64,000 bases of DNA, taken from positions 744,001-808,000 of the forward strand of contig NZ_JARXNQ010000001.1 of the NCBI RefSeq assembly GCF_029872055.1, read 5' to 3'. The translations under genes and the position numbers were made by a program. The notes below the pieces were generated by a model. That model saw only the letters and a list, made by a program, of their open reading frames with translations. It searched no databases and had not been told where the DNA came from. Shown here in pieces: positions 1 to 64,000 of the stretch (positions are counted from its first letter, which is position 1; the number at the start of each line of letters is the position of its first letter). This DNA comes from Sulfurimonas sp. C5. Its GTDB lineage: Bacteria > Campylobacterota > Campylobacteria > Campylobacterales > Sulfurimonadaceae.

Positions 1-37
1 TTATATATTCTAAAAAAGCTTCTAATTCCCTAGACAT
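1..37 (-). CDS. Partial start of a gene, possibly a Xer-type tyrosine recombinase
   Basis: The reverse strand starts an ATG at 37-35 that overlaps the TAA stop of the upstream lipoprotein gene (TAATG), and the frame stays open to the window edge. Only twelve residues are visible, MSRELEAFLEYI. A short N-terminus with FLEY(I/L) resembles the first helix of XerC/XerD/XerH recombinases (family knowledge), but twelve residues are weak evidence. The stop/start overlap suggests translational coupling with the BamB-like gene. It could equally be an unrelated protein. Confidence 0.4.
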   Translation of the reverse strand, partial: MSRELEAFLEYI

Positions 38-1032
38 TACTCTATTGATATTTTAGTGTCATCCACATAAAAAACTTTGTCACCTACAAATACGAAACCG
101 TCATCAAAACTTGTTTCATACACTTTGTAAGCAAAAGTTTTTTTATCTAATTCTATAAGGTATTCCTCTTTTTCAAGTAAATAGACTTTATCATCGACAC
201 TAATCATCCCTAATATGTGTGCAAACGGCAGTTTGATTTTATTAACTTCCTGTAAGTCAGGTGTCAATGAGATAATATTTCCTTCTTTCGTAGCAATATA
301 AATCATTTTTCCATCATCCACAACACTTCTGATCTCATATTTTTGACGGATCTCTTTTTGTGCAAGAGAGAGGATTTTTGTACTTGTTGCAGCTATGATT
401 TTATTGTCTACCATATTGAAATAGACAACATTATTGAACTGTTCTTGAGATGAAACAATTACAGTTCTCAGACGCTTTTTAAGTGTTGCATTAACAATCA
501 CTATCTTACCATCTAAGGTTGAGAAGATCACAAGATCTTTAAGGAAATAAGGATTAACAATTTTCATATCGACAGCTATAGATTTATTCCCCTGCTCTTT
601 TAACAATAACTCTTTTGTATTTAAATCATATAAAGCCATATCGTTGTTTGCAAATAAAACGGCTAAGGTATTATCCTGTACACTTGCAGCAGCGATAGTA
701 TTTTTCAGATCGATATATTTCGTATTGTTTACATCCTCTTTCGACGTTACACTTACATTTCCGTCAATTGATGCTGAAACGATCCAACCGTTACTCTCAG
801 AGATAACTCTTTTGTCTTCATCAATAGTAACATCAGTGATACCGTCTTTATCTAAAACTTTACGATTATCTAAAAGTGCTACATTGTAAGCTCTGTCAAT
901 CAGATCATCTTCAATGCCGCTTTCTTTATCCCAGTCATCCACTACTACCTGTGGTTTATAAACTTCTTTTGAACTACATCCGCTGAGTAATAATGTTGCA
1001 ACAGCAATTGCTAATAATAGATAGTTTTTCAA
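37..1032 (-). CDS. BamB-like beta-propeller lipoprotein
   Basis: The 331-residue protein begins with a lipoprotein signal peptide and a lipobox LSGC with the modified Cys at residue 19, so it is expected to be membrane anchored in the periplasm. The rest is a series of short beta-rich segments of the type found in PQQ-like propellers, with recurring strands that end in the pattern 'y.id..t'. It directly follows the YfgM-like gene with a 1-nt gap. In E. coli yfgM is also followed by bamB, an outer-membrane protein assembly lipoprotein, and this shared order is the main argument for the name. The sequence itself is divergent, so a generic propeller lipoprotein cannot be excluded. Confidence 0.6.
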   Translation of the reverse strand: MKNYLLLAIAVATLLLSGCSSKEVYKPQVVVDDWDKESGIEDDLIDRAYNVALLDNRKVLDKDGITDVTIDEDKRVISESNGWIVSASIDGNVSVTSKEDVNNTKYIDLKNTIAAASVQDNTLAVLFANNDMALYDLNTKELLLKEQGNKSIAVDMKIVNPYFLKDLVIFSTLDGKIVIVNATLKKRLRTVIVSSQEQFNNVVYFNMVDNKIIAATSTKILSLAQKEIRQKYEIRSVVDDGKMIYIATKEGNIISLTPDLQEVNKIKLPFAHILGMISVDDKVYLLEKEEYLIELDKKTFAYKVYETSFDDGFVFVGDKVFYVDDTKISIE

Positions 1033-1033
1033 A

Positions 1034-1630
1034 CTACTTAACCCCGTAATGCATTAATGACTGAGCAACAACAGCTAAAGGAGATTGTGAAGAGATCATA
1101 CTCAAATTCCCGTGAGCCTCATCTATTTTACCATCATTCATTGCGATAATAGCCAGTTCTACCAATGCTAAGTCTTTATAAATTGCATCTTGTTGTTTTG
1201 CATATTTTTCTAAAAGTTTTGGATCGTTTTTTAACTCTGCAGCTTCATATTTTGCCATGTCACCAATCAATAACGCTTTAGAACCTTTTAACGTTTCAAG
1301 GTCTTGAACATTTTGAGTTGTAATAGCTTGAGAATACAACCACACATCATGTAATTCTGGGCTTAATGACTTTAATCTTGCAAGTGTTGCAGGGTTTGAA
1401 GCATTCTTTTGTAACTCTTGTAACGTAGCATTTGCAGCATCAATAGTATTTTGTTTGTTTATACTGTAAGTAATATCAGCAGCTACAAGCAGTACAACAG
1501 CAATTACTGAACCTATTAACGGCTTTTTATATTTTTTAATAAATTTTTCCGTCACTACCGCTTTTTCGAAGAACTTCTCTTCAGAATTCAGCTCTTCTTT
1601 TACCATATCTATATTGTTTTTTAAGCTCAA
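1034..1630 (-). CDS. YfgM-like membrane-anchored TPR-type protein
   Basis: The protein has 198 residues: a charged cytoplasmic N-terminus of about 35 residues, one transmembrane segment (about residues 37-56) and a helical periplasmic region rich in Ala/Leu. This is the architecture of YfgM/RcsF-associated TPR-like proteins that act as an ancillary subunit of the SecYEG translocon (family knowledge). The start codon is TTG at 1630-1628, preceded by AAAGGG with suitable spacing; no better ATG lies in frame. It is followed by a BamB-like lipoprotein, as in enterobacteria. The assignment comes from architecture and gene order, because the sequence is not strongly conserved. Confidence 0.55.
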   Translation of the reverse strand: MSLKNNIDMVKEELNSEEKFFEKAVVTEKFIKKYKKPLIGSVIAVVLLVAADITYSINKQNTIDAANATLQELQKNASNPATLARLKSLSPELHDVWLYSQAITTQNVQDLETLKGSKALLIGDMAKYEAAELKNDPKLLEKYAKQQDAIYKDLALVELAIIAMNDGKIDEAHGNLSMISSQSPLAVVAQSLMHYGVK

Positions 1631-1795
1631 GGAACATCCCTTTATTTCGAAAGTTTAAAATATTATCGCATAGTTTGTTAAATGTTTATTATATGGTAAA
1701 TGATTTTTTTAATTCGAAAGCGTCATCTTCGCTAGAATTCTTAATACTGGCATAAATAATGTATCGTAAATTTCTAGAGAAGAAAAACTATAGTA

Positions 1796-1808
1796 GTAAC
1801 TAAGTTAC
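1796..1808. promoter_or_regulatory. Promoter region of the alanine dehydrogenase gene with a small inverted repeat
   Basis: The inverted repeat GTAAC-TAA-GTTAC at 1796-1808 overlaps a -10-like hexamer TACAAT at 1806-1811. The ATG follows at 1842 behind AAGGAG. A palindrome sitting on a -10 element would suit a repressor site, but the regulator is unknown. Confidence 0.35.
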
Positions 1809-1841
1809 AATACTTAAGATCTAAATACTAAGGAGATACAG

Positions 1842-2939
1842 ATGAATATCGGTATACCAAAAGAGATTAAAAAAGATGAATATAGAGTTAGTATTACACC
1901 AAATGGAGCTGCTGAACTTATAGCTCAAGGGCATAACGTATATGTACAGTCAACAGCAGGAGAAGGAAGCGGTTTTAGTGATAAAGAGTATATAGATGTT
2001 GGAGCTTCACTTTTATTGGATGTTGCTGAAATATATGAAATAGCCGAAATCATTGTTAAAGTAAAAGAACCTATAGAATCTGAATATCATTTATATAAAA
2101 AGGGACAAACGCTTTTTACATATTTACATCTTGCAGCAGATAAAAAACTGACTCTCTTTTTATTAGAAAAGAAAATTCGTGCCTTTTCCTATGAAACATT
2201 GCTTGTCGATGGAAAATTACCTTTACTTGAGCCTATGAGTGAAGTAGCAGGGAAAATGGCCTCATTGATGGGCGCTGTTCATCTTGGAAAATATCAAGGT
2301 GGCTCAGGTTTACTTGCAGGCGGTGTTGTGGGCACACAAAGAGCAAAAGTTATGGTACTCGGCGGTGGTATAGCTGGGACATGCGCTGCGCAAGTTGCAG
2401 CAGGTCTTGGCGCTGATGTAACAATTTTTGACATTAACTTAGAACGCTTACGCTATCTTGATACCGTCCTTCCTGCAAATGTTGCAACTATGTATAGTTC
2501 GAGTGAAAATATTCGTGCCCTTTTGCCTCAAACTGATATAGTGATCGGAACTGTATTAATACCTGGAGCAAAAGCACCAAAACTCATTACAAAAGAGATG
2601 TTAAAACTTATGAAAAAAGGGAGTGTATTAGTAGATGTTTCTATCGATCAGGGAGGGTGCTTTGAGACTTCGCATCCAACAACCCATACTGAACCTACAT
2701 TTACACAAGAAGGGATCGTTCATTATTGTGTAGCCAATATGCCAGGAGCTTATCCTCGTACTTCGACATTTGCCTTAACGAATGCAACTTTACCATATGT
2801 AAAAGTACTGGCAAAGTATGGAGCTCAAAAAGTTTGTCAGGAATTGCCAGTGATGAGAAGTTCATTAAATACATATGACGGAACTTTATATAATGAAGCT
2901 GTTGGGCAAGCGCATGGAATTGCAAGTTCCAATATGTAG
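1842..2939 (+). CDS. ald: Alanine dehydrogenase
   Basis: This 365-residue enzyme interconverts L-alanine and pyruvate plus ammonium with NAD(H). It opens with MNIGIPKEIKKDEYRVSITP, the conserved start of the AlaDH/PNT family, with the RVSITP substrate-site region. The nucleotide-binding segment is at about residues 168-195, VMVLGGGIAGTCAA, and DVSIDQGGCFETS is a further family hallmark. The length matches the usual 360-375. A strong AAGGAG ribosome site precedes the ATG. It stands alone behind its own promoter, 65 nt before gatC. In this window it could either assimilate ammonium made by the nitrate pathway or release it from alanine; the sequence does not decide which. Confidence 0.95.
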   Translation: MNIGIPKEIKKDEYRVSITPNGAAELIAQGHNVYVQSTAGEGSGFSDKEYIDVGASLLLDVAEIYEIAEIIVKVKEPIESEYHLYKKGQTLFTYLHLAADKKLTLFLLEKKIRAFSYETLLVDGKLPLLEPMSEVAGKMASLMGAVHLGKYQGGSGLLAGGVVGTQRAKVMVLGGGIAGTCAAQVAAGLGADVTIFDINLERLRYLDTVLPANVATMYSSSENIRALLPQTDIVIGTVLIPGAKAPKLITKEMLKLMKKGSVLVDVSIDQGGCFETSHPTTHTEPTFTQEGIVHYCVANMPGAYPRTSTFALTNATLPYVKVLAKYGAQKVCQELPVMRSSLNTYDGTLYNEAVGQAHGIASSNM

Positions 2940-3003
2940 TTATTTTAATAAATTAAGTTTTATATGATAAAATTTAAAAAATTATAATAACTTAGGATAT
3001 TTA

Positions 3004-3294
3004 ATGCAGGTTGATGATAAATTATTAAGCAGATTAGAAAAATTATCTTATTTAAAAGTTGCAGATGAAAAACGTGCAGAGATTGTTGAACAATTATCTG
3101 AAATCGTAAATTTTGTTGACAACTTAGGAGAACTTGACACAGCAGGTGTAGACTCAGCATTTGCAATGAATGAAAATTCAACACCGCTAAGAGAAGATGT
3201 ACCATCATGTGAAACAGCAATTAATGATGATATTTTACGTCATGCTCCTAATGCATCAGAACACTTCTTCATAGTACCAAAAATTATCGAGTAA
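3004..3294 (+). CDS. gatC: Aspartyl/glutamyl-tRNA(Asn/Gln) amidotransferase subunit C
   Basis: The 96-residue protein is the small C subunit of the GatCAB amidotransferase, which converts misacylated Glu-tRNA(Gln) and Asp-tRNA(Asn) to the correct amides. The family pattern is visible: an N-terminal helix 'LLSRLEKLSYLKV', then 'QLSEIVNFVDNLGELDT', and the C-terminal 'PLREDVPS' motif that wraps round GatA. gatA and gatB are not in the window, so the genes are scattered as in many Campylobacterota. The next gene starts 3 nt downstream, so it is probably cotranscribed with the ArsC-like gene and pilT. Confidence 0.92.
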   Translation: MQVDDKLLSRLEKLSYLKVADEKRAEIVEQLSEIVNFVDNLGELDTAGVDSAFAMNENSTPLREDVPSCETAINDDILRHAPNASEHFFIVPKIIE

Positions 3295-3297
3295 TCT

Positions 3298-3639
3298 ATG
3301 ATTAAAGTCTATGGTATTAAAAACTGTGATAGTGTCAAAAAAGCTTTATCATTTTTCAAAAAACATGATTTAGCCTATGAACTTTTTGACTTTAAAGTGG
3401 AATCTTTACCATGTGAGAAAATAGACCGTTGGATAGAACATGTCTCAATTAAAGATCTATTTAACTCAAGAAGTACGACTTATAGAAACTTAAAGTTAAA
3501 AGAGTTAAACTTAGATGAAAATGGTCAAAAAGAGTGGTTGTGTAAAGAAAACCTACTTATAAAAAGACCAGTCATTGAATTTAATGATCAAGTTTTGGTC
3601 GGTTTTAATGAGGAAAATTATCAAAGGAGTTTTCTATGA
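3298..3639 (+). CDS. ArsC/Spx/YffB-family thioredoxin-fold protein
   Basis: The 113-residue protein starts MIKVYGIKNCDSVKKALSFF, the thioredoxin-like first strand and helix of the ArsC/Spx superfamily, with a single conserved Cys at position 10 (no CXXC). The C-terminal part, 'LLIKRPVIEFNDQVLVGFNEE', is the second hallmark. Such monothiol members (YffB-like) are of unknown function; arsenate reductase activity cannot be inferred without the arsenate-binding arginines. The gene is packed between gatC (3 nt gap) and pilT (4-nt overlap). Confidence 0.8.
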   Translation: MIKVYGIKNCDSVKKALSFFKKHDLAYELFDFKVESLPCEKIDRWIEHVSIKDLFNSRSTTYRNLKLKELNLDENGQKEWLCKENLLIKRPVIEFNDQVLVGFNEENYQRSFL

Positions 3640-4727
3640 GTGAAGAAAGTACATCAAAAGGTCAAAAGCTAGATATTAAAAAGCTTTTAAAAAGTGTTAT
3701 GGCCTTTAAGTCATCTGACTTACACCTTGTTGTAGGAAGTGAACCGCAAATCAGGATTGACAAAGAGCTAAGAGCGCTTAACCTTCCTGTACTATCACAT
3801 GAAGATGTTGAAGAGATGGCATATTCTCTTATAGAAGACAAACAAAAGAAAGACTTTGAAGAACATAATGAACTCGACTTCTCTTTTGAATTAAAAGACA
3901 TCGGTCGTTTTCGTGCCAATTACTATCGTACAATTTATGGTATTGGTTGTGCCTTTCGTATGATTCCTATCGAAATTCCTTCACTTGAAGAGTATGGAAA
4001 TCCTCCTATTTTTAAAGAGCTTGTAAAAAAAGAAAAAGGTCTTATTCTTGTCACTGGTCCTACAGGTTCGGGTAAATCAACAACACTTGCATCAATGCTT
4101 CACGAAATCAACTTGACTGAACGCCGTCACATCATTACGATCGAAGATCCTGTTGAGTTCGTGCATACAAACATCAAATCTCTTTTCTCACAAAGGGATG
4201 TTGGAAGTAATACTAAATCATTTGCTACTGCACTAAAATATGCACTTCGTCAAGACCCTGACGTTATCCTTATCGGGGAGATGAGGGATGCTGAAACTAT
4301 CGGTGCGGCATTAACGGCTGCAGAAACAGGTCACTTGGTTTTCGGAACACTCCATACCAATTCTGCTCCAAGTACAATCAACCGTATTATCGATGTATTT
4401 GCCGGAGAAGAACAAGCACAAGTAAGAGCACAGCTTGCTTCATCACTTGTTGCCGTTATCTCACAAACACTAATCCCTAGAGTCGGTGGCGGTAAAGTAG
4501 CTACACAAGAGGTTATGATATCAAACCCTGCGATCTCTAACCTAATCCGTGAAGACAAAGTACACCAAATTTATTCACAAATGCAATTGAACCAAGGTGA
4601 AACAGCTATGACTACACAAACTCAACAGCTTCTTCACCTTTTACAGAAAAAAACTATTTCAAAAGAGAATGCTCTGAAAAACTCTAACAGACCGGAAGAG
4701 TTAATGAAAGTTATCGCAAATCTTTAA
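3636..4727 (+). CDS. pilT: PilT-type twitching motility / pilus retraction ATPase
   Basis: This is a 363-residue hexameric ATPase expected to power retraction of type IV pili at the inner membrane. An N-terminal PAS-like region comes first, followed by the RecA-like core. The core has Walker A GPTGSGKST at residues 141-149, the Asp box 'ITIEDPVEF', Walker B 'DPDVILIGEMRD' and the His box 'GHLVFGTLHTNSA'. The length is typical of PilT (about 345-370). The start overlaps the preceding stop by 4 nt and has an AAGGAG ribosome site. No other pilus genes are in the window. Being last in the gatC run, it is followed by a perfect inverted repeat at 4749-4772. PilU or another PilT paralogue is possible. 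Confidence 0.9.
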   Translation: MSEESTSKGQKLDIKKLLKSVMAFKSSDLHLVVGSEPQIRIDKELRALNLPVLSHEDVEEMAYSLIEDKQKKDFEEHNELDFSFELKDIGRFRANYYRTIYGIGCAFRMIPIEIPSLEEYGNPPIFKELVKKEKGLILVTGPTGSGKSTTLASMLHEINLTERRHIITIEDPVEFVHTNIKSLFSQRDVGSNTKSFATALKYALRQDPDVILIGEMRDAETIGAALTAAETGHLVFGTLHTNSAPSTINRIIDVFAGEEQAQVRAQLASSLVAVISQTLIPRVGGGKVATQEVMISNPAISNLIREDKVHQIYSQMQLNQGETAMTTQTQQLLHLLQKKTISKENALKNSNRPEELMKVIANL

Positions 4728-4748
4728 AACCTTCCCTTCTTTCTTAAG

Positions 4749-4772
4749 TATGAAACTCTTTTGAGTTTCATA
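4749..4772 (+). terminator. Perfect 10-bp hairpin after pilT
   Basis: TATGAAACTC-TTTT-GAGTTTCATA forms an exact stem of ten pairs with a four-base loop, 22 nt after the pilT stop. It lacks a clean following U-run (ATAAAATACA), so it may be a weak terminator, an mRNA-stabilising hairpin or a protein site. Confidence 0.45.
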
Positions 4773-4825
4773 ATAAAATACAACATTTTTACCTCTTATT
4801 TCCCATTAAGTATACAAGAGTTACA

Positions 4826-6052
4826 ATGATTATTATGAACTACAAACTAAATTTGAGAGAAGTTACATATGCACTTTCAACTGCATTAGACTTTGTTGGT
4901 ATTGATGACATTTTTCACGGTAAAAGAGTTGCTTATATGGCTGCGGAAGTTTTAAAAGAGCTCAAAGTGCCACAGGAAAAGATTGATTACATTATTTATG
5001 CCGGAATGTTGCATGATTGTGGTGTTTCTTCTACTGATGTGCATTCTCACCTTGTTACGGAATTAGACTGGGACAACGCACAAGTACATGCTATTGCAGG
5101 TGAAGAACTCTTAAATAAAGTAAGTGTATTTCAAAAATATGCAACTATTGTACGTTATCATCATACACATTGGGATGCCCTGCCAACTCATTTGACAGAA
5201 GAGGAAAAAGAGCTTTCAAATCTTATTTATCTGGTAGATCGTGTAGATGCTCTAAGGGCTCAATTAAAAACATCATCTTCACAAACTTTTGAAACAATTA
5301 GAGAAACAATTCAGAAATATCGCGGTACCATGTTTTCTCCAAAATATGCAGATACTTTTCTAAAGATATCTCAACATCCTTCGTTTTGGTTCTATTTGGA
5401 AGCGGATGCTTCAGAAGAATATTTTACTGAATGGATCAAACATGGTATTAATGAATTTTTTAATTTTGAATCTTTAAAAGAGATTTCACTCATGTTTTCC
5501 GCTGTTGTTGATGCAAAGAGTGAGTTTACATCTGAACACTCTATGGGAGTAAGTCATCTTGCCAGATATATAGCTGAATTAATGGAACTTCCGCTAGATG
5601 TTTGTGAAAAGATTGAACTTGCCGGATTACTCCATGATCTTGGAAAACTTCGTATTGCAGATGAGATTTTAAATAAACCTGCAAAACTCAATGTCGATGA
5701 GAGATTAAAAATGAATCGGCACGGCTTTGATTCATATATTATATTACGGAAAATAGAAGGATTCAAAGAGATTGCATATATAGCTTCTCTACATCATGAA
5801 ACACTGGATGCGCAGGGTTATCCTTATAATTTATCAAAAGATAAAATTCCATTAGAAGCCCGTATTATTACCGTAGCCGATATTTTTCAAGCATTGGTAC
5901 AAAACAGACCTTATCGTGGAGGTTTAGATAAAGATGAGGCTTTTGCTATTTTAATAGATATGCAGAAAAAAGGAAAACTTGATGCAACTGTAATGAAGTT
6001 TTTAGAAGAACACTTAGAAGTATGTTATCAAAAAGCTCTTGCAAAAAGTTAG
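4826..6052 (+). CDS. Tandem HD / HD-GYP domain protein, probable cyclic-di-GMP phosphodiesterase
   Basis: The 408-residue cytoplasmic protein contains two metal-dependent phosphohydrolase domains. The N-terminal one has HD at residues 63-64 (MLHDCG) and a second His cluster 'RYHHTHWDALP'. The C-terminal one is an HD-GYP domain: HD at 270-271 (LLHDLGKLRI), HHE at 323-325, GYP at 331-333 and 'RPYRGG' near the end. HD-GYP proteins hydrolyse cyclic-di-GMP (family knowledge). There is no receiver or sensor domain, so the N-terminal HD half may be the input or a second catalytic unit. Translation starts at ATG 4826; the ATG at 4835 is an alternative. The end overlaps the convergent MidA-like gene by 4 nt. 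Confidence 0.85.
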   Translation: MIIMNYKLNLREVTYALSTALDFVGIDDIFHGKRVAYMAAEVLKELKVPQEKIDYIIYAGMLHDCGVSSTDVHSHLVTELDWDNAQVHAIAGEELLNKVSVFQKYATIVRYHHTHWDALPTHLTEEEKELSNLIYLVDRVDALRAQLKTSSSQTFETIRETIQKYRGTMFSPKYADTFLKISQHPSFWFYLEADASEEYFTEWIKHGINEFFNFESLKEISLMFSAVVDAKSEFTSEHSMGVSHLARYIAELMELPLDVCEKIELAGLLHDLGKLRIADEILNKPAKLNVDERLKMNRHGFDSYIILRKIEGFKEIAYIASLHHETLDAQGYPYNLSKDKIPLEARIITVADIFQALVQNRPYRGGLDKDEAFAILIDMQKKGKLDATVMKFLEEHLEVCYQKALAKS

Positions 6053-7041
6053 TTATTTTTCCTAAATCTAATCATTTTAAATCTTTCACCCATCAGATTT
6101 GGCATGATTAACATTTTTACTTTTTCTAGCTCTTGTTTATAGATTTTTTCATCTGCATTTTTTTGCAGGATCTCTAACAATTCTAAAATACCCATATCAA
6201 CAAGAGAAACCATTTGAGGAACACATTCAATGAACTCTACACCTGCTTCTTGATAAGCATCTTTCACATGTTCAAAAGTAACATCGTAAGTAATATCTGA
6301 AGTTCCAAAAAGTGCATCACGGTCTAAATTGTCTTCAAAAAACGGAAATACTTCATGTTTTGCGTAAATACGAAGTGAAAAATCCGGACGTGCCTGCATT
6401 TCCCCGTAATCAAAACTCATAAATTCAAACTTCTCAGCTGCATTTGCCATCTCTTTGGCAAACTCTTCATAACCAACTGCAATCTCACCTTTTTCTTTAT
6501 GATATTTAGCAGCTTTTTCACTAACCCATTCATTTTTTACATCAAAATTGATCTTGTGTCCGTCAACACGTGCAGTATCACCTTTGAAGAAAAGTTCACA
6601 AGGAAAAGCATCAAAAATTTCATTTGCAATAAAAAATGCACTTTGACATTTTAGTTCAGATAAAGATTTATAATGCGTTAGCTTTATAACATCTCCAAAG
6701 CTCTCTTGAAAATAGTTACGTTGTTGTTCTTGCAAGGCATCAAAACGCTCAACAATTACAAAATTTAAACTAGCAAGCAATTCAGGTCTAAGTGTATACA
6801 AGAACTCACATACATCTGCTAAAAAATAACCATGATGTGCACCAATCTCACATACTATGCCATCAGGTTCTAAAAAACCTTCATCTACTAATGATATGAT
6901 GTGCTTAGCTATTGTCCCGCCGAAAAACTTGCTTGCGCTGACGGCTGTATAAAAATCACCCTCTTTACCTATATTTTTATATGTTGCATAATAGCCGTTT
7001 TTTCCATAAAGCCATTCACCCATATACTCGCTAAATTTCAT
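6049..7041 (-). CDS. MidA/NDUFAF7-family SAM-dependent methyltransferase
   Basis: The 330-residue protein has the DUF185/MidA signature: an N-terminal 'FSEYMGEWLYGKNGYY' followed by 'KEGDFYTAVSASKFFGG', then the SAM-binding loop VCEIGAHHGYFLADV. In mitochondria the homologue NDUFAF7 methylates an arginine of complex I subunit NDUFS2; the bacterial role is less clear. The normal GxGxG of the SAM loop is replaced by GAHHG, and the same loop would normally read 'ELGPGRGTL' in well-studied members. It starts immediately after the TolC-like stop (7042), so it is the last gene of the five-gene run beginning at 11989. Confidence 0.82.
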   Translation of the reverse strand: MKFSEYMGEWLYGKNGYYATYKNIGKEGDFYTAVSASKFFGGTIAKHIISLVDEGFLEPDGIVCEIGAHHGYFLADVCEFLYTLRPELLASLNFVIVERFDALQEQQRNYFQESFGDVIKLTHYKSLSELKCQSAFFIANEIFDAFPCELFFKGDTARVDGHKINFDVKNEWVSEKAAKYHKEKGEIAVGYEEFAKEMANAAEKFEFMSFDYGEMQARPDFSLRIYAKHEVFPFFEDNLDRDALFGTSDITYDVTFEHVKDAYQEAGVEFIECVPQMVSLVDMGILELLEILQKNADEKIYKQELEKVKMLIMPNLMGERFKMIRFRKNN

Positions 7042-8274
7042 CTATTCCCCATTATTTACATACATTTCATACAATGCTAACAATTCCAACTGTTTATCTA
7101 TTTCATATACTTTTGCATCTATTTTTTGAATCTCTAAAGAGTTTTGCAGGTTCTCAACATCATATTCTGTTTTATAACCAGCATCATATAAATCTTGTGT
7201 ATCTGATAATAATTTTGTATAAAGTTCTACATTCTCTTTACTTAAACTGATTTTTTTATCAAGATTGTCCAAATTACGAAATACTTGTTCAAAAAGTTTT
7301 GTAAGTTCAAGCTGTTTATCTACTTTTACAACTTGTGATTTCAGATAATCGTATTTAATAGATTCTATATCATTAAACATATTGATATCTAACGGCATAG
7401 AAGCACTTATACCATAATCATAGTAATTTATTTCCCTTGAACTATCACGTAAAGTTCCTGCTATATAGAACTTTTGACCTTCACTTTTTTGCCAGTTATA
7501 TCCGGCAGTAAAATTCACTTTTGGAAGATATTTTGCAATAGTAACATTCTTATAATATCTGTCTTTTTCTATTTGTGCATCAGTCTGTTTTAGTACAATA
7601 TTATTTTTTAGGAACTCTTCTTGTTTGATCAATTCCAAATGAGGGATAGGTGCCTCTTTATAGTCTAGATCACTTAAAACCTGGAACTGTGCAACAAGTT
7701 TCTCTTTTACATTTTGAATATCAAACAGTGCCTGCTTAACAAGATTTCTTTGATATATAGCATCATCTAAAAAACCAGAATCAAGTCTACCGCTTAAATA
7801 TTCCTCTTTTTTCTGCTCAAGGTTTATATCTGCATTCTTAATTTGTAAAATCTGACGTTTCTCTTGCAATTCACTCTTTTTTAACTGCATTAAAATAGAA
7901 ACTGTATCTTTAATCATCTTTCTTTTTGCTACATCTATTGTATAGTCGTTATACAGACGCATTGCATTAGCGTATTTAATACCGTAGTAGATGCCTCCAC
8001 TTTGAAAAATAGGTTGATTCATTTTAATAGCAGCAGATTGATTAGTCTGTTCTGTAATATTCGGATTACTTTTAGAGTAACTGTAATTTAATTCAATAGG
8101 TGCAATCCAAGTATCTCTTAACTTAGAACTCTCGGCATTATTTTTTTCATAATCATAATCAAACTGCTTCTTTTTGAGATCAGATAAGTACACATCTAAA
8201 GAAGCATTATTTTCATTTGCTAGTAAGCTAGAGCTTACTAACAGCAGACTCAAGAGCGTTAAAACCTTCATCAA
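7042..8274 (-). CDS. TolC-family outer-membrane efflux protein
   Basis: The 410-residue protein has a Sec signal peptide (hydrophobic core to about residue 18, cleavage near LLANE), then long heptad-rich helices with the internal duplication typical of TolC-like channels. Examples are 'QSAAIKMNQPIFQSGGIYYGIKYANA' in the first half and 'YGISASMPLDINMFNDIESIKYDYLKSQ' in the second. It would form the outer-membrane duct of an efflux or type I export assembly. Its start lies 47 nt inside the end of argD, an unusually long overlap, yet the signal peptide begins at this ATG. A membrane-fusion protein gene lies upstream in the same run (11186-11989), but no inner-membrane pump is nearby. Confidence 0.85.
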   Translation of the reverse strand: MMKVLTLLSLLLVSSSLLANENNASLDVYLSDLKKKQFDYDYEKNNAESSKLRDTWIAPIELNYSYSKSNPNITEQTNQSAAIKMNQPIFQSGGIYYGIKYANAMRLYNDYTIDVAKRKMIKDTVSILMQLKKSELQEKRQILQIKNADINLEQKKEEYLSGRLDSGFLDDAIYQRNLVKQALFDIQNVKEKLVAQFQVLSDLDYKEAPIPHLELIKQEEFLKNNIVLKQTDAQIEKDRYYKNVTIAKYLPKVNFTAGYNWQKSEGQKFYIAGTLRDSSREINYYDYGISASMPLDINMFNDIESIKYDYLKSQVVKVDKQLELTKLFEQVFRNLDNLDKKISLSKENVELYTKLLSDTQDLYDAGYKTEYDVENLQNSLEIQKIDAKVYEIDKQLELLALYEMYVNNGE

Positions 8275-9409
8275 TCTCCTCTTTCGTGATAGTTAACGGT
8301 GGTAAAAATCTTAATGTGTTACGTCCGGCTTTGAGTACCATTACACCGCTCTCTTGTGCATTTTTAATAATTGCAGCAAGTGTATCTGAATCTTTTGCGC
8401 GTAGACCACACATCATTCCCAGCCCTACTTTTGCCGTAAAAAGATCTGTATGATTGTTATAAAACTTTTCTAAAGCAGCATCAAAATATGCTATTCCTTC
8501 AGATAAAGCACCGCTTTCATCATACTCTTTTAAAATATCAAGAACTTCACATATAGCTGTAGTACTTAAAAAGTTTCCGCCAAAAGTTGAACCGTGATCA
8601 CCCGGGCTGAAAATATCTTTTTTGCTTGTCATCACAACACCTACAGGTACACCGCCTCCAATACCTTTTGCCAATGAAATGATATCTGGTTCGATCTCAT
8701 AAAGATTAGATGCCAAGAACTTCCCAGTTCTGTACACACCTGTTTGTACTTCATCTACTATAAGTAAAATATCTTTTGATTTTAAAAGTTTTTCCAGTAC
8801 TTGTACTTTTTCTTTGTCTTGAGGCTGTACACCACCCTCACCTTGTACAAGTTCAATCATAACTGCAACAGTATGATCATCTATCAAAGATGCTACTTCG
8901 TCAATATCTTTTGCATACACAAACCCGTCAGGAAATGGTCCGAAATAATTATGCATAGACTCTTGTCCCGTTGCTTTTACAGTTGTAATCGTTCTTCCGT
9001 GAAACGAATGATCAAGCGTAATGATCTTATAACGTTTCGGTACACCGTCTTTTTCACCGTATTTTCTAGCGATCTTGATAGCACCTTCATTTGCTTCTGC
9101 ACCACTGTTTCCAAAGAAACATTTCATATCGTATCCGCTTGCTTCTACTATCTTTTTAGCAGCAAGTGCTTGTGGAGCAGTATAATAAAGATTTGACATA
9201 TGTATCAGTTTTTTTGTTTGTTCACACAGTGCATTTGTGAGTCTTTCATTTCCATGTCCGACACTTACAACTGCAATACCTGAAGTAAAATCTATATACT
9301 CTTTACCGTTGGCATCCGTTAGTCTTGCATTTTTCCCGCTTACAAACTCAACATCTGCTCTTGCGTATGTAGGTAATACATACTCTTTATCTAATTGTTT
9401 AATATCCAT
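8228..9409 (-). CDS. argD: Acetylornithine aminotransferase
   Basis: This is a PLP-dependent class III aminotransferase of about 393 residues that makes N-acetylornithine in arginine biosynthesis (and often succinyl-diaminopimelate in lysine synthesis). Visible hallmarks are 'YIDFTSGIAVVSVGHGN', 'FFGNSGAEANEGAIKIARKYG', 'HSFHGRTITTVKATGQ', 'LIVDEVQTGVYRTGKF', and the PLP lysine in 'ISLAKGIGGGVP'. An upstream TTG at 9421 extends the frame by four residues, but the ATG at 9409 (MDIKQLDKEYVLPTYAR) gives the standard family N-terminus and is preferred. Its end overlaps the tolC-like gene by 47 nt. Confidence 0.93.
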   Translation of the reverse strand: MDIKQLDKEYVLPTYARADVEFVSGKNARLTDANGKEYIDFTSGIAVVSVGHGNERLTNALCEQTKKLIHMSNLYYTAPQALAAKKIVEASGYDMKCFFGNSGAEANEGAIKIARKYGEKDGVPKRYKIITLDHSFHGRTITTVKATGQESMHNYFGPFPDGFVYAKDIDEVASLIDDHTVAVMIELVQGEGGVQPQDKEKVQVLEKLLKSKDILLIVDEVQTGVYRTGKFLASNLYEIEPDIISLAKGIGGGVPVGVVMTSKKDIFSPGDHGSTFGGNFLSTTAICEVLDILKEYDESGALSEGIAYFDAALEKFYNNHTDLFTAKVGLGMMCGLRAKDSDTLAAIIKNAQESGVMVLKAGRNTLRFLPPLTITKEEIDEGFNALESAVSKL

Positions 9410-9441
9410 AAATCTATCCAATATTTTTTATAAGATTATAG

Positions 9442-11184
9442 CTAAAATTCTCTTATTATTGAGACCATTGTCTCTTGAAAAATAGCACTTTTCCCTTCTA
9501 GTGAATGCTTTGAAGAAGTTAAATTATTTACACCCGGAGTTCCAGAGTAAATCAAGACACAATCATCTCTTAAATCTTCATTGATTTTCACTTTTAAAGC
9601 AAGTTCTCCATTTACAGAAGTAATTTTGATTGCTTCACCTTCATCTATTCCGTGAGAAGAATTTATATATACAAATTTATCCCTCTCAAACTGTGAATTT
9701 AAACTTTTTGGGCTTTTTGGAGTAATCAGATGAAGTTCATCCTCTTCACTATCTTGGAGGACCTCAAACTCATCAAGAAACACAAATTCGCCGTCATCTG
9801 TATCAAAGCCTTCTTGATACGGAATGTTTTCTCTGTTTTCAACTTCAAAAGCACCATTGATATTCATAACACCGAAACTTTTAAAATGCTCAATATACTC
9901 TTGCTCAGTTTTGATCTCTATATTAAAACTGTCACATAAATATTTTGCCAATTCGTATTCACTGATCCCAAACTCACTCTCCACCTGCCTCAGCATCAAA
10001 GAAAGTACATTATGTCCGTAAGAAGCACGAATATCATCTTTTTCTAAAAAGTTTTTTGCAGGGATAACCAAGTCGGCACGTTCACTTGTTTCATTTTCCC
10101 AAAGTCCGAAATAGACAACATTTTTTGTATGGTAGATGCTGTTTGATACACGTTGACTATCAGGCATTTGTGCCAGAGGATTTGCCCCTTGGATAAAAAC
10201 CGTTTCAAACTCGTCAAACGATACATTAACCTTAGAAACTGTTTTCGCTTTTGTATTAAAAGGTGAATCAATTCCCTCTTTTGAATTTCCAAGATAAGCA
10301 ACACCACATCCGCTTTTACCAAAAAGCCCTAAAGTTACTGCAAATGCATCAATCGCACGCATAACATCTGCACCATCTGAATATTTTTGTATACCCACTC
10401 CGCAGACAATGGCTACTTTTTGATTTTGAACCATCTCTAAAACAGCACCAATATCACCTAAAGAGAGTCCCATAGTATCCAGTGTTGCTTTAATTCTAAT
10501 GGCTTGTGTCAGCTCATAATAATCTTCAAATTCACTTGCATATTCACGTAAAAACTCTTCATCTAAAGAGCCTTCAATATGTAAAAACCGCGTCAATAAC
10601 ATTGCGAAATAAAGATCTGTATGAGGTTTCAGCTGCACATGATAATCTGCCATTTTAGCAATCTGCGTTTTTACAGGATCTACTACAATGATCTTCTTAT
10701 CTTTTATCAGGGGAAGAAGATGTGATGATGTTACATGAGGATTACGTCCCCAGAAAATAATAACATCAGATTTTTCTATCTCCGAATACGGCATGTTTTT
10801 ATTACTACCGCGCCCTTCTATAATTCCTGCTTCTCCTGCACCGTCACATAGCGTTCCATCAGTTAAAACATTATCGTTTGAAGCAAAAAAATGTTCGGTT
10901 ACATCTTGCATTAAACCGAAATTTCCACTTCCTTTATAACACAACATCTGATGTTTAGGAGTATTCTCTACAAGCTCCTTTAATTTTTCAAGTGCTTTTT
11001 GCATCGAGATCACTTCACCTTTATATCTAGGTGCTGAAATCCTTTCAAATTTATCGTAATGATTTAGATGCGGGCATAAAAAACCTTGTGTATATCCACT
11101 TGCTAGACCTTTTAATTTACCGTTTTCATACAGTACTTCACAAGCATCGTAACAATCTAATGGACACGCTGTTGTGTTTGTCAT
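9442..11184 (-). CDS. Orphan molybdopterin oxidoreductase with an N-terminal 4Fe-4S motif
   Basis: This 580-residue member of the Mo/W-bisPGD (DMSO reductase) superfamily begins with a cluster motif CX3CX3CX21C (Cys 7, 11, 15 and 37). Later come 'VIIFWGRNPHVTSSHLLPLIKD', 'VDPVKTQIAKMADYHVQLKPHTD', 'VFIQGANPLAQMPDSQRV' and a C-terminal MoCo-binding domain around 'SHGIDEGEAIKITSVNGEL'. It is shorter than formate dehydrogenase or nitrate reductase (700 or more residues), and has no signal peptide, iron-sulfur partner or membrane anchor beside it, so its substrate and redox partner are unknown. It is sandwiched between the membrane-fusion protein gene (1-nt gap) and argD (about 30 nt). A cytoplasmic soluble oxidoreductase is the best description. 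Confidence 0.85.
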   Translation of the reverse strand: MTNTTACPLDCYDACEVLYENGKLKGLASGYTQGFLCPHLNHYDKFERISAPRYKGEVISMQKALEKLKELVENTPKHQMLCYKGSGNFGLMQDVTEHFFASNDNVLTDGTLCDGAGEAGIIEGRGSNKNMPYSEIEKSDVIIFWGRNPHVTSSHLLPLIKDKKIIVVDPVKTQIAKMADYHVQLKPHTDLYFAMLLTRFLHIEGSLDEEFLREYASEFEDYYELTQAIRIKATLDTMGLSLGDIGAVLEMVQNQKVAIVCGVGIQKYSDGADVMRAIDAFAVTLGLFGKSGCGVAYLGNSKEGIDSPFNTKAKTVSKVNVSFDEFETVFIQGANPLAQMPDSQRVSNSIYHTKNVVYFGLWENETSERADLVIPAKNFLEKDDIRASYGHNVLSLMLRQVESEFGISEYELAKYLCDSFNIEIKTEQEYIEHFKSFGVMNINGAFEVENRENIPYQEGFDTDDGEFVFLDEFEVLQDSEEDELHLITPKSPKSLNSQFERDKFVYINSSHGIDEGEAIKITSVNGELALKVKINEDLRDDCVLIYSGTPGVNNLTSSKHSLEGKSAIFQETMVSIIREF

Positions 11185-11185
11185 A

Positions 11186-11989
11186 TTATTTCTCTTTTAA
11201 TTCAATTTTTACTAATTTCGAAAATACTTCCGGTGCTTTTATTACTATTTGCACTAAATATTTTGAGATATTTTTTTCATCTGCTATTTTTAATACCCTT
11301 GCAGGCTTATAGCTGGTTTTTTTCTCATCAATATAAATAACTTTATTCTCTAATTGATCTAACTCATCTGCTGTTACATAAATGCTTAACAGTGCTTTGG
11401 ATACATCTGCAATTTTTGCAAGTGTAACTCCTGGAGAAACTACCTGTCCCACCTTTACATCAATTGAATACAGAACAAAATCTTTATCTTGTAAATTTTT
11501 ATCTTTTATTATTTTTTGCAACTGCTTTTGACGTAATTGTAAGTCAGCAAGCTGCATTTTCAAATTATAGATCTCTTTTTTTGTGGATAATGCCGAATTT
11601 CTACTTGTAATTAAATTAGAAAATTCATTATCTTTTTCAATTTTAGATTTAATTTTGAGTGCAGAAATTTTTTCATAATTCACCTCTTTTTTTTCTAGTG
11701 ATACATTTAAATTTTCTAAAATTTCTTGATCTACTTTTAAAGTCTCTTTGATAAAAGCAATTTTTTCCTCTACATCCTGGAGTTCATCTTTATCCAATTT
11801 GTCATCTATTTTAATATAAACACCAGTATTTAATTTTTTACCTAACATATCTTCGGCAGTTTTCAACACCTCACCCGAAACATTTGAACTTATTGTCCTC
11901 ATCTCATAAGGTTCAACTTTCGAGTAATAAACTTGTGCATATGTTAAAGTGCTTAAAAACAGCAATAATGAGATCAATTTCATTGTCAC
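11186..11989 (-). CDS. HlyD-type periplasmic membrane-fusion (adaptor) protein
   Basis: The 267-residue protein has an N-terminal signal peptide (to about residue 18, LTYAQ), a lipoyl-like half 'ISSNVSGEVLKTAEDMLGKKL', a long coiled-coil hairpin (about 55-165) and the second lipoyl half 'VGQVVSPGVTLAKIADVSKALLSIYV' plus a beta-barrel. That is the adaptor architecture linking inner-membrane transporters to TolC-like channels. It lacks the N-terminal membrane anchor of HlyD, resembling RND-type adaptors, but is not obviously a lipoprotein. It starts the run leading to the molybdoenzyme, argD, tolC-like and midA-like genes. The pump it serves is not in the window. Confidence 0.78.
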   Translation of the reverse strand: MTMKLISLLLFLSTLTYAQVYYSKVEPYEMRTISSNVSGEVLKTAEDMLGKKLNTGVYIKIDDKLDKDELQDVEEKIAFIKETLKVDQEILENLNVSLEKKEVNYEKISALKIKSKIEKDNEFSNLITSRNSALSTKKEIYNLKMQLADLQLRQKQLQKIIKDKNLQDKDFVLYSIDVKVGQVVSPGVTLAKIADVSKALLSIYVTADELDQLENKVIYIDEKKTSYKPARVLKIADEKNISKYLVQIVIKAPEVFSKLVKIELKEK

Positions 11990-12076
11990 ATTTTCCCTTG
12001 TATAAAATTAAGCTAATTTTAACATGTGATTGTTAATTCAAGCCTAACACAACTAAAGAATTGTTTACTTCCACTT

Positions 12077-13711
12077 TCACTTTTCTAAAAGAAAAATAAA
12101 CAAACAAATATTGATAAGAAACATAATTGTAAATGCTGTTCTATAAAACAAGACTGGGGAACGTTCTATTAAAGAACTGCTTTTTGAAAAATAAGGTTTT
12201 ACATTTTGAGGTGTTTCTAGTTCATACATCATTTCAGAATAATGTTTATATCTTCTGTCTGGTTCAATGGCAATAGATTTTAAAATAATACTATCAAGCC
12301 AAGAAGGAATATTTTTATTATATAAACTTGGTTTTTTAGCTTCTTTAAACCAAGGGTTTGAAAATGGCTCTATTTCACCATACGGATAATGTTTTGTTAA
12401 AGCTCGATATAATGTAACACCTATAGCAAAAATTTCTGTACTTTCATTAATACTATCTCCTAAAAAACGCTCTGGAGCGAGAAAGCTAGGAGTCCCTGCC
12501 CGAGATTGTATTGAAAATAATTCAGTAATACTACCAAAGTCAACTATTTTAAACTCTTTTCGATCTTCAATAAAATTGACTATTATATTTTCAGGTTTTA
12601 TATCTCCATGTACGAGATCATATTTTAAAAGATATTGTGAAAGCTGTAATAACGTTTTTGCAAGGTGGATAGTATCATCTGTATTCAGTTGTTTTTGTTC
12701 CAGGTATGTTTTTAAATCAACTCCACTACAATACTCCATTACATAGTAACGGTATGTTCGGTTTTGAGGTATAAGAACTGTCGGAAATGAAGTAATTATC
12801 AGTCTATTTGCGTTCCAAACTTCTTTGACAAACAAATCCAGTATCTCTTCATCATCTATAGCTTCAGCTGGAGCGAATTTCAGCACATATTCCTTACCGT
12901 CTTTATTTGCCAACCAAGTTCTATTATTTTGAATAAGAGATTTTTCAAGCCTATAACCATCAATAACTTCCCCTTTTTTTAAAGAGATCGGAATTTCCAA
13001 CTTTTGACTTTTTAATTCTAAAAGCTCATTTATTCTGTTTACATTCAACACTACAGCCGTTGTATCATCTGGAAGGTTTTCATTCATCAAATTGCTAGCT
13101 TTTTTAACTAAAGTATATGCACCGGAAATAATATTTTTTTCAATAATATTTTTACTCAAGACATTATATAGTCCATCACTGCAAAGTAAAATTTTGTCAC
13201 TATTTTGTACTACGTTTTCAAAATAATAAGGTTCAACGTTTTCAGTTATTCCTATTGCCTGAGTAAGTACACCTTCATACCCAGATTCATTCATAGAGTG
13301 ATCAACCGATATTTGTATTAAATGTTGGTCCCTGTATAAATAAATTCTTGTATCTCCGATATTGGCACCATAAAGCCTGTTACCTTCAAGTACTACAATT
13401 GCAAGAGTAGTAACTAACTCCTCTCTTTCATAGTTTACTATTGATTCTTTGTAAAGAATATTGTTGATGGATTTGATGAAACTTTTCATCGATTTTTCTA
13501 TTGACCAAGATTTTGGACGGTTTTTAAAATTATTGATAAGATAACTCGTCGTTCGTTTTGCAGCTTCCGCACCTTCAGCAGCACTGCCTACTCCATCACA
13601 AACAACGGCAATGGTAAGATCACCTATAGATTGAACTTCATAAAAGTCATCACCCGTTAAGTTATCTCTTTTTGCAAGTGAAAATCCACTGCTTTGTATA
13701 TTTGGTACCAT
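12077..13711 (-). CDS. PP2C phosphatase / Ser-Thr kinase fusion with C-terminal membrane anchor
   Basis: The 544-residue fusion has three parts. Residues 1 to about 230 form a PP2C phosphatase with VVCDGVG (Asp39), 'ANIGDTRIYLY', 'LLCSDGLYNVLS' and 'PDDTTAVVL'. Residues about 255-500 form a Hanks-type kinase with the ATP lysine in 'YVLKF', HGDIKPEN (Asp370), DFG (391-393) and 'GTPSFLAPE'. One transmembrane helix closes the protein (about 522-542). The glycine-rich loop is degenerate (LEKSLIQNNRTWLANKD). Similar phosphatase-kinase fusions are known next to nitrate assimilation genes in proteobacteria; the neighbours here (porin, nitrate transporter, nitrite reductase) fit. A role in switching the transporter or assimilation is inference. 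Confidence 0.88.
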   Translation of the reverse strand: MVPNIQSSGFSLAKRDNLTGDDFYEVQSIGDLTIAVVCDGVGSAAEGAEAAKRTTSYLINNFKNRPKSWSIEKSMKSFIKSINNILYKESIVNYEREELVTTLAIVVLEGNRLYGANIGDTRIYLYRDQHLIQISVDHSMNESGYEGVLTQAIGITENVEPYYFENVVQNSDKILLCSDGLYNVLSKNIIEKNIISGAYTLVKKASNLMNENLPDDTTAVVLNVNRINELLELKSQKLEIPISLKKGEVIDGYRLEKSLIQNNRTWLANKDGKEYVLKFAPAEAIDDEEILDLFVKEVWNANRLIITSFPTVLIPQNRTYRYYVMEYCSGVDLKTYLEQKQLNTDDTIHLAKTLLQLSQYLLKYDLVHGDIKPENIIVNFIEDRKEFKIVDFGSITELFSIQSRAGTPSFLAPERFLGDSINESTEIFAIGVTLYRALTKHYPYGEIEPFSNPWFKEAKKPSLYNKNIPSWLDSIILKSIAIEPDRRYKHYSEMMYELETPQNVKPYFSKSSSLIERSPVLFYRTAFTIMFLINICLFIFLLEK

Positions 13712-13755
13712 TGTTATCCCGTCTTTGTCATGTTTTATATTATACTTAAATAAGT

Positions 13756-15021
13756 CTATTTTATTGAAAATTTATAATCCAACATTACCCACATTTTTTC
13801 TACGTCATTCGTATAGCCTGTTGCTTTTCCTTTTGAGTATGAAGCATATTTAATTAATGCACTAATATCTTTTACGAAAGGAAGAGAATGCGCATATAAA
13901 ACATCAAATTCACTTCCTAAATCATCCGTTGTTCCGCTTGCAGCTGCCATATTTTTATCTGCAGTAAACTGGTGATACACAGCTAATAGTTTTCCAAATT
14001 CTTTATTTGTATATCCCAAACGGACATTAAAGTCCTTTAAACCGCCTTGTGGAACACTTGCTACATAAAACATATCTGCCCAACCGTTAAATTTGTGGTT
14101 GGTACCAAGAGAAGGATTAAACGCTGTTTTACCGTCACTACCAGTCGTACCGCTTAAAAATTCATAGTTTACACCTGCTATAACACCTGAAATATTTGCT
14201 CCGAAATCAAGGTTATAGTATGATGCATCTGCTTGTGTTTTTGCACCGCCGTGAATATTCATTGTCGCATCATTTTGCTGTGCAAATTCTGCTCTATAAT
14301 CAAACTTTGAAAAATCAGCAGAGATATCCCCTGTTAAAGCAAAACCAACTGTATCATAAGCATCAGCAATCATATAATCATATGCAGTCACTTTTAACAT
14401 ATCATTCACTTTATATGCAGCATGTAACAATATTGAATTAGTATCTGTTGTCGGATTTTCTTTCACACCCTGAATCCCATAAACCCAAGCAGCTAATAGA
14501 GATAAATTTTCTACAGATTCATCGGAAACAAAAACAGTATCATATGAGCGTTCAAACTGTCTCCATCCAACAGTACCTATAAAACGCTGATTGTCTAAAT
14601 TTACTTGTGAACGACCTATATGAAATAATGTCTTTCCCATTTTATAGTTTAGTTCTGCATTAGAGACCATGGCTGTCTGTGGATCAACAACCGTAGAATA
14701 ATTTTTCGATCCATCATTGTAATTTGTTCCATTCCAGTTGTACGTATTAGAACCAAAATTATTAACAGAAATAACGCCAATAGATGTAGAAAGGCCTTCA
14801 ATTTCCAACAGGTTGGCAGTTGCTTTTAACTTCAATCTTGCAGTATAAGCATTCGCATTAGCTGTTGTTACTTTTCCATCATCAACAAACTCATATCTTG
14901 GACGGATTTCACCGTCAAGCTTTATATCACTAAATACATTTATACCATCTTCTGCACCAGCAACTGTATAAGCACCCGTTAATGCCAAAAGAGCCACGAC
15001 TGAACTCATTATTTTTTTCAT
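13756..15021 (-). CDS. Campylobacter-type major outer-membrane porin homologue
   Basis: The 421-residue protein has a clear signal peptide (MKKIMSSVVALLALTGAYTV, cleavage near AGA) and alternating beta strands typical of a 16- to 18-stranded barrel, ending in 'KMWVMLDYKFSIK' with an aromatic-rich terminal strand. The N-terminal 'INVFSDIKLDGEIRPRYEFVDDGK' resembles the porins of Campylobacterota. It lies between the nitrate transporter gene and the kinase fusion on the same strand, so it may admit nitrate, though no porin specificity can be read. A hairpin (15061-15079) sits in the gap between the transporter stop and the porin start. Confidence 0.8.
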   Translation of the reverse strand: MKKIMSSVVALLALTGAYTVAGAEDGINVFSDIKLDGEIRPRYEFVDDGKVTTANANAYTARLKLKATANLLEIEGLSTSIGVISVNNFGSNTYNWNGTNYNDGSKNYSTVVDPQTAMVSNAELNYKMGKTLFHIGRSQVNLDNQRFIGTVGWRQFERSYDTVFVSDESVENLSLLAAWVYGIQGVKENPTTDTNSILLHAAYKVNDMLKVTAYDYMIADAYDTVGFALTGDISADFSKFDYRAEFAQQNDATMNIHGGAKTQADASYYNLDFGANISGVIAGVNYEFLSGTTGSDGKTAFNPSLGTNHKFNGWADMFYVASVPQGGLKDFNVRLGYTNKEFGKLLAVYHQFTADKNMAAASGTTDDLGSEFDVLYAHSLPFVKDISALIKYASYSKGKATGYTNDVEKMWVMLDYKFSIK

Positions 15022-15060
15022 TATATTGTCCTTTTTTATTCTTTATTTTTTTAATTTAGT

Positions 15061-15079
15061 GATGAGTGACTAGCTCATC
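15061..15079. promoter_or_regulatory. Hairpin in the transporter-porin gap
   Basis: GATGAG-TGACTAG-CTCATC forms a six-pair stem. In the gene direction (minus) it has no following U-run, so it may be an mRNA processing or stability element that separates transporter and porin expression rather than a terminator. Confidence 0.3.
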
Positions 15080-15118
15080 TTTTTAATGTTTCTATTTCCC
15101 AAAAAAGCTGCTAAAGAA

Positions 15119-16399
15119 TTAAATTCTTCCCCCTGCTTGTACACCCCAAGTTGTTCTCCATCTTGTTTTTACCAATGAAATTCCACTAATTGCAACCAGT
15201 ACAACAATAGCGAAAATAGTAAATCCTGCTGCATAGCCGTCAAATGCACCTTTTGACCATCCAAGTGTTTTGATAAGTGCTGTACCACCAAGACCACCTG
15301 CTGCACCGATGATTCCAGTCATAATTCCAATATCTTTACCAAAACGTTGCGGTACTAATTGAAATACAGCTCCATTAGCCATACCAAGGTTTGCCATAAT
15401 CAAGAATAAAACTACGATTGCTACTCCAAACGGAAGTGTCACAGTTGCATTTAACATAGCTAAAAGAGTTACTATTCCAAAGAAAATATAAAGTGATTTA
15501 ATCCCACCAAGTTTATCAGCGATAGCTCCACCTACCGGACGAAGAACAGCACCTGCAAAAATACATAATGCTCCAAAATAACCTGCAACAACTTTAACAT
15601 TACTCTCATTTAAAAAGTCACTTCCAAAAGCACTCATATCAGTTTGATATGTATTCATTAGATACACTTTCATATATCCTGCAAAACCTACAAAACCACC
15701 AAAACTAACTGCATAAAAAAGATTAAACCACCATGTATCTTTATCTCTTAAAAGTTTTAGATAATCTTTTAGTTTTTTAGGATTTGCTTTGTATACTGAT
15801 TCAGGAGCATTCTTTGCTAAAAATGCATACGCTATAAAAACAATGATTGCCATCACAGCACCGACACCAAATACTGATTCCCAACCATAATATTGAGCAA
15901 TTTTTGGGGCAAATAAGAAGTCAATTACTACACCAATATTACCAGCACCTGCAATACCTAATACTACACCTTGCAGTTTTGCCGGATACCATTGTCCTGC
16001 TTGCGGCAATGCCACTGCAAATGAAGCTCCGGCAAATCCAAGACCCAAGGCAACTAATAGAAGTGTTTCATATGTTATGCTGTTTCCCTGTAAATATGCA
16101 GTTAATAATGAAGTGATAACTACAGCTTGTGCTAAAAGAGCTGTTAGCTTAGCACCAAGTTTATCTACACCAAAACCAAGTAAAATTCTTAGAAGTGCTC
16201 CTGAAAGTATAGGAAGAGATAATAAAGTTGCTTTTTCTCCTGCTGTCATAATATGCCCACCTAGCGCCAAAGCTTCAGCTATCTCAGTACTTAATGGACC
16301 TAACATTGTCCAAACCATAAAACTCATATCAAAATATAAAAAGGCCATAAACAATGTTGGAGTATGACCCTTTCCTATTAAATCTCTAAATCCTGCCAT
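15119..16399 (-). CDS. NarK/NasA-type nitrate/nitrite transporter (MFS)
   Basis: The 426-residue protein has about twelve hydrophobic segments of the major facilitator superfamily. Nitrate/nitrite porter features include 'FMAFLYFDMSFMVWTMLGPLS' near the N-terminus, and the glycine-rich segments 'GLGFAGASFAVALPQAGQWYP' and 'NLGMANGAVFQLVPQRFGKDIG' that resemble the NNP signature (G-rich helices with the QLVP sequence). The context of siroheme synthase, nitrite reductase and nitrate reductase supports nitrate import for assimilation. It is transcribed divergently from the cysG-like gene across a 174-bp region with repeated operators. The C-terminal 'WRTTWGVQAGGRI' is soluble. Direction of transport and nitrite versus nitrate preference are not resolved. 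Confidence 0.9.
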   Translation of the reverse strand: MAGFRDLIGKGHTPTLFMAFLYFDMSFMVWTMLGPLSTEIAEALALGGHIMTAGEKATLLSLPILSGALLRILLGFGVDKLGAKLTALLAQAVVITSLLTAYLQGNSITYETLLLVALGLGFAGASFAVALPQAGQWYPAKLQGVVLGIAGAGNIGVVIDFLFAPKIAQYYGWESVFGVGAVMAIIVFIAYAFLAKNAPESVYKANPKKLKDYLKLLRDKDTWWFNLFYAVSFGGFVGFAGYMKVYLMNTYQTDMSAFGSDFLNESNVKVVAGYFGALCIFAGAVLRPVGGAIADKLGGIKSLYIFFGIVTLLAMLNATVTLPFGVAIVVLFLIMANLGMANGAVFQLVPQRFGKDIGIMTGIIGAAGGLGGTALIKTLGWSKGAFDGYAAGFTIFAIVVLVAISGISLVKTRWRTTWGVQAGGRI

Positions 16400-16415
16400 C
16401 TGGTATTCCTTATTC

Positions 16416-16430
16416 TTAATTTTACATTAA
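16416..16430. repeat. 15-bp direct repeat, copy 1 (TTAAT-N5-ATTAA)
   Basis: TTAATTTTACATTAA occurs identically at 16416-16430 and 16510-16524, 94 nt apart in the divergent region. Each copy is a dyad TTAAT-N5-ATTAA. The first copy is nearer the transporter gene and the second nearer the siroheme synthase gene, the layout of a shared regulator with one site per promoter. CTCAATTGAG, a perfect 10-bp palindrome, follows at 16431-16440. Confidence 0.55.
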
Positions 16431-16509
16431 CTCAATTGAGATATAAAATTATATATCAATAAAATATCTATTTAAACACTATATTGGTTATTTTTTAATC
16501 ATTTTATCT

Positions 16510-16524
16510 TTAATTTTACATTAA
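16510..16524. repeat. 15-bp direct repeat, copy 2 (TTAAT-N5-ATTAA)
   Basis: This is the second identical copy of TTAATTTTACATTAA. It lies 50 nt before the cysG-like start codon. The 5-nt dyad spacing differs from canonical FNR/CRP boxes (TTGAT-N4-ATCAA), although the half-sites are of that general kind. Confidence 0.55.
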
Positions 16525-16529
16525 ACTGG

Positions 16530-16545
16530 TGATAAAATTTTATCA
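16530..16545. promoter_or_regulatory. Perfect 16-bp palindrome before the cysG-like gene
   Basis: TGATAAAATTTTATCA is its own reverse complement and is flanked by AACTGG and GTTAG arms that lengthen the imperfect symmetry. It lies 28 nt before the ATG at 16574. As DNA it could be an operator; as RNA it could be a short leader hairpin. Confidence 0.45.
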
Positions 16546-16573
16546 GTTAGATTGTTAAATTAAAGGATATAGG

Positions 16574-17833
16574 ATGAAAACATTACCTATAGTATTACAT
16601 AATAAAAAGATTTTGCTTATAGGGGCTGGAAAAGTAGCATTACAAAAAGCAAAAGTGTTACATAATAATAATATAGACTTTGAAGTGCTAGCACAAGATA
16701 TTACGACTGATATAGAAGAGTTTACTTCTAAACTGACGCAAAAAAAATTTGAAAGTTCTGATCTTCAAGATTATCAGATTGTCATAGATGCAACAGGAAA
16801 TAAAAATGTTACTACTTTATTATTAGAGTTGAAAAAACAGAAAAATCTTTTACTTAATGTTGTAGACGTACCTGAGCTTTGTGACTTCTATTTCGCTTCA
16901 CTTGTACAATATGGTCCTCTTAAAATAGCGGTAAGTTCAGGCGGTGCTTCTCCGACAATCACACAAGTAGTTCGCGATAAGATAAAATCTATGCTCCCAC
17001 ACGAGCTTGAACAGCTTACTGAGGAAAAACTACAACTTCGCAAACAAAACATTATAGAGCCTCAAAAAACAAAAGAGCAAACACAAAAGCTTTTGGGAAA
17101 AGTATATCTTGTGGGATGTGGAACAGGCGATGTAGAACTTTTAACTCTTAAAGCGTATAGAATTATCCAAAGTGTTGATGTTGTATTTATCGATCACTTA
17201 ATTGCTGATGAGATTTTAGAGATCATCCCAAAAGAAACAAAACGTGTTTTTGTTGGGAAACAAAAAGGTTTTCATTCTGTAAAACAAGAGGCAATCAACG
17301 AACTACTTTTAGAGCATGCACAACAAGGACTAAGCATTGCAAGACTTAAAAGCGGTGACCCTTATATATTTGGCAGAGGAAGTGAAGAAGCGATCTCAAT
17401 GGTTGAAAACAATATTCAAGTAGAAGTAATTCCCGGTATCTCATCAGCGATTGCAGCACCGCTTTTAAGTGGTATAGCTCCAACGGCAAGAGGATATGCG
17501 ACAAACCTCTCTATCGTATCAGCTCACTTAGCTGGTAACAGAGTCAACCTTGAATGGATTCCCCTTTTAAAATACACCAACCATACAATAGTTGTACTAA
17601 TGGGAGTATCACGTGCAAAAGAGATCAAAGAGTGTGCAATAAAAATCGGTGCAGATCTTGATAAAGACGTAGCTGTAATTTCCAATGCTTCAAGAAAAAA
17701 TCAAAGTGTCAAAATCGGAACTTTAGCAAACTTAGAAGAGATCTGTGAGAATGCCGAGCGCCCTGCACTTTTAGTCTTTGGAGATGTGGTAAACCTTCAT
17801 TCAATCTTACCTAAATACGGAGAAATATTATGA
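16574..17833 (+). CDS. cysG: Bifunctional siroheme synthase: precorrin-2 dehydrogenase and uroporphyrinogen-III C-methyltransferase
   Basis: The 419-residue protein joins a Met8/CysG-like N-terminus to a SUMT C-terminus. Residues 1 to about 155 contain the NAD-binding 'KILLIGAGKVALQKAKVL', 'LNVVDVPELCDFYFASLVQYG' and 'AVSSGGASPTITQVVRDKI'. From about residue 175 come 'VYLVGCGTGDVELLTLKAYR', 'DVVFIDHLIADEILEIIP', 'KQKGFHSVKQEAIN' and 'RLKSGDPYIFGRGSEE', the SUMT signatures. It therefore methylates uroporphyrinogen III to precorrin-2 and oxidises it; ferrochelatase activity of the N-domain is possible. Siroheme is the cofactor of the nitrite reductase encoded 4 nt downstream (overlapping ATGA). 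The CysG order of domains matches E. coli. Confidence 0.93.
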   Translation: MKTLPIVLHNKKILLIGAGKVALQKAKVLHNNNIDFEVLAQDITTDIEEFTSKLTQKKFESSDLQDYQIVIDATGNKNVTTLLLELKKQKNLLLNVVDVPELCDFYFASLVQYGPLKIAVSSGGASPTITQVVRDKIKSMLPHELEQLTEEKLQLRKQNIIEPQKTKEQTQKLLGKVYLVGCGTGDVELLTLKAYRIIQSVDVVFIDHLIADEILEIIPKETKRVFVGKQKGFHSVKQEAINELLLEHAQQGLSIARLKSGDPYIFGRGSEEAISMVENNIQVEVIPGISSAIAAPLLSGIAPTARGYATNLSIVSAHLAGNRVNLEWIPLLKYTNHTIVVLMGVSRAKEIKECAIKIGADLDKDVAVISNASRKNQSVKIGTLANLEEICENAERPALLVFGDVVNLHSILPKYGEIL

Positions 17834-19731
17834 AAAAATTAGAAGAAGTTAGCATTGCTAGAAATAAAAAAGTTAATAAAATAGAAAAAATAAAAGAGTT
17901 AAAAACTCCTCAAGAAGCTTACGAACAATTGAGCTACTATGCACAAAACGGTTACGATTCGATCCCTGATGAAGACAAAAAGTACTTCTTAAAGTGTTTT
18001 GGGATTTTCGATAAAGACCCCCTTACCCCTAAACAGTTTATGATGCGTGTACGCGTACCGGGTGGTCATTTAACTGCTGAGCAGGCTGAAGCAATTGCAA
18101 ATGTTGCAAAGAAATATGGTCAAGACTATATAGATATTACTACACGTGCACAAATAGAACTACGTTACCTTGATATTGAAAATATCCCGACACTCCTACA
18201 GGAATTGCAAGCTGTAGGGATTGATTCTTATCAAACGGGTGTAGACAACTTTAGAAACATAGTTAATGATCCTCTTGATAAATATGCATTTGATAATCTC
18301 CTGCCTTCTCAAGAACTGCTTACAAAGATCCAAAGAATCTTTTTACATGATCCGGAATGGATCGGAGCACTACCGAGAAAATTCAACACTTCAATTTCAG
18401 GCTCTATCTCTAACCGCTGTAATGTTTACGGCCATGACTGCTGTTTTGTTTTGGCACAGAAAGACGGTCTCTACGGCTACAATATGTATCTAGGCGGTAA
18501 AGTTGGTGAAGTGGCAAAAAGTGCAGATATCTTCTTAAAAAATGAAGAAGAAGTTTTAAAGGCATATGATTCGATCATCGATCTTTTCAAACGTTTTGGT
18601 TTCCGTGACAATAGAAACAAAAACCGCCTACATTTCTTAATCCAAGAAGCTGGGATGATAGAACTTGCTTCTGCGATCAGAGAAAATGCCGGAATCAACT
18701 TTGCAACTGCAGGCGAGAGCTTAACGACACTTGATTTTACAGATGCAGATCACGGAAAAGTACAACTCAAAGATGGCAGTTTTGCCCTGCATGCAGTAGT
18801 ACCTTCTGGAATTTTTAGCGGTAGTGCTCTGTTTGAAGCAGCTCAGATTGCCAAAGAGTACGGAAATTCAGAGCTCCGCTTTTCTGTTGAACAAAATCTT
18901 TATATTATGGGTGTTAAAGATATTAATACCGCACTCAAAAAACATTTTTTCCAAGAGTATAAAAACGTTAACACACCTTACTATAACAACCTCATTGCAT
19001 GTGCTGGAACAAAACACTGTTCTTTTGGAGTAATTGAAAACAAAGAAGATGCAAAAAATATGGCTGAATATCTCAGTAAAAAAGTCCCGCTCGAAGATGC
19101 AAGAGTACGTTTTTACTGGTCTGCCTGTGTTAAAGGTTGCGGGCTTCACGGTTTAGGTGATATCGGCTTTGAAGGGTGTAAAGCAAAACTTGACGGCAAT
19201 ACAGTTGACGGTGTACATATTAGTATAGGCGGTAAGCTTGTAAGTGAAGGTTTAGAAGGTTATACGGTAATAAAATCGGCACCCCTTATCTATGCTCCTT
19301 ATTTTATAGAAACTTTAATGTTAGAATATAAAAATCTCCGCAAAGAGAGAGAGAGTTTTGAAAAATTTCACGATAGAGTATTAAGTTCGTACAGTTCTGC
19401 ATATATAGGATTTTTCATGCAGTTAAAAGCATATCTTCGTTCTAGAAACATTGAACTGGAACTCAAAATAAACAAAATCGCACCGACTGGTAAAAATGAA
19501 GAGTTTGAAATATTTGAGCTTGGTCGAAAACTTTATTATCAACTTTTTAAAGAAGAAGCTTATTCTTCTTACGAAAGATTTTCAAATGAAAATCCAAGAG
19601 AGATTCTTCCAGATCTTTCAAACTCGAATCTAGACAAAAAACTGCTATTGCTTATAGAAACAATGATTGGTAATCAAACACGTGCTACAGTGTTCTCTGA
19701 ACTTGGTGAATATATAAGTCTCAGTGCTTAA
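17830..19731 (+). CDS. nirA: NirA-type ferredoxin-dependent assimilatory nitrite reductase (siroheme/4Fe-4S)
   Basis: The 633-residue enzyme should reduce nitrite to ammonium with six electrons. It has two repeats of the nitrite/sulfite reductase ferredoxin-like half (beginning 'GIFDKDPLTPKQFMMRVRVP' and 'SFALHAVVPSGIF'). The siroheme/4Fe-4S ligands are visible as CX5C at 391-397 (CAGTKHC) and CX3C at 433-437 (CVKGC). At 633 residues it is longer than usual NirA (about 510-590), with an extra helical C-terminal region from about residue 500 (see findings). The start overlaps cysG by 4 nt. Sulfite reductase is possible, but the nitrate transporter and reductase neighbours favour nitrite. Confidence 0.88.
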   Translation: MKKLEEVSIARNKKVNKIEKIKELKTPQEAYEQLSYYAQNGYDSIPDEDKKYFLKCFGIFDKDPLTPKQFMMRVRVPGGHLTAEQAEAIANVAKKYGQDYIDITTRAQIELRYLDIENIPTLLQELQAVGIDSYQTGVDNFRNIVNDPLDKYAFDNLLPSQELLTKIQRIFLHDPEWIGALPRKFNTSISGSISNRCNVYGHDCCFVLAQKDGLYGYNMYLGGKVGEVAKSADIFLKNEEEVLKAYDSIIDLFKRFGFRDNRNKNRLHFLIQEAGMIELASAIRENAGINFATAGESLTTLDFTDADHGKVQLKDGSFALHAVVPSGIFSGSALFEAAQIAKEYGNSELRFSVEQNLYIMGVKDINTALKKHFFQEYKNVNTPYYNNLIACAGTKHCSFGVIENKEDAKNMAEYLSKKVPLEDARVRFYWSACVKGCGLHGLGDIGFEGCKAKLDGNTVDGVHISIGGKLVSEGLEGYTVIKSAPLIYAPYFIETLMLEYKNLRKERESFEKFHDRVLSSYSSAYIGFFMQLKAYLRSRNIELELKINKIAPTGKNEEFEIFELGRKLYYQLFKEEAYSSYERFSNENPREILPDLSNSNLDKKLLLLIETMIGNQTRATVFSELGEYISLSA

Positions 19732-19749
19732 ATGGAGCATATCCATTTA
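19729..19749 (+). terminator. Hairpin at the end of the nirA operon
   Basis: TAAATGGA-GCATA-TCCATTTA is an eight-pair stem that overlaps the nirA stop codon and is followed by a loosely T-rich stretch. It is a weak intrinsic terminator candidate. Confidence 0.4.
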
Positions 19750-19796
19750 GGCTTTCATTTATATCTTTACTACACGTTTATTACACAGTAAAACAA

Positions 19797-19802
19797 TATA
19801 AT
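19797..19802 (+). promoter_or_regulatory. -10 element of the SHOCT peptide gene
   Basis: A consensus TATAAT at 19797-19802 lies 28 nt before the ribosome site AAAGGAGG (19817-19824) of the ORF at 19831. It points to an independent promoter rather than readthrough from nirA. Confidence 0.5.
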
Positions 19803-19830
19803 TTTCTTATATCGATAAAGGAGGATTCTT

Positions 19831-20037
19831 ATGGAACCGTATTATGGAATGCATGGCTGGGGTATGGGCTTTGGATGGCTTATATTTCTACTCATTATTG
19901 TAGCTGTGATCTACTTTATGAGAAACGACAAAATAGAGTCTAAACCCTCAGCCAAAGATATTTTAGATCAACGGTATGCAGCTGGTGAAATTGATACCGA
20001 AGAATATCTTGAGAGAAAAAAACATATAGAATTATGA
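19831..20037 (+). CDS. Small membrane protein with a SHOCT-like C-terminus
   Basis: The 68-residue protein has a glycine/tryptophan-rich N-terminus (MHGWGMGFGW), one transmembrane helix (about residues 17-32) and a C-terminal SHOCT motif (short C-terminal domain) in 'AKDILDQRYAAGEIDTEEYLERKKHI'. SHOCT peptides are widespread small membrane proteins of mostly unknown role, seen beside stress or metal genes. It has an excellent ribosome site (AAAGGAGG) and its own -10. It converges with the nitrate reductase gene, with only 4 nt between stops. Confidence 0.82.
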   Translation: MEPYYGMHGWGMGFGWLIFLLIIVAVIYFMRNDKIESKPSAKDILDQRYAAGEIDTEEYLERKKHIEL

Positions 20038-20041
20038 TAAA

Positions 20042-22021
20042 TTAAATTTTTACAATTTTCACAGCTGCATGATTATAATCAGGCTCTAATGACTCAGGAT
20101 CATAAATGTCATTTGTAAGATAATTTATTCCTCTATTACTTAAGGGGATAAATATATTTTTTTCATTTATAGTCTCTGTTACAAAAGCCGTAGTGATTAA
20201 TTCTCCCCGTCTTGATACAACTTTAATCTGTTCTCCATCCTCTATCCCCAGTGCTTTAGCATCTTCAGGATGAATTTCACAGAAATCCAAAGGCTTGTAC
20301 TTTAACAAAGTTTTTGGTAAATTTGTTTTTGTACCACTATGCCACTGGTCCCTTGTACGTCCTGTAAGCAGTATATACGGATATTCCAATGATGTCTTTT
20401 CACTAAGGAGTTTATTCTCTACAAAAAACAGATTTCCTTTCTTATCCGGTGTTAAAAAATTACTGATTTTTTCTCCCCATACAAACGGAACCTGCCCTAT
20501 TAGATCATAATTAGCTTCACTGATATCCATATACCCATTAAGTTTAGTCATCTCTTGATACTCTTGAAATATCTCTTTTGAATTTTCATAATTAAATGCT
20601 TCTTTATATCCTAACTCTTGAGCAATTAATTGAAATATTTCCCAATCAAGTTTTGCATCAATAGAAAGACGGGTTAATCTTTCTTGTTTTGTGATTGTGC
20701 GATCTAGATTTGTCTGAGTCCCTTCTTTTTCACCCCAAGGAGCAGCCGGAAGTTTTATATGGGCAAATTTTGAAGTTTCTGAGTTATCATAAGCATTGAT
20801 CTCTACTACAAGCGGAATTTTCTTGATAAGTTCTTCCATTTTATTTCTATTTGGTAGATGATATATAGGATCTGTATGACACACTATCAGTACATCAAGA
20901 TTTGCTTCTAACATTTGTGTTGCAGTAAGCCCTTTTTCTTTAGCTACATTATCACTTTTCCAAAACTGAGAGACTTTTTTAACACTTTCATCATCAAAAC
21001 CAAGATGAACTGCCAACATTGTAGCTAGTCCTCCAACTTCTCTACCACCCATTGCATTTGGTTGTCCAGTCAAACTAAGTGGTCCGTTTCCTTTTTTAAA
21101 GATTTTTCCCGTCAGAAGATGAGTATTTATAAGTGCTAGGTTTTTATCTACTCCCTGTATAGATTGATTTAAGCCCATAGTCCAAGCAGTTATAATATTT
21201 TCGCTCTGTTTATATAGTTGAAAGAAGTCTTCAAATTGCTCTTTAGAAAGCCCTGTACGTTTTAACATCTTAGTTACAGGCAATCTTTTAAATTTGTTTT
21301 TTAGAAGCTCAAAATTATTTACGCGATTTGCTACAAACTCTTGATCGTATAATTCTTCGTCTATCAAACGTTTTGACAATAGGTTAAAAAAATCTATATC
21401 ACTTCCAGGTTTGATAGGTAAATACAGATCAGCATTTTTTGCAGTGTCAGTAAAACGTGGATCAATTACAACAACTTTTAAACCACTCTTCATAGCTTTT
21501 TTTATTTTATTATGAAATACTACATGGGCTTCGGCTGTATTTGCACCTGTTAATATTAAAAGGTCTGAACTAAAAATATCATTCATTCTAACTGGGACAA
21601 AATCAGCACCAATACTTTTTTTATAACCCACAACAGCACTAGCCATACATGTACGACTGTTAGTGTCTACATTGGCTGTACCAATAAACCCTTTTCCAAG
21701 TTTATTAGCGACATAATAATCCTCTGTTAAAAGCTGCCCTGAGAGATAAAATCCAATTTTGTCTTTTGTAGTAGCCTTTATCTTATTTGCAATGTGAGTG
21801 ATCGCATCACCCCATTTACAAAGTTCAAAATTATTTTCGATATTCTCCCGTATATAAGGTCTTAGCAGTCGTGTATCTGTTTGAATGCTTATAAGTTCAG
21901 ACACCCCTTTTGAACATAGTTTTCCATCATTTATAGGATATGTAATATCTCCAATTAAATTCTTTTCATCATATTCCAAACCACATCCGACACCACAGTA
22001 TCCACATACAGACTTAATCAT
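20042..22021 (-). CDS. Assimilatory nitrate reductase catalytic subunit (NarB/NasC type)
   Basis: The protein has about 659 residues. It carries an N-terminal 4Fe-4S site, CGYCGVGC plus the later Cys in 'GKLCSKG', then Mo-bisMGD elements 'RTCMASAVVGYKKSIGADFVPV', 'ILTGANTAEAHVVFHNKIK', 'VIDPRFTDTAKNADLYLPIKPGSD', 'GPLSLTGQPNAMGGREVGG' and a C-terminal 'LLTGRTRDQWHSGTKTN' with 'EIHPEDAKALGIEDGEQIKV'. These resemble NarB/NasC/NapA-type nitrate reductases. It lacks a Tat signal peptide, so it is cytoplasmic and assimilatory. The preferred ATG at 22021 has AAAGG eight nt before it; the extra seven residues from 22042 are doubtful. No [2Fe-2S] or flavin domain is fused, so ferredoxin is the probable donor. 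Confidence 0.86.
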   Translation of the reverse strand: MIKSVCGYCGVGCGLEYDEKNLIGDITYPINDGKLCSKGVSELISIQTDTRLLRPYIRENIENNFELCKWGDAITHIANKIKATTKDKIGFYLSGQLLTEDYYVANKLGKGFIGTANVDTNSRTCMASAVVGYKKSIGADFVPVRMNDIFSSDLLILTGANTAEAHVVFHNKIKKAMKSGLKVVVIDPRFTDTAKNADLYLPIKPGSDIDFFNLLSKRLIDEELYDQEFVANRVNNFELLKNKFKRLPVTKMLKRTGLSKEQFEDFFQLYKQSENIITAWTMGLNQSIQGVDKNLALINTHLLTGKIFKKGNGPLSLTGQPNAMGGREVGGLATMLAVHLGFDDESVKKVSQFWKSDNVAKEKGLTATQMLEANLDVLIVCHTDPIYHLPNRNKMEELIKKIPLVVEINAYDNSETSKFAHIKLPAAPWGEKEGTQTNLDRTITKQERLTRLSIDAKLDWEIFQLIAQELGYKEAFNYENSKEIFQEYQEMTKLNGYMDISEANYDLIGQVPFVWGEKISNFLTPDKKGNLFFVENKLLSEKTSLEYPYILLTGRTRDQWHSGTKTNLPKTLLKYKPLDFCEIHPEDAKALGIEDGEQIKVVSRRGELITTAFVTETINEKNIFIPLSNRGINYLTNDIYDPESLEPDYNHAAVKIVKI

Positions 22022-22042
22022 AAAATACCTTTTTAAAACCAT

Positions 22043-22341
22043 TTCAATATTCTAAAGAAATTATATCAATAATTAATGTATTTTTAAGAGTAAAAGTGCT
22101 TTTTTTTTCATCAATTTCTAAATTTTAAAGAAAAAAAATATTTTTTTATGTAAAAAAAAGTTTTTTTCTTATTAACAGCTTGTAAAACCTATAAATTCAT
22201 TTAGTAGAAAAAAATATCAATTTAAACTCTACAAAACACTATAGTATGCTACTTAACAGATATAAGGGATATTTTAAAATTCAAGCATATTTCATTTAAA
22301 TTTTGGTAATATTTATGAATCTTTATATTACGGGGTAATTA
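22043..22341. other. AT-rich divergent gap between the nitrate reductase and cheV genes
   Basis: The 299-bp gap holds no credible ORF. It contains a series of homopolymer runs: nine T at 22100-22108, eight A at 22131-22138, seven T at 22141-22147, eight A at 22152-22159 and seven T at 22161-22167. They could give curved DNA or UP-element-like promoter activity. A ribosome site (CGGGGT) precedes cheV. I see no other structure. Confidence 0.5.
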
Positions 22342-23280
22342 ATGGCTTTTTTAGATAAAGTAGACGCTGCTACAAATCTTGCCAAAAATAACGAACTTCA
22401 ACTTCTTGTTTTTAAAGTTAGTGAAGAAGAAGATTCAGCATATTATGCAATCAATGTTTTTAAAACTAGAGAAGTTGTGGAGTCAAAGAATCACTACTTG
22501 ACTCAAATACCTTCATCCCATCCTCTTTTAGAAGGAACTATTATTCTTCGAGGATTACAAATTCCTTTACTTAATTTACCTAAATGGCTGGGTGTAAATC
22601 TTTCAAAGGAAGATATTGCCAACTCCGATATACTTATATGTGACTTTAACGGAGTTATCATCGGGCTACGTATTATGTACGCTTTCAGAGTTATTAAAAA
22701 GAACTGGAATGAGATGCATGCACCAGATAGTTATAGACTAAAAGAAGATGGTGTCGTTATTAACGATACAAGACTCGAAGACGGTAGTTTATGTTTAGTT
22801 CTAGATTATGAAAAACTCTTAGCCGATGTTATTCCTCAGGCACTTGTCGATATTGAACAAGATACTGCTGCACTTAAAGAGATTACTATTCCGGAAAAAC
22901 TTAAAAAAGGAACTGTACTTGTTGCAGAAGATTCTAAAACTGCACAAAAACATCTTGTTCAAATCTTTAAAAATGCTCATCTTAATATGAAATTATTTGA
23001 CAATGGAGAAAAGCTCGTAAACTATCTTAAGTCTTTAGGTGAAGATGTAGACAACATTGCGGCTATTATTACAGATATAGAGATGCCGGAAATGTCAGGA
23101 TTCACTGTTATAAAGCTTCTAAAATCGAATCCTTTCACAAAAGAGATACCTATTATCGTGAACAGTTCTATGACCGGAGAAAACAATAGACGTGAAGCAG
23201 AAGACTTAGGAGCTGACGGTTTTATCGATAAGACAAAAAGTCATAATATCATTCCGTTAATTGCGTCATTAATTCAATAA
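22342..23280 (+). CDS. cheV: CheV chemotaxis coupling protein (CheW domain plus receiver)
   Basis: The 312-residue cytoplasmic protein has an N-terminal CheW-like domain ('LQLLVFKVSEEEDSAYYAINVFKTREVV', 'LIYV' pattern with 'RGLQIPLLNLPKWLG') and a C-terminal response-regulator receiver from about residue 190. The receiver shows the acidic pair in 'VLVAEDSKTA', phospho-Asp245 in ITDIEMPEMSGF, and 'IIVNSS' and 'GFIDK' for the Thr/Ser and Lys positions. CheV couples chemoreceptors to CheA and can be phosphorylated for adaptation; several CheV copies are usual in Campylobacterota. It stands alone in this window. A terminator follows at once. Confidence 0.92.
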   Translation: MAFLDKVDAATNLAKNNELQLLVFKVSEEEDSAYYAINVFKTREVVESKNHYLTQIPSSHPLLEGTIILRGLQIPLLNLPKWLGVNLSKEDIANSDILICDFNGVIIGLRIMYAFRVIKKNWNEMHAPDSYRLKEDGVVINDTRLEDGSLCLVLDYEKLLADVIPQALVDIEQDTAALKEITIPEKLKKGTVLVAEDSKTAQKHLVQIFKNAHLNMKLFDNGEKLVNYLKSLGEDVDNIAAIITDIEMPEMSGFTVIKLLKSNPFTKEIPIIVNSSMTGENNRREAEDLGADGFIDKTKSHNIIPLIASLIQ

Positions 23281-23305
23281 GCTAAAAGAAGAAAACAAGA
23301 GAAAG

Positions 23306-23334
23306 AAAAAGATGCGATTTCGCATCTTTTTTTT
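23306..23334. terminator. Bidirectional intrinsic terminator between cheV and oadB
   Basis: AAAAAGATGCG-ATTT-CGCATCTTTTT is an eleven-pair stem with a four-base loop followed by a run of T on the plus strand; the A-rich start gives a U-run on the minus strand too. It lies between convergent genes (stops at 23280 and 23346) and can serve both. Confidence 0.85.
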
Positions 23335-23345
23335 AATCTCAACTA

Positions 23346-24680
23346 TTATTGAAATAGTGAGATTAAAACACCGGCAGCAACTGCTGAACCGATAACACCT
23401 GCAACGTTTGGACCCATTGCATGCATTAATAGCATGTTTGTTCTGTCATACTCCATACCAACTTTATTTGATACACGAGCTGCCATAGGAACTGCTGAAA
23501 CTCCAGCCGAACCAATTAATGGGTTAATTTTGTGTCCAGGGAATAAGTTCATTAGTTTTGCCATAAGTACACCAGCTGCAGTACCAACACCGAATGCAAC
23601 GATACCAAGAGCCATAATGAACATAGTTTCAGGAACTAAGAACTGATCTGCTGCTAGTTTCGAACCAACACCAAGACCTAAGAAAATAGTTGTAATGTTA
23701 ATAAGTGCATTTTGTAATGTATCATTTAAACGCTCTACTACACCAGATTCTTTTAAGAAGTTACCGAACATAAACGCACCGATTAGAGGTGTTGAATCAG
23801 GTAATACTAAAATAGCAAGTACTAATACAACGATAGGGAAAACTAATTTCTCTAAACGAGATACGTGACGTAATGTCGTCATCTTAATTTTACGCTCTTT
23901 TTCAGTTGTTAATGCTTTCATAATCGGAGGCTGGATAATAGGTACCATAGCCATATATGAATAAGAAGCAACTGCAATTGCACCTAAAAGTTCAGGTGAA
24001 AGTTTTGTAGCAATAAAGATAGATGTCGGACCGTCAGCTCCACCGATAATTGATATAGCTGATGCTTGTTTTAGTGTAAAATCAACAAGTCCCATATCTG
24101 CTAAAACAACAGCACCTACAAGTGTTCCAAAAATACCGAATTGTGCAGCACCACCAAGTAATGCAGTTTTAGGGTTTGATAATAGCGGACCGAAGTCTGT
24201 CATAGCACCAACACCCATAAAGATAATGATTGGGAACATCTCGTTTGAAAGACCCATATGATAAATTACACCTAAGAATCCGTGTTCACCACCAATTCCT
24301 GCAACTGGAATGTTTGCAAGTAAACCACCAAATGCGATTGGTAAAAGTAATAACGGTTCAAACCCTTTAGCAATTGCTAACCAAAATAGTAAAAATACTA
24401 CCAGGATCATAATTACACGGCCTAAACCTTTATGAAAATCACTCATTTTTTCACCAGTAGCACTTAATTCATCCGGATTAGGATTTACCAGTGCAACAAC
24501 ACCTGTTGATTTTAAAAAGCCTACAATCATCTCACCAAAAGGTTTTGCTTGATAGTTTTCCTCTTGGTGTGTAGATGCAGCATCTGTAGCAACAGCCTCA
24601 TGACCTGAAGCCATAGCACTAGTTGTGCTAAAAGCAAACAGCATCATAAACGCGACAAGTTTTAGTACTATATTTTTCAT
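23346..24680 (-). CDS. oadB: Sodium-pumping oxaloacetate decarboxylase beta subunit
   Basis: The 444-residue integral membrane protein couples decarboxylation of carboxybiotin to Na+ export. Family signatures include '[32 protein letters not shown]', '[21 protein letters not shown]', '[22 protein letters not shown]' and a final '[20 protein letters not shown]'. The Asp in GGADGPTSI belongs to the Na+ site. It has an unusual N-terminal extension of about 80 residues that starts with a signal-peptide-like stretch (cleavage near AMASG) before the first barrel helix. It is the last gene of gamma-alpha-beta, 5 nt after oadA. Confidence 0.93.
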
Positions 24681-24685
24681 ACCGA

Positions 24686-26488
24686 TTACCCTAGTACTGC
24701 TACTACTTGACCTTCAACTACTTTATCATTTGTAGCTACGTTAATTGATTTAATTACACCACCACGATGAGCAACAACATCAATTTCCATTTTCATAGAT
24801 TCAAGGATCATAATCACATCACCTTCATTTACGCTTTGACCTGGATTAGCAACGATTTTCCATACATTTCCTGGAAGTAAAGCTTTGATTGGATCACCGT
24901 CACCTGAAGTTGCTGCTGCTGGAGCTGCAGCTGCTGGAGCTACACTTTCACCATTAACCGCTGTTACTTGAATATCTGCGTTACCTTCTGCAACTTGAAC
25001 ACTAAATTTTTGTCCGTCTACTACTACTGTATAGTTTCCACTCATTTCTTTATTACCTTCCTTACAATCTTTTTTCATTTGAGATAATTTTCTTACGTTT
25101 AATTCACCTTCACCTTTTAGGAAAGCGATACCTTTTTCTTGACATGCTGCTGCAATGAAGATATTTTCTTCTGTAATTTCAATACCTTCTTCTTTTAGTA
25201 CGTTAATCCAGCTCTCTAAAGATTTTGCAGGATCAGCGTCAGCTAAATCAAGTGCTTTTTCTGTTGTAGGCTCTAAACCTAATTTCTCAGAAGCAATTTT
25301 TACAATCTCTGGATCCGGAGCAACAGGAGTTTTACCGAAATATCCAAGAACCATTCTTCCGTAACCTGGAGCAATAGCTTTCCATGGACCTTGCATTACG
25401 TTGTTTAATGCTTGTTGGAAATAAAATTGTGAAACTGGAGTTACAGATGTACCATATCCACCTTTTTCAACAACCTCTTGCATAGCTGCGATTACTTCTG
25501 GAAATTTATCCATAATATCATTATCACGCATCATTTGAGTGTTTGCAGTAAGTGCACCACCCGGCATTGGTGAGAATGGAATAATTGGAGAAACCATAGT
25601 AGCTTCAGGTGGTAAGAAATAATCTTCTAAACATCCTTGAAGTTCTTTTTCATAAGTTAAGATTTTACCGATGTCTAAACCACCAAGATCAAAATCCATA
25701 CCTTTAGTAGCATGTAACATTGTAAGCATATCCGGTTGACTTGTTCCACCACTTACAGGTGAAGCTGCTAAATCGATACCGTCAACACCAGCTTCTAAAG
25801 CAGCCATATAAGCAGCTACAGAAACACCAGCAGTTTCATGAGTATGTAAACGGATATGTGTATCGTCTGGAAGAAGTTTTCTAGCCATTTGAATAGTTTC
25901 AAAAACTTTTTGCGGATTAGAAGTACCTGATGCATCTTTAAAACATACACTTGTGTATGGAATACCGCTATCTAAGATATCACGAAGAGTTTTTTCATAA
26001 AATTCTACAGTGTGTGCTCCGTGACATCCCGGTGGTAAATCCATCATAGTTACAACTACTTCATGCTTAAGTCCGTGATGAGTGATTCTCTCACCTGAAT
26101 ACTTTAAGTTTTCAACATCGTTTAATGCATCGAAGTTACGAATTGTAGTTGCACCGTGTTTTTTAAACATTTTTGCATGAAGATCGATAAGATCTTTTGA
26201 ACCTGTATCTAACATTACCGTGTTTACACCGCGAGCTAATGTTTGTAAGTTTGCATCAGGTCCCACAATCTTACGAAATTTATCCATCATCTCAAACGCA
26301 TCTTCTCTTAAGTAGAAGTATAACGATTGGAATCTAGCTCCCCCACCAAATTCGTAGTGTGTAATTCCAGCTGTTTTTGCGGCTTCTACTGCTGGAAAGA
26401 AATCATCCATTAGTACACGACCACCAAAAACTGATTGGAAACCGTCTCTAAAAGTTGTATCCATTATATCAATAAATTTTTTAGCCAT
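24686..26488 (-). CDS. oadA: Oxaloacetate decarboxylase alpha subunit / pyruvate carboxylase subunit B type
   Basis: The 600-residue protein has an N-terminal carboxyltransferase TIM barrel ([13 protein letters not shown]; metal-site '[24 protein letters not shown]'), a middle association region, an Ala/Pro hinge (about residues 515-528) and a C-terminal biotinyl domain with the biotin lysine at 566 in ESMKMEID. It transfers CO2 between oxaloacetate/pyruvate and biotin. In the OadGAB operon it acts with the membrane pump; in other Campylobacterota an equivalent PycB partners PycA in pyruvate carboxylase, so dual assignment is possible. It sits 8 nt after oadG. Confidence 0.93.
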
Positions 26489-26496
26489 TATAATTA

Positions 26497-26733
26497 TTAA
26501 CCCTCTCTATGATATTTAATAGCTGCCGTAATTGCTGCAACTATCTTTTTTTTGTCTTGAGCAGGTGCACTTGTTGTATTAACATCCGCACTAGCTTGTG
26601 GTTCAGGGAAAAATTTATGTACAATTTTAGACATAGCATTCATACATAAGATCATAATGATCAAGAACGAAAATACTGTCCCCATTCCTAATAACATAAA
26701 TTTCATCCCCTCAATTACGAGGTTAGTTTCCAT
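26497..26733 (-). CDS. oadG: Oxaloacetate decarboxylase gamma subunit
   Basis: The 78-residue protein has one N-terminal transmembrane helix ('GMKFMLLGMGTVFSFLIIMILCMNAMSKIVHKFFPE') and a C-terminal soluble tail with Pro/Ala. This is the standard OadG build, in which the tail interacts with the alpha subunit and often binds Zn. The C-terminal 'VAAITAAIKYHREG' matches the family's end. It is the first gene of the gamma-alpha-beta operon. Confidence 0.9.
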   Translation of the reverse strand: METNLVIEGMKFMLLGMGTVFSFLIIMILCMNAMSKIVHKFFPEPQASADVNTTSAPAQDKKKIVAAITAAIKYHREG

Positions 26734-26765
26734 AAATTTTACCTTTATCCATAATTTGTCGACTT

Positions 26766-26771
26766 AGTATA
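26766..26771 (-). promoter_or_regulatory. -10 element of the oadGAB operon
   Basis: On the minus strand TATACT lies at 26771-26766, about 33 nt before the oadG start, with AAAGG as ribosome site next to the ATG. The T-rich stretch further upstream is consistent with a Campylobacterota sigma70 promoter, which often lacks a clear -35. Confidence 0.4.
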
Positions 26772-26916
26772 GTAAAAAGATGTTTAAAGAAAGTTTTTAA
26801 TATTCTGTTAATTGACAAAAATGAAAAGAGTGTTACTTTTTTGTTCAGAAAAAAAAACTAAAAATTTCGTAAAGATCTTTTTGATACACTTCCATTATAA
26901 AAACAAACAAATTTTT

Positions 26917-26922
26917 TACAAT
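26917..26922 (+). promoter_or_regulatory. -10-like element close to the 101-residue membrane protein start
   Basis: TACAAT at 26917-26922 lies directly before AGGA (26923-26926) and the ATG at 26933, so the transcript would start at or just before the start codon. Another upstream promoter is equally possible. Confidence 0.3.
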
Positions 26923-26932
26923 AGGAAACATT

Positions 26933-27238
26933 ATGATAGCTGGTATGTACGAACAAACATTTATAGCATATATGATTTTTGGTCTTATCTTAAACTTCGT
27001 ATTTTCAATGCTTTTTGGCCTTTATTTGAGTAAAAACATCGGTATGAAGGAGATGATTGAGTCTAAAGGGGACAAAGAACAGTCATTATGGGTAAGTCTC
27101 AGTCTTTTTATACCTTATGCAAAAATGGCGGTAACACTTTACAGAGTTGCTGTACTTCAATTTTTCTTTTTAAATAAAGGGTACTCTCATAAAGAGTTTT
27201 GGATCTATATGACACACACTCATAAAAGAGAAAATTAA
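26933..27238 (+). CDS. Small membrane protein, unknown
   Basis: The 101-residue protein has one strong transmembrane stretch (about residues 8-32, FIAYMIFGLILNFVFSMLFGLYLS) and a second weakly hydrophobic region (about 57-75), with a basic His-rich tail. I do not recognise a family. Ribosome site AGGA precedes the ATG, and codon use is like the neighbours. It ends with a 4-nt overlap against the convergent nuclease-like gene. It could be a membrane chaperone or a component of a small inner-membrane complex, but nothing in the sequence indicates its task. Confidence 0.7.
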   Translation: MIAGMYEQTFIAYMIFGLILNFVFSMLFGLYLSKNIGMKEMIESKGDKEQSLWVSLSLFIPYAKMAVTLYRVAVLQFFFLNKGYSHKEFWIYMTHTHKREN

Positions 27239-27717
27239 TCCGTTGTTACACAACGCAACACATTAGGATCTTTAAAAATCCCTTTTTTTCTTAACTCTGC
27301 ACTTCTTTGTGCTGATTGAAATCTTGGTTCAAAAACTTCATTTTTCAGATCTTTTTGAATTAGAGCAGCTCCCTCTTTAAGCAAGATTTCTGAATATGTC
27401 AACTCCCCTTTTGCATATATAATACAACTTTTGTTTTCATACTCTAGATGGTAAAAAGACTTTCTGTGAAGCACATGGTAATGTAAATTATACAGTTCAG
27501 GATTTTGTACGTAAAACTTTTTCAATACGTTTTTACACTCTTTAGTCGTTTTTTTAGAGTTTAATAGCTCATCAACCGTTGTAATTCCATAAGGTTTACA
27601 TTGAAAAGAGTAATCAGGCAGAACTTGAAACTCCTGTAAAGCATTACTTAAATTCCCTTTTAACATTAACATTGTCGGTTCTTTTGCATCAAGAGTAAAT
27701 AATGGTATAATTAACAA
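27235..27717 (-). CDS. Possible secreted SNase-like (thermonuclease-type) protein
   Basis: The open frame runs from 27831, but its upstream part overlaps the well-supported small gene at 27737-27910, so a start at TTG 27717 (LLIIPLFTLDAKEP, signal-like) or at the ATGs 27672/27666 is more likely. The C-terminal part, 'GELTYSEILLKEGAALIQ...FQSAQRSAELRKKGIFKDPNVLRC', has the pattern of the C-terminal region of staphylococcal-nuclease-like proteins (AQ..A...KKGIW), while the N-terminal catalytic Arg/Asp/Glu set is not clear. Three or four Cys are present, consistent with a periplasmic fold. The function is uncertain. Confidence 0.55.
   Translation of the reverse strand: MLIIPLFTLDAKEPTMLMLKGNLSNALQEFQVLPDYSFQCKPYGITTVDELLNSKKTTKECKNVLKKFYVQNPELYNLHYHVLHRKSFYHLEYENKSCIIYAKGELTYSEILLKEGAALIQKDLKNEVFEPRFQSAQRSAELRKKGIFKDPNVLRCVTTD
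27705..27710 (+). promoter_or_regulatory. -10 element of the small membrane-anchored protein gene
   Basis: TATAAT at 27705-27710 lies 26 nt before the ATG at 27737, with GAGG (27727-27730) at correct spacing. The promoter lies inside the 5' part of the convergent nuclease-like frame, which supports the shorter start of that gene. Confidence 0.5.
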
Positions 27718-27736
27718 CCAAACTTTGAGGTTATTA

Positions 27737-27910
27737 ATGAGTGATTTTAAACTAAAACTAGTTCTGAGTATTTTAAGCGGGATACTTTTTTCATTTATTT
27801 TCATAATTCTTGCTTTTGCTCTTCCTGTCAAAGACGCTCCTGAACCTATCGTAATAAAAAAACCTCAAGGAAAACTTGAAAAAATTGCTGAATCTATGAA
27901 AAATAGATAA
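27737..27910 (+). CDS. Small single-pass membrane protein
   Basis: The 57-residue protein is MSDFKLKLVLSILSGILFSF..., with one transmembrane helix (about residues 8-29) followed by an extracytoplasmic or cytoplasmic basic tail with 'PEPIVIKKPQGKLEKIAESMKNR'. The ATG start with GAGG and a consensus TATAAT 26 nt upstream is preferred to the TTG at 27725. It converges with the 171-residue protein gene (2-nt gap). I do not recognise the family. It may be a Campylobacterota-specific membrane peptide. Confidence 0.65.
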   Translation: MSDFKLKLVLSILSGILFSFIFIILAFALPVKDAPEPIVIKKPQGKLEKIAESMKNR

Positions 27911-27912
27911 TG

Positions 27913-28428
27913 CTATAAAGCATTTTTAATAGCCAAGAGTTTCAAAGTATCGTACGCTCTTTGAGGCTTTAGTTTTATTGCACAGTATTTTAACGCTTCT
28001 AAGCAATGTACAAGATAATCTAAATCATCTTTTTTCATCAACTCATATAATAAAATTTGCGCATCATGAATACGTAAGTTTCTTGCTACACCTAAATTTT
28101 TATGTGCAAGTTCTCTAAATGGTGTATAGTCTAAATCTTTTGAATTAGCTTTTGAGTTTTGTAACTCTTTTAAATACTTTTCAAACTGAACGACAGATTT
28201 TGTGATCTGTTCAACATAATCTTCTACTAGATGATCCACAAGTTCTGCATCTAATCCCAGCTCTTCTATTGCGATGGCCGGATCATAATCATAACCTTCT
28301 ATTTTTAAATTTGAAAGTTCAAATACCGCCAATTCATGACATAGTAATTCTGCTTGTTGTGACAATGTAATAGGATCAGTTTGTTGTATATCCGTAAGAT
28401 AATAATTGAGTTTCTCTAACATAAACAA
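27913..28428 (-). CDS. Helical conserved protein, unknown (Hpt-like segment possible)
   Basis: The 171-residue protein is predicted to be nearly all helix with a Leu/Tyr-rich N-terminus. The segment at about 105-150, 'FRELAHKNLGVARNLRIHDAQILLYELMKKDDLDYL', looks like a histidine-phosphotransfer helix: AHKNLGVARN compares with the AHxLKGxAxN of Hpt domains, with His at the right place. The surrounding helices are not clear enough to call it Hpt. It is not obviously in an operon; htpG lies 95 nt upstream on the same strand. Confidence 0.6.
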   Translation of the reverse strand: MFMLEKLNYYLTDIQQTDPITLSQQAELLCHELAVFELSNLKIEGYDYDPAIAIEELGLDAELVDHLVEDYVEQITKSVVQFEKYLKELQNSKANSKDLDYTPFRELAHKNLGVARNLRIHDAQILLYELMKKDDLDYLVHCLEALKYCAIKLKPQRAYDTLKLLAIKNAL

Positions 28429-28488
28429 TAAGATAGCATATTTTTTAACGAAGATGTGTTTTTTAAAGGAAAATATTCATAATAAATC

Positions 28489-28517
28489 CTTATGGGTGCT
28501 ACAAATACACCCATAAG
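28489..28517 (-). terminator. Hairpin after htpG
   Basis: CTTATGGGTG-CTACAAATA-CACCCATAAG is a perfect ten-pair stem. It lies just downstream of the htpG stop (28524) on the minus strand and is followed by GATTTATTAT, a T-containing but not ideal tract. A terminator is probable. Confidence 0.6.
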
Positions 28518-28523
28518 CGGTTT

Positions 28524-30416
28524 TTAGAGGGCTTTTGTGATAATTCTGTTTAATCTTGTAACAAAGTCTGCCGTATCTTTTAACTCCTGACCGTCAAACA
28601 GTCTTGCCTGGTCAAGAAGTACGTGTGCAGCATCTGCAATTAGATTTTGATCAGCTGACTCTTTTAGTTTTTTGATCAGATCATGATTTGGATTTACTTG
28701 TAAAATTGGTGCAGGTTCTGGCACATCACCGCCTTGACCCATCTGTTTCATCATTTGTGCCATCATATAAGCAGGATCTTCTTTATCTGCTTTAATTGCA
28801 ACAGCAGATTCAACAAGTTCAGGAGCAACTTCAACAGCTTTTACCTCTTCACCTAGAAGCTCTTTGATCTCGTTTGTGAAACCTTCGTATTCTTTTGAAA
28901 GTTCCTCTTTCGCTTTTTGCTCCTCTTCACTCTCTTCTAACTTTGCATCCGTAACATTTACAAGTTTGTAGTCTTTGTATTCTGTAACCATTGGGAAGAT
29001 GATCGTGTCTACCTCTTCATTTAGAACAAGTACGTCGATATTTTTTGCTTTAAACTTCTCTAATACAGGAGATTTTTTCAGCATATCAAGTGAAGATTTT
29101 CCAGTAATATAGTAGATCTCTTTTTTATCTTCATCTACATTTTTTATAAACTCTTCGATCGATGTTTGCTCATTTGAATTAAGTGTATTGAACTTTAATA
29201 ACTCTAAGATCTTTTCACGGTTTCCAAAATCATTATAAAGTCCTTCTTTAAGTACATTTCCAAACTCTTTATAGAAAGTATCGTATTTCTCAGGTTCTTT
29301 ATTCATCATTTTAGCAAGCTCTGAAAGTACTTTTTTCACTGAAGCATTTTTGATTTTTGCCATTACTGCATTGCTTTGTAAGATCTCACGAGATACGTTT
29401 AGAGGTAAATCTTTTGAATCGATTACACCGCGTAAAAATCTTAAGTATGTCGGCATTAATTCTTTTTCATCATCTGTAATAAATACACGGTTGATGTACA
29501 GTTTGATACCTGACTGATAATCTACTCTGTAGATATCCATAGGTGCTTTGCTTGGGATGTAGAAAAGTGTCGTATATTCGATTGCACCTTCTGCTTTATT
29601 GTGCATCCAAGCTAAAGGCTCTTCGCTAGAATGCGCGATTGTTTGGTAAAAATCTTTGTACTCTTCATCAGAAACTTCAGATTTTGCAATACTCCAAAGT
29701 GCATTTGCCTTATTGATCTGCTCATTGTTTACTTCAGTTTTAGCAGGCTCAGTTTCATTCCCTTCATCATCTGTTTTTGCAGGGATATAGTTTTCTTTGT
29801 CCATAAATATCGCAAACGGAATATGGTTAGAGTATTTTTTGATCAGAGATTCAAGTCTGAAAGTTTCAGTAAACTCTGTTTCATCATCGTTAAGGAAAAG
29901 TTTGATCTCAGTACCGTGAGACTCTTTTGTTGCCTCTTCGATGTCAAATTCACCCGAACCGTTACTGACCCACTTGTACGCTTTCTCTTCACCGGCTTTT
30001 TTCGTAGTAACCTCAACTTTACCAGCTACCATAAATGCTGCGTAAAAACCTACTCCGAATTGTCCGATCAGTTGAGAATCCTGTTTTTGATCACCGCTTA
30101 AAGACTCTAAGAACGCTTTTGTACCTGACTTTGCGATCGTACCTAAGTTATTCATTAGGTCCTCTTCGTTCATACCGATACCGCTGTCTATAATTGTTAA
30201 TGTTTTTTCATCTTTGTTCGGTACTAAATCGATACGAGGATTAAAGTTTATAGTTTTGTATTTATCATCTGTTAAATGGAGCATATTAAGTTTGTCCAAT
30301 GCATCCGAGGCATTAGAGATTAGCTCACGTAAAAAAATCTCTTTATTTGAATAGAGTGAGTGAATCATTAAATGTAGTATTTGATTTGCTTCAGTTTGAA
30401 ACTTATGTGTTGCCAT
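28524..30416 (-). CDS. htpG: Chaperone protein HtpG (Hsp90)
   Basis: The 630-residue ATP-dependent chaperone has the GHKL ATP-binding domain ('LRELISNASDALDKL', 'IDSGIGMNEEDLMNNLGTIAKSGT', 'QFGVGFYAAFMVA', 'HGTEIKLFL'), the middle domain ('IYRVDYQSGIKLYINRVFITDDEKELMPTYLRFLRGVID', 'SREILQSNAV') and a C-terminal dimerisation region. The length is standard for bacterial HtpG (about 620-635). A ribosome site (AAAGGAAG) precedes the start. A -10-like TAAAAT (minus strand, 30451-30446) lies about 30 nt upstream. It is monocistronic, ending in a hairpin. Confidence 0.97.
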   Translation of the reverse strand: MATHKFQTEANQILHLMIHSLYSNKEIFLRELISNASDALDKLNMLHLTDDKYKTINFNPRIDLVPNKDEKTLTIIDSGIGMNEEDLMNNLGTIAKSGTKAFLESLSGDQKQDSQLIGQFGVGFYAAFMVAGKVEVTTKKAGEEKAYKWVSNGSGEFDIEEATKESHGTEIKLFLNDDETEFTETFRLESLIKKYSNHIPFAIFMDKENYIPAKTDDEGNETEPAKTEVNNEQINKANALWSIAKSEVSDEEYKDFYQTIAHSSEEPLAWMHNKAEGAIEYTTLFYIPSKAPMDIYRVDYQSGIKLYINRVFITDDEKELMPTYLRFLRGVIDSKDLPLNVSREILQSNAVMAKIKNASVKKVLSELAKMMNKEPEKYDTFYKEFGNVLKEGLYNDFGNREKILELLKFNTLNSNEQTSIEEFIKNVDEDKKEIYYITGKSSLDMLKKSPVLEKFKAKNIDVLVLNEEVDTIIFPMVTEYKDYKLVNVTDAKLEESEEEQKAKEELSKEYEGFTNEIKELLGEEVKAVEVAPELVESAVAIKADKEDPAYMMAQMMKQMGQGGDVPEPAPILQVNPNHDLIKKLKESADQNLIADAAHVLLDQARLFDGQELKDTADFVTRLNRIITKAL

Positions 30417-30500
30417 TTATCTTCCTTTTTTTGTAAATTTATGTGATTTTAGCAAAAAAACGTAAATGGATGCAAATAATATCAATTAAGTTTAGTCAGT

Positions 30501-30523
30501 AAGACTAAAGTATATTTAGTCTT
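30501..30523 (-). terminator. Hairpin overlapping the end of the deacetylase gene
   Basis: AAGACTAAA-GTATA-TTTAGTCTT is a nine-pair perfect stem covering the deacetylase stop codon region (30516). In the minus direction the following bases are ACTGACTAAA, without a clear U-run, so the stem may be an RNA end-stabilising element. Confidence 0.4.
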
Positions 30524-31490
30524 TGAAAATCCATAAATGGCTATACCAATACCATTTGTCATTTTCTGCTTCAGCCGTACATGTATATTTTTCCCTTCTG
30601 AATCTGATTTTTTCTTTGGATTTTGTTTGAAACGTAGTATCATCCAACCATTTAACATCTATAGGTTCTCCACTAGATAAGTAACATCTGATACCCATAT
30701 GTTTTTTGAGCTTAATTTGCAGTGTTGGAGGGTTATTGGTCATATATTCTTGTATGGAGTTTATAGGTAGAGGTAAAGTGTTTAGTTTTAAAGCAAACTC
30801 TTCTAGAGCTGCATATCGTTCTGCCATAGGGTAACGAGGAACATGATTGAGATTTCCTTTGTACAGTACTCCAGATGTTTGCGTAATCCCTACATAACTA
30901 TTTTTTTCTAAATAGTTTTGCAGCTCCTCATCATACTCTCCAAACGGATATGAAAACATTTTAGGGTTTTCATTGGTATGTTTGCCAAGTTCCTCCTGTA
31001 GTCTTTTTTGTGCATATTGAATCTCTTTGTTTAAGAGATCTTTTTTTTGAAGTAAATATGGATGTGAATAAGAGTGATTGGAAAACTCAATTCCGTACTT
31101 TTGCATCTCTCTCATCTCATCCCAACTCATATAGAATTTTGATCCCACATCAACTGCATGTGTATTTACAAAAACAGTACATTGATATTTATACCTCTTC
31201 AACATCTTAAACGCTACGGTATAAACAGACTTGTAAGCATCGTCAATTGTAAGTACTACTGTTTTCGGCGGTAAAGGTTTGTTTTGTTTTAACAAATTTA
31301 TAACTGTTGAGAGTTTGACTACATTATAATTATTTTTGAATAGATAATCTAATTGTGCTTGAAACTGCTCTTTTGTAACGTTGGTTGAAGGATACTTTTC
31401 ATTTCCAAAATGATGATACATAAATACAACGGCATGTTCATCTGCAAAAGTACTAAAAACGATAAATATTAGTAAAATAATTTTCTTCAT
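30516..31490 (-). CDS. Secreted polysaccharide deacetylase (CE4/NodB family)
   Basis: The 324-residue protein has a signal peptide (MKKIILLIFIVFSTFA) and a NodB-type domain. It has the Asp pair in 'VVLTIDDAYKSV', the metal His motif 'SNHSYSHPYLL', 'SYPFGEYDEEL' for the active-site Tyr/Arg region, and a leading 'VVFMYHHFGNEKYP' as in family members acting on peptidoglycan or poly-N-acetylglucosamine. A C-terminal region of about 80 residues with Trp/Cys ('YLSSGEPIDVKWLDDTTF') is not part of the catalytic domain and resembles a small beta-sandwich. The substrate is unknown. It lies divergent from the membrane protein at 31531. Confidence 0.88.
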   Translation of the reverse strand: MKKIILLIFIVFSTFADEHAVVFMYHHFGNEKYPSTNVTKEQFQAQLDYLFKNNYNVVKLSTVINLLKQNKPLPPKTVVLTIDDAYKSVYTVAFKMLKRYKYQCTVFVNTHAVDVGSKFYMSWDEMREMQKYGIEFSNHSYSHPYLLQKKDLLNKEIQYAQKRLQEELGKHTNENPKMFSYPFGEYDEELQNYLEKNSYVGITQTSGVLYKGNLNHVPRYPMAERYAALEEFALKLNTLPLPINSIQEYMTNNPPTLQIKLKKHMGIRCYLSSGEPIDVKWLDDTTFQTKSKEKIRFRREKYTCTAEAENDKWYWYSHLWIFKD

Positions 31491-31518
31491 ACTTATGATT
31501 ATACTTAATTCCTTTGGA

Positions 31519-31524
31519 TATAAT
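31519..31524 (+). promoter_or_regulatory. -10 element directly at the start of the 31531 gene
   Basis: TATAAT at 31519-31524 is seven bases before the ATG at 31531. If used, transcription would start at the ATG and the mRNA would be leaderless. No ribosome site lies between them. Confidence 0.45.
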
Positions 31525-31530
31525 ACTCAT

Positions 31531-31848
31531 ATGAATAATTCAGACTTTATTGATATGATACAACCAACACCGAAACTGCTCTCCAAACGCTGCAAAGCAA
31601 TTGCTCTTTTATTGCGTTTATTTTTACAGTTTTCAATCTATCCGGTTAGTGCCTTAGTTTGGTACTTTGAGGGGTGGTTTATTGCTGTTTTGACACTTCT
31701 TTTAGGTTTTGTAATTATCGGTATTATCCGCTCAAAACTTCGAAATGATTCTATCCCTGTACAACAAAGGGAATACAACTATAACGATCAAGGTATTGCT
31801 GCTTGGTATACTGCAAAACATTTTTGTTACGAAGGAGAATATAAATAA
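31531..31848 (+). CDS. Small membrane protein upstream of DUF808 gene
   Basis: The 105-residue protein runs from ATG 31531 (MNNSDFIDMIQPTPKLLSKR); the TTG-started longer frame from 31495 is less likely. Two adjacent transmembrane segments (about residues 26-45 and 46-62, LFLQFSIYPVSALVWYF and WFIAVLTLLLGFVIIGII) make a hairpin, followed by a soluble tail ending 'FCYEGEYK'. No family was recognised. Its stop overlaps the DUF808 start (TAATG), so the two are probably translated together. Absence of a leader sequence is notable. Confidence 0.65.
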   Translation: MNNSDFIDMIQPTPKLLSKRCKAIALLLRLFLQFSIYPVSALVWYFEGWFIAVLTLLLGFVIIGIIRSKLRNDSIPVQQREYNYNDQGIAAWYTAKHFCYEGEYK

Positions 31849-32732
31849 TGACAGGTGGTTTTTTCGCAGTCTTTGACGACATTGCAACTCTTTTAGATGA
31901 TGCGGCATCTATGACAAAAGTCGCTACTAAAAAAACAGCGGGTATTTTAGGTGACGACTTGGCTGTCAATGCACAAAAAGCTTCTGACTTTGCAGCTTCC
32001 CGTGAGATCCCTGTTCTATGGGCAATTACAAAAGGCTCATTTATAAATAAACTCATCATCTTACCTCTTGCATTTTTACTCAGCTATTTTGCTTCTTGGG
32101 CTATTATTCCAATACTTATGCTCGGTGGAGCTTATTTAGCTTTTGAAGGAGCTGAAAAAGTTTTAGAATGGATCATGCCACACAAACATCATAAACATGA
32201 AAACCCCGACTTGCACCTAAGCGAAGATGAAATACTCTATATAGAAAAAGAGAAGATCAAGTCTGCCATTAAAACAGATTTTATTCTCTCAATAGAGATC
32301 GTCATCATGGCTTTGGGTGTAGTGCTGAATGAAACACTAGCAACTCAGATCATTGCCGTAACTATAGTAGCTTTTTTAGCAACTATCGGTGTATATGGGA
32401 TAGTAACTCTTATTGTACGTATGGACGATATCGGTTTTCATCTCATTGCAACTGCAAAAGAGACAAATAAGTTTCGTAAAGGTATCGGTTTAATGCTTGT
32501 ACGTTCCCTGCCAAAAGTGATCAAATCACTTACGATTATCGGTACTCTTGCTATGCTTTTAGTTGCAGGAGGAATCTATATGCACAACTGGCACCAACTC
32601 CATGAGCTATTTCATTTTCTGCCGACTATGCTATCGGAACTTCTGATCGGACTTATTCTTGGGGCTTTGGTTTTAGGAGTTGAAAAAGTGTTCTCACAGC
32701 TAAAGAAAGTTATAATTTCGACAAAAAAATAA
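31848..32732 (+). CDS. DUF808-family (YedI-like) inner-membrane protein
   Basis: The 294-residue protein has the DUF808 start 'FAVFDDIATLLDDAASMTKVATKKTAGILGDDLAVNA', then several transmembrane segments ('LIILPLAFLLSYFASWAIIPILMLGGAYLAFEGAEKVLEW'), a His-rich cytoplasmic loop 'HKHHKHEN' that is longer than usual, and a C-terminal membrane half. YedI/DUF808 proteins are of unknown function. The His loop hints at metal binding but is unproven. It overlaps the preceding small gene by 1-4 nt and precedes the ABC-F gene by 10 nt. Confidence 0.88.
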   Translation: MTGGFFAVFDDIATLLDDAASMTKVATKKTAGILGDDLAVNAQKASDFAASREIPVLWAITKGSFINKLIILPLAFLLSYFASWAIIPILMLGGAYLAFEGAEKVLEWIMPHKHHKHENPDLHLSEDEILYIEKEKIKSAIKTDFILSIEIVIMALGVVLNETLATQIIAVTIVAFLATIGVYGIVTLIVRMDDIGFHLIATAKETNKFRKGIGLMLVRSLPKVIKSLTIIGTLAMLLVAGGIYMHNWHQLHELFHFLPTMLSELLIGLILGALVLGVEKVFSQLKKVIISTKK

Positions 32733-32742
32733 GAACAATTTT

Positions 32743-34698
32743 ATGGCACTAATAGACTTACAAAATATCTCAAAACATTACTCTGCACAAAAAATCTTGG
32801 TTGAAGTGAACTTCCATGTCGATGAAGGTGAACGTATCGTTATCATCGGAAAAAACGGTAGCGGTAAATCGACTTTAATGAAGATAGTCAACGGCTCGCT
32901 AGATGCTGATGAGGGTAGACGCATTGTACAAAACGATATTGAAGTCAAAATGCTTGATCAACGCCCTGTTTTTGAAGAAGGGCATAACGTCCGCGAAGCC
33001 GTAGAAGCAGGTTTAAAAGAGATTAACGCCGCAAAAGATCGCTATAACGAGCTTACAAATCTTTTAGCTGAAGATTTTGAAAATAAGACACTTTTAAAAG
33101 AACATGAAAAACTCTCTAACTACATCGAACACCATTCTGCATGGAATTTAGATGATAAGATCGAGCGTATTATTCAGCACTTTGATCTCAAACAATATGA
33201 GGACAAACCGATAGCGCTTCTCAGCGGAGGGGAACAAAGACGTGTAGCTCTTGCTTCACTTCTGCTGCAAAAACCTGATGTACTTCTCCTTGATGAGCCT
33301 ACCAACCACCTTGACGTATATATGGTTGAGTTTTTGGAAGAGCTTCTTTTAAAAGAGAAATTTACTCTTGTATTTATTTCCCACGACCGTTACTTCATAG
33401 ATCGTGTAGCAACAAAATCGATTGAAGTTGAAGATTGTGCCCTTAGGGAATACAAAGGTGGTTACAGTGACTACTTAAGACAAAAAGAGCAGTACCTGCA
33501 AAATCTTCAAAAACAACATGAAACACTTCTCTCGTTACTTAAACGTGAAAATGAGTGGTATTCACGCGGTGTTAGAGCAAGGCTTAAACGTAATGAAGGA
33601 CGTAAAGAACGTTTAATGGAGTTACGTGAAGCTGCAAAAAGCAACCCCTCAAAGATCAGAAAAATGTCTATGGAGTTACAGCGTGAAGCTAAACACTTCA
33701 ACCGTGACAAAAGTATAAACAAACAAAAAATGCTTTTTGAGATCGAAGATTTACATGTAAAACTAGGTGATAAAGAGTTATTACACGATTTTACAACAAG
33801 GATTTTACAAAAAGACGTAATCGCAATCGTAGGTCCAAACGGAAGTGGAAAATCAACTCTTTTAAAAGTATTGCTGGGGCGTATCAAACCTATATCCGGG
33901 AAAATTAAAAAAGGGGAATTTACAGTAGGCTACTTCGATCAGCACCGTGAGATGCTTGACGATGACAAAAACCTTATTGAGACTTTTTGTCCAAACGGCG
34001 GTGATCGTGTAAGTGTACAGGGAAAAGATTTACATGTATACGGATACCTCAAAAACTTTCTATTCCCGAGAGAGTTTTTAGACAAGAAGATCGGTGTGCT
34101 TAGCGGTGGGGAAAAAAACCGTGTAGCACTTGCCCTGCTCTTTACTAAAAAAGTAGATATTTTAATTCTCGATGAGCCTACAAATGATCTCGATATTCCA
34201 ACGATCAATATCTTGGAAGAACAACTTACAAATTTTCCTGGTGCGGTAATACTTGTAAGTCACGATAGATACTTTGTAGACAAAATTGCAAAAAAACTCT
34301 TCATCTTTAAAAAAGACAAAACAATCGAAGAGTCGTATCAACAGTACAGTGAGTATCTTGAACTTGAAAAAGAACTCCATGAACTAGATGAGATGGAAAA
34401 AGAGGCTTTGGTTATTGAAGAAAAGCCAAAAGAGGAAATCAAAGAGAAACCAAAACCTGTCAAACTGACATATAAAGAGAAAATTGCTCTTGAAAAACTC
34501 CCTGCCGAGATTGAAGCATTGGAATTACAGATCGAGGAAAAGAACAACTGTTTGGCAAATCCTGCATGCTATGAAGAGATTGGTATTTCAGTTTTAGCAA
34601 AAGAATTAGAAGAACTTGAAGCCCTCTATGAAGAGAAGGTGGAAGAGCTTTTAACTATTGAAGAAAAAGTAGAGGCGATAGAAAATGGCTCATCATAA
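32743..34698 (+). CDS. ABC-F family ATPase (Uup/EttA-like)
   Basis: The 651-residue cytoplasmic protein has two nucleotide-binding domains without membrane segments: Walker A GKNGSGKST and signature LSGGEQRR in the first, GPNGSGKST and LSGGEKNR in the second. The linker, 'VRARLKRNEGRKERLMELREAA', and a highly charged C-terminal coiled coil (about residues 540-650) are like Uup. ABC-F proteins act on ribosomes, and some on DNA repair (Uup). The last bases overlap the following DASS transporter (ATG at 34685) by 14 nt, suggesting coupling. The precise subfamily is uncertain. Confidence 0.9.
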   Translation: MALIDLQNISKHYSAQKILVEVNFHVDEGERIVIIGKNGSGKSTLMKIVNGSLDADEGRRIVQNDIEVKMLDQRPVFEEGHNVREAVEAGLKEINAAKDRYNELTNLLAEDFENKTLLKEHEKLSNYIEHHSAWNLDDKIERIIQHFDLKQYEDKPIALLSGGEQRRVALASLLLQKPDVLLLDEPTNHLDVYMVEFLEELLLKEKFTLVFISHDRYFIDRVATKSIEVEDCALREYKGGYSDYLRQKEQYLQNLQKQHETLLSLLKRENEWYSRGVRARLKRNEGRKERLMELREAAKSNPSKIRKMSMELQREAKHFNRDKSINKQKMLFEIEDLHVKLGDKELLHDFTTRILQKDVIAIVGPNGSGKSTLLKVLLGRIKPISGKIKKGEFTVGYFDQHREMLDDDKNLIETFCPNGGDRVSVQGKDLHVYGYLKNFLFPREFLDKKIGVLSGGEKNRVALALLFTKKVDILILDEPTNDLDIPTINILEEQLTNFPGAVILVSHDRYFVDKIAKKLFIFKKDKTIEESYQQYSEYLELEKELHELDEMEKEALVIEEKPKEEIKEKPKPVKLTYKEKIALEKLPAEIEALELQIEEKNNCLANPACYEEIGISVLAKELEELEALYEEKVEELLTIEEKVEAIENGSS

Positions 34699-36100
34699 AC
34701 ACTCTAATAAAATTATACATCTCAAACAACTTTTCATCTTCATCTTTGGAGTTGCATTATGGTTCTCTCCTACTCCCGATGGACTGACACTCCAAGCCTG
34801 GCATCTTTTTTCAATCTTTATCTCAATTATTTTAGCTGTTATTCTCGAAGCTTTTCCTATATTTACCGCATCAATCATAGGGCTTAGTTTTAGCGTACTA
34901 ACGACGACGTTAACACCAAAAGAAGCCTACAGTGGTTTTTCTCAAAGCTTTATTCTTCTCATCATTGTTGCTTTTTTAATTGCCCGCGGTGTTATCAAAT
35001 CTGGTCTTGGTAAAAGAATTGCTTTTTTAATCATCAAAAAATTTGGTAAATCCTCTTTGGGACTCGGGTATTCAATGATAGCGGCAGATATGTTTATAGC
35101 TCCTGCTTTTCCAAGCAATACGGCACGTAGCGGTGTATTGTTTCCTATCGTCAATGCTCTAGCAGCTGACAGCGGTTCGAAAGTAGCGGACGGAACTCGT
35201 AAAAAACTCGGAGCTTATTTGATGATGACCTCAATGGCTGGGATCACTATCTCATCTGCAATGTGGCTTACTGCAATGGCTGCAAATCCTGCCGGTGTGA
35301 AGATGGCGCAAGAGTTTGGAGTCAACATCTCTTTTGGTTCATGGGCTTTGGCCGCATTTTTGCCTACCCTACTAGCTTTTATAGCTATTCCCTGGGTACT
35401 TTTTAAACTCTTTCCTCCTGAGATCAAACACACACCGAATGCTCCAGAAATTGCAAAACAAGAGCTAGAGCATATGGGTAATATACATAAGAACGAATAC
35501 ATTATGGGCTTTACTTTTATAGCAATGGTAACACTATGGGTGCTCTCCCCTGTTTTTGGATTTGACAAAACGGCAGTGGCATTTTTAGGGCTGGCTGCAC
35601 TGATGATAAGCAATATTTTTACTATGGATGATCTCGCTCATGAAGGACGTGCACTCGGCACGCTTATATGGTTTGCTATTTTATATTCTATGAGTTCAGA
35701 GTTAAACCATTTAGGATTTATGTCTTGGTTAGGTGATCACATCTCAACTTTTGTTATAGGATATTCATGGCAGATGGTATATGTTTTACTGGTTCTTGCC
35801 TATGTATTTATCCACTACTTCTTTGTTTCACAAACAGCTCAAATGCTTGCACTGTTTTCAGTCTTTTTAGGTGTAGGTGTAAATACCGGTGTACCTGCTG
35901 AGCTTTTAGCACTCATGCTTCTGTTTGCAACAAATTTTAATGCTATGATCACACCGCAAGGTTCATCTGCAAATGTTATCTATTTAGGTTCTGGGTATAT
36001 TCTCTCAAACGAAGTATATAAATACGGGGGAATTATTACACTGCTGAACAGTTTTATCTATTTAGTTTTTGGAAGTTTTTGGATTATTGCGGTAGTATAA
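34685..36100 (+). CDS. DASS-family (SLC13) anion:sodium symporter
   Basis: The 471-residue integral membrane protein has about twelve hydrophobic segments. Family motifs are visible in 'PAFPSNTARSGVLFPIVNALA', with the SNT substrate-site signature, and near the end 'TNFNAMITPQGSSANVIYLGSGYIL' (second SNT-like hairpin). It probably imports C4-dicarboxylates, 2-oxoglutarate/malate or sulfate with Na+; the exact substrate cannot be read. A His-rich cytoplasmic start (MAHHKHSNK) is present. Its start overlaps the ABC-F gene by 14 nt. A shared bidirectional terminator follows (36101-36129). Confidence 0.88.
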   Translation: MAHHKHSNKIIHLKQLFIFIFGVALWFSPTPDGLTLQAWHLFSIFISIILAVILEAFPIFTASIIGLSFSVLTTTLTPKEAYSGFSQSFILLIIVAFLIARGVIKSGLGKRIAFLIIKKFGKSSLGLGYSMIAADMFIAPAFPSNTARSGVLFPIVNALAADSGSKVADGTRKKLGAYLMMTSMAGITISSAMWLTAMAANPAGVKMAQEFGVNISFGSWALAAFLPTLLAFIAIPWVLFKLFPPEIKHTPNAPEIAKQELEHMGNIHKNEYIMGFTFIAMVTLWVLSPVFGFDKTAVAFLGLAALMISNIFTMDDLAHEGRALGTLIWFAILYSMSSELNHLGFMSWLGDHISTFVIGYSWQMVYVLLVLAYVFIHYFFVSQTAQMLALFSVFLGVGVNTGVPAELLALMLLFATNFNAMITPQGSSANVIYLGSGYILSNEVYKYGGIITLLNSFIYLVFGSFWIIAVV

Positions 36101-36129
36101 AAAAGTAGAGGAAGGTTCTCTCTACTTTT
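36101..36129. terminator. Bidirectional terminator between the DASS transporter and DAHP synthase genes
   Basis: AAAAGTAGAG-GAAGGTTCT-CTCTACTTTT is a ten-pair stem with T/A-rich flanks on both strands, lying between convergent stops at 36100 and 36122; the right arm overlaps the last codons of the minus-strand gene. Confidence 0.75.
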
Positions 36130-37471
36130 GTGCTTCTTTTAAAGAATCTGCAATTAAGAATGCAAGCTCTAAAGATTGATCAGCGTTTAGACGAGGATCA
36201 CAGTGTGTATGATAACGTGAACTTAAATCTTCTTCAGTTACCGTAAATACACCACCAATACATTCAGTAACGTTTTTCCCTGTCATCTCTAAGTGAACAC
36301 CACCTGCGTGAGTTCCTTCAGCTTTATGTACTTGGAAGAACTGTTTCATCTCTGTTAAGATATCATCAACCGGACGAGTTTTATAGTTATTTGAAGACTT
36401 GATTGTATTTCCATGCATCGGGTCACATGACCAAACTACATTTAAACCTTCTCTCTCAACAGCACGAATAAGTGAAGGCATACCTTCGGCTACTTTGTTT
36501 GCACCCATACGAACAATAATGTTTAGACGACCTGCCTCATTTTCAGGATTCACTGCGTTTGCAAGACGAATTAAATCTTCAGGATCCATAGATGGTCCTG
36601 CTTTAATGCCGATAGGGTTTTTAATCCCTTTCATGTATTCAACGTGAGCACCGTCAAGCTGACGAGTTCTATCACCGATCCAAACCATATGTGCTGCTAC
36701 ATTGTACCAATCACCTGTAATTGAATCTCTTCTTGTAAACGCTTCTTCATATGGAAGTAAAAGAGCTTCGTGAGATGTAAAGAAATCTGTTTCACGAAGA
36801 GTTCTGTACGTTTTAGATGTAATTCCACATGCTTCCATGAATTTAAGTGACTGCTGAATATCATCTGCAAGTTTTTCGTACTTTTGTGTTACATCACCTT
36901 GATGAGCAAAATCTAAAGTCCATTTGTGTACTTGATGAAGATCTGCTAAACCTCCAGAAGCAAATGCACGTAAAAGATTTTGTGTTGATGTAGATTGATT
37001 GTATGCTTTGATCATACGTTCAGGATCCGGTACACGTGATGCAGAATTAAAATCAACAGAGTTGATAATATCACCACGGTAAGAATCTAACGTAACACCG
37101 TCAATTGTTTCAGTATCACTTGATCTAGGTTTTGCAAATTGACCGCCAAGACGTCCAACTTTTACAACCGGAAGACCACCGGCATATGTCATCACAACTG
37201 CCATTTGCATTAAAGCTTTAAAAGTATCACGAATGTTATCTGCATGAAATTCACTAAAACTTTCAGCACAATCACCACCTTGTAGTAAAAATGCTTTTCC
37301 GTTTGCAACTTGTGCTAACTGTTCTTTTAGTGAACGAACCTCTCCAGCAAACACTAGTGGTGGATAGTTTTTTAGCTCCGATAGAACATCTTCCAACTTC
37401 TTTTGATCAGGATAAGTTGGCTGTTGTAAAATTGGTTTTCCTCTCCAGCTTGATGGGGTCCATATACTCAT
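36122..37471 (-). CDS. Class II (plant-type) 3-deoxy-7-phosphoheptulonate synthase
   Basis: The 449-residue enzyme condenses phosphoenolpyruvate and erythrose-4-phosphate in the first step of the shikimate pathway. Class II features are seen in '[17 protein letters not shown]', '[15 protein letters not shown]', '[18 protein letters not shown]', '[35 protein letters not shown]' and '[10 protein letters not shown]'. This class is the standard DAHP synthase of Campylobacterota. Aromatic synthesis genes trpE and aroE lie elsewhere in the window. It is a single gene whose end is shared with the DASS terminator. Confidence 0.95.
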
Positions 37472-37590
37472 AGTTATAACCTTAAATTCTTATTTTTCGC
37501 AATTCTATCCTAATATAGTTAAAATCAGTATGAGTTCCGTTCATTTTCAGCTATTTTTTATATAAAAGTTTTTTTTATGGTTTATTTTTG

Positions 37591-37596
37591 TATAAT
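37591..37596 (+). promoter_or_regulatory. -10 element of the diguanylate cyclase/cvpA/fur/lysS run
   Basis: TATAAT at 37591-37596, with GGAG at 37614-37617 ahead of a TTG start at 37626. This is the apparent promoter of the whole run to lysS, though fur may also have an internal one. Confidence 0.5.
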
Positions 37597-37625
37597 CACT
37601 TCATTAATTTTCCGGAGCTTTCGAA

Positions 37626-38543
37626 TTGAAAAAAGATGAATTAAAATCTCTTGTAACGCAGTTATATAACGATTTAATAGACAATATTGACGCGCAAGAA
37701 TCCCCAAATAAAGATCAAGTAGCAGAGTATCTTCAAGATGCAGTTCTCACTATCCAATCTCTTAATGAAAATCAGATGGATACGATTGAACATGCACAAC
37801 AAGCATTTACAAATGCCTATAAAATCATTGCTGAACAGGGAATATCATCTTATCAAGAAACAAATAATAAATTTTTAGATCTTACAGAAAAACATCAAGC
37901 AAATTTAGAAGAATATAAAAATTCTGCAATGGTTGATTCTAAAGTTATTACAGAAAAGTTTGATGAACTTCATCAACATATGACTTTTGAAGTAAAAAGA
38001 GCAAACTCCGTTATAGAAAACCTACATGCAAGAATCAAGGAGTTAGAAGAAAATTCTCAACTCGATTCATTGACTAAAACATATAACCGTCGTGCATTTA
38101 ATTTATATCTGACACAATTATGTGACAAAGAAAAAATCCAAGAGGATATGCATTTTCTGATCTTAGATATTGATGATTTCAAAAATATCAATGACACTTA
38201 CGGACATGTTGCCGGAGATAAAGTACTGATTTTCATTACAAATCTTCTTAAAAAAACACTACGTGACGGGGATAAGATTTTCAGATACGGCGGTGAAGAG
38301 TTTGTAATTATTCTTAATAGAATCGACAATGACAGCTGTTTACAAATCGCACATAGAATTTTAAAACTCGTTAGTAGTAACAAACTTATTTACAAAGGGA
38401 CAACGTTGCAGGTAACCGTAAGTATAGGGAGTACTAAATTCCATGAAGGAGACACTCCTGTAGATCTATTGGAAAGAGCAGATATGGCTTTATACAGATC
38501 TAAAAAGAACGGTAAAAATCAAATGAATACGGAAATAAAATAA
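37626..38543 (+). CDS. Diguanylate cyclase (GGDEF) with coiled-coil N-terminus
   Basis: The 305-residue soluble protein has a helical, coiled-coil N-terminal region of about 140 residues and a C-terminal GGDEF domain. The active site reads GGEEF at 222-226, and RxxD, the inhibitory I-site, is RDGD at 213-216, so product feedback is expected. Upstream 'DSLTKTYNRRAFNLYL', 'ILDIDDFKNINDTYGHVAGDKVL' and downstream 'VSIGSTKF' and 'ADMALYRSKKNGKNQ' complete the domain. It should make cyclic-di-GMP. The start is TTG with GGAG. It is 1 nt ahead of cvpA. No sensor domain is visible. Confidence 0.92.
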   Translation: MKKDELKSLVTQLYNDLIDNIDAQESPNKDQVAEYLQDAVLTIQSLNENQMDTIEHAQQAFTNAYKIIAEQGISSYQETNNKFLDLTEKHQANLEEYKNSAMVDSKVITEKFDELHQHMTFEVKRANSVIENLHARIKELEENSQLDSLTKTYNRRAFNLYLTQLCDKEKIQEDMHFLILDIDDFKNINDTYGHVAGDKVLIFITNLLKKTLRDGDKIFRYGGEEFVIILNRIDNDSCLQIAHRILKLVSSNKLIYKGTTLQVTVSIGSTKFHEGDTPVDLLERADMALYRSKKNGKNQMNTEIK

Positions 38544-38544
38544 A

Positions 38545-39183
38545 ATGGACTTAAATTATTTTGATATAGTAGCTGGAGTTATTATTCTTCTGCTTGGTCT
38601 TAAAGGGATCATAAATGGTTTTTTTAAAGAGATTTTTGGACTTATCGGAATCATTGGTGGTATTTTTATCGCTTCAAGATTAGGTGATGATGTCGGACAA
38701 TATCTAAGTGACCATATCTTTAAATTTTCTAATGAGTCGGCTATCAGTTTTACGGGCTTTATAGTTTCACTGCTTGGTTTTTGGCTTGTTATGATCGCAA
38801 CTGGTATAGTTTTTCAAAAGCTGAGCAAACTCAGCGGTCTTGGAGCACTGGATAAAATTCTAGGTTTTGCCTTTGGTGCTAGCAAATTTTTCCTAATCGC
38901 TGCAGTAATTGCTTTTGCTATCAGCAATATCAAATCTTTAAAACCGACGATGGATTCTGTAATGCAAAACAGTGTTTTATATCCGGTTCTAGTCTCAACG
39001 GGTGGATTTATTATGAAAATAGATCCTGTTGAAGAGGTTGTTGACATTAACGAAAGTATCGACAAAGCTACACAGATGGTTGAAAAAACTACTCAAGAGA
39101 TTGTTGGTGAATCAATTAAAGAAAAAATCGCTGATATAAATTCTACGATTGAAACGAATACAACCAACAAAGAGAAAAAATAA
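38545..39183 (+). CDS. cvpA: CvpA-family membrane protein
   Basis: The 212-residue protein has four transmembrane helices in the first 130 residues and the CvpA signature 'FDIVAGVIILLLGLKGIINGFFKEIFGLIGIIGGIFIASRLGDDVG', followed by a hydrophilic C-terminus. CvpA homologues are needed for colicin V export in E. coli and are linked to envelope integrity. In Campylobacter the orthologue also precedes fur, and the gene order here is the same. The last base overlaps the fur start (TAATG). Confidence 0.9.
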   Translation: MDLNYFDIVAGVIILLLGLKGIINGFFKEIFGLIGIIGGIFIASRLGDDVGQYLSDHIFKFSNESAISFTGFIVSLLGFWLVMIATGIVFQKLSKLSGLGALDKILGFAFGASKFFLIAAVIAFAISNIKSLKPTMDSVMQNSVLYPVLVSTGGFIMKIDPVEEVVDINESIDKATQMVEKTTQEIVGESIKEKIADINSTIETNTTNKEKK

Positions 39184-39659
39184 TGTCTGATATAACTACG
39201 AACTTTAATGACAGAACGATAGAGTATAATCAACTGCTTGATGATTTTAAAAACCTTATCAAAAAAAACAATTTAAAGTTCACTATCCAGCGTGAAGTTA
39301 TTTTAGAAACACTATATAATTCAGATGAGCACTTAACACCAGAAGAACTGCATAGAATTATTCAGGAAAAATACCCTGAGTTAAATACAGGTATTGCAAC
39401 TATATACAGAACTCTCTCTTTACTGGAAGATTCTCATATAGTTACTTCATTATCTTTCGGTGCCCAAGGGAAAAAGTATGAACTTGGTGCAAAAGATCAC
39501 CATGACCATTTAATCTGTACAGAGTGTGGTCAGATTACTGAATTTGTTGATGAAGAGATAGAAAAACGTCAACACAAAATCACTGAAGAGCTCGGTTTTA
39601 AAATGATCGATCATTCTATGCAGATCTACGGTATCTGCAAAGCTTGCCAAGAAAAATAA
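39183..39659 (+). CDS. fur: Ferric uptake regulator
   Basis: The 158-residue iron-responsive repressor has an N-terminal winged helix ('FTIQREVILETLYNSDEHLTPEELHRIIQEKYPELNTGIATIYRTLSLLEDSHIV') and a C-terminal metal and dimer domain with HHDHLICTECG and 'YGICKAC' (two CXXC zinc sites). It ends in a Campylobacter-like tail. Fur represses iron-uptake genes; no Fur box was looked for here. It overlaps cvpA and is 28 nt upstream of lysS. Order and neighbours match C. jejuni (cvpA-fur-lysS-glyA). Confidence 0.95.
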   Translation: MSDITTNFNDRTIEYNQLLDDFKNLIKKNNLKFTIQREVILETLYNSDEHLTPEELHRIIQEKYPELNTGIATIYRTLSLLEDSHIVTSLSFGAQGKKYELGAKDHHDHLICTECGQITEFVDEEIEKRQHKITEELGFKMIDHSMQIYGICKACQEK

Positions 39660-39687
39660 AAAAATCTAAACATTAAAGGAATAATTT

Positions 39688-41205
39688 TTGACTTTTGACA
39701 ATAAATTTGTACAACAAAGAATCCAAAAAGCAAAAGCGTTAAAAGAGTCTGGTTTTAACCCGTATTCTAATAACTCAAAAAGAAATACTACAATTGCTAA
39801 ATATATTAACGTAAACCAAGATATTTTTGATAAAGAAGAGAAGCGTGATGAAAAACGCAACTATACTGTAAGCGGTCGTATTAAACTTCTTCGTATTATG
39901 GGTAAAGCAAGTTTTGCAAAGATCGAAGATGAAAGCGGAATGTTACAGGTTTACATCGCTAGAGACAATCTTCCTGAAGGTTTTTACAATGAAACTTTCA
40001 AGAAAAACATTGAAGTTGGTGACATTATCGAAGTTGCAGGATACCCATTCGTAACTGGTAAAGGGGAACTTTCTTTACACGTTGATGAGTTACATTTATT
40101 GACAAAAGCGATCTCTCCTCTTCCTGAAAAATTCCACGGGATTACAGATAAAGAGACTAGATACAGAAAACGTTACCTTGACCTAATCATGAACTCTGAA
40201 GTACGTCGTACATTTCAAATCCGTTCACAAGTAATTTCACTTACAAGAAGATTTTTTGAAGACAAAGGTTTCTTAGAAGTTGAAACTCCTATGATGCACC
40301 CAATTGCAGGTGGAGCAAATGCTAAACCATTCGTTACTCACCACAATGCACTTGGAATTGACAGATACCTAAGAATTGCACCTGAGCTTTATTTAAAAAG
40401 ACTTATTGTTGGTGGATTCGAAGCTGTATTTGAGATCAACAGAAACTTCAGAAACGAAGGTATGGATGCTACTCACAATCCAGAATTTACTTCGATCGAA
40501 TTCTACTGGGCATATAAAACATACAAAGACCTAATAGAGATCACAAAAGAGTATTTTCATTACCTTTTCGATCACTTAAATCTTCCTACAATCTTACCGT
40601 ACGGTGATATGGAAGTAAACTTTAACAACTTTCAAGAGATTCCACTTATCAAATCACTTTCAGAGATTGGTGGCGTTCCTGAAGAGATCGTATATGACAA
40701 AGAAAAAATCTTAGACTTTTTACGTTCAAAAAATCTAGAGGCTAATGCAGCTATGAATCTTGGACAACTGCAAGGTGAACTTTTTGACGAGTTCGTTGAA
40801 GAAAAACTAATCGATCCTACATTCATTACAGAGTATCCTGTAGAGATCTCTCCACTTGCACGTAGAAGTGATGAAAATCCTGCTATTACTGAGAGATTTG
40901 AGCTGTTCATTGCAGGTCGTGAGATCGCAAATGCATTCAGCGAGTTAAACGACCCTGTTGATCAGTTAGAGCGTTTTGAAGGGCAAATGGCTGCTAAAGA
41001 CAGCGGTGACGATGAAGCGCATGAAATGGACAGTGATTTCGTTGAAGCACTAAGCTACGGTATGGCTCCAACTGCAGGACAAGGTATCGGTATCGACAGA
41101 CTTGTAATGCTTCTTACAAACGAGCACAGTATCCGTGACGTACTACTGTTCCCTGCTATGAAACCTTTACATAATGAAATTCATTCAGAGGATGAAGAGG
41201 AATAA
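39688..41205 (+). CDS. lysS: Lysyl-tRNA synthetase, class II
   Basis: The 505-residue enzyme carries the N-terminal OB-fold anticodon-binding domain ('[32 protein letters not shown]') and the class II core with motif 1 ('[18 protein letters not shown]'), motif 2 ('[23 protein letters not shown]') and motif 3 ('[21 protein letters not shown]'). It starts at TTG 39688 with AAAGGA at a good distance, and no better ATG lies near. A terminator-like hairpin follows (41215-41238). Confidence 0.97.
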
Positions 41206-41214
41206 GAGAATTTC

Positions 41215-41238
41215 AAAGAGAGTGAAGATACTCTCTTT
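41215..41238 (+). terminator. Terminator after lysS
   Basis: AAAGAGAGT-GAAGAT-ACTCTCTTT is a nine-pair stem 10 nt after the lysS stop, with partial T-run. Confidence 0.55.
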
Positions 41239-41247
41239 ATAAAAAAT

Positions 41248-41269
41248 AAGATGATTTTTTTATCATCTT
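41248..41269 (-). terminator. Terminator for the DUF302 gene (minus strand)
   Basis: AAGATGAT-TTTTTT-ATCATCTT is an eight-pair stem between the convergent lysS and DUF302 genes. On the minus strand it is followed by a long T-rich run, which suits termination of the DUF302 transcript. Confidence 0.6.
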
Positions 41270-41325
41270 TTCTGAAGAAAGAAAACTTTAAAAGTTTACT
41301 TCTTTTCTACAGAAAGGGACTTCGT

Positions 41326-41895
41326 TTAGAAGTCACCTTTTGCAGCACGCTCTGGAACCATCTCCATCGCTTCTTTAACTTTTAATGCAGCTTCAAGCAT
41401 CTCTGGAGGTAACGGCTTACCACCATAAATTGCAAGAGTCATATCCATACTGATTAGATTTGCATGCCCATCTCCATATTGGATATACATAATTCTACAA
41501 GGCATAAACCCACCATACCATTGTGAATAGTTTAGAAATACTTTTGCAGTTGTTAAGTTACATAAAGAGTAAATTCTTGCTTCTTTTACTTCATCAGGAG
41601 CAGCATCCTCTTTTGTATACATTTTTACATAACCTGTAAGTCTCATATTGTACTCTTCAGTAAGAGCTTCGATAGATTCTTTTACTTCGTCTCCACTGAT
41701 ACCCTCTTGAACTTCCCAAGTTTTCATCATTGCACGAGCAGGATCACCGTTTGTTAAAATATTGTCAAACATAGCCATAAATGCAGGCATTGCTTTTGGA
41801 TGTAGTGAAGCAACTTTCGAGCCGAACATTGCATAAAATCCTATCATAGCTACCAATACTAAAGCACCTATAACCGCTAGTATATTTTTTATCAT
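41326..41895 (-). CDS. DUF302-domain membrane-anchored protein
   Basis: The 189-residue protein has one N-terminal transmembrane anchor (about residues 5-25, ILAVIGALVLVAMIGFYAMF) and an extracytoplasmic domain whose end, 'MPCRIMYIQYGDGHANLISMDMTLAIYGGKPLP', matches the DUF302 fold (C..Y....DG.....IS..M). DUF302 proteins are found near metal or sulfur-redox genes and lack a known activity. It lies in the reverse direction between lysS and glyA, interrupting an order that is contiguous in C. jejuni, so it may be an insertion into the operon. Own terminator at 41248-41269. Confidence 0.75.
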   Translation of the reverse strand: MIKNILAVIGALVLVAMIGFYAMFGSKVASLHPKAMPAFMAMFDNILTNGDPARAMMKTWEVQEGISGDEVKESIEALTEEYNMRLTGYVKMYTKEDAAPDEVKEARIYSLCNLTTAKVFLNYSQWYGGFMPCRIMYIQYGDGHANLISMDMTLAIYGGKPLPPEMLEAALKVKEAMEMVPERAAKGDF

Positions 41896-42007
41896 ACTTT
41901 TCTTCCTTCCTTTGTATTACGAGAGGATGTTATCACATTTTAACCTTTATAAATATTAATATCTAATATCAAGCCTACATTCAGAACTCTATTATGATAT
42001 TTTTTGT

Positions 42008-42030
42008 ATAATCGTGACAATTTTATAATA
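42008..42030 (+). promoter_or_regulatory. Tandem -10 elements of the glyA gene
   Basis: Two TATAAT hexamers lie at 42008-42013 and 42025-42030, followed by GAGGAA at 42033-42038 and ATG at 42047. The first gives a short leader, and the second would put the start very near the ribosome site. Confidence 0.5.
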
Positions 42031-42046
42031 AGAGGAATTTGAGAGT

Positions 42047-43294
42047 ATGAGCTTTTTAAAAGAGTTTGATGAAGAAGTATACAACCTATGTGAAAAAGAG
42101 TTAGAAAGACAAACTGACCATTTAGAGATGATTGCATCTGAGAACTTTACACTTCCAGCAGTTATGGAAGCTATGGGAAGCGTTTTCACAAATAAATATG
42201 CTGAAGGTTATCCTGCAAAAAGATATTACGGCGGATGTGAATATGCTGACGGTGTTGAGCAGTTAGCAATCGATAGAGCTTGTGAGCTTTTTAATTGTAA
42301 ATTTGCAAACGTACAACCACACGCAGGAAGCCAGGCTAACGGTGCAGTTTATGCAGCACTTTTACAAGCCGGTGATAAAATTCTAGGGATGGATTTAAGC
42401 CATGGTGGGCACTTAACTCACGGTTCTAAAGTAAGTTTCTCTGGTAAAAACTACCACTCTTTTACATATGGTGTTGAACTAGACGGTAGAATCAATTATG
42501 AAAGAGTACTAGATATTGCAAAAATCACTCAACCGAAAATTATCGTATGTGGTGCATCTGCTTATGCTCGTGAAATTGATTTCAAAAAATTCCGCGAAAT
42601 TGCTGATGAAGTTGGTGCTATCCTATTCGCTGACATCGCACACATTGCAGGACTTGTAGCAGCTGGTGAACACCCTAGCCCATTCCCTTATGCTGATGTT
42701 GTTACAACAACTACACACAAAACTCTTGCAGGACCGCGTGGTGGTATGATTATGACAAATGATGAAGATATTGCTAAAAAAATAAACTCTGCTATCTTCC
42801 CAGGTCTTCAAGGTGGACCACTTGTTCATGTAATTGCTGCAAAAGCTGTTGGTTTCAAACACAACCTAAGTGATGCGTGGAAAGAATATGCAAAACAAGT
42901 AAAGAAAAATGCTGCTGTTTTAGCTGAAGTTTTAATCAAACGCGGTTACGATGTTGTAAGTGGCGGAACTGACAACCACTTAGTACTTGTAAGCTTTTTA
43001 AACAAAGAATTCAGCGGTAAAGATGCAGATGCTGCTCTTGGTAATGCAGGTATTACTGTAAATAAAAACACTGTTCCAGGTGAAACAAGAAGCCCATTCG
43101 TTACTTCAGGAATTCGTGTAGGTTCACCTGCTCTTACTTCTCGCGGTATGAAAGAGAAAGAGTTTGAAATTATTGCAAATAAAATGGCTGATGTTTTAGA
43201 TGACATTAACAACACTGATCTTCAAGCAAAAGTAAAAGAAGAATTAACAGCTTTAGCACGTAACTTTGTAATTTATAATCAAGCAACATATTAA
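42047..43294 (+). CDS. glyA: Serine hydroxymethyltransferase
   Basis: The 415-residue PLP enzyme converts serine plus tetrahydrofolate to glycine and methylene-THF. It contains '[26 protein letters not shown]', '[22 protein letters not shown]', '[16 protein letters not shown]' and the PLP lysine in [15 protein letters not shown]. The length is typical (about 415-420). It is the first gene of the glyA-DUF1882 pair, and the order lysS-glyA-DUF1882 is also found in Campylobacter. Promoter with tandem TATAAT. Confidence 0.97.
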
Positions 43295-43306
43295 TCAGGC
43301 ATTAAT

Positions 43307-43849
43307 ATGACTGCAATGGATCTTAAACTTATAAAAATGGTCACTGACCACTACTGGATCAAAAGAGATACAGTAGTGGACAAGATTAGTTTCAAAGGGC
43401 GTACTTTTTATAACAAATTTGAAAAAGTAAATGAACTCCTTTCACAATCGGTAATTAACAGACATCTAAAAGGTGAAATTACGGTTGCCCATTCTTTAGT
43501 AAATAAGCACAATAAAGTAGAAAATATTGTGATCGATTACAATGGCCGAGATCCAGAAAGATTTTATCATAAAACACAACTTCTTCTCCGTGAAGAAGGT
43601 TTTATAAATTTCACAGCATACAAAACAAAAACCGAGGGGCATCTGCATGTGTATATCCATAAAGGGCATACAACATTGCAAGAAGCCATTCAGCTTGGTA
43701 AAATGCTAAGTATGAAACTTGCAGCAAAACAACCAAAACAGTGGCGAATGTTTCCAAATAACGATATGCCTGATGAATATAATATTCTGACACTTCCATA
43801 TGAAGTATATGCCAAAGAGCGTGGAGCATCTTGGTCTAAACATATGTAA
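43307..43849 (+). CDS. DUF1882-type conserved Campylobacterota protein
   Basis: The 180-residue cytoplasmic protein is a lineage-restricted family placed after glyA, like C. jejuni Cj0403. A basic N-terminal region ('[31 protein letters not shown]') precedes an alpha/beta domain with '[30 protein letters not shown]' and '[24 protein letters not shown]'. The His/aromatic layout looks loosely like nucleic-acid-binding primase-type folds, but I cannot support that. No known activity. Two ATGs close together; the first, 43307, is used here. A terminator hairpin follows at 43851-43865. Confidence 0.8.
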
Positions 43850-43850
43850 G

Positions 43851-43865
43851 AAATGCTACGCATTT
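43851..43865 (+). terminator. Short terminator hairpin after the DUF1882 gene
   Basis: AAATGC-TAC-GCATTT followed by TGTTTATTTATT is a short six-pair stem with a T-rich tail, immediately after the stop at 43849. Confidence 0.5.
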
Positions 43866-43887
43866 TGTTTATTTATTCTAATTTTGG

Positions 43888-43893
43888 TATCAT
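43888..43893 (+). promoter_or_regulatory. -10-like element before the SPOR-domain gene
   Basis: TATCAT at 43888-43893, then GAGG ahead of the ATG at 43925. Suggests own promoter for SPOR-trpE-aroE. Confidence 0.35.
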
Positions 43894-43924
43894 AAACCAA
43901 CAAAATACTTATTGAGGTAAAATC

Positions 43925-44611
43925 ATGAACGAAAATAATGAACTAAGTGATATTGTTTTAAATAAAAATTCTTCTTCAAGCTCTAGCAAAAAGATGGTGC
44001 TTGCTATCGCAACATTAGGGATCATACTTATTGCTGTTGTGACACTTATGAAATCATGTGGTTCGGATAGTGTTAACGGTGCACCTCAAGCTGTTATTCC
44101 ACCACAACCGCAACAAATGCTTACAGATGAAGAAAATGACAATATAACAGACAAATCTACAGCAACAGAAGAACCACTTTTTGAAGAAGTAGAAGTTGTA
44201 GAAGATGGGAATGTAGACGATGCCGATCTTGATAAAATTGCTCAAAAGCTAAAAGAGGAATCACAAGAAGACATTGCAACAAAACCGGCACCTGTACAAA
44301 CTAAGCCAAAAGTTCAGGAACAAAAACCTGTTGTAAAACCAGCTCCAACGACTACACCTATTAAAACTACTGCTACAACATCATATTATATTCAAGTAGG
44401 CTCATTTACGAAATATGAACCAAATCAAAAATTCTTAACTTCAATTACTAAACTTGGTTATAAATATACTTATCATAAAGTAACAATTAACGGTAAAACA
44501 CTTAACAAAGTGCTTGTAGGACCGTTTACAACAGAACAAGAAGCTAGAGATGCTAGAAGAATATTACGCTCTAAAGTAGAACCGGGCGCATTTTTAGTAA
44601 AACTAAAATAA
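43925..44611 (+). CDS. SPOR-domain membrane-anchored cell-division-type protein
   Basis: The 228-residue protein has a cytoplasmic start, one transmembrane helix (about residues 24-42, KMVLAIATLGIILIAVVTL), a long acidic/Pro/Lys linker and a C-terminal SPOR domain ('YYIQVGSFTKYEPNQKFLTSITKLGYKYTYHKV', ending 'VGPFTTEQEARDARRIL'). SPOR domains bind denuded septal peptidoglycan, e.g. FtsN and DedD. It is the Cj0404 equivalent in the conserved locus and may be the FtsN-like protein of this group (inference). Then comes trpE, starting 17 nt later. Confidence 0.9.
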   Translation: MNENNELSDIVLNKNSSSSSSKKMVLAIATLGIILIAVVTLMKSCGSDSVNGAPQAVIPPQPQQMLTDEENDNITDKSTATEEPLFEEVEVVEDGNVDDADLDKIAQKLKEESQEDIATKPAPVQTKPKVQEQKPVVKPAPTTTPIKTTATTSYYIQVGSFTKYEPNQKFLTSITKLGYKYTYHKVTINGKTLNKVLVGPFTTEQEARDARRILRSKVEPGAFLVKLK

Positions 44612-44628
44612 TTTTTACAGGCTAGAAA

Positions 44629-46038
44629 TTGATACATAATAAACAGTTTACATTAGACCAGCTAGCACCCATAGCGGTCTATTCAAAGATCAAAGAACTA
44701 TTTCAGGGTGAAATTACATATCTTTTTGAAAGTGCAAGCCAAAGTGAAGGCAATTACAGCTTTATCTGTATAGGTGCGAGAGAAAGACTGCAATATAACA
44801 ATAATCAAACTATCTATACTGATGCTCAAGGTGTAATACATACAAAAGATGAAAATCCTTTTACATTTTTAAAAGAGTATTACTCTAAAATAGACACTGA
44901 AATATACAAAGAAACTGCCAAAGAGTTAAATATTGGTTATGTTGACGGTTTTATCGGTTATATTGGTTACGATATGGTAAAAGTGTTTGAGCCAGTTCTC
45001 AAACCTTATATGGATAATTTAAAAGATGAGCTTGAAACTCCTGATTTAGACCTTATCCTGCCAAAAATGGTACTGATCTATTCACATAAAAACAACAAGG
45101 TAACTCTAATTTCTACACTAGATAGCTATGCTCAAAATTTTTCTGAAATTGAAGAGCATCTAAAATCTACATATGTTTATAAGCACAGAGTTTTTAATAT
45201 AGGAAATGACAAAGGCTCTTTTGCCCATACAAAAGAAGAGTTTTTTGAAATGATCGAAAAGTCTCGTGAAATGATTAAATCGGGTGATGTATTTCAGATC
45301 CTTATGACAAATCGTTTTACAAGAAATATCAAGGTAGATCCTTTTAGTTTTTATCGTATTCTCCGCGCGAAAAATCCTTCTCCGTATATGTTTTTAATGG
45401 AGTATGAGGATTTTAGCATTGTAGGTTCATCTCCGGAAGTGATGGTTAGACTGGATGAAGGTGAACTCCTTCTTCGCCCAATTGCCGGAACAAGAAAACG
45501 TGGAAAGACAAAAGAGCGTGATAAAGAGCTTGAAGAGGAACTGTTAGCCGACCCTAAAGAGCTTGCTGAGCACTTGATGCTTATCGATCTTGGACGCAAT
45601 GATGTAGGCCGTGTTGCAAAAACAGGTACGGTAAAAGTAGAAAATATGATGCATATTGAACGCTATTCACACGTTATGCATATAGTGTCTGACGTTGTAG
45701 CAGAACTCCAAGAAGATAAAGATATGTTTGATCTTTTTATGGCTACTTTCACTGCCGGAACTATGACTGGTGCTCCAAAAATTCGTGCAATGGAGCTTAT
45801 TGCAGAGTTTGAAGGTCTTAAACGCGGTTTTTACAGCGGAAGTATAGGTTACTTTGGATTTGACGGTAATATGGACAGTGCTATTACAATTAGAACAGCA
45901 TTGGTAAAACCTGATAAAGTAGTGCTACAAGCAGGTGCCGGTGTTGTAGCTGACAGTGTTGATGAACTTGAATATCTTGAAGTTAACAACAAACTTGGTG
46001 CACTAATCCACTCACTAGAAGACTTAGACAAAAACTAA
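44629..46038 (+). CDS. trpE: Anthranilate synthase component I
   Basis: The 469-residue chorismate-using enzyme makes anthranilate with the TrpG glutaminase. Hallmarks: 'YVDGFIGYIGYDMVKVFEP', 'GDVFQILMTNRFTRNIKVDPFSFYRILRAKNPSPYMF', 'SSPEVMVRLDEGELLLRPIAGTRKRGKTKERDKELEEELLADPKELAEHLMLIDLGRNDVGRV', 'TFTAGTMTGAPKIRAMELI' and 'GAGVVADSV'. TTG 44629 is the start; it follows GCTAGAAA, so the ribosome site is poor. Position between the SPOR gene and aroE differs from C. jejuni, where trpE belongs to the trp operon. Confidence 0.95.
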   Translation: MIHNKQFTLDQLAPIAVYSKIKELFQGEITYLFESASQSEGNYSFICIGARERLQYNNNQTIYTDAQGVIHTKDENPFTFLKEYYSKIDTEIYKETAKELNIGYVDGFIGYIGYDMVKVFEPVLKPYMDNLKDELETPDLDLILPKMVLIYSHKNNKVTLISTLDSYAQNFSEIEEHLKSTYVYKHRVFNIGNDKGSFAHTKEEFFEMIEKSREMIKSGDVFQILMTNRFTRNIKVDPFSFYRILRAKNPSPYMFLMEYEDFSIVGSSPEVMVRLDEGELLLRPIAGTRKRGKTKERDKELEEELLADPKELAEHLMLIDLGRNDVGRVAKTGTVKVENMMHIERYSHVMHIVSDVVAELQEDKDMFDLFMATFTAGTMTGAPKIRAMELIAEFEGLKRGFYSGSIGYFGFDGNMDSAITIRTALVKPDKVVLQAGAGVVADSVDELEYLEVNNKLGALIHSLEDLDKN

Positions 46039-46829
46039 TGCAGCTTTTTTCTATCTTCGGTGACCCAGTTTCACACTCTCGCAGTCCCTTAATGCACAAT
46101 AGTGTTTTTAAGAATTTGAACTACAAAGCATGCTATACTCGCACACATCTACTAGACGGTAAAGAGCTCAAAAAAACTTTTTTCGATTTAGGTCTTAGCG
46201 GTGCAAATGTAACCGTTCCTCATAAAGAAGCAGCCTACGAAGCGTGTGATGAAGTTCGTGGTTTTGCAAAAAAAGTTGGTGTAGTCAATACCCTTATTAA
46301 TGAAAATGGTAAACTGATAGGCTATAACACGGATGCTGATGGATTTATGTTCAGTATAGAAGAGTTTAGCAATATCAATAAAGTACTTATCATTGGTGCC
46401 GGCGGTACTGCAAAAGCTCTTTCACAGAAATTTTTGGAAGAATCTTTAGATGTTAGTGTCTTAAATCGTTCTGTGGGGCGTCTTTCTTATTTTCAAGAGA
46501 TAGGGTGTAAAATTTTCTCTTGGGATAGTTTTACTGCTCAACAATTCGATCTCATTGTTAATACAACAAGTGCAGGCCTTTCAGATGATAATCTTCCAGC
46601 ACCAAAAGAGATGATTGAAACTATTTTAGAACATACAAATTATGCAGCAGATGCCATTTACGGAAAATTGACACCTTTTTTACAACTCGCAAAAGAGAGA
46701 AACATCCCTTTTAAAGACGGTGCAGATATGCTTTTAGGACAAGGTGTATTAGCAAATGAACTTTTTACCAACCATTCATTAAATAAAGAAGCTATCAAAC
46801 AAGAGATGACAAAAAGCTTTCTCTACTAA
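46038..46829 (+). CDS. aroE: Shikimate dehydrogenase
   Basis: The 263-residue NADPH enzyme reduces 3-dehydroshikimate. It starts MQLFSIFGDPVSHSRSPLMHN, the family hallmark (SxSxxxHN), with 'LSGANVTVPHKEAAYEACDEVRGFAKKVGVVNTLI' containing the catalytic Lys of NVTVPHK, 'GYNTDADGF', and the NADP loop 'VLIIGAGGTAKALSQ'. It overlaps the trpE stop (TAATG). It is convergent with the phospholipase gene, 5 nt apart. Confidence 0.96.
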   Translation: MQLFSIFGDPVSHSRSPLMHNSVFKNLNYKACYTRTHLLDGKELKKTFFDLGLSGANVTVPHKEAAYEACDEVRGFAKKVGVVNTLINENGKLIGYNTDADGFMFSIEEFSNINKVLIIGAGGTAKALSQKFLEESLDVSVLNRSVGRLSYFQEIGCKIFSWDSFTAQQFDLIVNTTSAGLSDDNLPAPKEMIETILEHTNYAADAIYGKLTPFLQLAKERNIPFKDGADMLLGQGVLANELFTNHSLNKEAIKQEMTKSFLY

Positions 46830-46833
46830 AAAT

Positions 46834-47649
46834 TTATCTAGAAAAACTAAATCCTATTGAAAACTTATTTAAGTGTTCTCTATAATCAATTAGGGTTTCT
46901 GCATATCCACTAAAAAATTTTGTATATAAATTTACAGAACGACCAATAGGATAAGAATAAGCAGCTTCTATTGAGCCTTTTTTAGTTGCTAAATTTCCTC
47001 TTGCATTTAAAGAGAAAACTTGATCATTATAAAAATATTTCAGTCCAATACCCGTATATCCTATATAATGCATAATATCCGGATTATCATCCAATGAAAA
47101 AATAGGATACCAAATTTTTATATCTGCATAGAGTTCTTTATGTGCAAAACCAAAAGATGCATATAGTGTATTGATTCCTCTTGAAATATTTTGTATTCTT
47201 TGACCATCAACTGTAGTATATGTAGTATTTGGATTTCCATTTGATTGATGTTCATATCCTATTTGCAATGTTTTGAGATTAGGAATATCTTCATTTTTTA
47301 TATCATACCTAGCAAATACTTCCGGATTATATATATTCTCTCTAAATGGTTTTGAATTTGTATAAAGCTGCCAAAAAGCATGTTGGGAATATGAAAGATA
47401 ATATTTACCACCTAAACCTAAAAGATTATCTACAATATTATATTTGATACTAAACTGTACCTCAACTTCTGTGTTGTGATACTTTGTATCATTTAAATAA
47501 GACTTATATTTATGGTCTGTATATGATAATGGACATATATAATTTACTTTATATGCTTCAAGACTAGAACCTTTAAACCATGTTTCAGTTTTTTCCTCAG
47601 CTTGTGCTAACAACATAATCGGTAACAATAAGAAAACAATATATTTCAT
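46834..47649 (-). CDS. pldA: Outer-membrane phospholipase A
   Basis: The 271-residue beta-barrel protein has a signal peptide (MKYIVFLLLPIMLLAQA) and the OMPLA catalytic motif: His134 and Ser136 in YEHQSNG, with Asn160 in 'SRGINTLY' as the third residue. It should hydrolyse misplaced phospholipids in the outer leaflet, Ca2+-dependent and dimeric, and contributes to membrane integrity and lipid homeostasis. The length agrees with E. coli PldA (about 269 mature). It lies next to recR (1-nt gap) and mltA on the same strand. Confidence 0.9.
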   Translation of the reverse strand: MKYIVFLLLPIMLLAQAEEKTETWFKGSSLEAYKVNYICPLSYTDHKYKSYLNDTKYHNTEVEVQFSIKYNIVDNLLGLGGKYYLSYSQHAFWQLYTNSKPFRENIYNPEVFARYDIKNEDIPNLKTLQIGYEHQSNGNPNTTYTTVDGQRIQNISRGINTLYASFGFAHKELYADIKIWYPIFSLDDNPDIMHYIGYTGIGLKYFYNDQVFSLNARGNLATKKGSIEAAYSYPIGRSVNLYTKFFSGYAETLIDYREHLNKFSIGFSFSR

Positions 47650-47650
47650 T

Positions 47651-48220
47651 TTAAACCCTCACTCTATCTTCTAGTGCTCTTGTTAAAGAAAGTAAGTCTA
47701 TATTTTCTAAACTTACACCTGTAGGTACCCCTTGAGCAATTCTAGAAAAACTAATATTATAAGAACTCAGTTTATCTTCTATATATAAGATAACTGCATC
47801 ATTGGCAATAGAAGGTGTAAGTGCAAAAAGTACTTCTTCCACCCCGTTTTGAATAATATCTTCAAGATGTGAGAGACTTAACTCTTCAAGTGAATCAAGA
47901 ACAAAATATTTCCCATCAAACAGTCCGTTCTCTTCTAAAAGTAAAATATCTTTTGCATTTTCCACCATACATAAAAGTGTCGTATCCCTATTTTCATCTG
48001 AACAGATATGACAAATTTCATCTTCACTCATACCACCGCATACTCTGCACTTTTTTAAACTTCCGAGCGCATCTTCAATGGCATGTGCAATTTTCATACC
48101 TGCATATGTATCGTTCATAATCATAAAATATGCAAGTCTGGTTGCAGACTTTTTACCTATTGTGGGAAGTTCTTGCAGAGCATCTACTAAACGATTAAAC
48201 TTTTCTAATGAGCTATTCAT
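47651..48220 (-). CDS. recR: Recombination protein RecR
   Basis: The 189-residue protein has the N-terminal HhH region ('LVDALQELPTIGKKSATRLAYF'), a four-Cys zinc finger (CRVCGGMSEDEICHIC) and a Toprim domain ('LLCMVENAKDILLLEENGLFDGKYFVL'), ending 'DLLSLTRALEDRVRV'. RecR loads RecA in RecFOR repair. It is shorter than the usual about 198 but complete. Overlaps the mltA end by 8 nt (48213-48220). Confidence 0.95.
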   Translation of the reverse strand: MNSSLEKFNRLVDALQELPTIGKKSATRLAYFMIMNDTYAGMKIAHAIEDALGSLKKCRVCGGMSEDEICHICSDENRDTTLLCMVENAKDILLLEENGLFDGKYFVLDSLEELSLSHLEDIIQNGVEEVLFALTPSIANDAVILYIEDKLSSYNISFSRIAQGVPTGVSLENIDLLSLTRALEDRVRV

Positions 48221-49307
48221 TTTCCTCTTTATTTCCCTCTTTTGGTAAAAATACCCACATTTTCAGTGGAGCTTTTAATTTCCCTGCTATAGCTTGAGCA
48301 TCTTCTCCAAATCCTGTGAAAAAATCAGCCCTTACACTACCCTTTATAGCTCCACCCGTATCTTGTGCAAATACAATTTTACTGATCTTCTTATCTTCCA
48401 AATCAGCATCTAAGTATACCATAGTTCCTAACTTTATATAACGACGATCCACAGCAATTGAACGCATAGGTGTCAGTGGCAAACCCAATGCTCCTATTGC
48501 TCCTTGCTCTTTTTCTTTGAAGAAAACCATCGATTTATTATAGTTTAAAACCTCATCTATACGCTCTGGATGTAACTCCAACCATCTACGTATACTTTGC
48601 ATTGAAATATTTTCAGGCTCTATCTCACCCAATTTTATTAGATATCTACCTATCGCTTTATATTTATGCCCGTTTTGATTGTCATACCCTATATACATAG
48701 TACTGTTGTCATCTAAATATACTTTTCCTGAACCTTGAATTTCCAAGAAAAATTTATCGATTTTAGAATCACAGTAACATAGTACTGGTGCCTGTAATTT
48801 AGCAGCTTCTTTTCTTGTATAGTAAGGGATAACTTTACCTTCAACCAATCTGCCACGTAGTCTGTAATGTTTTAATTCAGGGTAAATTGTAGAGAGATCA
48901 ACACTTACCAGATCAGTAGGTGTCTCGTATACAGGATACTTATACTTATCCGATTTTTCAAGCGAAGCATGAATACTTGCCAAGTAATACCCTGTTAAGA
49001 GCCCTTCATCACTTCCGTCTTTTTGATTGTTTAATTGATACGGTTGAAAGTTTTGCAGTATAAACTCTTTAGAGTTGTTAACATCTTCTGCTTTTTTACA
49101 TAACTGAGGATAAACTTTCAATGTTCTTTTTGTCTGACAATTATTTTTAAAAAGCTCTAAAACTGAATTGAAATCTTCATTTTCAAAACTATCTGGCAAG
49201 TTTTCAAAACTACTCTTTTGCATAGCCTGAGGTTTTTCAACTCTAGGCTGAGTTGTACATCCAAAAAATGATATTGTAATCAAAATAAAAATAATAGCTC
49301 GTTTCAT
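48213..49307 (-). CDS. mltA: Membrane-bound lytic murein transglycosylase A
   Basis: The 364-residue lipoprotein has a lipobox FFGC with Cys17. MltA-type domain: 'GLLTGYYLASIHASL', 'LRGRLVEGKVIPYYTRKEA', 'FLEIQGSGKVYLDDNSTMYIGYDNQNGHKYKAIGRYLI', and the 3D domain 'FAQDTGGAIKGSVRADFFTGFGEDA' with the catalytic Asp. It cleaves peptidoglycan to anhydromuropeptides at the outer membrane. It is the first gene of mltA-recR-pldA. Confidence 0.93.
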   Translation of the reverse strand: MKRAIIFILITISFFGCTTQPRVEKPQAMQKSSFENLPDSFENEDFNSVLELFKNNCQTKRTLKVYPQLCKKAEDVNNSKEFILQNFQPYQLNNQKDGSDEGLLTGYYLASIHASLEKSDKYKYPVYETPTDLVSVDLSTIYPELKHYRLRGRLVEGKVIPYYTRKEAAKLQAPVLCYCDSKIDKFFLEIQGSGKVYLDDNSTMYIGYDNQNGHKYKAIGRYLIKLGEIEPENISMQSIRRWLELHPERIDEVLNYNKSMVFFKEKEQGAIGALGLPLTPMRSIAVDRRYIKLGTMVYLDADLEDKKISKIVFAQDTGGAIKGSVRADFFTGFGEDAQAIAGKLKAPLKMWVFLPKEGNKEENE

Positions 49308-49366
49308 AAAATGGATTATAGCAAAATATGCGACTTTAGTATCAATTTAACATTAGGAAAAGACGG

Positions 49367-49372
49367 TATAAT
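49367..49372 (+). promoter_or_regulatory. -10 element of dnaJ
   Basis: TATAAT at 49367-49372, 30 nt before the dnaJ ATG (49402), with a weak AGGA site. Confidence 0.5.
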
Positions 49373-49401
49373 TCGTTCAAAAAGTATGAAATAGGATAAA
49401 A

Positions 49402-50523
49402 ATGGAAGAGTTAAGCTATTATGAGATTTTAGAAATTTCGCAAACTGCAGATAAGGCAGAAATCAAAAAAGCTTATAGAAAAATGGCAAAAAAATATCAT
49501 CCAGATAAAAATCCGGATGACTCTGAAGCTGAACATATGTTCAAACTTTGTAATGAAGCATACCAATGTTTAAGCGATGACCAACAAAGAGGTATCTATG
49601 ATAGATACGGTAAAGAAGGTCTTCAAGGGATGGGAGGAGGCTCTCGTTCTTCAGGTGGTTTTGATGACCTTGGTGCTATTTTTGAAGAGATGTTCAGCGG
49701 TTTTGGCGGAGGACGCTCAAGAAGAAGAAATCCTGCAGATATGGACAAATACCCTCTTGATATGAATGTCGATATGAAAATCACTTTCGAAGAAGCAGTT
49801 TTCGGTTGTGAAAAAGAGGTATCATACTCGTATAAAGATGCATGTGGTGACTGTAACGGTACTGGTGCAAAAGACGGTAAACTTTCAACATGTCCACATT
49901 GTAAAGGTCAAGGTCAGATATTGATGCAACAAGGTTTTATGACCTTTTCTCAAACATGTCCACACTGTCAAGGAAGCGGAAGTGCTGCAACTGATAAGTG
50001 TACTACATGTAAAGGAGATGGTTACAAAACTGTCAAAGAGAGTGTAACTATCAAAATCCCTGCAGGGATAGATACAGGTAATCGTCTAAGAGTTTCAGGA
50101 AAAGGGAATATAGGTAAAAAAGGTAACCGCGGAGATCTTTACGTTACTTTTGATGTGAAACCGGATAAGCACTTTATTCGTGATGAGAACGATGTTTACA
50201 TTGAAATACCTGTGTTTTTTACACAAGCCGTTAAAGGTGATACGCTTACAATCCCTTCACTAACAGGTGAGCTGGAGCTTAAGCTTGAATATGGAACTCG
50301 TGACAAACAACGCTATACTTTCAGAGGTGAAGGTATACAAGATGTTCACGGACACGGTAAAGGAAACTTAATTGCTGTTGTAAATATCCAATATCCGAAT
50401 AAATTAAGTGATGAACAGCTAGAATTACTTAATAAACTCCAAGAATCTTTTGGTGTAGAGTCAAAACCACATGAAGGTGTGCTTGATTCTGTCATCGATA
50501 AAATGAAAAGTTGGTTCAAATAA
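49402..50523 (+). CDS. dnaJ: Chaperone protein DnaJ
   Basis: The 373-residue co-chaperone for DnaK has an N-terminal J domain with HPD ('KKYHPDKNP'), a Gly/Phe-rich segment ('GGGSRSSGGFDDLG'), four CXXCXGXG zinc repeats (CGDCNGTG, CPHCKGQG, CPHCQGSG, CTTCKGDG) and the C-terminal client domain. It stimulates DnaK ATP hydrolysis and client transfer. It precedes the class II aldolase-like gene by 10 nt, likely an operon. A separate short J-domain protein is encoded after ftsZ. Confidence 0.96.
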   Translation: MEELSYYEILEISQTADKAEIKKAYRKMAKKYHPDKNPDDSEAEHMFKLCNEAYQCLSDDQQRGIYDRYGKEGLQGMGGGSRSSGGFDDLGAIFEEMFSGFGGGRSRRRNPADMDKYPLDMNVDMKITFEEAVFGCEKEVSYSYKDACGDCNGTGAKDGKLSTCPHCKGQGQILMQQGFMTFSQTCPHCQGSGSAATDKCTTCKGDGYKTVKESVTIKIPAGIDTGNRLRVSGKGNIGKKGNRGDLYVTFDVKPDKHFIRDENDVYIEIPVFFTQAVKGDTLTIPSLTGELELKLEYGTRDKQRYTFRGEGIQDVHGHGKGNLIAVVNIQYPNKLSDEQLELLNKLQESFGVESKPHEGVLDSVIDKMKSWFK

Positions 50524-50533
50524 AGGTCTCATA

Positions 50534-51121
50534 ATGAATAAAGATCATCTTAAACGTAAGCTTGCTTCTTTGTCTCTTTCTATGTTTAGAAAGGACTTCT
50601 TCGGTATTTATCACGGTTCTATGTCGGCTAAAACCGAATCGGGACGTTTTTTGATTAATACGAAAGAAGCTGTTTTTGATGATCTTGATGAAGGTTCACT
50701 AATTGAACTATATTTTAAAAAAGATTACCGCTGGCATCAGGCAAGTATTGATGCCGACATCCATCACAATATATACTCACAAATTTCAGATGCTAAATTT
50801 ATTTGTTTTTCAATGCCGCAATTTACAACTGCCTATTCACTTTATCATAACATCATTTCTCCAAAAGATTATTTCGGGCATAAAGTACTTGGTAATATTC
50901 CTATCTATGATCCAAAACAGTTTGAAGATTGGTACGATCGTGCACGTTCTGAAATTCCATACTATTTCCAGACACATAAAACAAATATTATGGTAATTCG
51001 CGGTTATGGTGTATATGCTTATAACAGAGATATCCACGAAATGGCAAAAAAACTTGCCATTCTGGAAAAAAGTTGCAGACTTTTAATGCTTGATACAAAT
51101 AATATCTTGGACGACAACTAA
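50534..51121 (+). CDS. Class II aldolase/adducin-like protein, probably non-catalytic
   Basis: The 195-residue protein has the fold features of the AraD/FucA family: an N-terminal 'GIYHGSMSAKTESGRFLINTKEAVFDDLDEGSLIEL', a middle 'ASIDADIHHNIYSQISDAKFICFSM' and a C-terminal 'TNIMVIRGYGVYAYNRDIHEMAKKLAILEKSCRLLML', which corresponds to the 'L.GHG.......A.......E.......' helix. The usual metal ligands HxH and GHG are altered (GYG, and HH in a shifted context), so aldolase activity is doubtful. Campylobacterota carry such proteins next to dnaJ or bio genes. No function is proposed. Confidence 0.65.
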   Translation: MNKDHLKRKLASLSLSMFRKDFFGIYHGSMSAKTESGRFLINTKEAVFDDLDEGSLIELYFKKDYRWHQASIDADIHHNIYSQISDAKFICFSMPQFTTAYSLYHNIISPKDYFGHKVLGNIPIYDPKQFEDWYDRARSEIPYYFQTHKTNIMVIRGYGVYAYNRDIHEMAKKLAILEKSCRLLMLDTNNILDDN

Positions 51122-51122
51122 C

Positions 51123-52418
51123 TTAAAGCGTTTTAATCGCTTCTAAAGCGACATCAAACATCTTGTCACACTCCTCTTGAGTGATAACATACGGCGGCAT
51201 AAAATATACGATATGCCCTAGAGGACGAAGTAGTACACCATTTTTTAAACCGTGTTGATACACTTTAAGCCCTATTCTCTCTTCAGCAGTGTAGCCTTTG
51301 AGTTCGATCGCACATACCATTCCCCTTTGTCTGACATGATCGACATTCTCTAAATCTTTAAACTCTTCCAATCTTTTAGCCATATAAGCTGACAGTTCTT
51401 TGTTTTTTTCTATAATATTTTCATTTTCAAAAATATCTAGTGTCGCGTTTGCAGCAGCACATGCAAGTGCATTTCCCGTGTATGAATGGGAATGTAAAAA
51501 TGCTTTATACTCATTATAGTCACAATAAAACTTCATATAGATCTCATTAGATGTTAGCACTACTGAAAGTGGTAAATATCCACCTGTCAAACCTTTTGAA
51601 AGAACTATAAAGTCAGGTGACACTCCTGCTACATCACAGGCAAACATCTCCCCAGTTCTTCCAAAACCGACCATAACTTCATCTGCAATTAAGTGGATAT
51701 CATAGCGATCACATATATCGCGAACAAGTACCAAAAATTCAGGATGATACATATGCATATACCCTGCTCCTTGAATAAGAGGCTCTAATATAATGGCACT
51801 TATCTCCTCTGCTCTTTTTTTACATAACTCTTCAAACTGCTGTGCCGCTTCACGAGCTGCTTCTATAGTAGTATCTTTTGGTACAGGTGTTTGAACAGAC
51901 TGGATTAAAAGCGGTTTGTATGTATCTTTGTAAAGTTCTACATCTCCAACACTCAGTGCTCCAATAGTCTCTCCATGATAAGAATTTGTAAGTGAAACAA
52001 AAAGAGGTTTATTTTTCCCGTCATTAAGATTTGCATGATAACTCATCTTCAGTGCCACTTCCACAGCTGAGGAACCGTTATCTGCATAAAAACATTTATC
52101 TAATCCTTTCGGTGTCAATTTTACAAGTCTTTCAGAAAGCCTTACAACAGGTTCATGTGTAAAACCTGCAATAATAACGTGTTCTAAAGTATCCAACTGT
52201 TCTTTAATCTTTTCATTGATATATTTATTTGTATGTCCAAAAAGATTTACCCACCATGAGCTCACTGCATCTATGTATTTGTTTTCTTCAAAATCTTCTA
52301 AGTATACGCCATAAGCTTTTTTTATAGGTGTGAGAGGTAAAACCTCGTGATCTTTCATCTGTGTACACGGATGCCACAGTACTTCTAGGTCTCTATTTTT
52401 TAATTCTTCATTCTTCAT
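51123..52418 (-). CDS. bioA: Adenosylmethionine-8-amino-7-oxononanoate aminotransferase
   Basis: The 431-residue PLP enzyme uses SAM as amino donor to convert KAPA to DAPA in biotin synthesis. Hallmarks: 'LEVLWHPCTQMKDHE', 'YIDAVSSWWVNLFGHTN', 'FYADNGSSAVEVALKMSYH', 'NSYHGETIGALSVGD', 'LIADEVMVGFGRTGEMFAC', and the PLP lysine in 'ILSKGLTGGYLPL'. SWWV is diagnostic for BioA. No other bio genes are in the window; biotin is required by OadA here. Confidence 0.96.
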   Translation of the reverse strand: MKNEELKNRDLEVLWHPCTQMKDHEVLPLTPIKKAYGVYLEDFEENKYIDAVSSWWVNLFGHTNKYINEKIKEQLDTLEHVIIAGFTHEPVVRLSERLVKLTPKGLDKCFYADNGSSAVEVALKMSYHANLNDGKNKPLFVSLTNSYHGETIGALSVGDVELYKDTYKPLLIQSVQTPVPKDTTIEAAREAAQQFEELCKKRAEEISAIILEPLIQGAGYMHMYHPEFLVLVRDICDRYDIHLIADEVMVGFGRTGEMFACDVAGVSPDFIVLSKGLTGGYLPLSVVLTSNEIYMKFYCDYNEYKAFLHSHSYTGNALACAAANATLDIFENENIIEKNKELSAYMAKRLEEFKDLENVDHVRQRGMVCAIELKGYTAEERIGLKVYQHGLKNGVLLRPLGHIVYFMPPYVITQEECDKMFDVALEAIKTL

Positions 52419-52509
52419 AACAAAATTATATCGATGTGTTGTTTCTTTATCAAGTTTAAAGCTCTAATTACATAAAATATCGCAAATTACACCAAGAGGA
52501 TATTCTTTA

Positions 52510-53976
52510 ATGATTACATGGATGCAAAGACACAAAAAGTGGCTGATTATTACTATCTGGGTCTCAACTATCGCATTTGTCGGTGCCGGATTTGTCGGTT
52601 GGGGTCAATATAGTTACGGAGATAAAGCCGGAGCAGTTGCCAAAGTAGGCGATGTTGAAATCTCTATGGGAGAACTTCAAAAATCTTATTCAAGACTTTA
52701 CCAACAATATGCACAAATGTTCCAAGGTAACTTCGACGAAGAGAGAGCAAAACAATTCGGACTACAAAAACAAGCATTACAACAACTTGTACAACAAGCA
52801 CTTTTAGTGAATTTAGCACAATCATACAATTTAAGTATTAGTGATCAAGAATTATATGAACAACTTCAACAAGATAAAAACTTCTATAAAAACGGTGTAT
52901 TTGATAAAGAAGTTTATAAACAGGTTCTATCACAAAACAGACTTAGCATTGCTGAATATGAACAAGAGCTAAGAAAAGAACTTCTTATTCAAAAAACAAT
53001 CTCTTTATTAAAAGTACAGCCGAGTAAAAACGAATCGAAAATTTTAGATACTTTACTTGGTATTTCAGATAAGATCGAGTATAAAGTATTATCTCCTGAA
53101 GAGATCGTTATAGATATCAAAGAAGATGATTTAAAAGCATTTTGGCAAACAATGCAAAATAAATTCATGACTGATGTAAGTTATGATATAAAATTTATTA
53201 AACAAGAAGCTGTTACAGACACATATGATGAAGCAACAATTTCTAAATACTATGAAGAGAATAAAACACATTTCAAAGATAAAGAGGGAAAACTGCTAGA
53301 ACTAGCTCAAGCAAAAGATGCAGTTGTAACAGAACTCAATGCAGCTGCTACAAAAAAAGCGGCTTTAAGAGCATTTGTTGATTATAAAAATGGGAAACTT
53401 GATGCAAATACACCTGTAGGTGAAGCAACAGTTTCAATGAGAAAAAATCCATTTAACTCTGAAGTTTTACAAAAACTTGCAACAACGGCTATGACAAAAC
53501 CTTTTATCAAACCTATTGAAGTTAACGGTATCTACTACAGTTTTGAACTTGTTAACGTAAATCCTGCAACACCGAAAACTTTTGCCGAAGCAAAATCTTT
53601 AGTAATTCCATTCTACTTAGATCAAAAGAAAAAAGAGAAAATTCTTGAACTTGCAAACCACTCTGTTGAAACTTTCAAAGGTGAAACTTCTAAATTTTTA
53701 ACTATTGAATCAACAGACAAGCTAGATTCTTTAACAGATGGTGAAAATATGGAGTTTTTACAAAAACTTTTCAAATCTGATAAAAAACGTAGTTTTATAA
53801 CTTTACAAAGTGGAAAAATTGTTCTTTATGATATTTTGGAACAAAAGTTGCTTGAAAAATCAAATAATGATCAGGCTAATGTGGTAGCTAGATTAAAGAC
53901 GGGTATCTTCAGTGAAGGTTTAATGAAAACTTTACAAAGCAGATACAAAACTGAGATATTTATCCAAGGACTCTAA
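52510..53976 (+). CDS. SurA/PpiD-like membrane-anchored peptidyl-prolyl isomerase
   Basis: The 488-residue protein has an N-terminal transmembrane anchor (about residues 10-30, KWLIITIWVSTIAFVGAGFVGW) and a SurA-N-like chaperone region ('VGDVEISMGELQKSYSRLYQQY', 'QLVQQALLVNLAQSYNLSISDQELYEQL'), followed by a parvulin-like domain that is divergent and possibly inactive. It matches C. jejuni Cj0694, which also precedes ftsA-ftsZ, and would help fold exported proteins in the periplasm. The ftsA TTG is only 1 nt downstream of its stop, so ppiD-ftsA-ftsZ form one unit. Confidence 0.88.
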   Translation: MITWMQRHKKWLIITIWVSTIAFVGAGFVGWGQYSYGDKAGAVAKVGDVEISMGELQKSYSRLYQQYAQMFQGNFDEERAKQFGLQKQALQQLVQQALLVNLAQSYNLSISDQELYEQLQQDKNFYKNGVFDKEVYKQVLSQNRLSIAEYEQELRKELLIQKTISLLKVQPSKNESKILDTLLGISDKIEYKVLSPEEIVIDIKEDDLKAFWQTMQNKFMTDVSYDIKFIKQEAVTDTYDEATISKYYEENKTHFKDKEGKLLELAQAKDAVVTELNAAATKKAALRAFVDYKNGKLDANTPVGEATVSMRKNPFNSEVLQKLATTAMTKPFIKPIEVNGIYYSFELVNVNPATPKTFAEAKSLVIPFYLDQKKKEKILELANHSVETFKGETSKFLTIESTDKLDSLTDGENMEFLQKLFKSDKKRSFITLQSGKIVLYDILEQKLLEKSNNDQANVVARLKTGIFSEGLMKTLQSRYKTEIFIQGL

Positions 53977-53977
53977 A

Positions 53978-55336
53978 TTGAGTAGAAGCGTTTTAGCCAT
54001 AGACATTGGCTCGACAAAGATTTGTGCTATAACTGCAGATATAGCAAATGACAATTCTATAACTATCACAGGTGCAGGTACCACGAAAGCCCAGGGCTTG
54101 AAAAAAGGTAGCATTGTAAACATTGAACTTGCAGCTAGAAGCATTAAAACAGCCGTTGAAGATGCAAAACGTGTATCTGGTTCAACTGCTACAAGTGCTA
54201 TCGTTTCCATCTCGGGAGCATACACAAAAAGTTTAAACTCTAACGGTATTGTCAATATCCAATCAAAAGAGATCAGTTTTGATGAGATTAAACGTGTTAT
54301 GCATACTTCTCTTTATAATGCAAATATTCCTAACGAATATGAAGTACTTCACGCATTACCATATAACTTTAAAGTTGATGATCAGGACTTTATCGAAGAT
54401 CCGCTAGGGATGAATGCTTCTCGTTTAGAAGTTGAAACTCACATCATTACAACGCAAAAATCAAACCTAAACAACCTGAAAAAAGCAGTACGCGGTGCAG
54501 GAGTTGAAGTTGAAAACATTGTATTAAATTCTTATGCTTCGGCAATTGCAGTACTTAACGAAGATGAAAAAGAGTTAGGTGCAGCAGTAATTGATATGGG
54601 TGCTGAAACAAGTAATATTGCTATTTATTCAGGAAATGCAATCAGATATAACGAGTATTTAGGTGTTGGTTCTAAGCACGTGACTAGTGACCTTTCTATG
54701 GCATTACATACACCGCTTAATGCAGCAGACAAAGTAAAACTTGATTTCGGTTCACTTTTAACTCCAAGTAACGATTTGATTGAACTACCGATTATCGGTG
54801 ATGAAAATACAACACATGAAGTCTCTTTAGAAGTTGTTCATAATGTTATTTTTGCTAGAGTTGAAGAGACACTTATGATCCTTGCACAATTTATTGAAAA
54901 TTCTCGTTTGAAAGATCAAATTGGCGCAGGTGTAGTTCTTACTGGTGGTTTTTCAAAAATGGAAGGGATTCGTGATCTGGCGATTGCAACTTTTGGTTCA
55001 GTACCTGTTCGTTTAGCAAAACCTATGGAGATGGATGGTCTTTTTGAAGGACTTATTGAACCTGAATATTCAAGTGCCATTGGCCTTGTAATGTTCTCGG
55101 CTGCTCCTTATACACCTTATGAAATTGATGTTAACAAACGTGTTAGACACTCAAATGAAGAACCTACTTCATCTGTAAGTGTTGACTTTAACAGAACAAT
55201 TAATGAGAGTGTTCCTGTAGCTGAACAAGAGGAGGAAAAAACCAAGATGGTGAACCTTGAGGGAACAAAAGAGAAAAAAAGCGATGAAGCTAGTGCTGTT
55301 AGCAAATTCTGGAATTGGGCTACGCAATTATTTTAA
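53978..55336 (+). CDS. ftsA: Cell division protein FtsA
   Basis: The 452-residue actin-like ATPase anchors FtsZ to the membrane. Visible: 'VLAIDIGSTKICAITADI' (phosphate 1), 'GAAVIDMGAETSNIAIYSG' (phosphate 2), 'GAGVVLTGGFSKMEGIRDLA' (adenosine) and a C-terminal amphipathic tail 'VSKFWNWATQLF' for membrane binding. A linker of about 60 residues precedes the tail. TTG start at 53978 with AAGGA in front. It follows ppiD-like and is 12 nt upstream of ftsZ. Confidence 0.95.
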   Translation: MSRSVLAIDIGSTKICAITADIANDNSITITGAGTTKAQGLKKGSIVNIELAARSIKTAVEDAKRVSGSTATSAIVSISGAYTKSLNSNGIVNIQSKEISFDEIKRVMHTSLYNANIPNEYEVLHALPYNFKVDDQDFIEDPLGMNASRLEVETHIITTQKSNLNNLKKAVRGAGVEVENIVLNSYASAIAVLNEDEKELGAAVIDMGAETSNIAIYSGNAIRYNEYLGVGSKHVTSDLSMALHTPLNAADKVKLDFGSLLTPSNDLIELPIIGDENTTHEVSLEVVHNVIFARVEETLMILAQFIENSRLKDQIGAGVVLTGGFSKMEGIRDLAIATFGSVPVRLAKPMEMDGLFEGLIEPEYSSAIGLVMFSAAPYTPYEIDVNKRVRHSNEEPTSSVSVDFNRTINESVPVAEQEEEKTKMVNLEGTKEKKSDEASAVSKFWNWATQLF

Positions 55337-55348
55337 AGGAGTGAGAGA

Positions 55349-56473
55349 ATGGAACCATTTATAGTTGAAGAGGTACAAAACCCAAGCGGTGCAAGAATAA
55401 TTGCTGTCGGCGTTGGTGGCGGCGGCGGTAATATGATCGGTCATATGCTGAACGAAGGTGTTGGCGGTATTGAAATGATGCTTGTTAATACTGATGCTCA
55501 AGTGTTAAACGAAAATTCATCTGCGACAAAGATCCAAATCGGTGCAAACCTGACAAAAGGTCTGGGTGCTGGTATGAAACCTGAAGTTGGTCGTGATTCG
55601 GCATTAGAGAACTATGACGAGATCAGAAACGCTTTAACAGGTGCTGATATTGTATTTATATCTGCAGGTCTTGGCGGTGGGACAGGAACTGGTGCTGCAC
55701 CTGTTGTTGCACAAATCGCAAAAGAAGTTGGAGCTTTAACTATTTCAGTTGTTACAAAACCTTTCAAATTTGAAGGTAAAAAAAGACTACAACTTGCTGA
55801 AGCAGGTTTAGCTGAGCTGAAAAAAGAAAGTGATTCAATTGTTGTTATTCCAAATGACAAACTTTTATCTATCATCGACAGACGTCTAGGTTTAAAAGAG
55901 AGTTTTAAAATCGTTGACAGTGTTTTAGCACAAGCGGTAAGCGGTACTTCAGGTGTTATCCTTTCAAGTGGTGACAACGATATCAACCTTGACTTCGCCG
56001 ATTTACAAACTGTAATGAGTCACCAAGGTATGGCACTGATGGGTGTTGGTGAGCATGAAGGTGAAAATGCAGCTTATGAAGCTATTAAAGCAGCAATTGA
56101 GTCTCCGTTACTTGATAATATGTCAATCAACGGTGCAATGGGTGTGCTTGTTCACTTCAAAATTCATCCTGATTTTTCATTTATCGATATGTCTGAAGCG
56201 ATGGAAATCGTACATGAAAGTGCTCATGATGAGGCTGATGTTATCTGGGGAACTTCAACAGATGCAACATTACCGGAAAATTATGTAAGAATCACTATCG
56301 TAGCAACTGGTTTTGATAAAACTGAAGAAGAAAAATCAACAAATAATACTAATTTTGAAGCACAAGAATCAATGGCTCCAAAAATTAGAATCACTCCTCG
56401 TATGGTTGTAGGTGGCGAGTTAGACGGTGACTACCTTGATATCCCTGCATATATGAGAAAACAACAAGACTAA
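55349..56473 (+). CDS. ftsZ: Cell division protein FtsZ
   Basis: The 374-residue tubulin-like GTPase forms the Z-ring. The GTP-binding motif is LGGGTGTGAAPV, with 'GVGGGGGNMIGHML' near the start and the T7 loop 'NLDFADLQTVM'. The C-terminal conserved peptide is 'YLDIPAYMRKQQD', which binds FtsA. An AAAGGAGTG ribosome site precedes the start, 12 nt after ftsA. A short J-domain gene follows after 6 nt. Confidence 0.98.
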   Translation: MEPFIVEEVQNPSGARIIAVGVGGGGGNMIGHMLNEGVGGIEMMLVNTDAQVLNENSSATKIQIGANLTKGLGAGMKPEVGRDSALENYDEIRNALTGADIVFISAGLGGGTGTGAAPVVAQIAKEVGALTISVVTKPFKFEGKKRLQLAEAGLAELKKESDSIVVIPNDKLLSIIDRRLGLKESFKIVDSVLAQAVSGTSGVILSSGDNDINLDFADLQTVMSHQGMALMGVGEHEGENAAYEAIKAAIESPLLDNMSINGAMGVLVHFKIHPDFSFIDMSEAMEIVHESAHDEADVIWGTSTDATLPENYVRITIVATGFDKTEEEKSTNNTNFEAQESMAPKIRITPRMVVGGELDGDYLDIPAYMRKQQD

Positions 56474-56479
56474 GCTAGC

Positions 56480-56773
56480 TTGAACTCCTTTGAAAAAATC
56501 ATGAAGGCCAAATCACTCCTTGGTCTTCGTGAACAATCCTCTCTAAAAGAAATCAAACAAAAATATAAACTGCTCATGAAAAAATGGCATCCTGATAAAC
56601 ATAGGGATGATCCAGATAAAGCTACTAAAATGAGTATGCAGATCAATGAAGCATATGAAACTATTTTAAACTACTGTGAAAACTTTGAATATCCGTTTGA
56701 TGAAGAGACGATAAAAAAGGCAACTTATACACCGCAAGAATGGTGGAATGATAAGTTTGGACCTAATAGATAA
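56480..56773 (+). CDS. Short J-domain protein after ftsZ
   Basis: The 97-residue protein is almost only a J domain: 'AKSLLGLREQSSLKEIKQKYKLLMKKWHPDKHRDDPDKATKMSMQINEAYETIL', with the HPD at about residue 37. It lacks the G/F, zinc and client domains, so it may recruit DnaK to a specific place or partner, perhaps the division site given its neighbour (inference). It starts at TTG 56480, 6 nt after ftsZ, so it should be cotranscribed and translationally coupled. Its tail has 'TPQEWWNDKFGPNR'. Confidence 0.88.
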   Translation: MNSFEKIMKAKSLLGLREQSSLKEIKQKYKLLMKKWHPDKHRDDPDKATKMSMQINEAYETILNYCENFEYPFDEETIKKATYTPQEWWNDKFGPNR

Positions 56774-56801
56774 ACTACTCTCGCTTCTCACAAATAATAG
56801 T

Positions 56802-56960
56802 CTAATCAATTGGATTTTTTTGAATCACTTGAGTTTGCTGCGCAGTTCTGACAAGTTGTACGCTTTCTGCTTTTTGCTTTTTAGGTCTTTCTATAAAAAA
56901 CATAACATAAGATATCATCATTAAAGAAAAGACAACTAATGTGAATATACCTTTTTCCAT
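56802..56960 (-). CDS. 52-residue single-pass membrane peptide
   Basis: The gap between the J-domain gene and the membrane protein at 57044 contains a reverse-strand frame MEKGIFTLVVFSLMMISYVM..., 52 residues. A single transmembrane helix (about 5-23) is followed by a basic, Gln-rich tail 'ERPKKQKAESVQLVRTAQQTQ'. A perfect GGAGG (56966-56970) lies five nt before the ATG, and the frame has no in-frame stop until TAG at 56802. I infer a real gene from start context and composition; no family is recognised. Confidence 0.65.
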   Translation of the reverse strand: MEKGIFTLVVFSLMMISYVMFFIERPKKQKAESVQLVRTAQQTQVIQKNPID

Positions 56961-57043
56961 AAGAGCCTCCTATTATTTTGTCGAATTTTTAATTATATAA
57001 AAACTAAACTTAATAAGATTTAATTATTTTTGTTCACTTATTT

Positions 57044-58000
57044 TTAAAGGAATACTCCATTTTTAATATAATAAGCAAGTGGATAATAACTTATAGCAAT
57101 AATGTAAGCGATGTTCAGCCATAAAGAGAGCAAAAACCTTCTTTGCAGCTCTTTTTCTTCATACTCTAAGAACGTTAAAGAGATACCGTAAAACGTTCCG
57201 TAAAATAAGAAGATATATAAAAGATACCCAATATACATATAATCTTTTTGAAGCATACAAAATGGACAATGGTGTGTTGGTAATTCGTAGATATATGTTC
57301 CAAAGAAAGAGATAAGAGACAAGAGTGCTATAATCAAAAACGAAAAACTAAATACTCCATATATAATCCTATTTTTCATAAAGTAAGTAACAACCAAAAC
57401 GGCAAAGTTTGCATAAAAAAGAATTGTAAGGAACTTTTCTTTAGCTAATATTTCAGAGATATAAGTCGTATCAGTTACTGAAAAAATTGCACCGCAGCAA
57501 TCAACAACACTAGTAATATCTATACTTGAAAACATCAAAATTTCTACAATAATCTCTATCACTAAAAATACAAATGCAATAAGAAATAAAAGGAACTTGG
57601 CTTTAAAATATCTCTGCTCCTCTGTTTTCATATCTTCACTATTTAAAGTGATCCAAAATGCAAAGAGATAGAGATTTAACATCTTTAAAATAAGCAGAGG
57701 TACTCCATATTCCGTAGCATTTACCACACCTGCTGCACACATTGCACCAACAAGGATATTTGAGAGTTTATCAAGAGTAAAAACAAAAAAAACAAACATC
57801 GGAATTTTAATAAAGAGAATAAACTTGATAATAGTAGAAGCTAAATAGCTCTTTTTTTCAAGGTCATATTGTAATGGTGTATTTTGATTGCGATTGTAGT
57901 TCAGTGCTATTTTTAAACTGTAATAAAAGGCAATCGAAGCAAAACCTAAAAATAAAATATCTAAGATATAGATAGTGAGTATTTCAGGTGTAAAAATCAT
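57044..58000 (-). CDS. Polytopic membrane protein with CC and CPFC motifs, last gene of the NosL/ABC operon
   Basis: The 318-residue protein has about eight to nine hydrophobic segments. Two thiol features stand out: vicinal Cys168-Cys169 (VVDCCGAIF) and a CPFC at 245-248 preceded by HH ('THHCPFCMLQKDYMYIGY'). The second is reminiscent of the DsbB C-x-x-C...Q pattern ('C.LC..Q'), suggesting a role in disulfide chemistry or metal coordination. I do not recognise a defined family. The start overlaps the ABC ATPase stop by 4 nt. Confidence 0.7.
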   Translation of the reverse strand: MIFTPEILTIYILDILFLGFASIAFYYSLKIALNYNRNQNTPLQYDLEKKSYLASTIIKFILFIKIPMFVFFVFTLDKLSNILVGAMCAAGVVNATEYGVPLLILKMLNLYLFAFWITLNSEDMKTEEQRYFKAKFLLFLIAFVFLVIEIIVEILMFSSIDITSVVDCCGAIFSVTDTTYISEILAKEKFLTILFYANFAVLVVTYFMKNRIIYGVFSFSFLIIALLSLISFFGTYIYELPTHHCPFCMLQKDYMYIGYLLYIFLFYGTFYGISLTFLEYEEKELQRRFLLSLWLNIAYIIAISYYPLAYYIKNGVFL

Positions 58001-58653
58001 TCTATTATCTGTCCGTCTTCGATCTCTATTATGCGATCGATAAAATCTAGTTCAAAAAAGAGCGGATCGTGGGTTGCGATAATAATAGTTTTATTTACAG
58101 CTTTTAATCTCTTTAGGTGCTCTATAAATTCTAAAGACAAAGCTCTATCCAAATTTGATGTCGGCTCATCTGCCAAAATGATCTTTGGATCATTTATAAT
58201 GGCTCTCGCAATTGCTACACGTTGCTGCTGTCCGCCTGAAAGGTTTTGAGACATCGTAGCACTGAACTCTTCAAGTTTATACTGAACCAGGACTTTCTCC
58301 AGTCTATCACTCAATTCTTCTTTTGGTAAATTTAGCGGTCGTAGAGGCAGCAAGATATTGTCTGCTACGCTCATATCCGGAATAAGATTGTATTTTTGAA
58401 AAATAAACCCTATATTGTCACGTCTATATTCACTGGCAAAATGATCCGCTATTTTAGAAAGCTTCTTCCCATCTACTATAACCTCCCCTGAAGTCGGTTT
58501 TAACATAGCTGAGATGAGTGAAAGGATAGTTGTCTTACCGCTTCCGCTCACTCCTTTTAAAATGACAAGTTCTCCTTCTTTAAATATTACATTGATACTT
58601 TGTAAAGCATGTTTATCTTTGTAAGATTTATTGATATCTATTAAGCTAATCAT
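57997..58653 (-). CDS. ABC transporter ATPase, MacB/LolD type
   Basis: The 218-residue ATPase has Walker A GVSGSGKTT, Q-loop 'GFIFQKYNLIPDMSV', signature LSGGQQQR and Walker B 'IILADEPTSNLD'. This group (MacB/LolD/FtsE) drives FtsX-type permeases, as the adjacent permease. It overlaps both neighbours by 4 nt, so all four genes are tightly coupled. Its substrate is unknown. Confidence 0.92.
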   Translation of the reverse strand: MISLIDINKSYKDKHALQSINVIFKEGELVILKGVSGSGKTTILSLISAMLKPTSGEVIVDGKKLSKIADHFASEYRRDNIGFIFQKYNLIPDMSVADNILLPLRPLNLPKEELSDRLEKVLVQYKLEEFSATMSQNLSGGQQQRVAIARAIINDPKIILADEPTSNLDRALSLEFIEHLKRLKAVNKTIIIATHDPLFFELDFIDRIIEIEDGQIIE

Positions 58654-59819
58654 CTCATCACCTCATCAGCATCACGTGTTGCAACTCTCCATGAAGGAAT
58701 AAGCGTTGCAGCAATATATACAGGTACACTCAAGAAAAATACTATTGCCAAAGCCTTTATATCGAGTGTAATATCAAGCGACTCGATAGCCGATACATTA
58801 ATGATATTTAAGAAAATATCCCGAATATAATACCCGTCAAAAAGATAAAGATATGCAAGAGCCAGTAATACCCCTAAAATATAAGAGAATAAAGAGACTA
58901 TGCTTGCTTCATACAGTTTTACACGTAAGATATCCTCAACTCTCCATCCTAATGCTTTTAAGATCCCTATCTCTTTTTTTTCAGAGCTGCTGACACCGTT
59001 TGTCTTGTCAAAAATAATCATAAAGAAGGTAAAGACTGCAATTGTAAAGAGTGTAATAAAAACTCCGCTGTCATAATCAAAAAGGTGTTCAACTTTTGTT
59101 TTTTCATCCTCTTTTGTAATAATCTTTGCATTCGGATACAATTGCTGCAGTTTTGTGATCACGCTCATTAATTCATTTGGATTTGAAAGATAAATTGCCA
59201 CATCCGTGATCTCATCAGCTTTATAAGCGAAAATCTCTCTTGCATCCTCTTTACACATAAGACAAAGCTTTTGTTTATCTAACTCTTGAGATTCAAATGT
59301 ACGGGAAAACTTCATCTGCTTTAGATCTAAAGAGGGTTTCACGAAATTAAAATACTCAGTGTAATAATGTCTTTGAAAGATTGAATTTAATTGTGTCGAT
59401 ACAAACATACTATTTGAGCTTAAATCGTTTTGTTTTAAAAGTTCACTTATATAAAGCTTTTTTTGTGTCTCAAAAGGATCGATTCCTATAATTGTAAAAA
59501 CTGTATCAGCCTGTTTATAATCATAGTGACCATATACCCTTCCAAGTACGTCACTTACACCGTAAAATTCAAGTATCTTATCAAGTTTATGATCATCCAT
59601 GGTAGTTGCCTGTAAAGCTTTTTGGTTTTGTACCACAATATCAGGTGAATTTTCCGTCTCAGAAATTACTACCGTTTTTATACTTGTCTGGATAAGAAAT
59701 AACGTAGAGAGCAACATCACTAAGAGTGTATAGATGATCACGATAAAAAGATTTTTCGAAAAGAAACGAAAGAGTGACTGCACTGCATAGAAAAAGAGCT
59801 GTGAATTAAAACTAATCAT
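58650..59819 (-). CDS. FtsX/MacB-like ABC permease
   Basis: The 389-residue permease has an N-terminal transmembrane helix (about residues 19-45), a large extracytoplasmic domain (about 50-250) and a cluster of three C-terminal helices ('VFITLFTIAVFTFFMIIF', 'SIVSLFSYILGVLLALAYLYLF', 'LAIVFFLSVPVYIAATLIPSW'), the FtsX architecture. 'EIGILKALGWRVEDILRVKLYEASIVSLFSYI' is a diagnostic segment. The extracytoplasmic domain includes a CLMC motif. It overlaps the NosL-like gene by 8 nt and the ATPase gene by 4 nt. Confidence 0.9.
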   Translation of the reverse strand: MISFNSQLFFYAVQSLFRFFSKNLFIVIIYTLLVMLLSTLFLIQTSIKTVVISETENSPDIVVQNQKALQATTMDDHKLDKILEFYGVSDVLGRVYGHYDYKQADTVFTIIGIDPFETQKKLYISELLKQNDLSSNSMFVSTQLNSIFQRHYYTEYFNFVKPSLDLKQMKFSRTFESQELDKQKLCLMCKEDAREIFAYKADEITDVAIYLSNPNELMSVITKLQQLYPNAKIITKEDEKTKVEHLFDYDSGVFITLFTIAVFTFFMIIFDKTNGVSSSEKKEIGILKALGWRVEDILRVKLYEASIVSLFSYILGVLLALAYLYLFDGYYIRDIFLNIINVSAIESLDITLDIKALAIVFFLSVPVYIAATLIPSWRVATRDADEVMR

Positions 59820-60477
59820 CTAGAGAGTACACCATATCTTCATTAATTTCATCAAAAGAGAGTATTTTTTCCCCTTTATGATCAAGAAGAAATTTTTTTG
59901 CCGATTTTAATGTTTCAAAGGCAATGAGTTCATTTCCCATCGGACCGTAAACATCACTTCCGATCACAAAAAATGCTTTTGTCGCATCAAGCGTTTTTTG
60001 CGTATAATAATCGGGAACAAGAATATTTTTAATCTCTGTCTTATGCTCAAAATAATATTTAAACAGGTCTTTGTTCCCATCAAAATAGTACTCTTTTGTT
60101 TTGTACTCGATTTTTGCGACCCAAGACGGATACTTATATAAAAACATACCGCAAACCGGACATTTTTCCTCTTTTGAGACCTTCAATTTTTCAAAATGCT
60201 GATGAGTCGATGCTACTCTTTTTACATCCCAGAGATATAAAGCAACAGCTTCAAGATGTTTTGGATTTAACCGTTGACACAAAGTTGTATCTTTTAGGGA
60301 TTGGAATAAACGTTCATAAGAGCTGTACAATGTAAGATCAATCTCTTGACATTTTTTTTCATAGATCATTTTCCCCATAGGATAGATCTTTTTCTCTTTC
60401 ACAGCAGTTGAATAGTTTGATGATGCAAATAATGATATTGATAATAAAAAGAAAAGTAAGGTTTTAAAAAAAGGCAT
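59812..60477 (-). CDS. NosL-like protein with a cytochrome-c-like N-terminal part lacking CXXCH
   Basis: The 221-residue protein has a signal peptide (LLFFLLSISLFASS) and two parts. Residues about 30-95, 'YPMGKMIYEKKCQEIDLTLY...LNPKHLEAVALYLWD', resemble a c-type cytochrome helix layout, but the CXXCH is replaced by CQEID so no heme should attach. The C-terminal part is NosL-like with CPVCGMFLYKYPSW (Cys and Met for copper) and 'YYFDGNKDLFKYYFEH'. NosL proteins deliver Cu(I) to nitrous oxide reductase in other bacteria. It is first in the four-gene operon. Its copper role here is inference. Confidence 0.8.
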   Translation of the reverse strand: MPFFKTLLFFLLSISLFASSNYSTAVKEKKIYPMGKMIYEKKCQEIDLTLYSSYERLFQSLKDTTLCQRLNPKHLEAVALYLWDVKRVASTHQHFEKLKVSKEEKCPVCGMFLYKYPSWVAKIEYKTKEYYFDGNKDLFKYYFEHKTEIKNILVPDYYTQKTLDATKAFFVIGSDVYGPMGNELIAFETLKSAKKFLLDHKGEKILSFDEINEDMVYSLDD

Positions 60478-60536
60478 CTTTTTCCACTTCTTGTATTAAA
60501 GTGGAAAGATTTTATCTAAAAAGTGTTAAATATCTG

Positions 60537-61019
60537 TTAAGCCAGACGAAGCAGCATCAAACGGCGAATAAATAATACTACTAAAGCTACAGCCAAGATT
60601 TTAAAATCTATTTCACTTGCAATATGTATGTTTGCAAATGTATCGCTTTGTGTAGCTTCAGATCCGATTGACTGCATAGCTAAAATTTTTGGTGCATATA
60701 CGGCTGAGAACATCAATGATGTAGCCACTGTTAAAAAAGCACTTACTAAAACAATATTATCGCGTTGTCCCTGTTTGTACATTAACGCTTCATATACCAC
60801 AACATATGCAGCTAAGAAGTAGATCCAGTAAGAAAATCTACGGAAGATCTCACCCATGATAATTCCGGCATTATAATTATCTAGTAAAATTCCCATTAAT
60901 AGTTTGTCTGTATTGAAAATAACGGGAGCAACTATAGCACCAAGTGCCAAAACACCGCCGAAACTTGCTGCTAATACCAATAAATAACTAAAATCTAAAT
61001 AGATATTTCTCTTGTTCAT
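60537..61019 (-). CDS. DUF4149-family membrane protein
   Basis: The 160-residue protein has four transmembrane helices. 'FGGVLALGAIVAPVIFNTDKLLMGILLDNYNAGIIMGEIFRRFSYWIYFLAAYV' fits the DUF4149/TMEM205-like family, found in many bacteria, of unknown function. It overlaps prmC by 4 nt (61016-61019), so the two are probably cotranscribed. Confidence 0.8.
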   Translation of the reverse strand: MNKRNIYLDFSYLLVLAASFGGVLALGAIVAPVIFNTDKLLMGILLDNYNAGIIMGEIFRRFSYWIYFLAAYVVVYEALMYKQGQRDNIVLVSAFLTVATSLMFSAVYAPKILAMQSIGSEATQSDTFANIHIASEIDFKILAVALVVLFIRRLMLLRLA

Positions 61020-61846
61020 TGTAATGCCTTTAAAGTGAAACCTCTGTCAAAATCACTTAAATCTTTGTAGAAGTCTAAACTTTCATAAGATTTATTTTTC
61101 AGATAGTTTTGTATTTTATCTTTTTGATCATAACCCATCTCACAACTAAAAAATTTAATTTCTCGTTTTAAGACTTCATCAAGCAGTTGTTGAATTATTT
61201 CATCTCCGATATCCCCTCCAAAAAGAGCATTCTGAGGTTCATAAGAGAGATTGCTCTCTAAGGCTGCATCATTTGCAATATATGGGGGATTTGACACCAG
61301 ATAATCAATAGTTTCATCTACCTTATCAAGCAATGAACCGTGACGCAGTTCTATGCGATCTTGTAGATTGAACTTTGTAATATTTTTCTTTGCTACCGCC
61401 AAAGCTTTTTCAGATATATCAACTGCGATAAATTTTGCATTTTGAAAGTGACGGGCAAGCATAACAGAGATAATGCCACTCCCTACTCCAACCTCTACAA
61501 AAGTTAGTTTTTCATCTTTATCTATGCGTTTTATCACTTCATCGATTAAGAGTTCAGTTTCGGGTCTGGGAATTAAAGCACCCTCATCCACAAAAAACTC
61601 TTCAGAGTAAAAACTCACCTGATTAGTTATATATTCCAAAGGTTCATTTTTCGCTCTGCGCTCAACCAAAGCAAAAAACTCTTCTCCAACTTCCACTTCA
61701 CTATTTTGATTAGTAATGAGCCAAAGTTCATCTTTTTCAAGATAGAAGTTTAAAAGTAGCTGTGCTTCTCTTTGTGCACGCTCAATATCTTTAAGAGTCT
61801 CGCTTACAGTTTTTAAAAGCTCTCTAACTATATATTTGCTTCGCAT
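61016..61846 (-). CDS. prmC: Release factor glutamine methyltransferase PrmC/HemK
   Basis: The 276-residue SAM enzyme methylates the Gln of the GGQ loop of release factors RF1/RF2. It has the N-terminal helical domain, 'PLEYITNQVSFYSEEFFVDEGALIPRPETELL' and the SAM motif 'FVEVGVGSGIISVMLARHF' with the catalytic NPPY ('DYLVSNPPYIAND'). Its length is usual. It overlaps the M48 protease gene by 19 nt. Confidence 0.95.
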   Translation of the reverse strand: MRSKYIVRELLKTVSETLKDIERAQREAQLLLNFYLEKDELWLITNQNSEVEVGEEFFALVERRAKNEPLEYITNQVSFYSEEFFVDEGALIPRPETELLIDEVIKRIDKDEKLTFVEVGVGSGIISVMLARHFQNAKFIAVDISEKALAVAKKNITKFNLQDRIELRHGSLLDKVDETIDYLVSNPPYIANDAALESNLSYEPQNALFGGDIGDEIIQQLLDEVLKREIKFFSCEMGYDQKDKIQNYLKNKSYESLDFYKDLSDFDRGFTLKALQ

Positions 61847-63087
61847 TTTCCCTCTAAAGCATTAGTATCTATTCCTTTAATATCCATACCCAACACTTTT
61901 AGACGTTCAATAACAGGAGGATGTGTATAGTGAAAAAAGATATATACAGGATGTGAAAGGGGAAAACTTTTGTTTTCAGCAACCAGTTTTACCAGTGCAT
62001 TGGCAAGTTCAATTTCACCGCCTTTGCCGCCAAGCTCACTTCCCGTTTTGTCTGCTGCATATTCATACTTTCTACTTACATATCCCATTATCGGCATCAT
62101 TAAAAACCCAAGAATCGGCATAAACAGAACAAATAATATCATGACGACATACGGTTCTTGAGAAAGTCCAAGTGAAAGGTATAAACTCTCAGGGAGATTG
62201 CCAAATACTGCAAACATCGCAAATAACATTACACCAAGCATAGCGATATTTTTATAGACATCACCATGAGCAAAATGACCAAGTTCATGCCCAAGTACTG
62301 CCAATAACTCTTTTGTAGAGAGTTTTTCTAAAAGCGTATCAAATAAAACAACTTTTTTTGCTTTTCCAAAACCGCCGAAATAAGCATTAAGTCTTGCGTC
62401 ACGTTTAGAAGCATCGCTAACAAATACACCTGAACTTACAAAACCCGTTGCATCCATAAGACGTTTGATCTCTGCATCCAAGTTCTCATCTTTGAGTGGT
62501 GTCAACTTATCAAAAAACATTGCCCGGAATGTCGGATAGAGCATATTTACTAAAACAATGACCGTAAATATAAATACAAAACTCCATAACCACCATAACT
62601 CAAAACTGCTCATGATTAAATAAACACCCCAAACGACTAAAGAACCAAAAAGTATCATCATAACGAAAGAGATTAGAGTATCTTTGATCCATTGTCCTAA
62701 GCTTGATTTGTTAAATCCAAACTCTTGATCCAATACAAACTTTTCATAGTATCCAAAAGGGAGTGAAACAATGTAGTTGATTAAAATGAAGCCCATAACT
62801 ACAGCTATGTTTTTAAAAGCTTCTTCTTGAAGAAAATATAACTCATCTGCTAAGTAGCTTATACCAAAGCCAATCCAAGCCAAAAAAATAAAATACTCTA
62901 CAAACGTATTTAATAAAGAAAGCTTTTCTTTCGCTACCGCATAGTTTCCTGCTTTTAAAAATTCACTAGGAGCTAATAATACTGCCTCTTGTCTTTTTGC
63001 CTGATTGATGTAACCAATCTGCATAATACTTGTATAGATAGAGATCAGTACATATATACTATAGATCCCAATGATCATTGTTAACAT
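61828..63087 (-). CDS. M48-family membrane zinc metalloprotease (Ste24/CAAX-type)
   Basis: The 419-residue protein has several transmembrane helices and the zinc site HELGHFAHGD (HEXXH) plus a later Glu in 'RKYEYAADKTGSELGG'. 'NAYFGGFGKAKKVVLFDTLLEKLSTKELLAVLGHELGH' and 'FSRRFEYAAD' class features match Ste24-type proteases rather than HtpX (about 290). Ste24 homologues in bacteria act on membrane proteins, substrate unknown. It ends by overlapping prmC. Confidence 0.92.
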   Translation of the reverse strand: MLTMIIGIYSIYVLISIYTSIMQIGYINQAKRQEAVLLAPSEFLKAGNYAVAKEKLSLLNTFVEYFIFLAWIGFGISYLADELYFLQEEAFKNIAVVMGFILINYIVSLPFGYYEKFVLDQEFGFNKSSLGQWIKDTLISFVMMILFGSLVVWGVYLIMSSFELWWLWSFVFIFTVIVLVNMLYPTFRAMFFDKLTPLKDENLDAEIKRLMDATGFVSSGVFVSDASKRDARLNAYFGGFGKAKKVVLFDTLLEKLSTKELLAVLGHELGHFAHGDVYKNIAMLGVMLFAMFAVFGNLPESLYLSLGLSQEPYVVMILFVLFMPILGFLMMPIMGYVSRKYEYAADKTGSELGGKGGEIELANALVKLVAENKSFPLSHPVYIFFHYTHPPVIERLKVLGMDIKGIDTNALEGKCEANI

Positions 63088-63097
63088 TAACTACCTT

Positions 63098-63301
63098 TTA
63101 TTTAACGGGAATAGATTTGATTGATTCTTGAACCGGTAAATTGTCTTCAGCATTTGTAAAAACTTTTGAAGCAATTACATAAGCCGATCCTATAATAAGA
63201 CCTGCTATTATCACTGCCCAAACAATTTTCTTTTTTTCACCTTTTAAAGTATTGTAATCATCAATACCTTCTAATGTCGGTTCACCTGTAACTTTACTCA
63301 T
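63098..63301 (-). CDS. Small single-pass membrane protein
   Basis: The 67-residue protein has a charged N-terminus (MSKVTGEPTLEGIDDYNTLK), one transmembrane helix (about residues 27-44, IVWAVIIAGLIIGSAYVIA) and a short polar tail. It is 10 nt before the M48 protease gene on the same strand and has AAAGGA in front, so it is probably the first gene of the protease-prmC-DUF4149 run. No family recognised. Confidence 0.7.
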   Translation of the reverse strand: MSKVTGEPTLEGIDDYNTLKGEKKKIVWAVIIAGLIIGSAYVIASKVFTNAEDNLPVQESIKSIPVK

Positions 63302-63418
63302 TCAATATCCTTTCTATATTAACTTTCCACATATTAACACAGAAACTTAAAGAACGGATAAATAATTTTCAATTAGTTTGACGTTTTAAGTCTGTTTTTT
63401 ATTTTATTTATTCGTCAA

Positions 63419-63712
63419 CTATTCTAAAATATAGTCAACTACTTTTGACTCTATAGTCACTTCTTTAATGAGTTCTACCACTTTTAGATGTTCAGGGTGT
63501 ACAGCATACGCCTGCAAATCTCTACGAGTTTCAAATGTTGAATATAAAGAGAGGTCCATTGCTCTGTCAGCTTCGGTAAAATTGATCCCAACTTCTATAG
63601 TTTTTAGTTCGTCAATCAACTCTTCTAACTTTTCAAGTTTTGCCTGAACCTTTGCTAAATTCAGTGCTTTATTTTCCTCTTTGAATTTAAACATAACTAT
63701 ATGAACTACCAT
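63419..63712 (-). CDS. Dabb-family (stress-responsive A/B barrel) protein
   Basis: The protein is 97 residues from the ATG at 63712, which is preceded by GAGGTGG; the nine-residue longer frame from TTG 63739 is less likely. 'VVHIVMFKFKEENKAL' at the start and 'YSTFETRRDLQAYAVHPEHLKVVELIKEVT' at the end are the Dabb ferredoxin-like fold markers (H..I/L..F and YAxHPxH). The fold binds small molecules; no function known. A single gene in its strand. Confidence 0.88.
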   Translation of the reverse strand: MVVHIVMFKFKEENKALNLAKVQAKLEKLEELIDELKTIEVGINFTEADRAMDLSLYSTFETRRDLQAYAVHPEHLKVVELIKEVTIESKVVDYILE

Positions 63713-63752
63713 TTCTATTCCACCTCTATATTTTTTCAAATCTTATCAGATT

Positions 63753-64000
63753 TTAGTTAAAAAATACACCTTTCCAAAAATATTCTGCAATCATTACAAT
63801 AAAAAATATTCCAAGCAGATTGAGTACTATTCCATAACGGATCATATCTTTTACATGTACAACTCCGCTACTCATTGCTATGGCATTAGGTGGTGTTGCA
63901 ATCGGAAGCATAAAAGCATATGATCCGCATATAGTAGCTACCATCATAAAAAGTGTCGTATTGATTCCTGCCTGTTCACTTACTGAATAGATCACCGGTA
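63753..64000 (-). CDS. C-terminal end of a DASS/SLC13 transporter (partial)
   Basis: The open frame continues past the window edge. About 80 residues are seen, with two transmembrane helices and the SLC13 C-terminal motif 'ATICGSYAFMLPIATPPNAIAMSSG', the SNT-like site that binds substrate in DASS carriers. It is a second member in addition to the one at 34685-36100. The substrate (dicarboxylate or sulfate) cannot be deduced from the C-terminus. Confidence 0.85.
   Translation of the reverse strand, partial: PVIYSVSEQAGINTTLFMMVATICGSYAFMLPIATPPNAIAMSSGVVHVKDMIRYGIVLNLLGIFFIVMIAEYFWKGVFFN

Follow-up and report, generated by a model that had tools for sequence, protein, structure and literature searches.

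A conserved NosL, FtsX-type ABC and CPFC membrane protein module of Campylobacterota with a probable role in copper handling

The closest described systems are NosL and NosDFY, which act in the assembly of the copper sites of N2O reductase. NosL from Paracoccus is a Cu(I) chaperone, required for the CuZ centre of the enzyme when copper is scarce (PMC6530538). An orphan NosL/NosDFY set without nosZ occurs in Parageobacillus, for which another recipient has been proposed (PMC13068155), and the nos cluster of Sulfurospirillum cavolei contains an unnamed “five-gene insertion”, which was not analysed there (PMC4794192). Type VII ABC permeases act by mechanical movement in the periplasm, not by transporting a substrate across the membrane (PMC5985334, PMC12646458). 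At the outer membrane, the copper ligands of the TonB-dependent receptor OprC are located in CxxxM and HxM motifs (PMC8610252), and a TonB-dependent copper importer of Bordetella serves respiratory oxidases (PMC12914433). The route of copper from the outer membrane to the copper enzymes of Gram-negative bacteria is nevertheless poorly known.

The locus described here lies in a 64,000-nucleotide stretch of the genome of Sulfurimonas sp. C5, referred to as the window. It comprises four open-reading frames on the minus strand, which encode a NosL-domain protein of 221 residues (59812..60477), an FtsX/LolC/MacB-like type VII ABC permease of 389 residues (58650..59819), an ABC ATPase of 218 residues (57997..58653) and a 318-residue protein with eight predicted membrane helices (57044..58000), called here the CPFC protein. 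Adjacent frames overlap by 4, 4 and 8 bp. The preliminary description of this DNA had placed an overlapping four-gene operon here, with no nosZ, oxidase or copper-resistance gene adjoining it in the window, and both observations held up. The module is flanked by ftsA-ftsZ-dnaJ and, at its opposite end, by DUF4149-hemK-M48 peptidase, and other module-bearing genomes of the genus have the same neighbours. NCBIfam contains no model matching the CPFC protein, the NosL protein or the upstream DUF4149 protein.

The four genes are a real, conserved module, linked far above chance. Of 397 Campylobacterota genomes, 161 encode the CPFC protein according to a profile search, and these cover 34 of 68 genera. 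Upstream sequence of 3.5 kb or more was available for 195 copies, which include close relatives and are hence not independent. Among these, the ATPase gene adjoins that of the CPFC protein in 191, the FtsX permease is encoded nearby in 186, and the whole set is present in 148, so that the supposed linkage of the four families is borne out. The arrangement is kept in two deep clades of the CPFC protein and in widely differing surroundings: next to ftsZ, within nos operons, and adjoining a CcsBA-type cytochrome c synthase that is accompanied by Sel1 genes. The nearest homologues come from Sulfurimonas, and nearly all named matches of the CPFC protein in the genome collection belong to Campylobacterota. 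The exceptions are two metagenome-assembled genomes labelled Ignavibacteriales and Acidobacteria, which may represent mis-binning or transfers. The module had been put forward as undescribed, and it is functionally undescribed in the literature searched, though its genes had been seen earlier without a name (PMC4794192).

The NosL-domain protein matches PF05573 with 114.6 bits (cut-off 24), and its residues 91–216 match the solved NosL structures 7og7, 7osf and 7znq. Its copper-site motif CPVCGM (residues 106–111, 60145..60162, minus strand) has Cys106, Cys109, Gly110 and Met111 invariant among 35 homologues; by analogy with known NosL proteins, we infer that it binds Cu(I) via CxxCGM. The protein carries an extra N-terminal region (residues 27–95, 60193..60399, minus strand) with a cysteine pair overlooked in the preliminary description, Cys43 being present in 34 of 35 homologues and Cys67 in all 35. 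This region looks like a putative cytochrome c domain lacking the haem motif. The N-terminus resembles a signal peptide and has no lipobox cysteine, the first cysteine being residue 43.

The ATPase scores 122 bits against PF00005 (ABC_tran, cut-off 25), and the permease 47.9 bits against the FtsX domain PF02687 (cut-off 25.5). The AlphaFold2 model of the permease (pLDDT 80) matches LolC and MacB at E ~1e-12 in Foldseek. It consists of a helix (residues 20–56), a mixed domain (~60–246) and helices 249–272, 294–327 and 354–388, which is the layout of type VII permeases: a membrane helix, a periplasmic domain and three further helices. The scores against the curated NCBIfam models are below their cut-offs, 50 vs 362 bits for LolCE and 18.7 vs 966 bits for MacB. 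Unlike the fused MacB, the ATPase and the permease are separate genes; only one permease is encoded, and neither MacA nor TolC is present in the module operon. A CLMC sequence in the permease, pointed out earlier and considered here as a metal motif, is not conserved among homologues; it is confined to the window copy and is therefore unfit as evidence. The P19 iron system of Campylobacter was considered as a possible source of similar ABC genes.

The CPFC protein has no Pfam match above the cut-off, and a sequence search of the PDB gave no relative. In a set of 206 distinct homologues, every sequence has all five cysteines of the window copy, Cys88, Cys168, Cys169, Cys245 and Cys248, together with Met87, Lys106, Trp116, Tyr236, Tyr238 and His243. 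The vicinal cysteines and the CPFC motif noted at the outset correspond to Cys168-Cys169 (57494..57499, minus strand) and residues 245–248, respectively. The latter belongs to an HHCPFC motif (residues 243–248, 57257..57274, minus strand), with His243, Cys245 and Cys248 found in 206/206. A GAMC motif, not recognized at that time (residues 85–88, 57737..57748, minus strand), is likewise an invariant feature, with Ala86, Met87 and Cys88 in 206/206 and Gly85 in 205/206. The AlphaFold2 model, built from a 48-sequence alignment (pLDDT 82.5), contains eight long helices and places GAMC, the vicinal pair and HHCPFC in loops 2–3, 4–5 and 6–7, respectively, the loops around CC and CPFC being of low confidence. 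These three loops have 0.2 to 1.2 Lys+Arg per sequence, as compared with 1.4 to 3.7 in loops 1–2, 3–4, 5–6 and 7–8, and by the positive-inside rule the cysteine motifs are therefore assigned to the periplasm.

Foldseek gave no confident fold relative for this model, and VIA-align returned only weak generic helical bundles, mostly covering the first half. With regard to the four-helix quinone-binding fold of DsbB and VKOR, these searches showed no more than such weak helical-bundle matches. The DsbB and VKOR Pfam profiles match neither the window protein nor 16 homologues, and by family profile the CPFC protein is thus no member of these families, a possibility raised in the preliminary description. 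An internal duplication was considered and rejected, as hhalign of the two halves gave a probability of 0.4%.

Upstream of the module is a direct-repeat box TTAACA-N5-TTAACA (TTAACAGATATTTAACA, 60524..60540, minus strand), located 46 bp before the NosL start and followed 9 bp downstream by a putative -10 element TAAAAT (60509..60514, minus strand). This conserved promoter box is absent from the preliminary description. Its exact form occurs once in the 2.06 Mb genome, at the module promoter, and in related loci it is found at the same distance, ~45 bp ahead of the module start. With up to two mismatches it is present at 25 of 40 module loci beside DUF4149 and at 18 of 43 in other contexts, against means of 1.2 and 1.7, respectively, in simple shuffles; among the clade-B modules in the Sel1 context it occurs in 1 of 13. 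The exact box was counted 39 times in 12 relatives (13 for the reversed pattern), and the box together with the -10 element 57 times in 60 relatives (5 for the reversed-pattern control). Two other candidate signals were discarded: one-mismatch matches to the CRP/FNR site TTGAY-N4-RTCAA are below chance, with none at the promoter, and a perfect inverted repeat immediately ahead of the start of NosL is not conserved in relatives.

The 60-genome set contains 29 box sites with a gene at most 160 bp away, and 18 of these precede a gene for an OprC-type copper receptor, a NosL protein, PCuAC or a multicopper oxidase. They comprise nine TonB-dependent receptors, every one with CPNRM and HxM, six NosL-domain proteins including that of the window module, two PCuAC chaperones and one multicopper oxidase. 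The remainder are one ExbB, two OmpR-type response regulators, one further NosL-like candidate that matched no Pfam model, and seven genes with no obvious copper link. In the 12-genome set, nosZ itself also has a box, as do four additional NosL proteins and more receptors. The box is found on either strand in 13 of 40 nosZ upstream regions, with none among the sampled genomes of the genus Sulfurimonas.

In the window genome, a one-mismatch box lies 48 bp before a TonB-dependent receptor gene (C1:720972) and another 44 bp before that of an OprC-like receptor carrying both CPNRM and HPM (C3:13643), which scores 114 bits against the TonB-copper model (below its cut-off of 472) and matches solved OprC chains. 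One-mismatch boxes in this genome are at chance overall (38 vs 37 for the reversed pattern), and the two assignments are therefore based on where the boxes lie and on what the genes encode. Among the response regulators of this genome, the one closest to those linked to a box (C4:22732-23370) precedes genes for a histidine kinase, ExbB and ExbD; it is a candidate regulator of the box, one of several paralogous response regulators. Judged from the promoter sequences, a predicted copper-acquisition regulon most likely includes the module. The four genes are thus probably a copper-handling module of this regulon, which would take part in loading cuproenzymes, both the metal and its hand-over being presumed.

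A narrower function, supply of copper (or sulfide) to NosZ only, would make the module a dedicated N2O reductase maturation factor and the window copy a relic left after the loss of the enzyme. Co-occurrence and linkage with nosZ are indeed strong. Both are present in 103 genomes, the module only in 58, nosZ only in 25 and neither in 211 (odds ratio 15), although the p values of such tests are not to be taken literally because they ignore phylogeny. Counted by genus, the corresponding numbers are 26, 8, 6 and 28, so that 26 of the 34 module-bearing genera have nosZ. The two are at most 30 kb apart in 27 of 87 genomes, at many loci the module lies within or facing the nosG-C1-C2-H-F-Y cluster, and one nos-embedded case has been published as an unnamed insertion (PMC4794192). 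Linkage to nosZ is not sorted by clade, as both deep clades of the CPFC protein are found with and without it. In relatives, a distinct NosY homologue is encoded in addition to the module. However, no nosZ is detectable in 58 of the 161 module genomes, including 10 of 30 in the genus Sulfurimonas, and other genera keep nosZ without the module. The module is thus not confined to N2O reductase, nor does the enzyme require it. The window genome, 99.97% complete, contains neither nosZ nor nosD, and N2O reductase therefore cannot be the sole client there; the module has another use. The window copy is moreover intact, with all invariant residues and the exact promoter box, unlike a decaying relic, and a function limited to NosZ is unlikely.

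It is also conceivable that the CPFC protein is a new disulfide oxidoreductase, acting in the manner of DsbB, VKOR or CcdA and fed by the ABC pair, which would keep the cysteines of NosL or of other copper proteins reduced. The invariant CC and CxxC, both facing the periplasm, fit this role, and the N-terminal cysteine pair of NosL could be a substrate. The lack of a Pfam model match and of a confident fold match speaks against it, and the invariant Met87 and His243 are more in keeping with Cu(I) than with an exchange of thiols alone. Such a thiol redox relay is improbable as the main function, but it is compatible with the copper reading. The resemblance of the permease to LolC and MacB, in sequence and in model, would further allow a transporter that exports toxic compounds or releases lipoproteins, with NosL and the CPFC protein as accessories. 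The curated scores far below cut-off, the split permease and ATPase genes, the single permease, the operon without MacA or TolC and the absence of a lipobox in the module NosL make this highly improbable. The suggestion of a dedicated exporter is not supported, as the operon lacks the MacA/TolC partners and the promoter box is common to copper uptake genes. A copper (or thiol) relay, proposed alongside it, remains the best reading. The target of the relay, called unknown at the outset, can be narrowed: in relatives the module is linked to nosZ, and it is placed in a copper regulon.

The action of a copper-handling module might be envisaged as follows. Copper shortage would be sensed by an OmpR-type regulator acting at the TTAACA-N5-TTAACA box, switching on the OprC-like TonB-dependent copper receptors together with the module operon. 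The NosL-domain protein would then bind periplasmic copper as Cu(I) via CxxCGM, as known NosL does, and pass it to the CPFC protein, whose periplasmic GAMC, CC and HxCPFC motifs may retain Cu(I) or preserve its reduced state. The hand-over would be powered by the FtsX-type permease with its ATPase, through ATP-driven movement in the periplasm, after the model of type VII ABC proteins and NosDFY rather than by drug-like export. The clients would be membrane or periplasmic cuproenzymes: N2O reductase where nosZ is present and, in Sulfurimonas without nosZ, most likely a copper-dependent oxidase. The copper could end in a periplasmic enzyme or be passed across the inner membrane. It is possible, and proposed here tentatively, that the CPFC protein represents a previously unseen family of membrane proteins and forms with the type VII ABC pair a new class of ATP-driven mechanotransmission complex, for cuproenzyme loading or Cu(I) translocation. 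If true, type VII ABC systems would have a role in metal handling that the literature examined does not describe.

The module would place an unstudied membrane family and an ABC pair on the copper route in Campylobacterota, a phylum with important N2O reducers as well as chemolithotrophs of vents. The box offers a testable regulon and candidate partners, namely the receptor, the chaperones, the TonB energisers and a possible regulator.

The OprC/NosA TonB-dependent copper receptors (PMC8610252) are connected with the module through the common box, the box-linked receptors having CxxxM and HxM; these outer-membrane importers are encoded elsewhere in the genome and are regulon partners of the module, not its relatives. 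With the type VII ABC systems (MacB, LolCDE, FtsEX and YbbAP) the module shares the permease topology and the periplasmic domain, and its ATPase is a separate protein, as are LolD and FtsE. It differs from them in that its partners are NosL and a cysteine-rich polytopic protein and not MacA/TolC, LolA or EnvC, and its permease is under every curated cut-off. The insertion in Sulfurospirillum cavolei, whose genes between nosL and nosY encode an ABC permease, an ATP-binding protein and hypothetical proteins (PMC4794192), is almost certainly the same module; it lies inside a nos cluster, whereas the window copy stands alone in a genome without nosZ. Like NosL and NosDFY, the module combines a NosL-domain copper chaperone with an ABC pair, and it, too, is often found in or beside nos operons. 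However, its permease is of the FtsX/LolC type and not NosY, the CPFC protein has no counterpart there, no NosD is encoded in the window genome, and the module occurs without nosZ, while its NosL differs from known NosL in the extra N-terminal cysteine region and in lacking the lipobox. By analogy, the module would work like NosL/NosDFY, yet it is distinct from it: its permease is of another class, NosD is lacking and the membrane family is new.

The gene for a DUF4149 protein (window 60537-61019) lies immediately upstream of the module, an arrangement repeated in nearly all loci from the genus Sulfurimonas. Downstream, a CRP/FNR-type regulator and a multihaem cytochrome follow the module in several Sulfurimonas MAGs (loci L104, L108, L126, L128, L133, L139 and L140); in L139, the only one of these MAG loci in which the sequences were read, a response regulator and a histidine kinase are also found downstream.

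Some module copies (L107, L115, L143 and L197) contain additional ORFs between the permease and ATPase genes, which possibly represent insertions; one in L143, for example, encodes 900 amino acids. The nosZ gene itself is seemingly split or interrupted in two relatives (G245, contig C1, 870653-873755; G299, contig C15, 19581-21372).

The clade-B modules (L054-L059, L064, L071, L181, L194, L195 and similar loci) are preceded by Sel1-repeat genes and by a gene for a cytochrome c synthase resembling CcsBA; an additional NosL-like gene comes after that of the CPFC protein. The TTAACA box is rare at the copies in this setting. A candidate for the regulator acting on this box is the response regulator encoded on contig C4 of the Sulfurimonas sp. 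C5 assembly (22732-23370, locus L387), which is followed consecutively by a histidine kinase, ExbB and ExbD.

The same assembly encodes further NosL-like proteins. On contig C5 (L156, 8358-15162), a molybdopterin oxidoreductase operon comprising the large subunit, an NrfD-like subunit and a ferredoxin lies near the genes for a NosL lipoprotein and for a membrane protein rich in Cys. On contig C1 (733.1-736.3 kb, L003), ~9 kb ahead of the window start, a NosL-like protein of 167 residues is encoded adjacent to a TauE/SafE-like membrane protein of 235 residues. This pair may be a component of the copper path of the module, since a NosL-like and TauE/SafE-like pair also comes after the module in one relative (L070).
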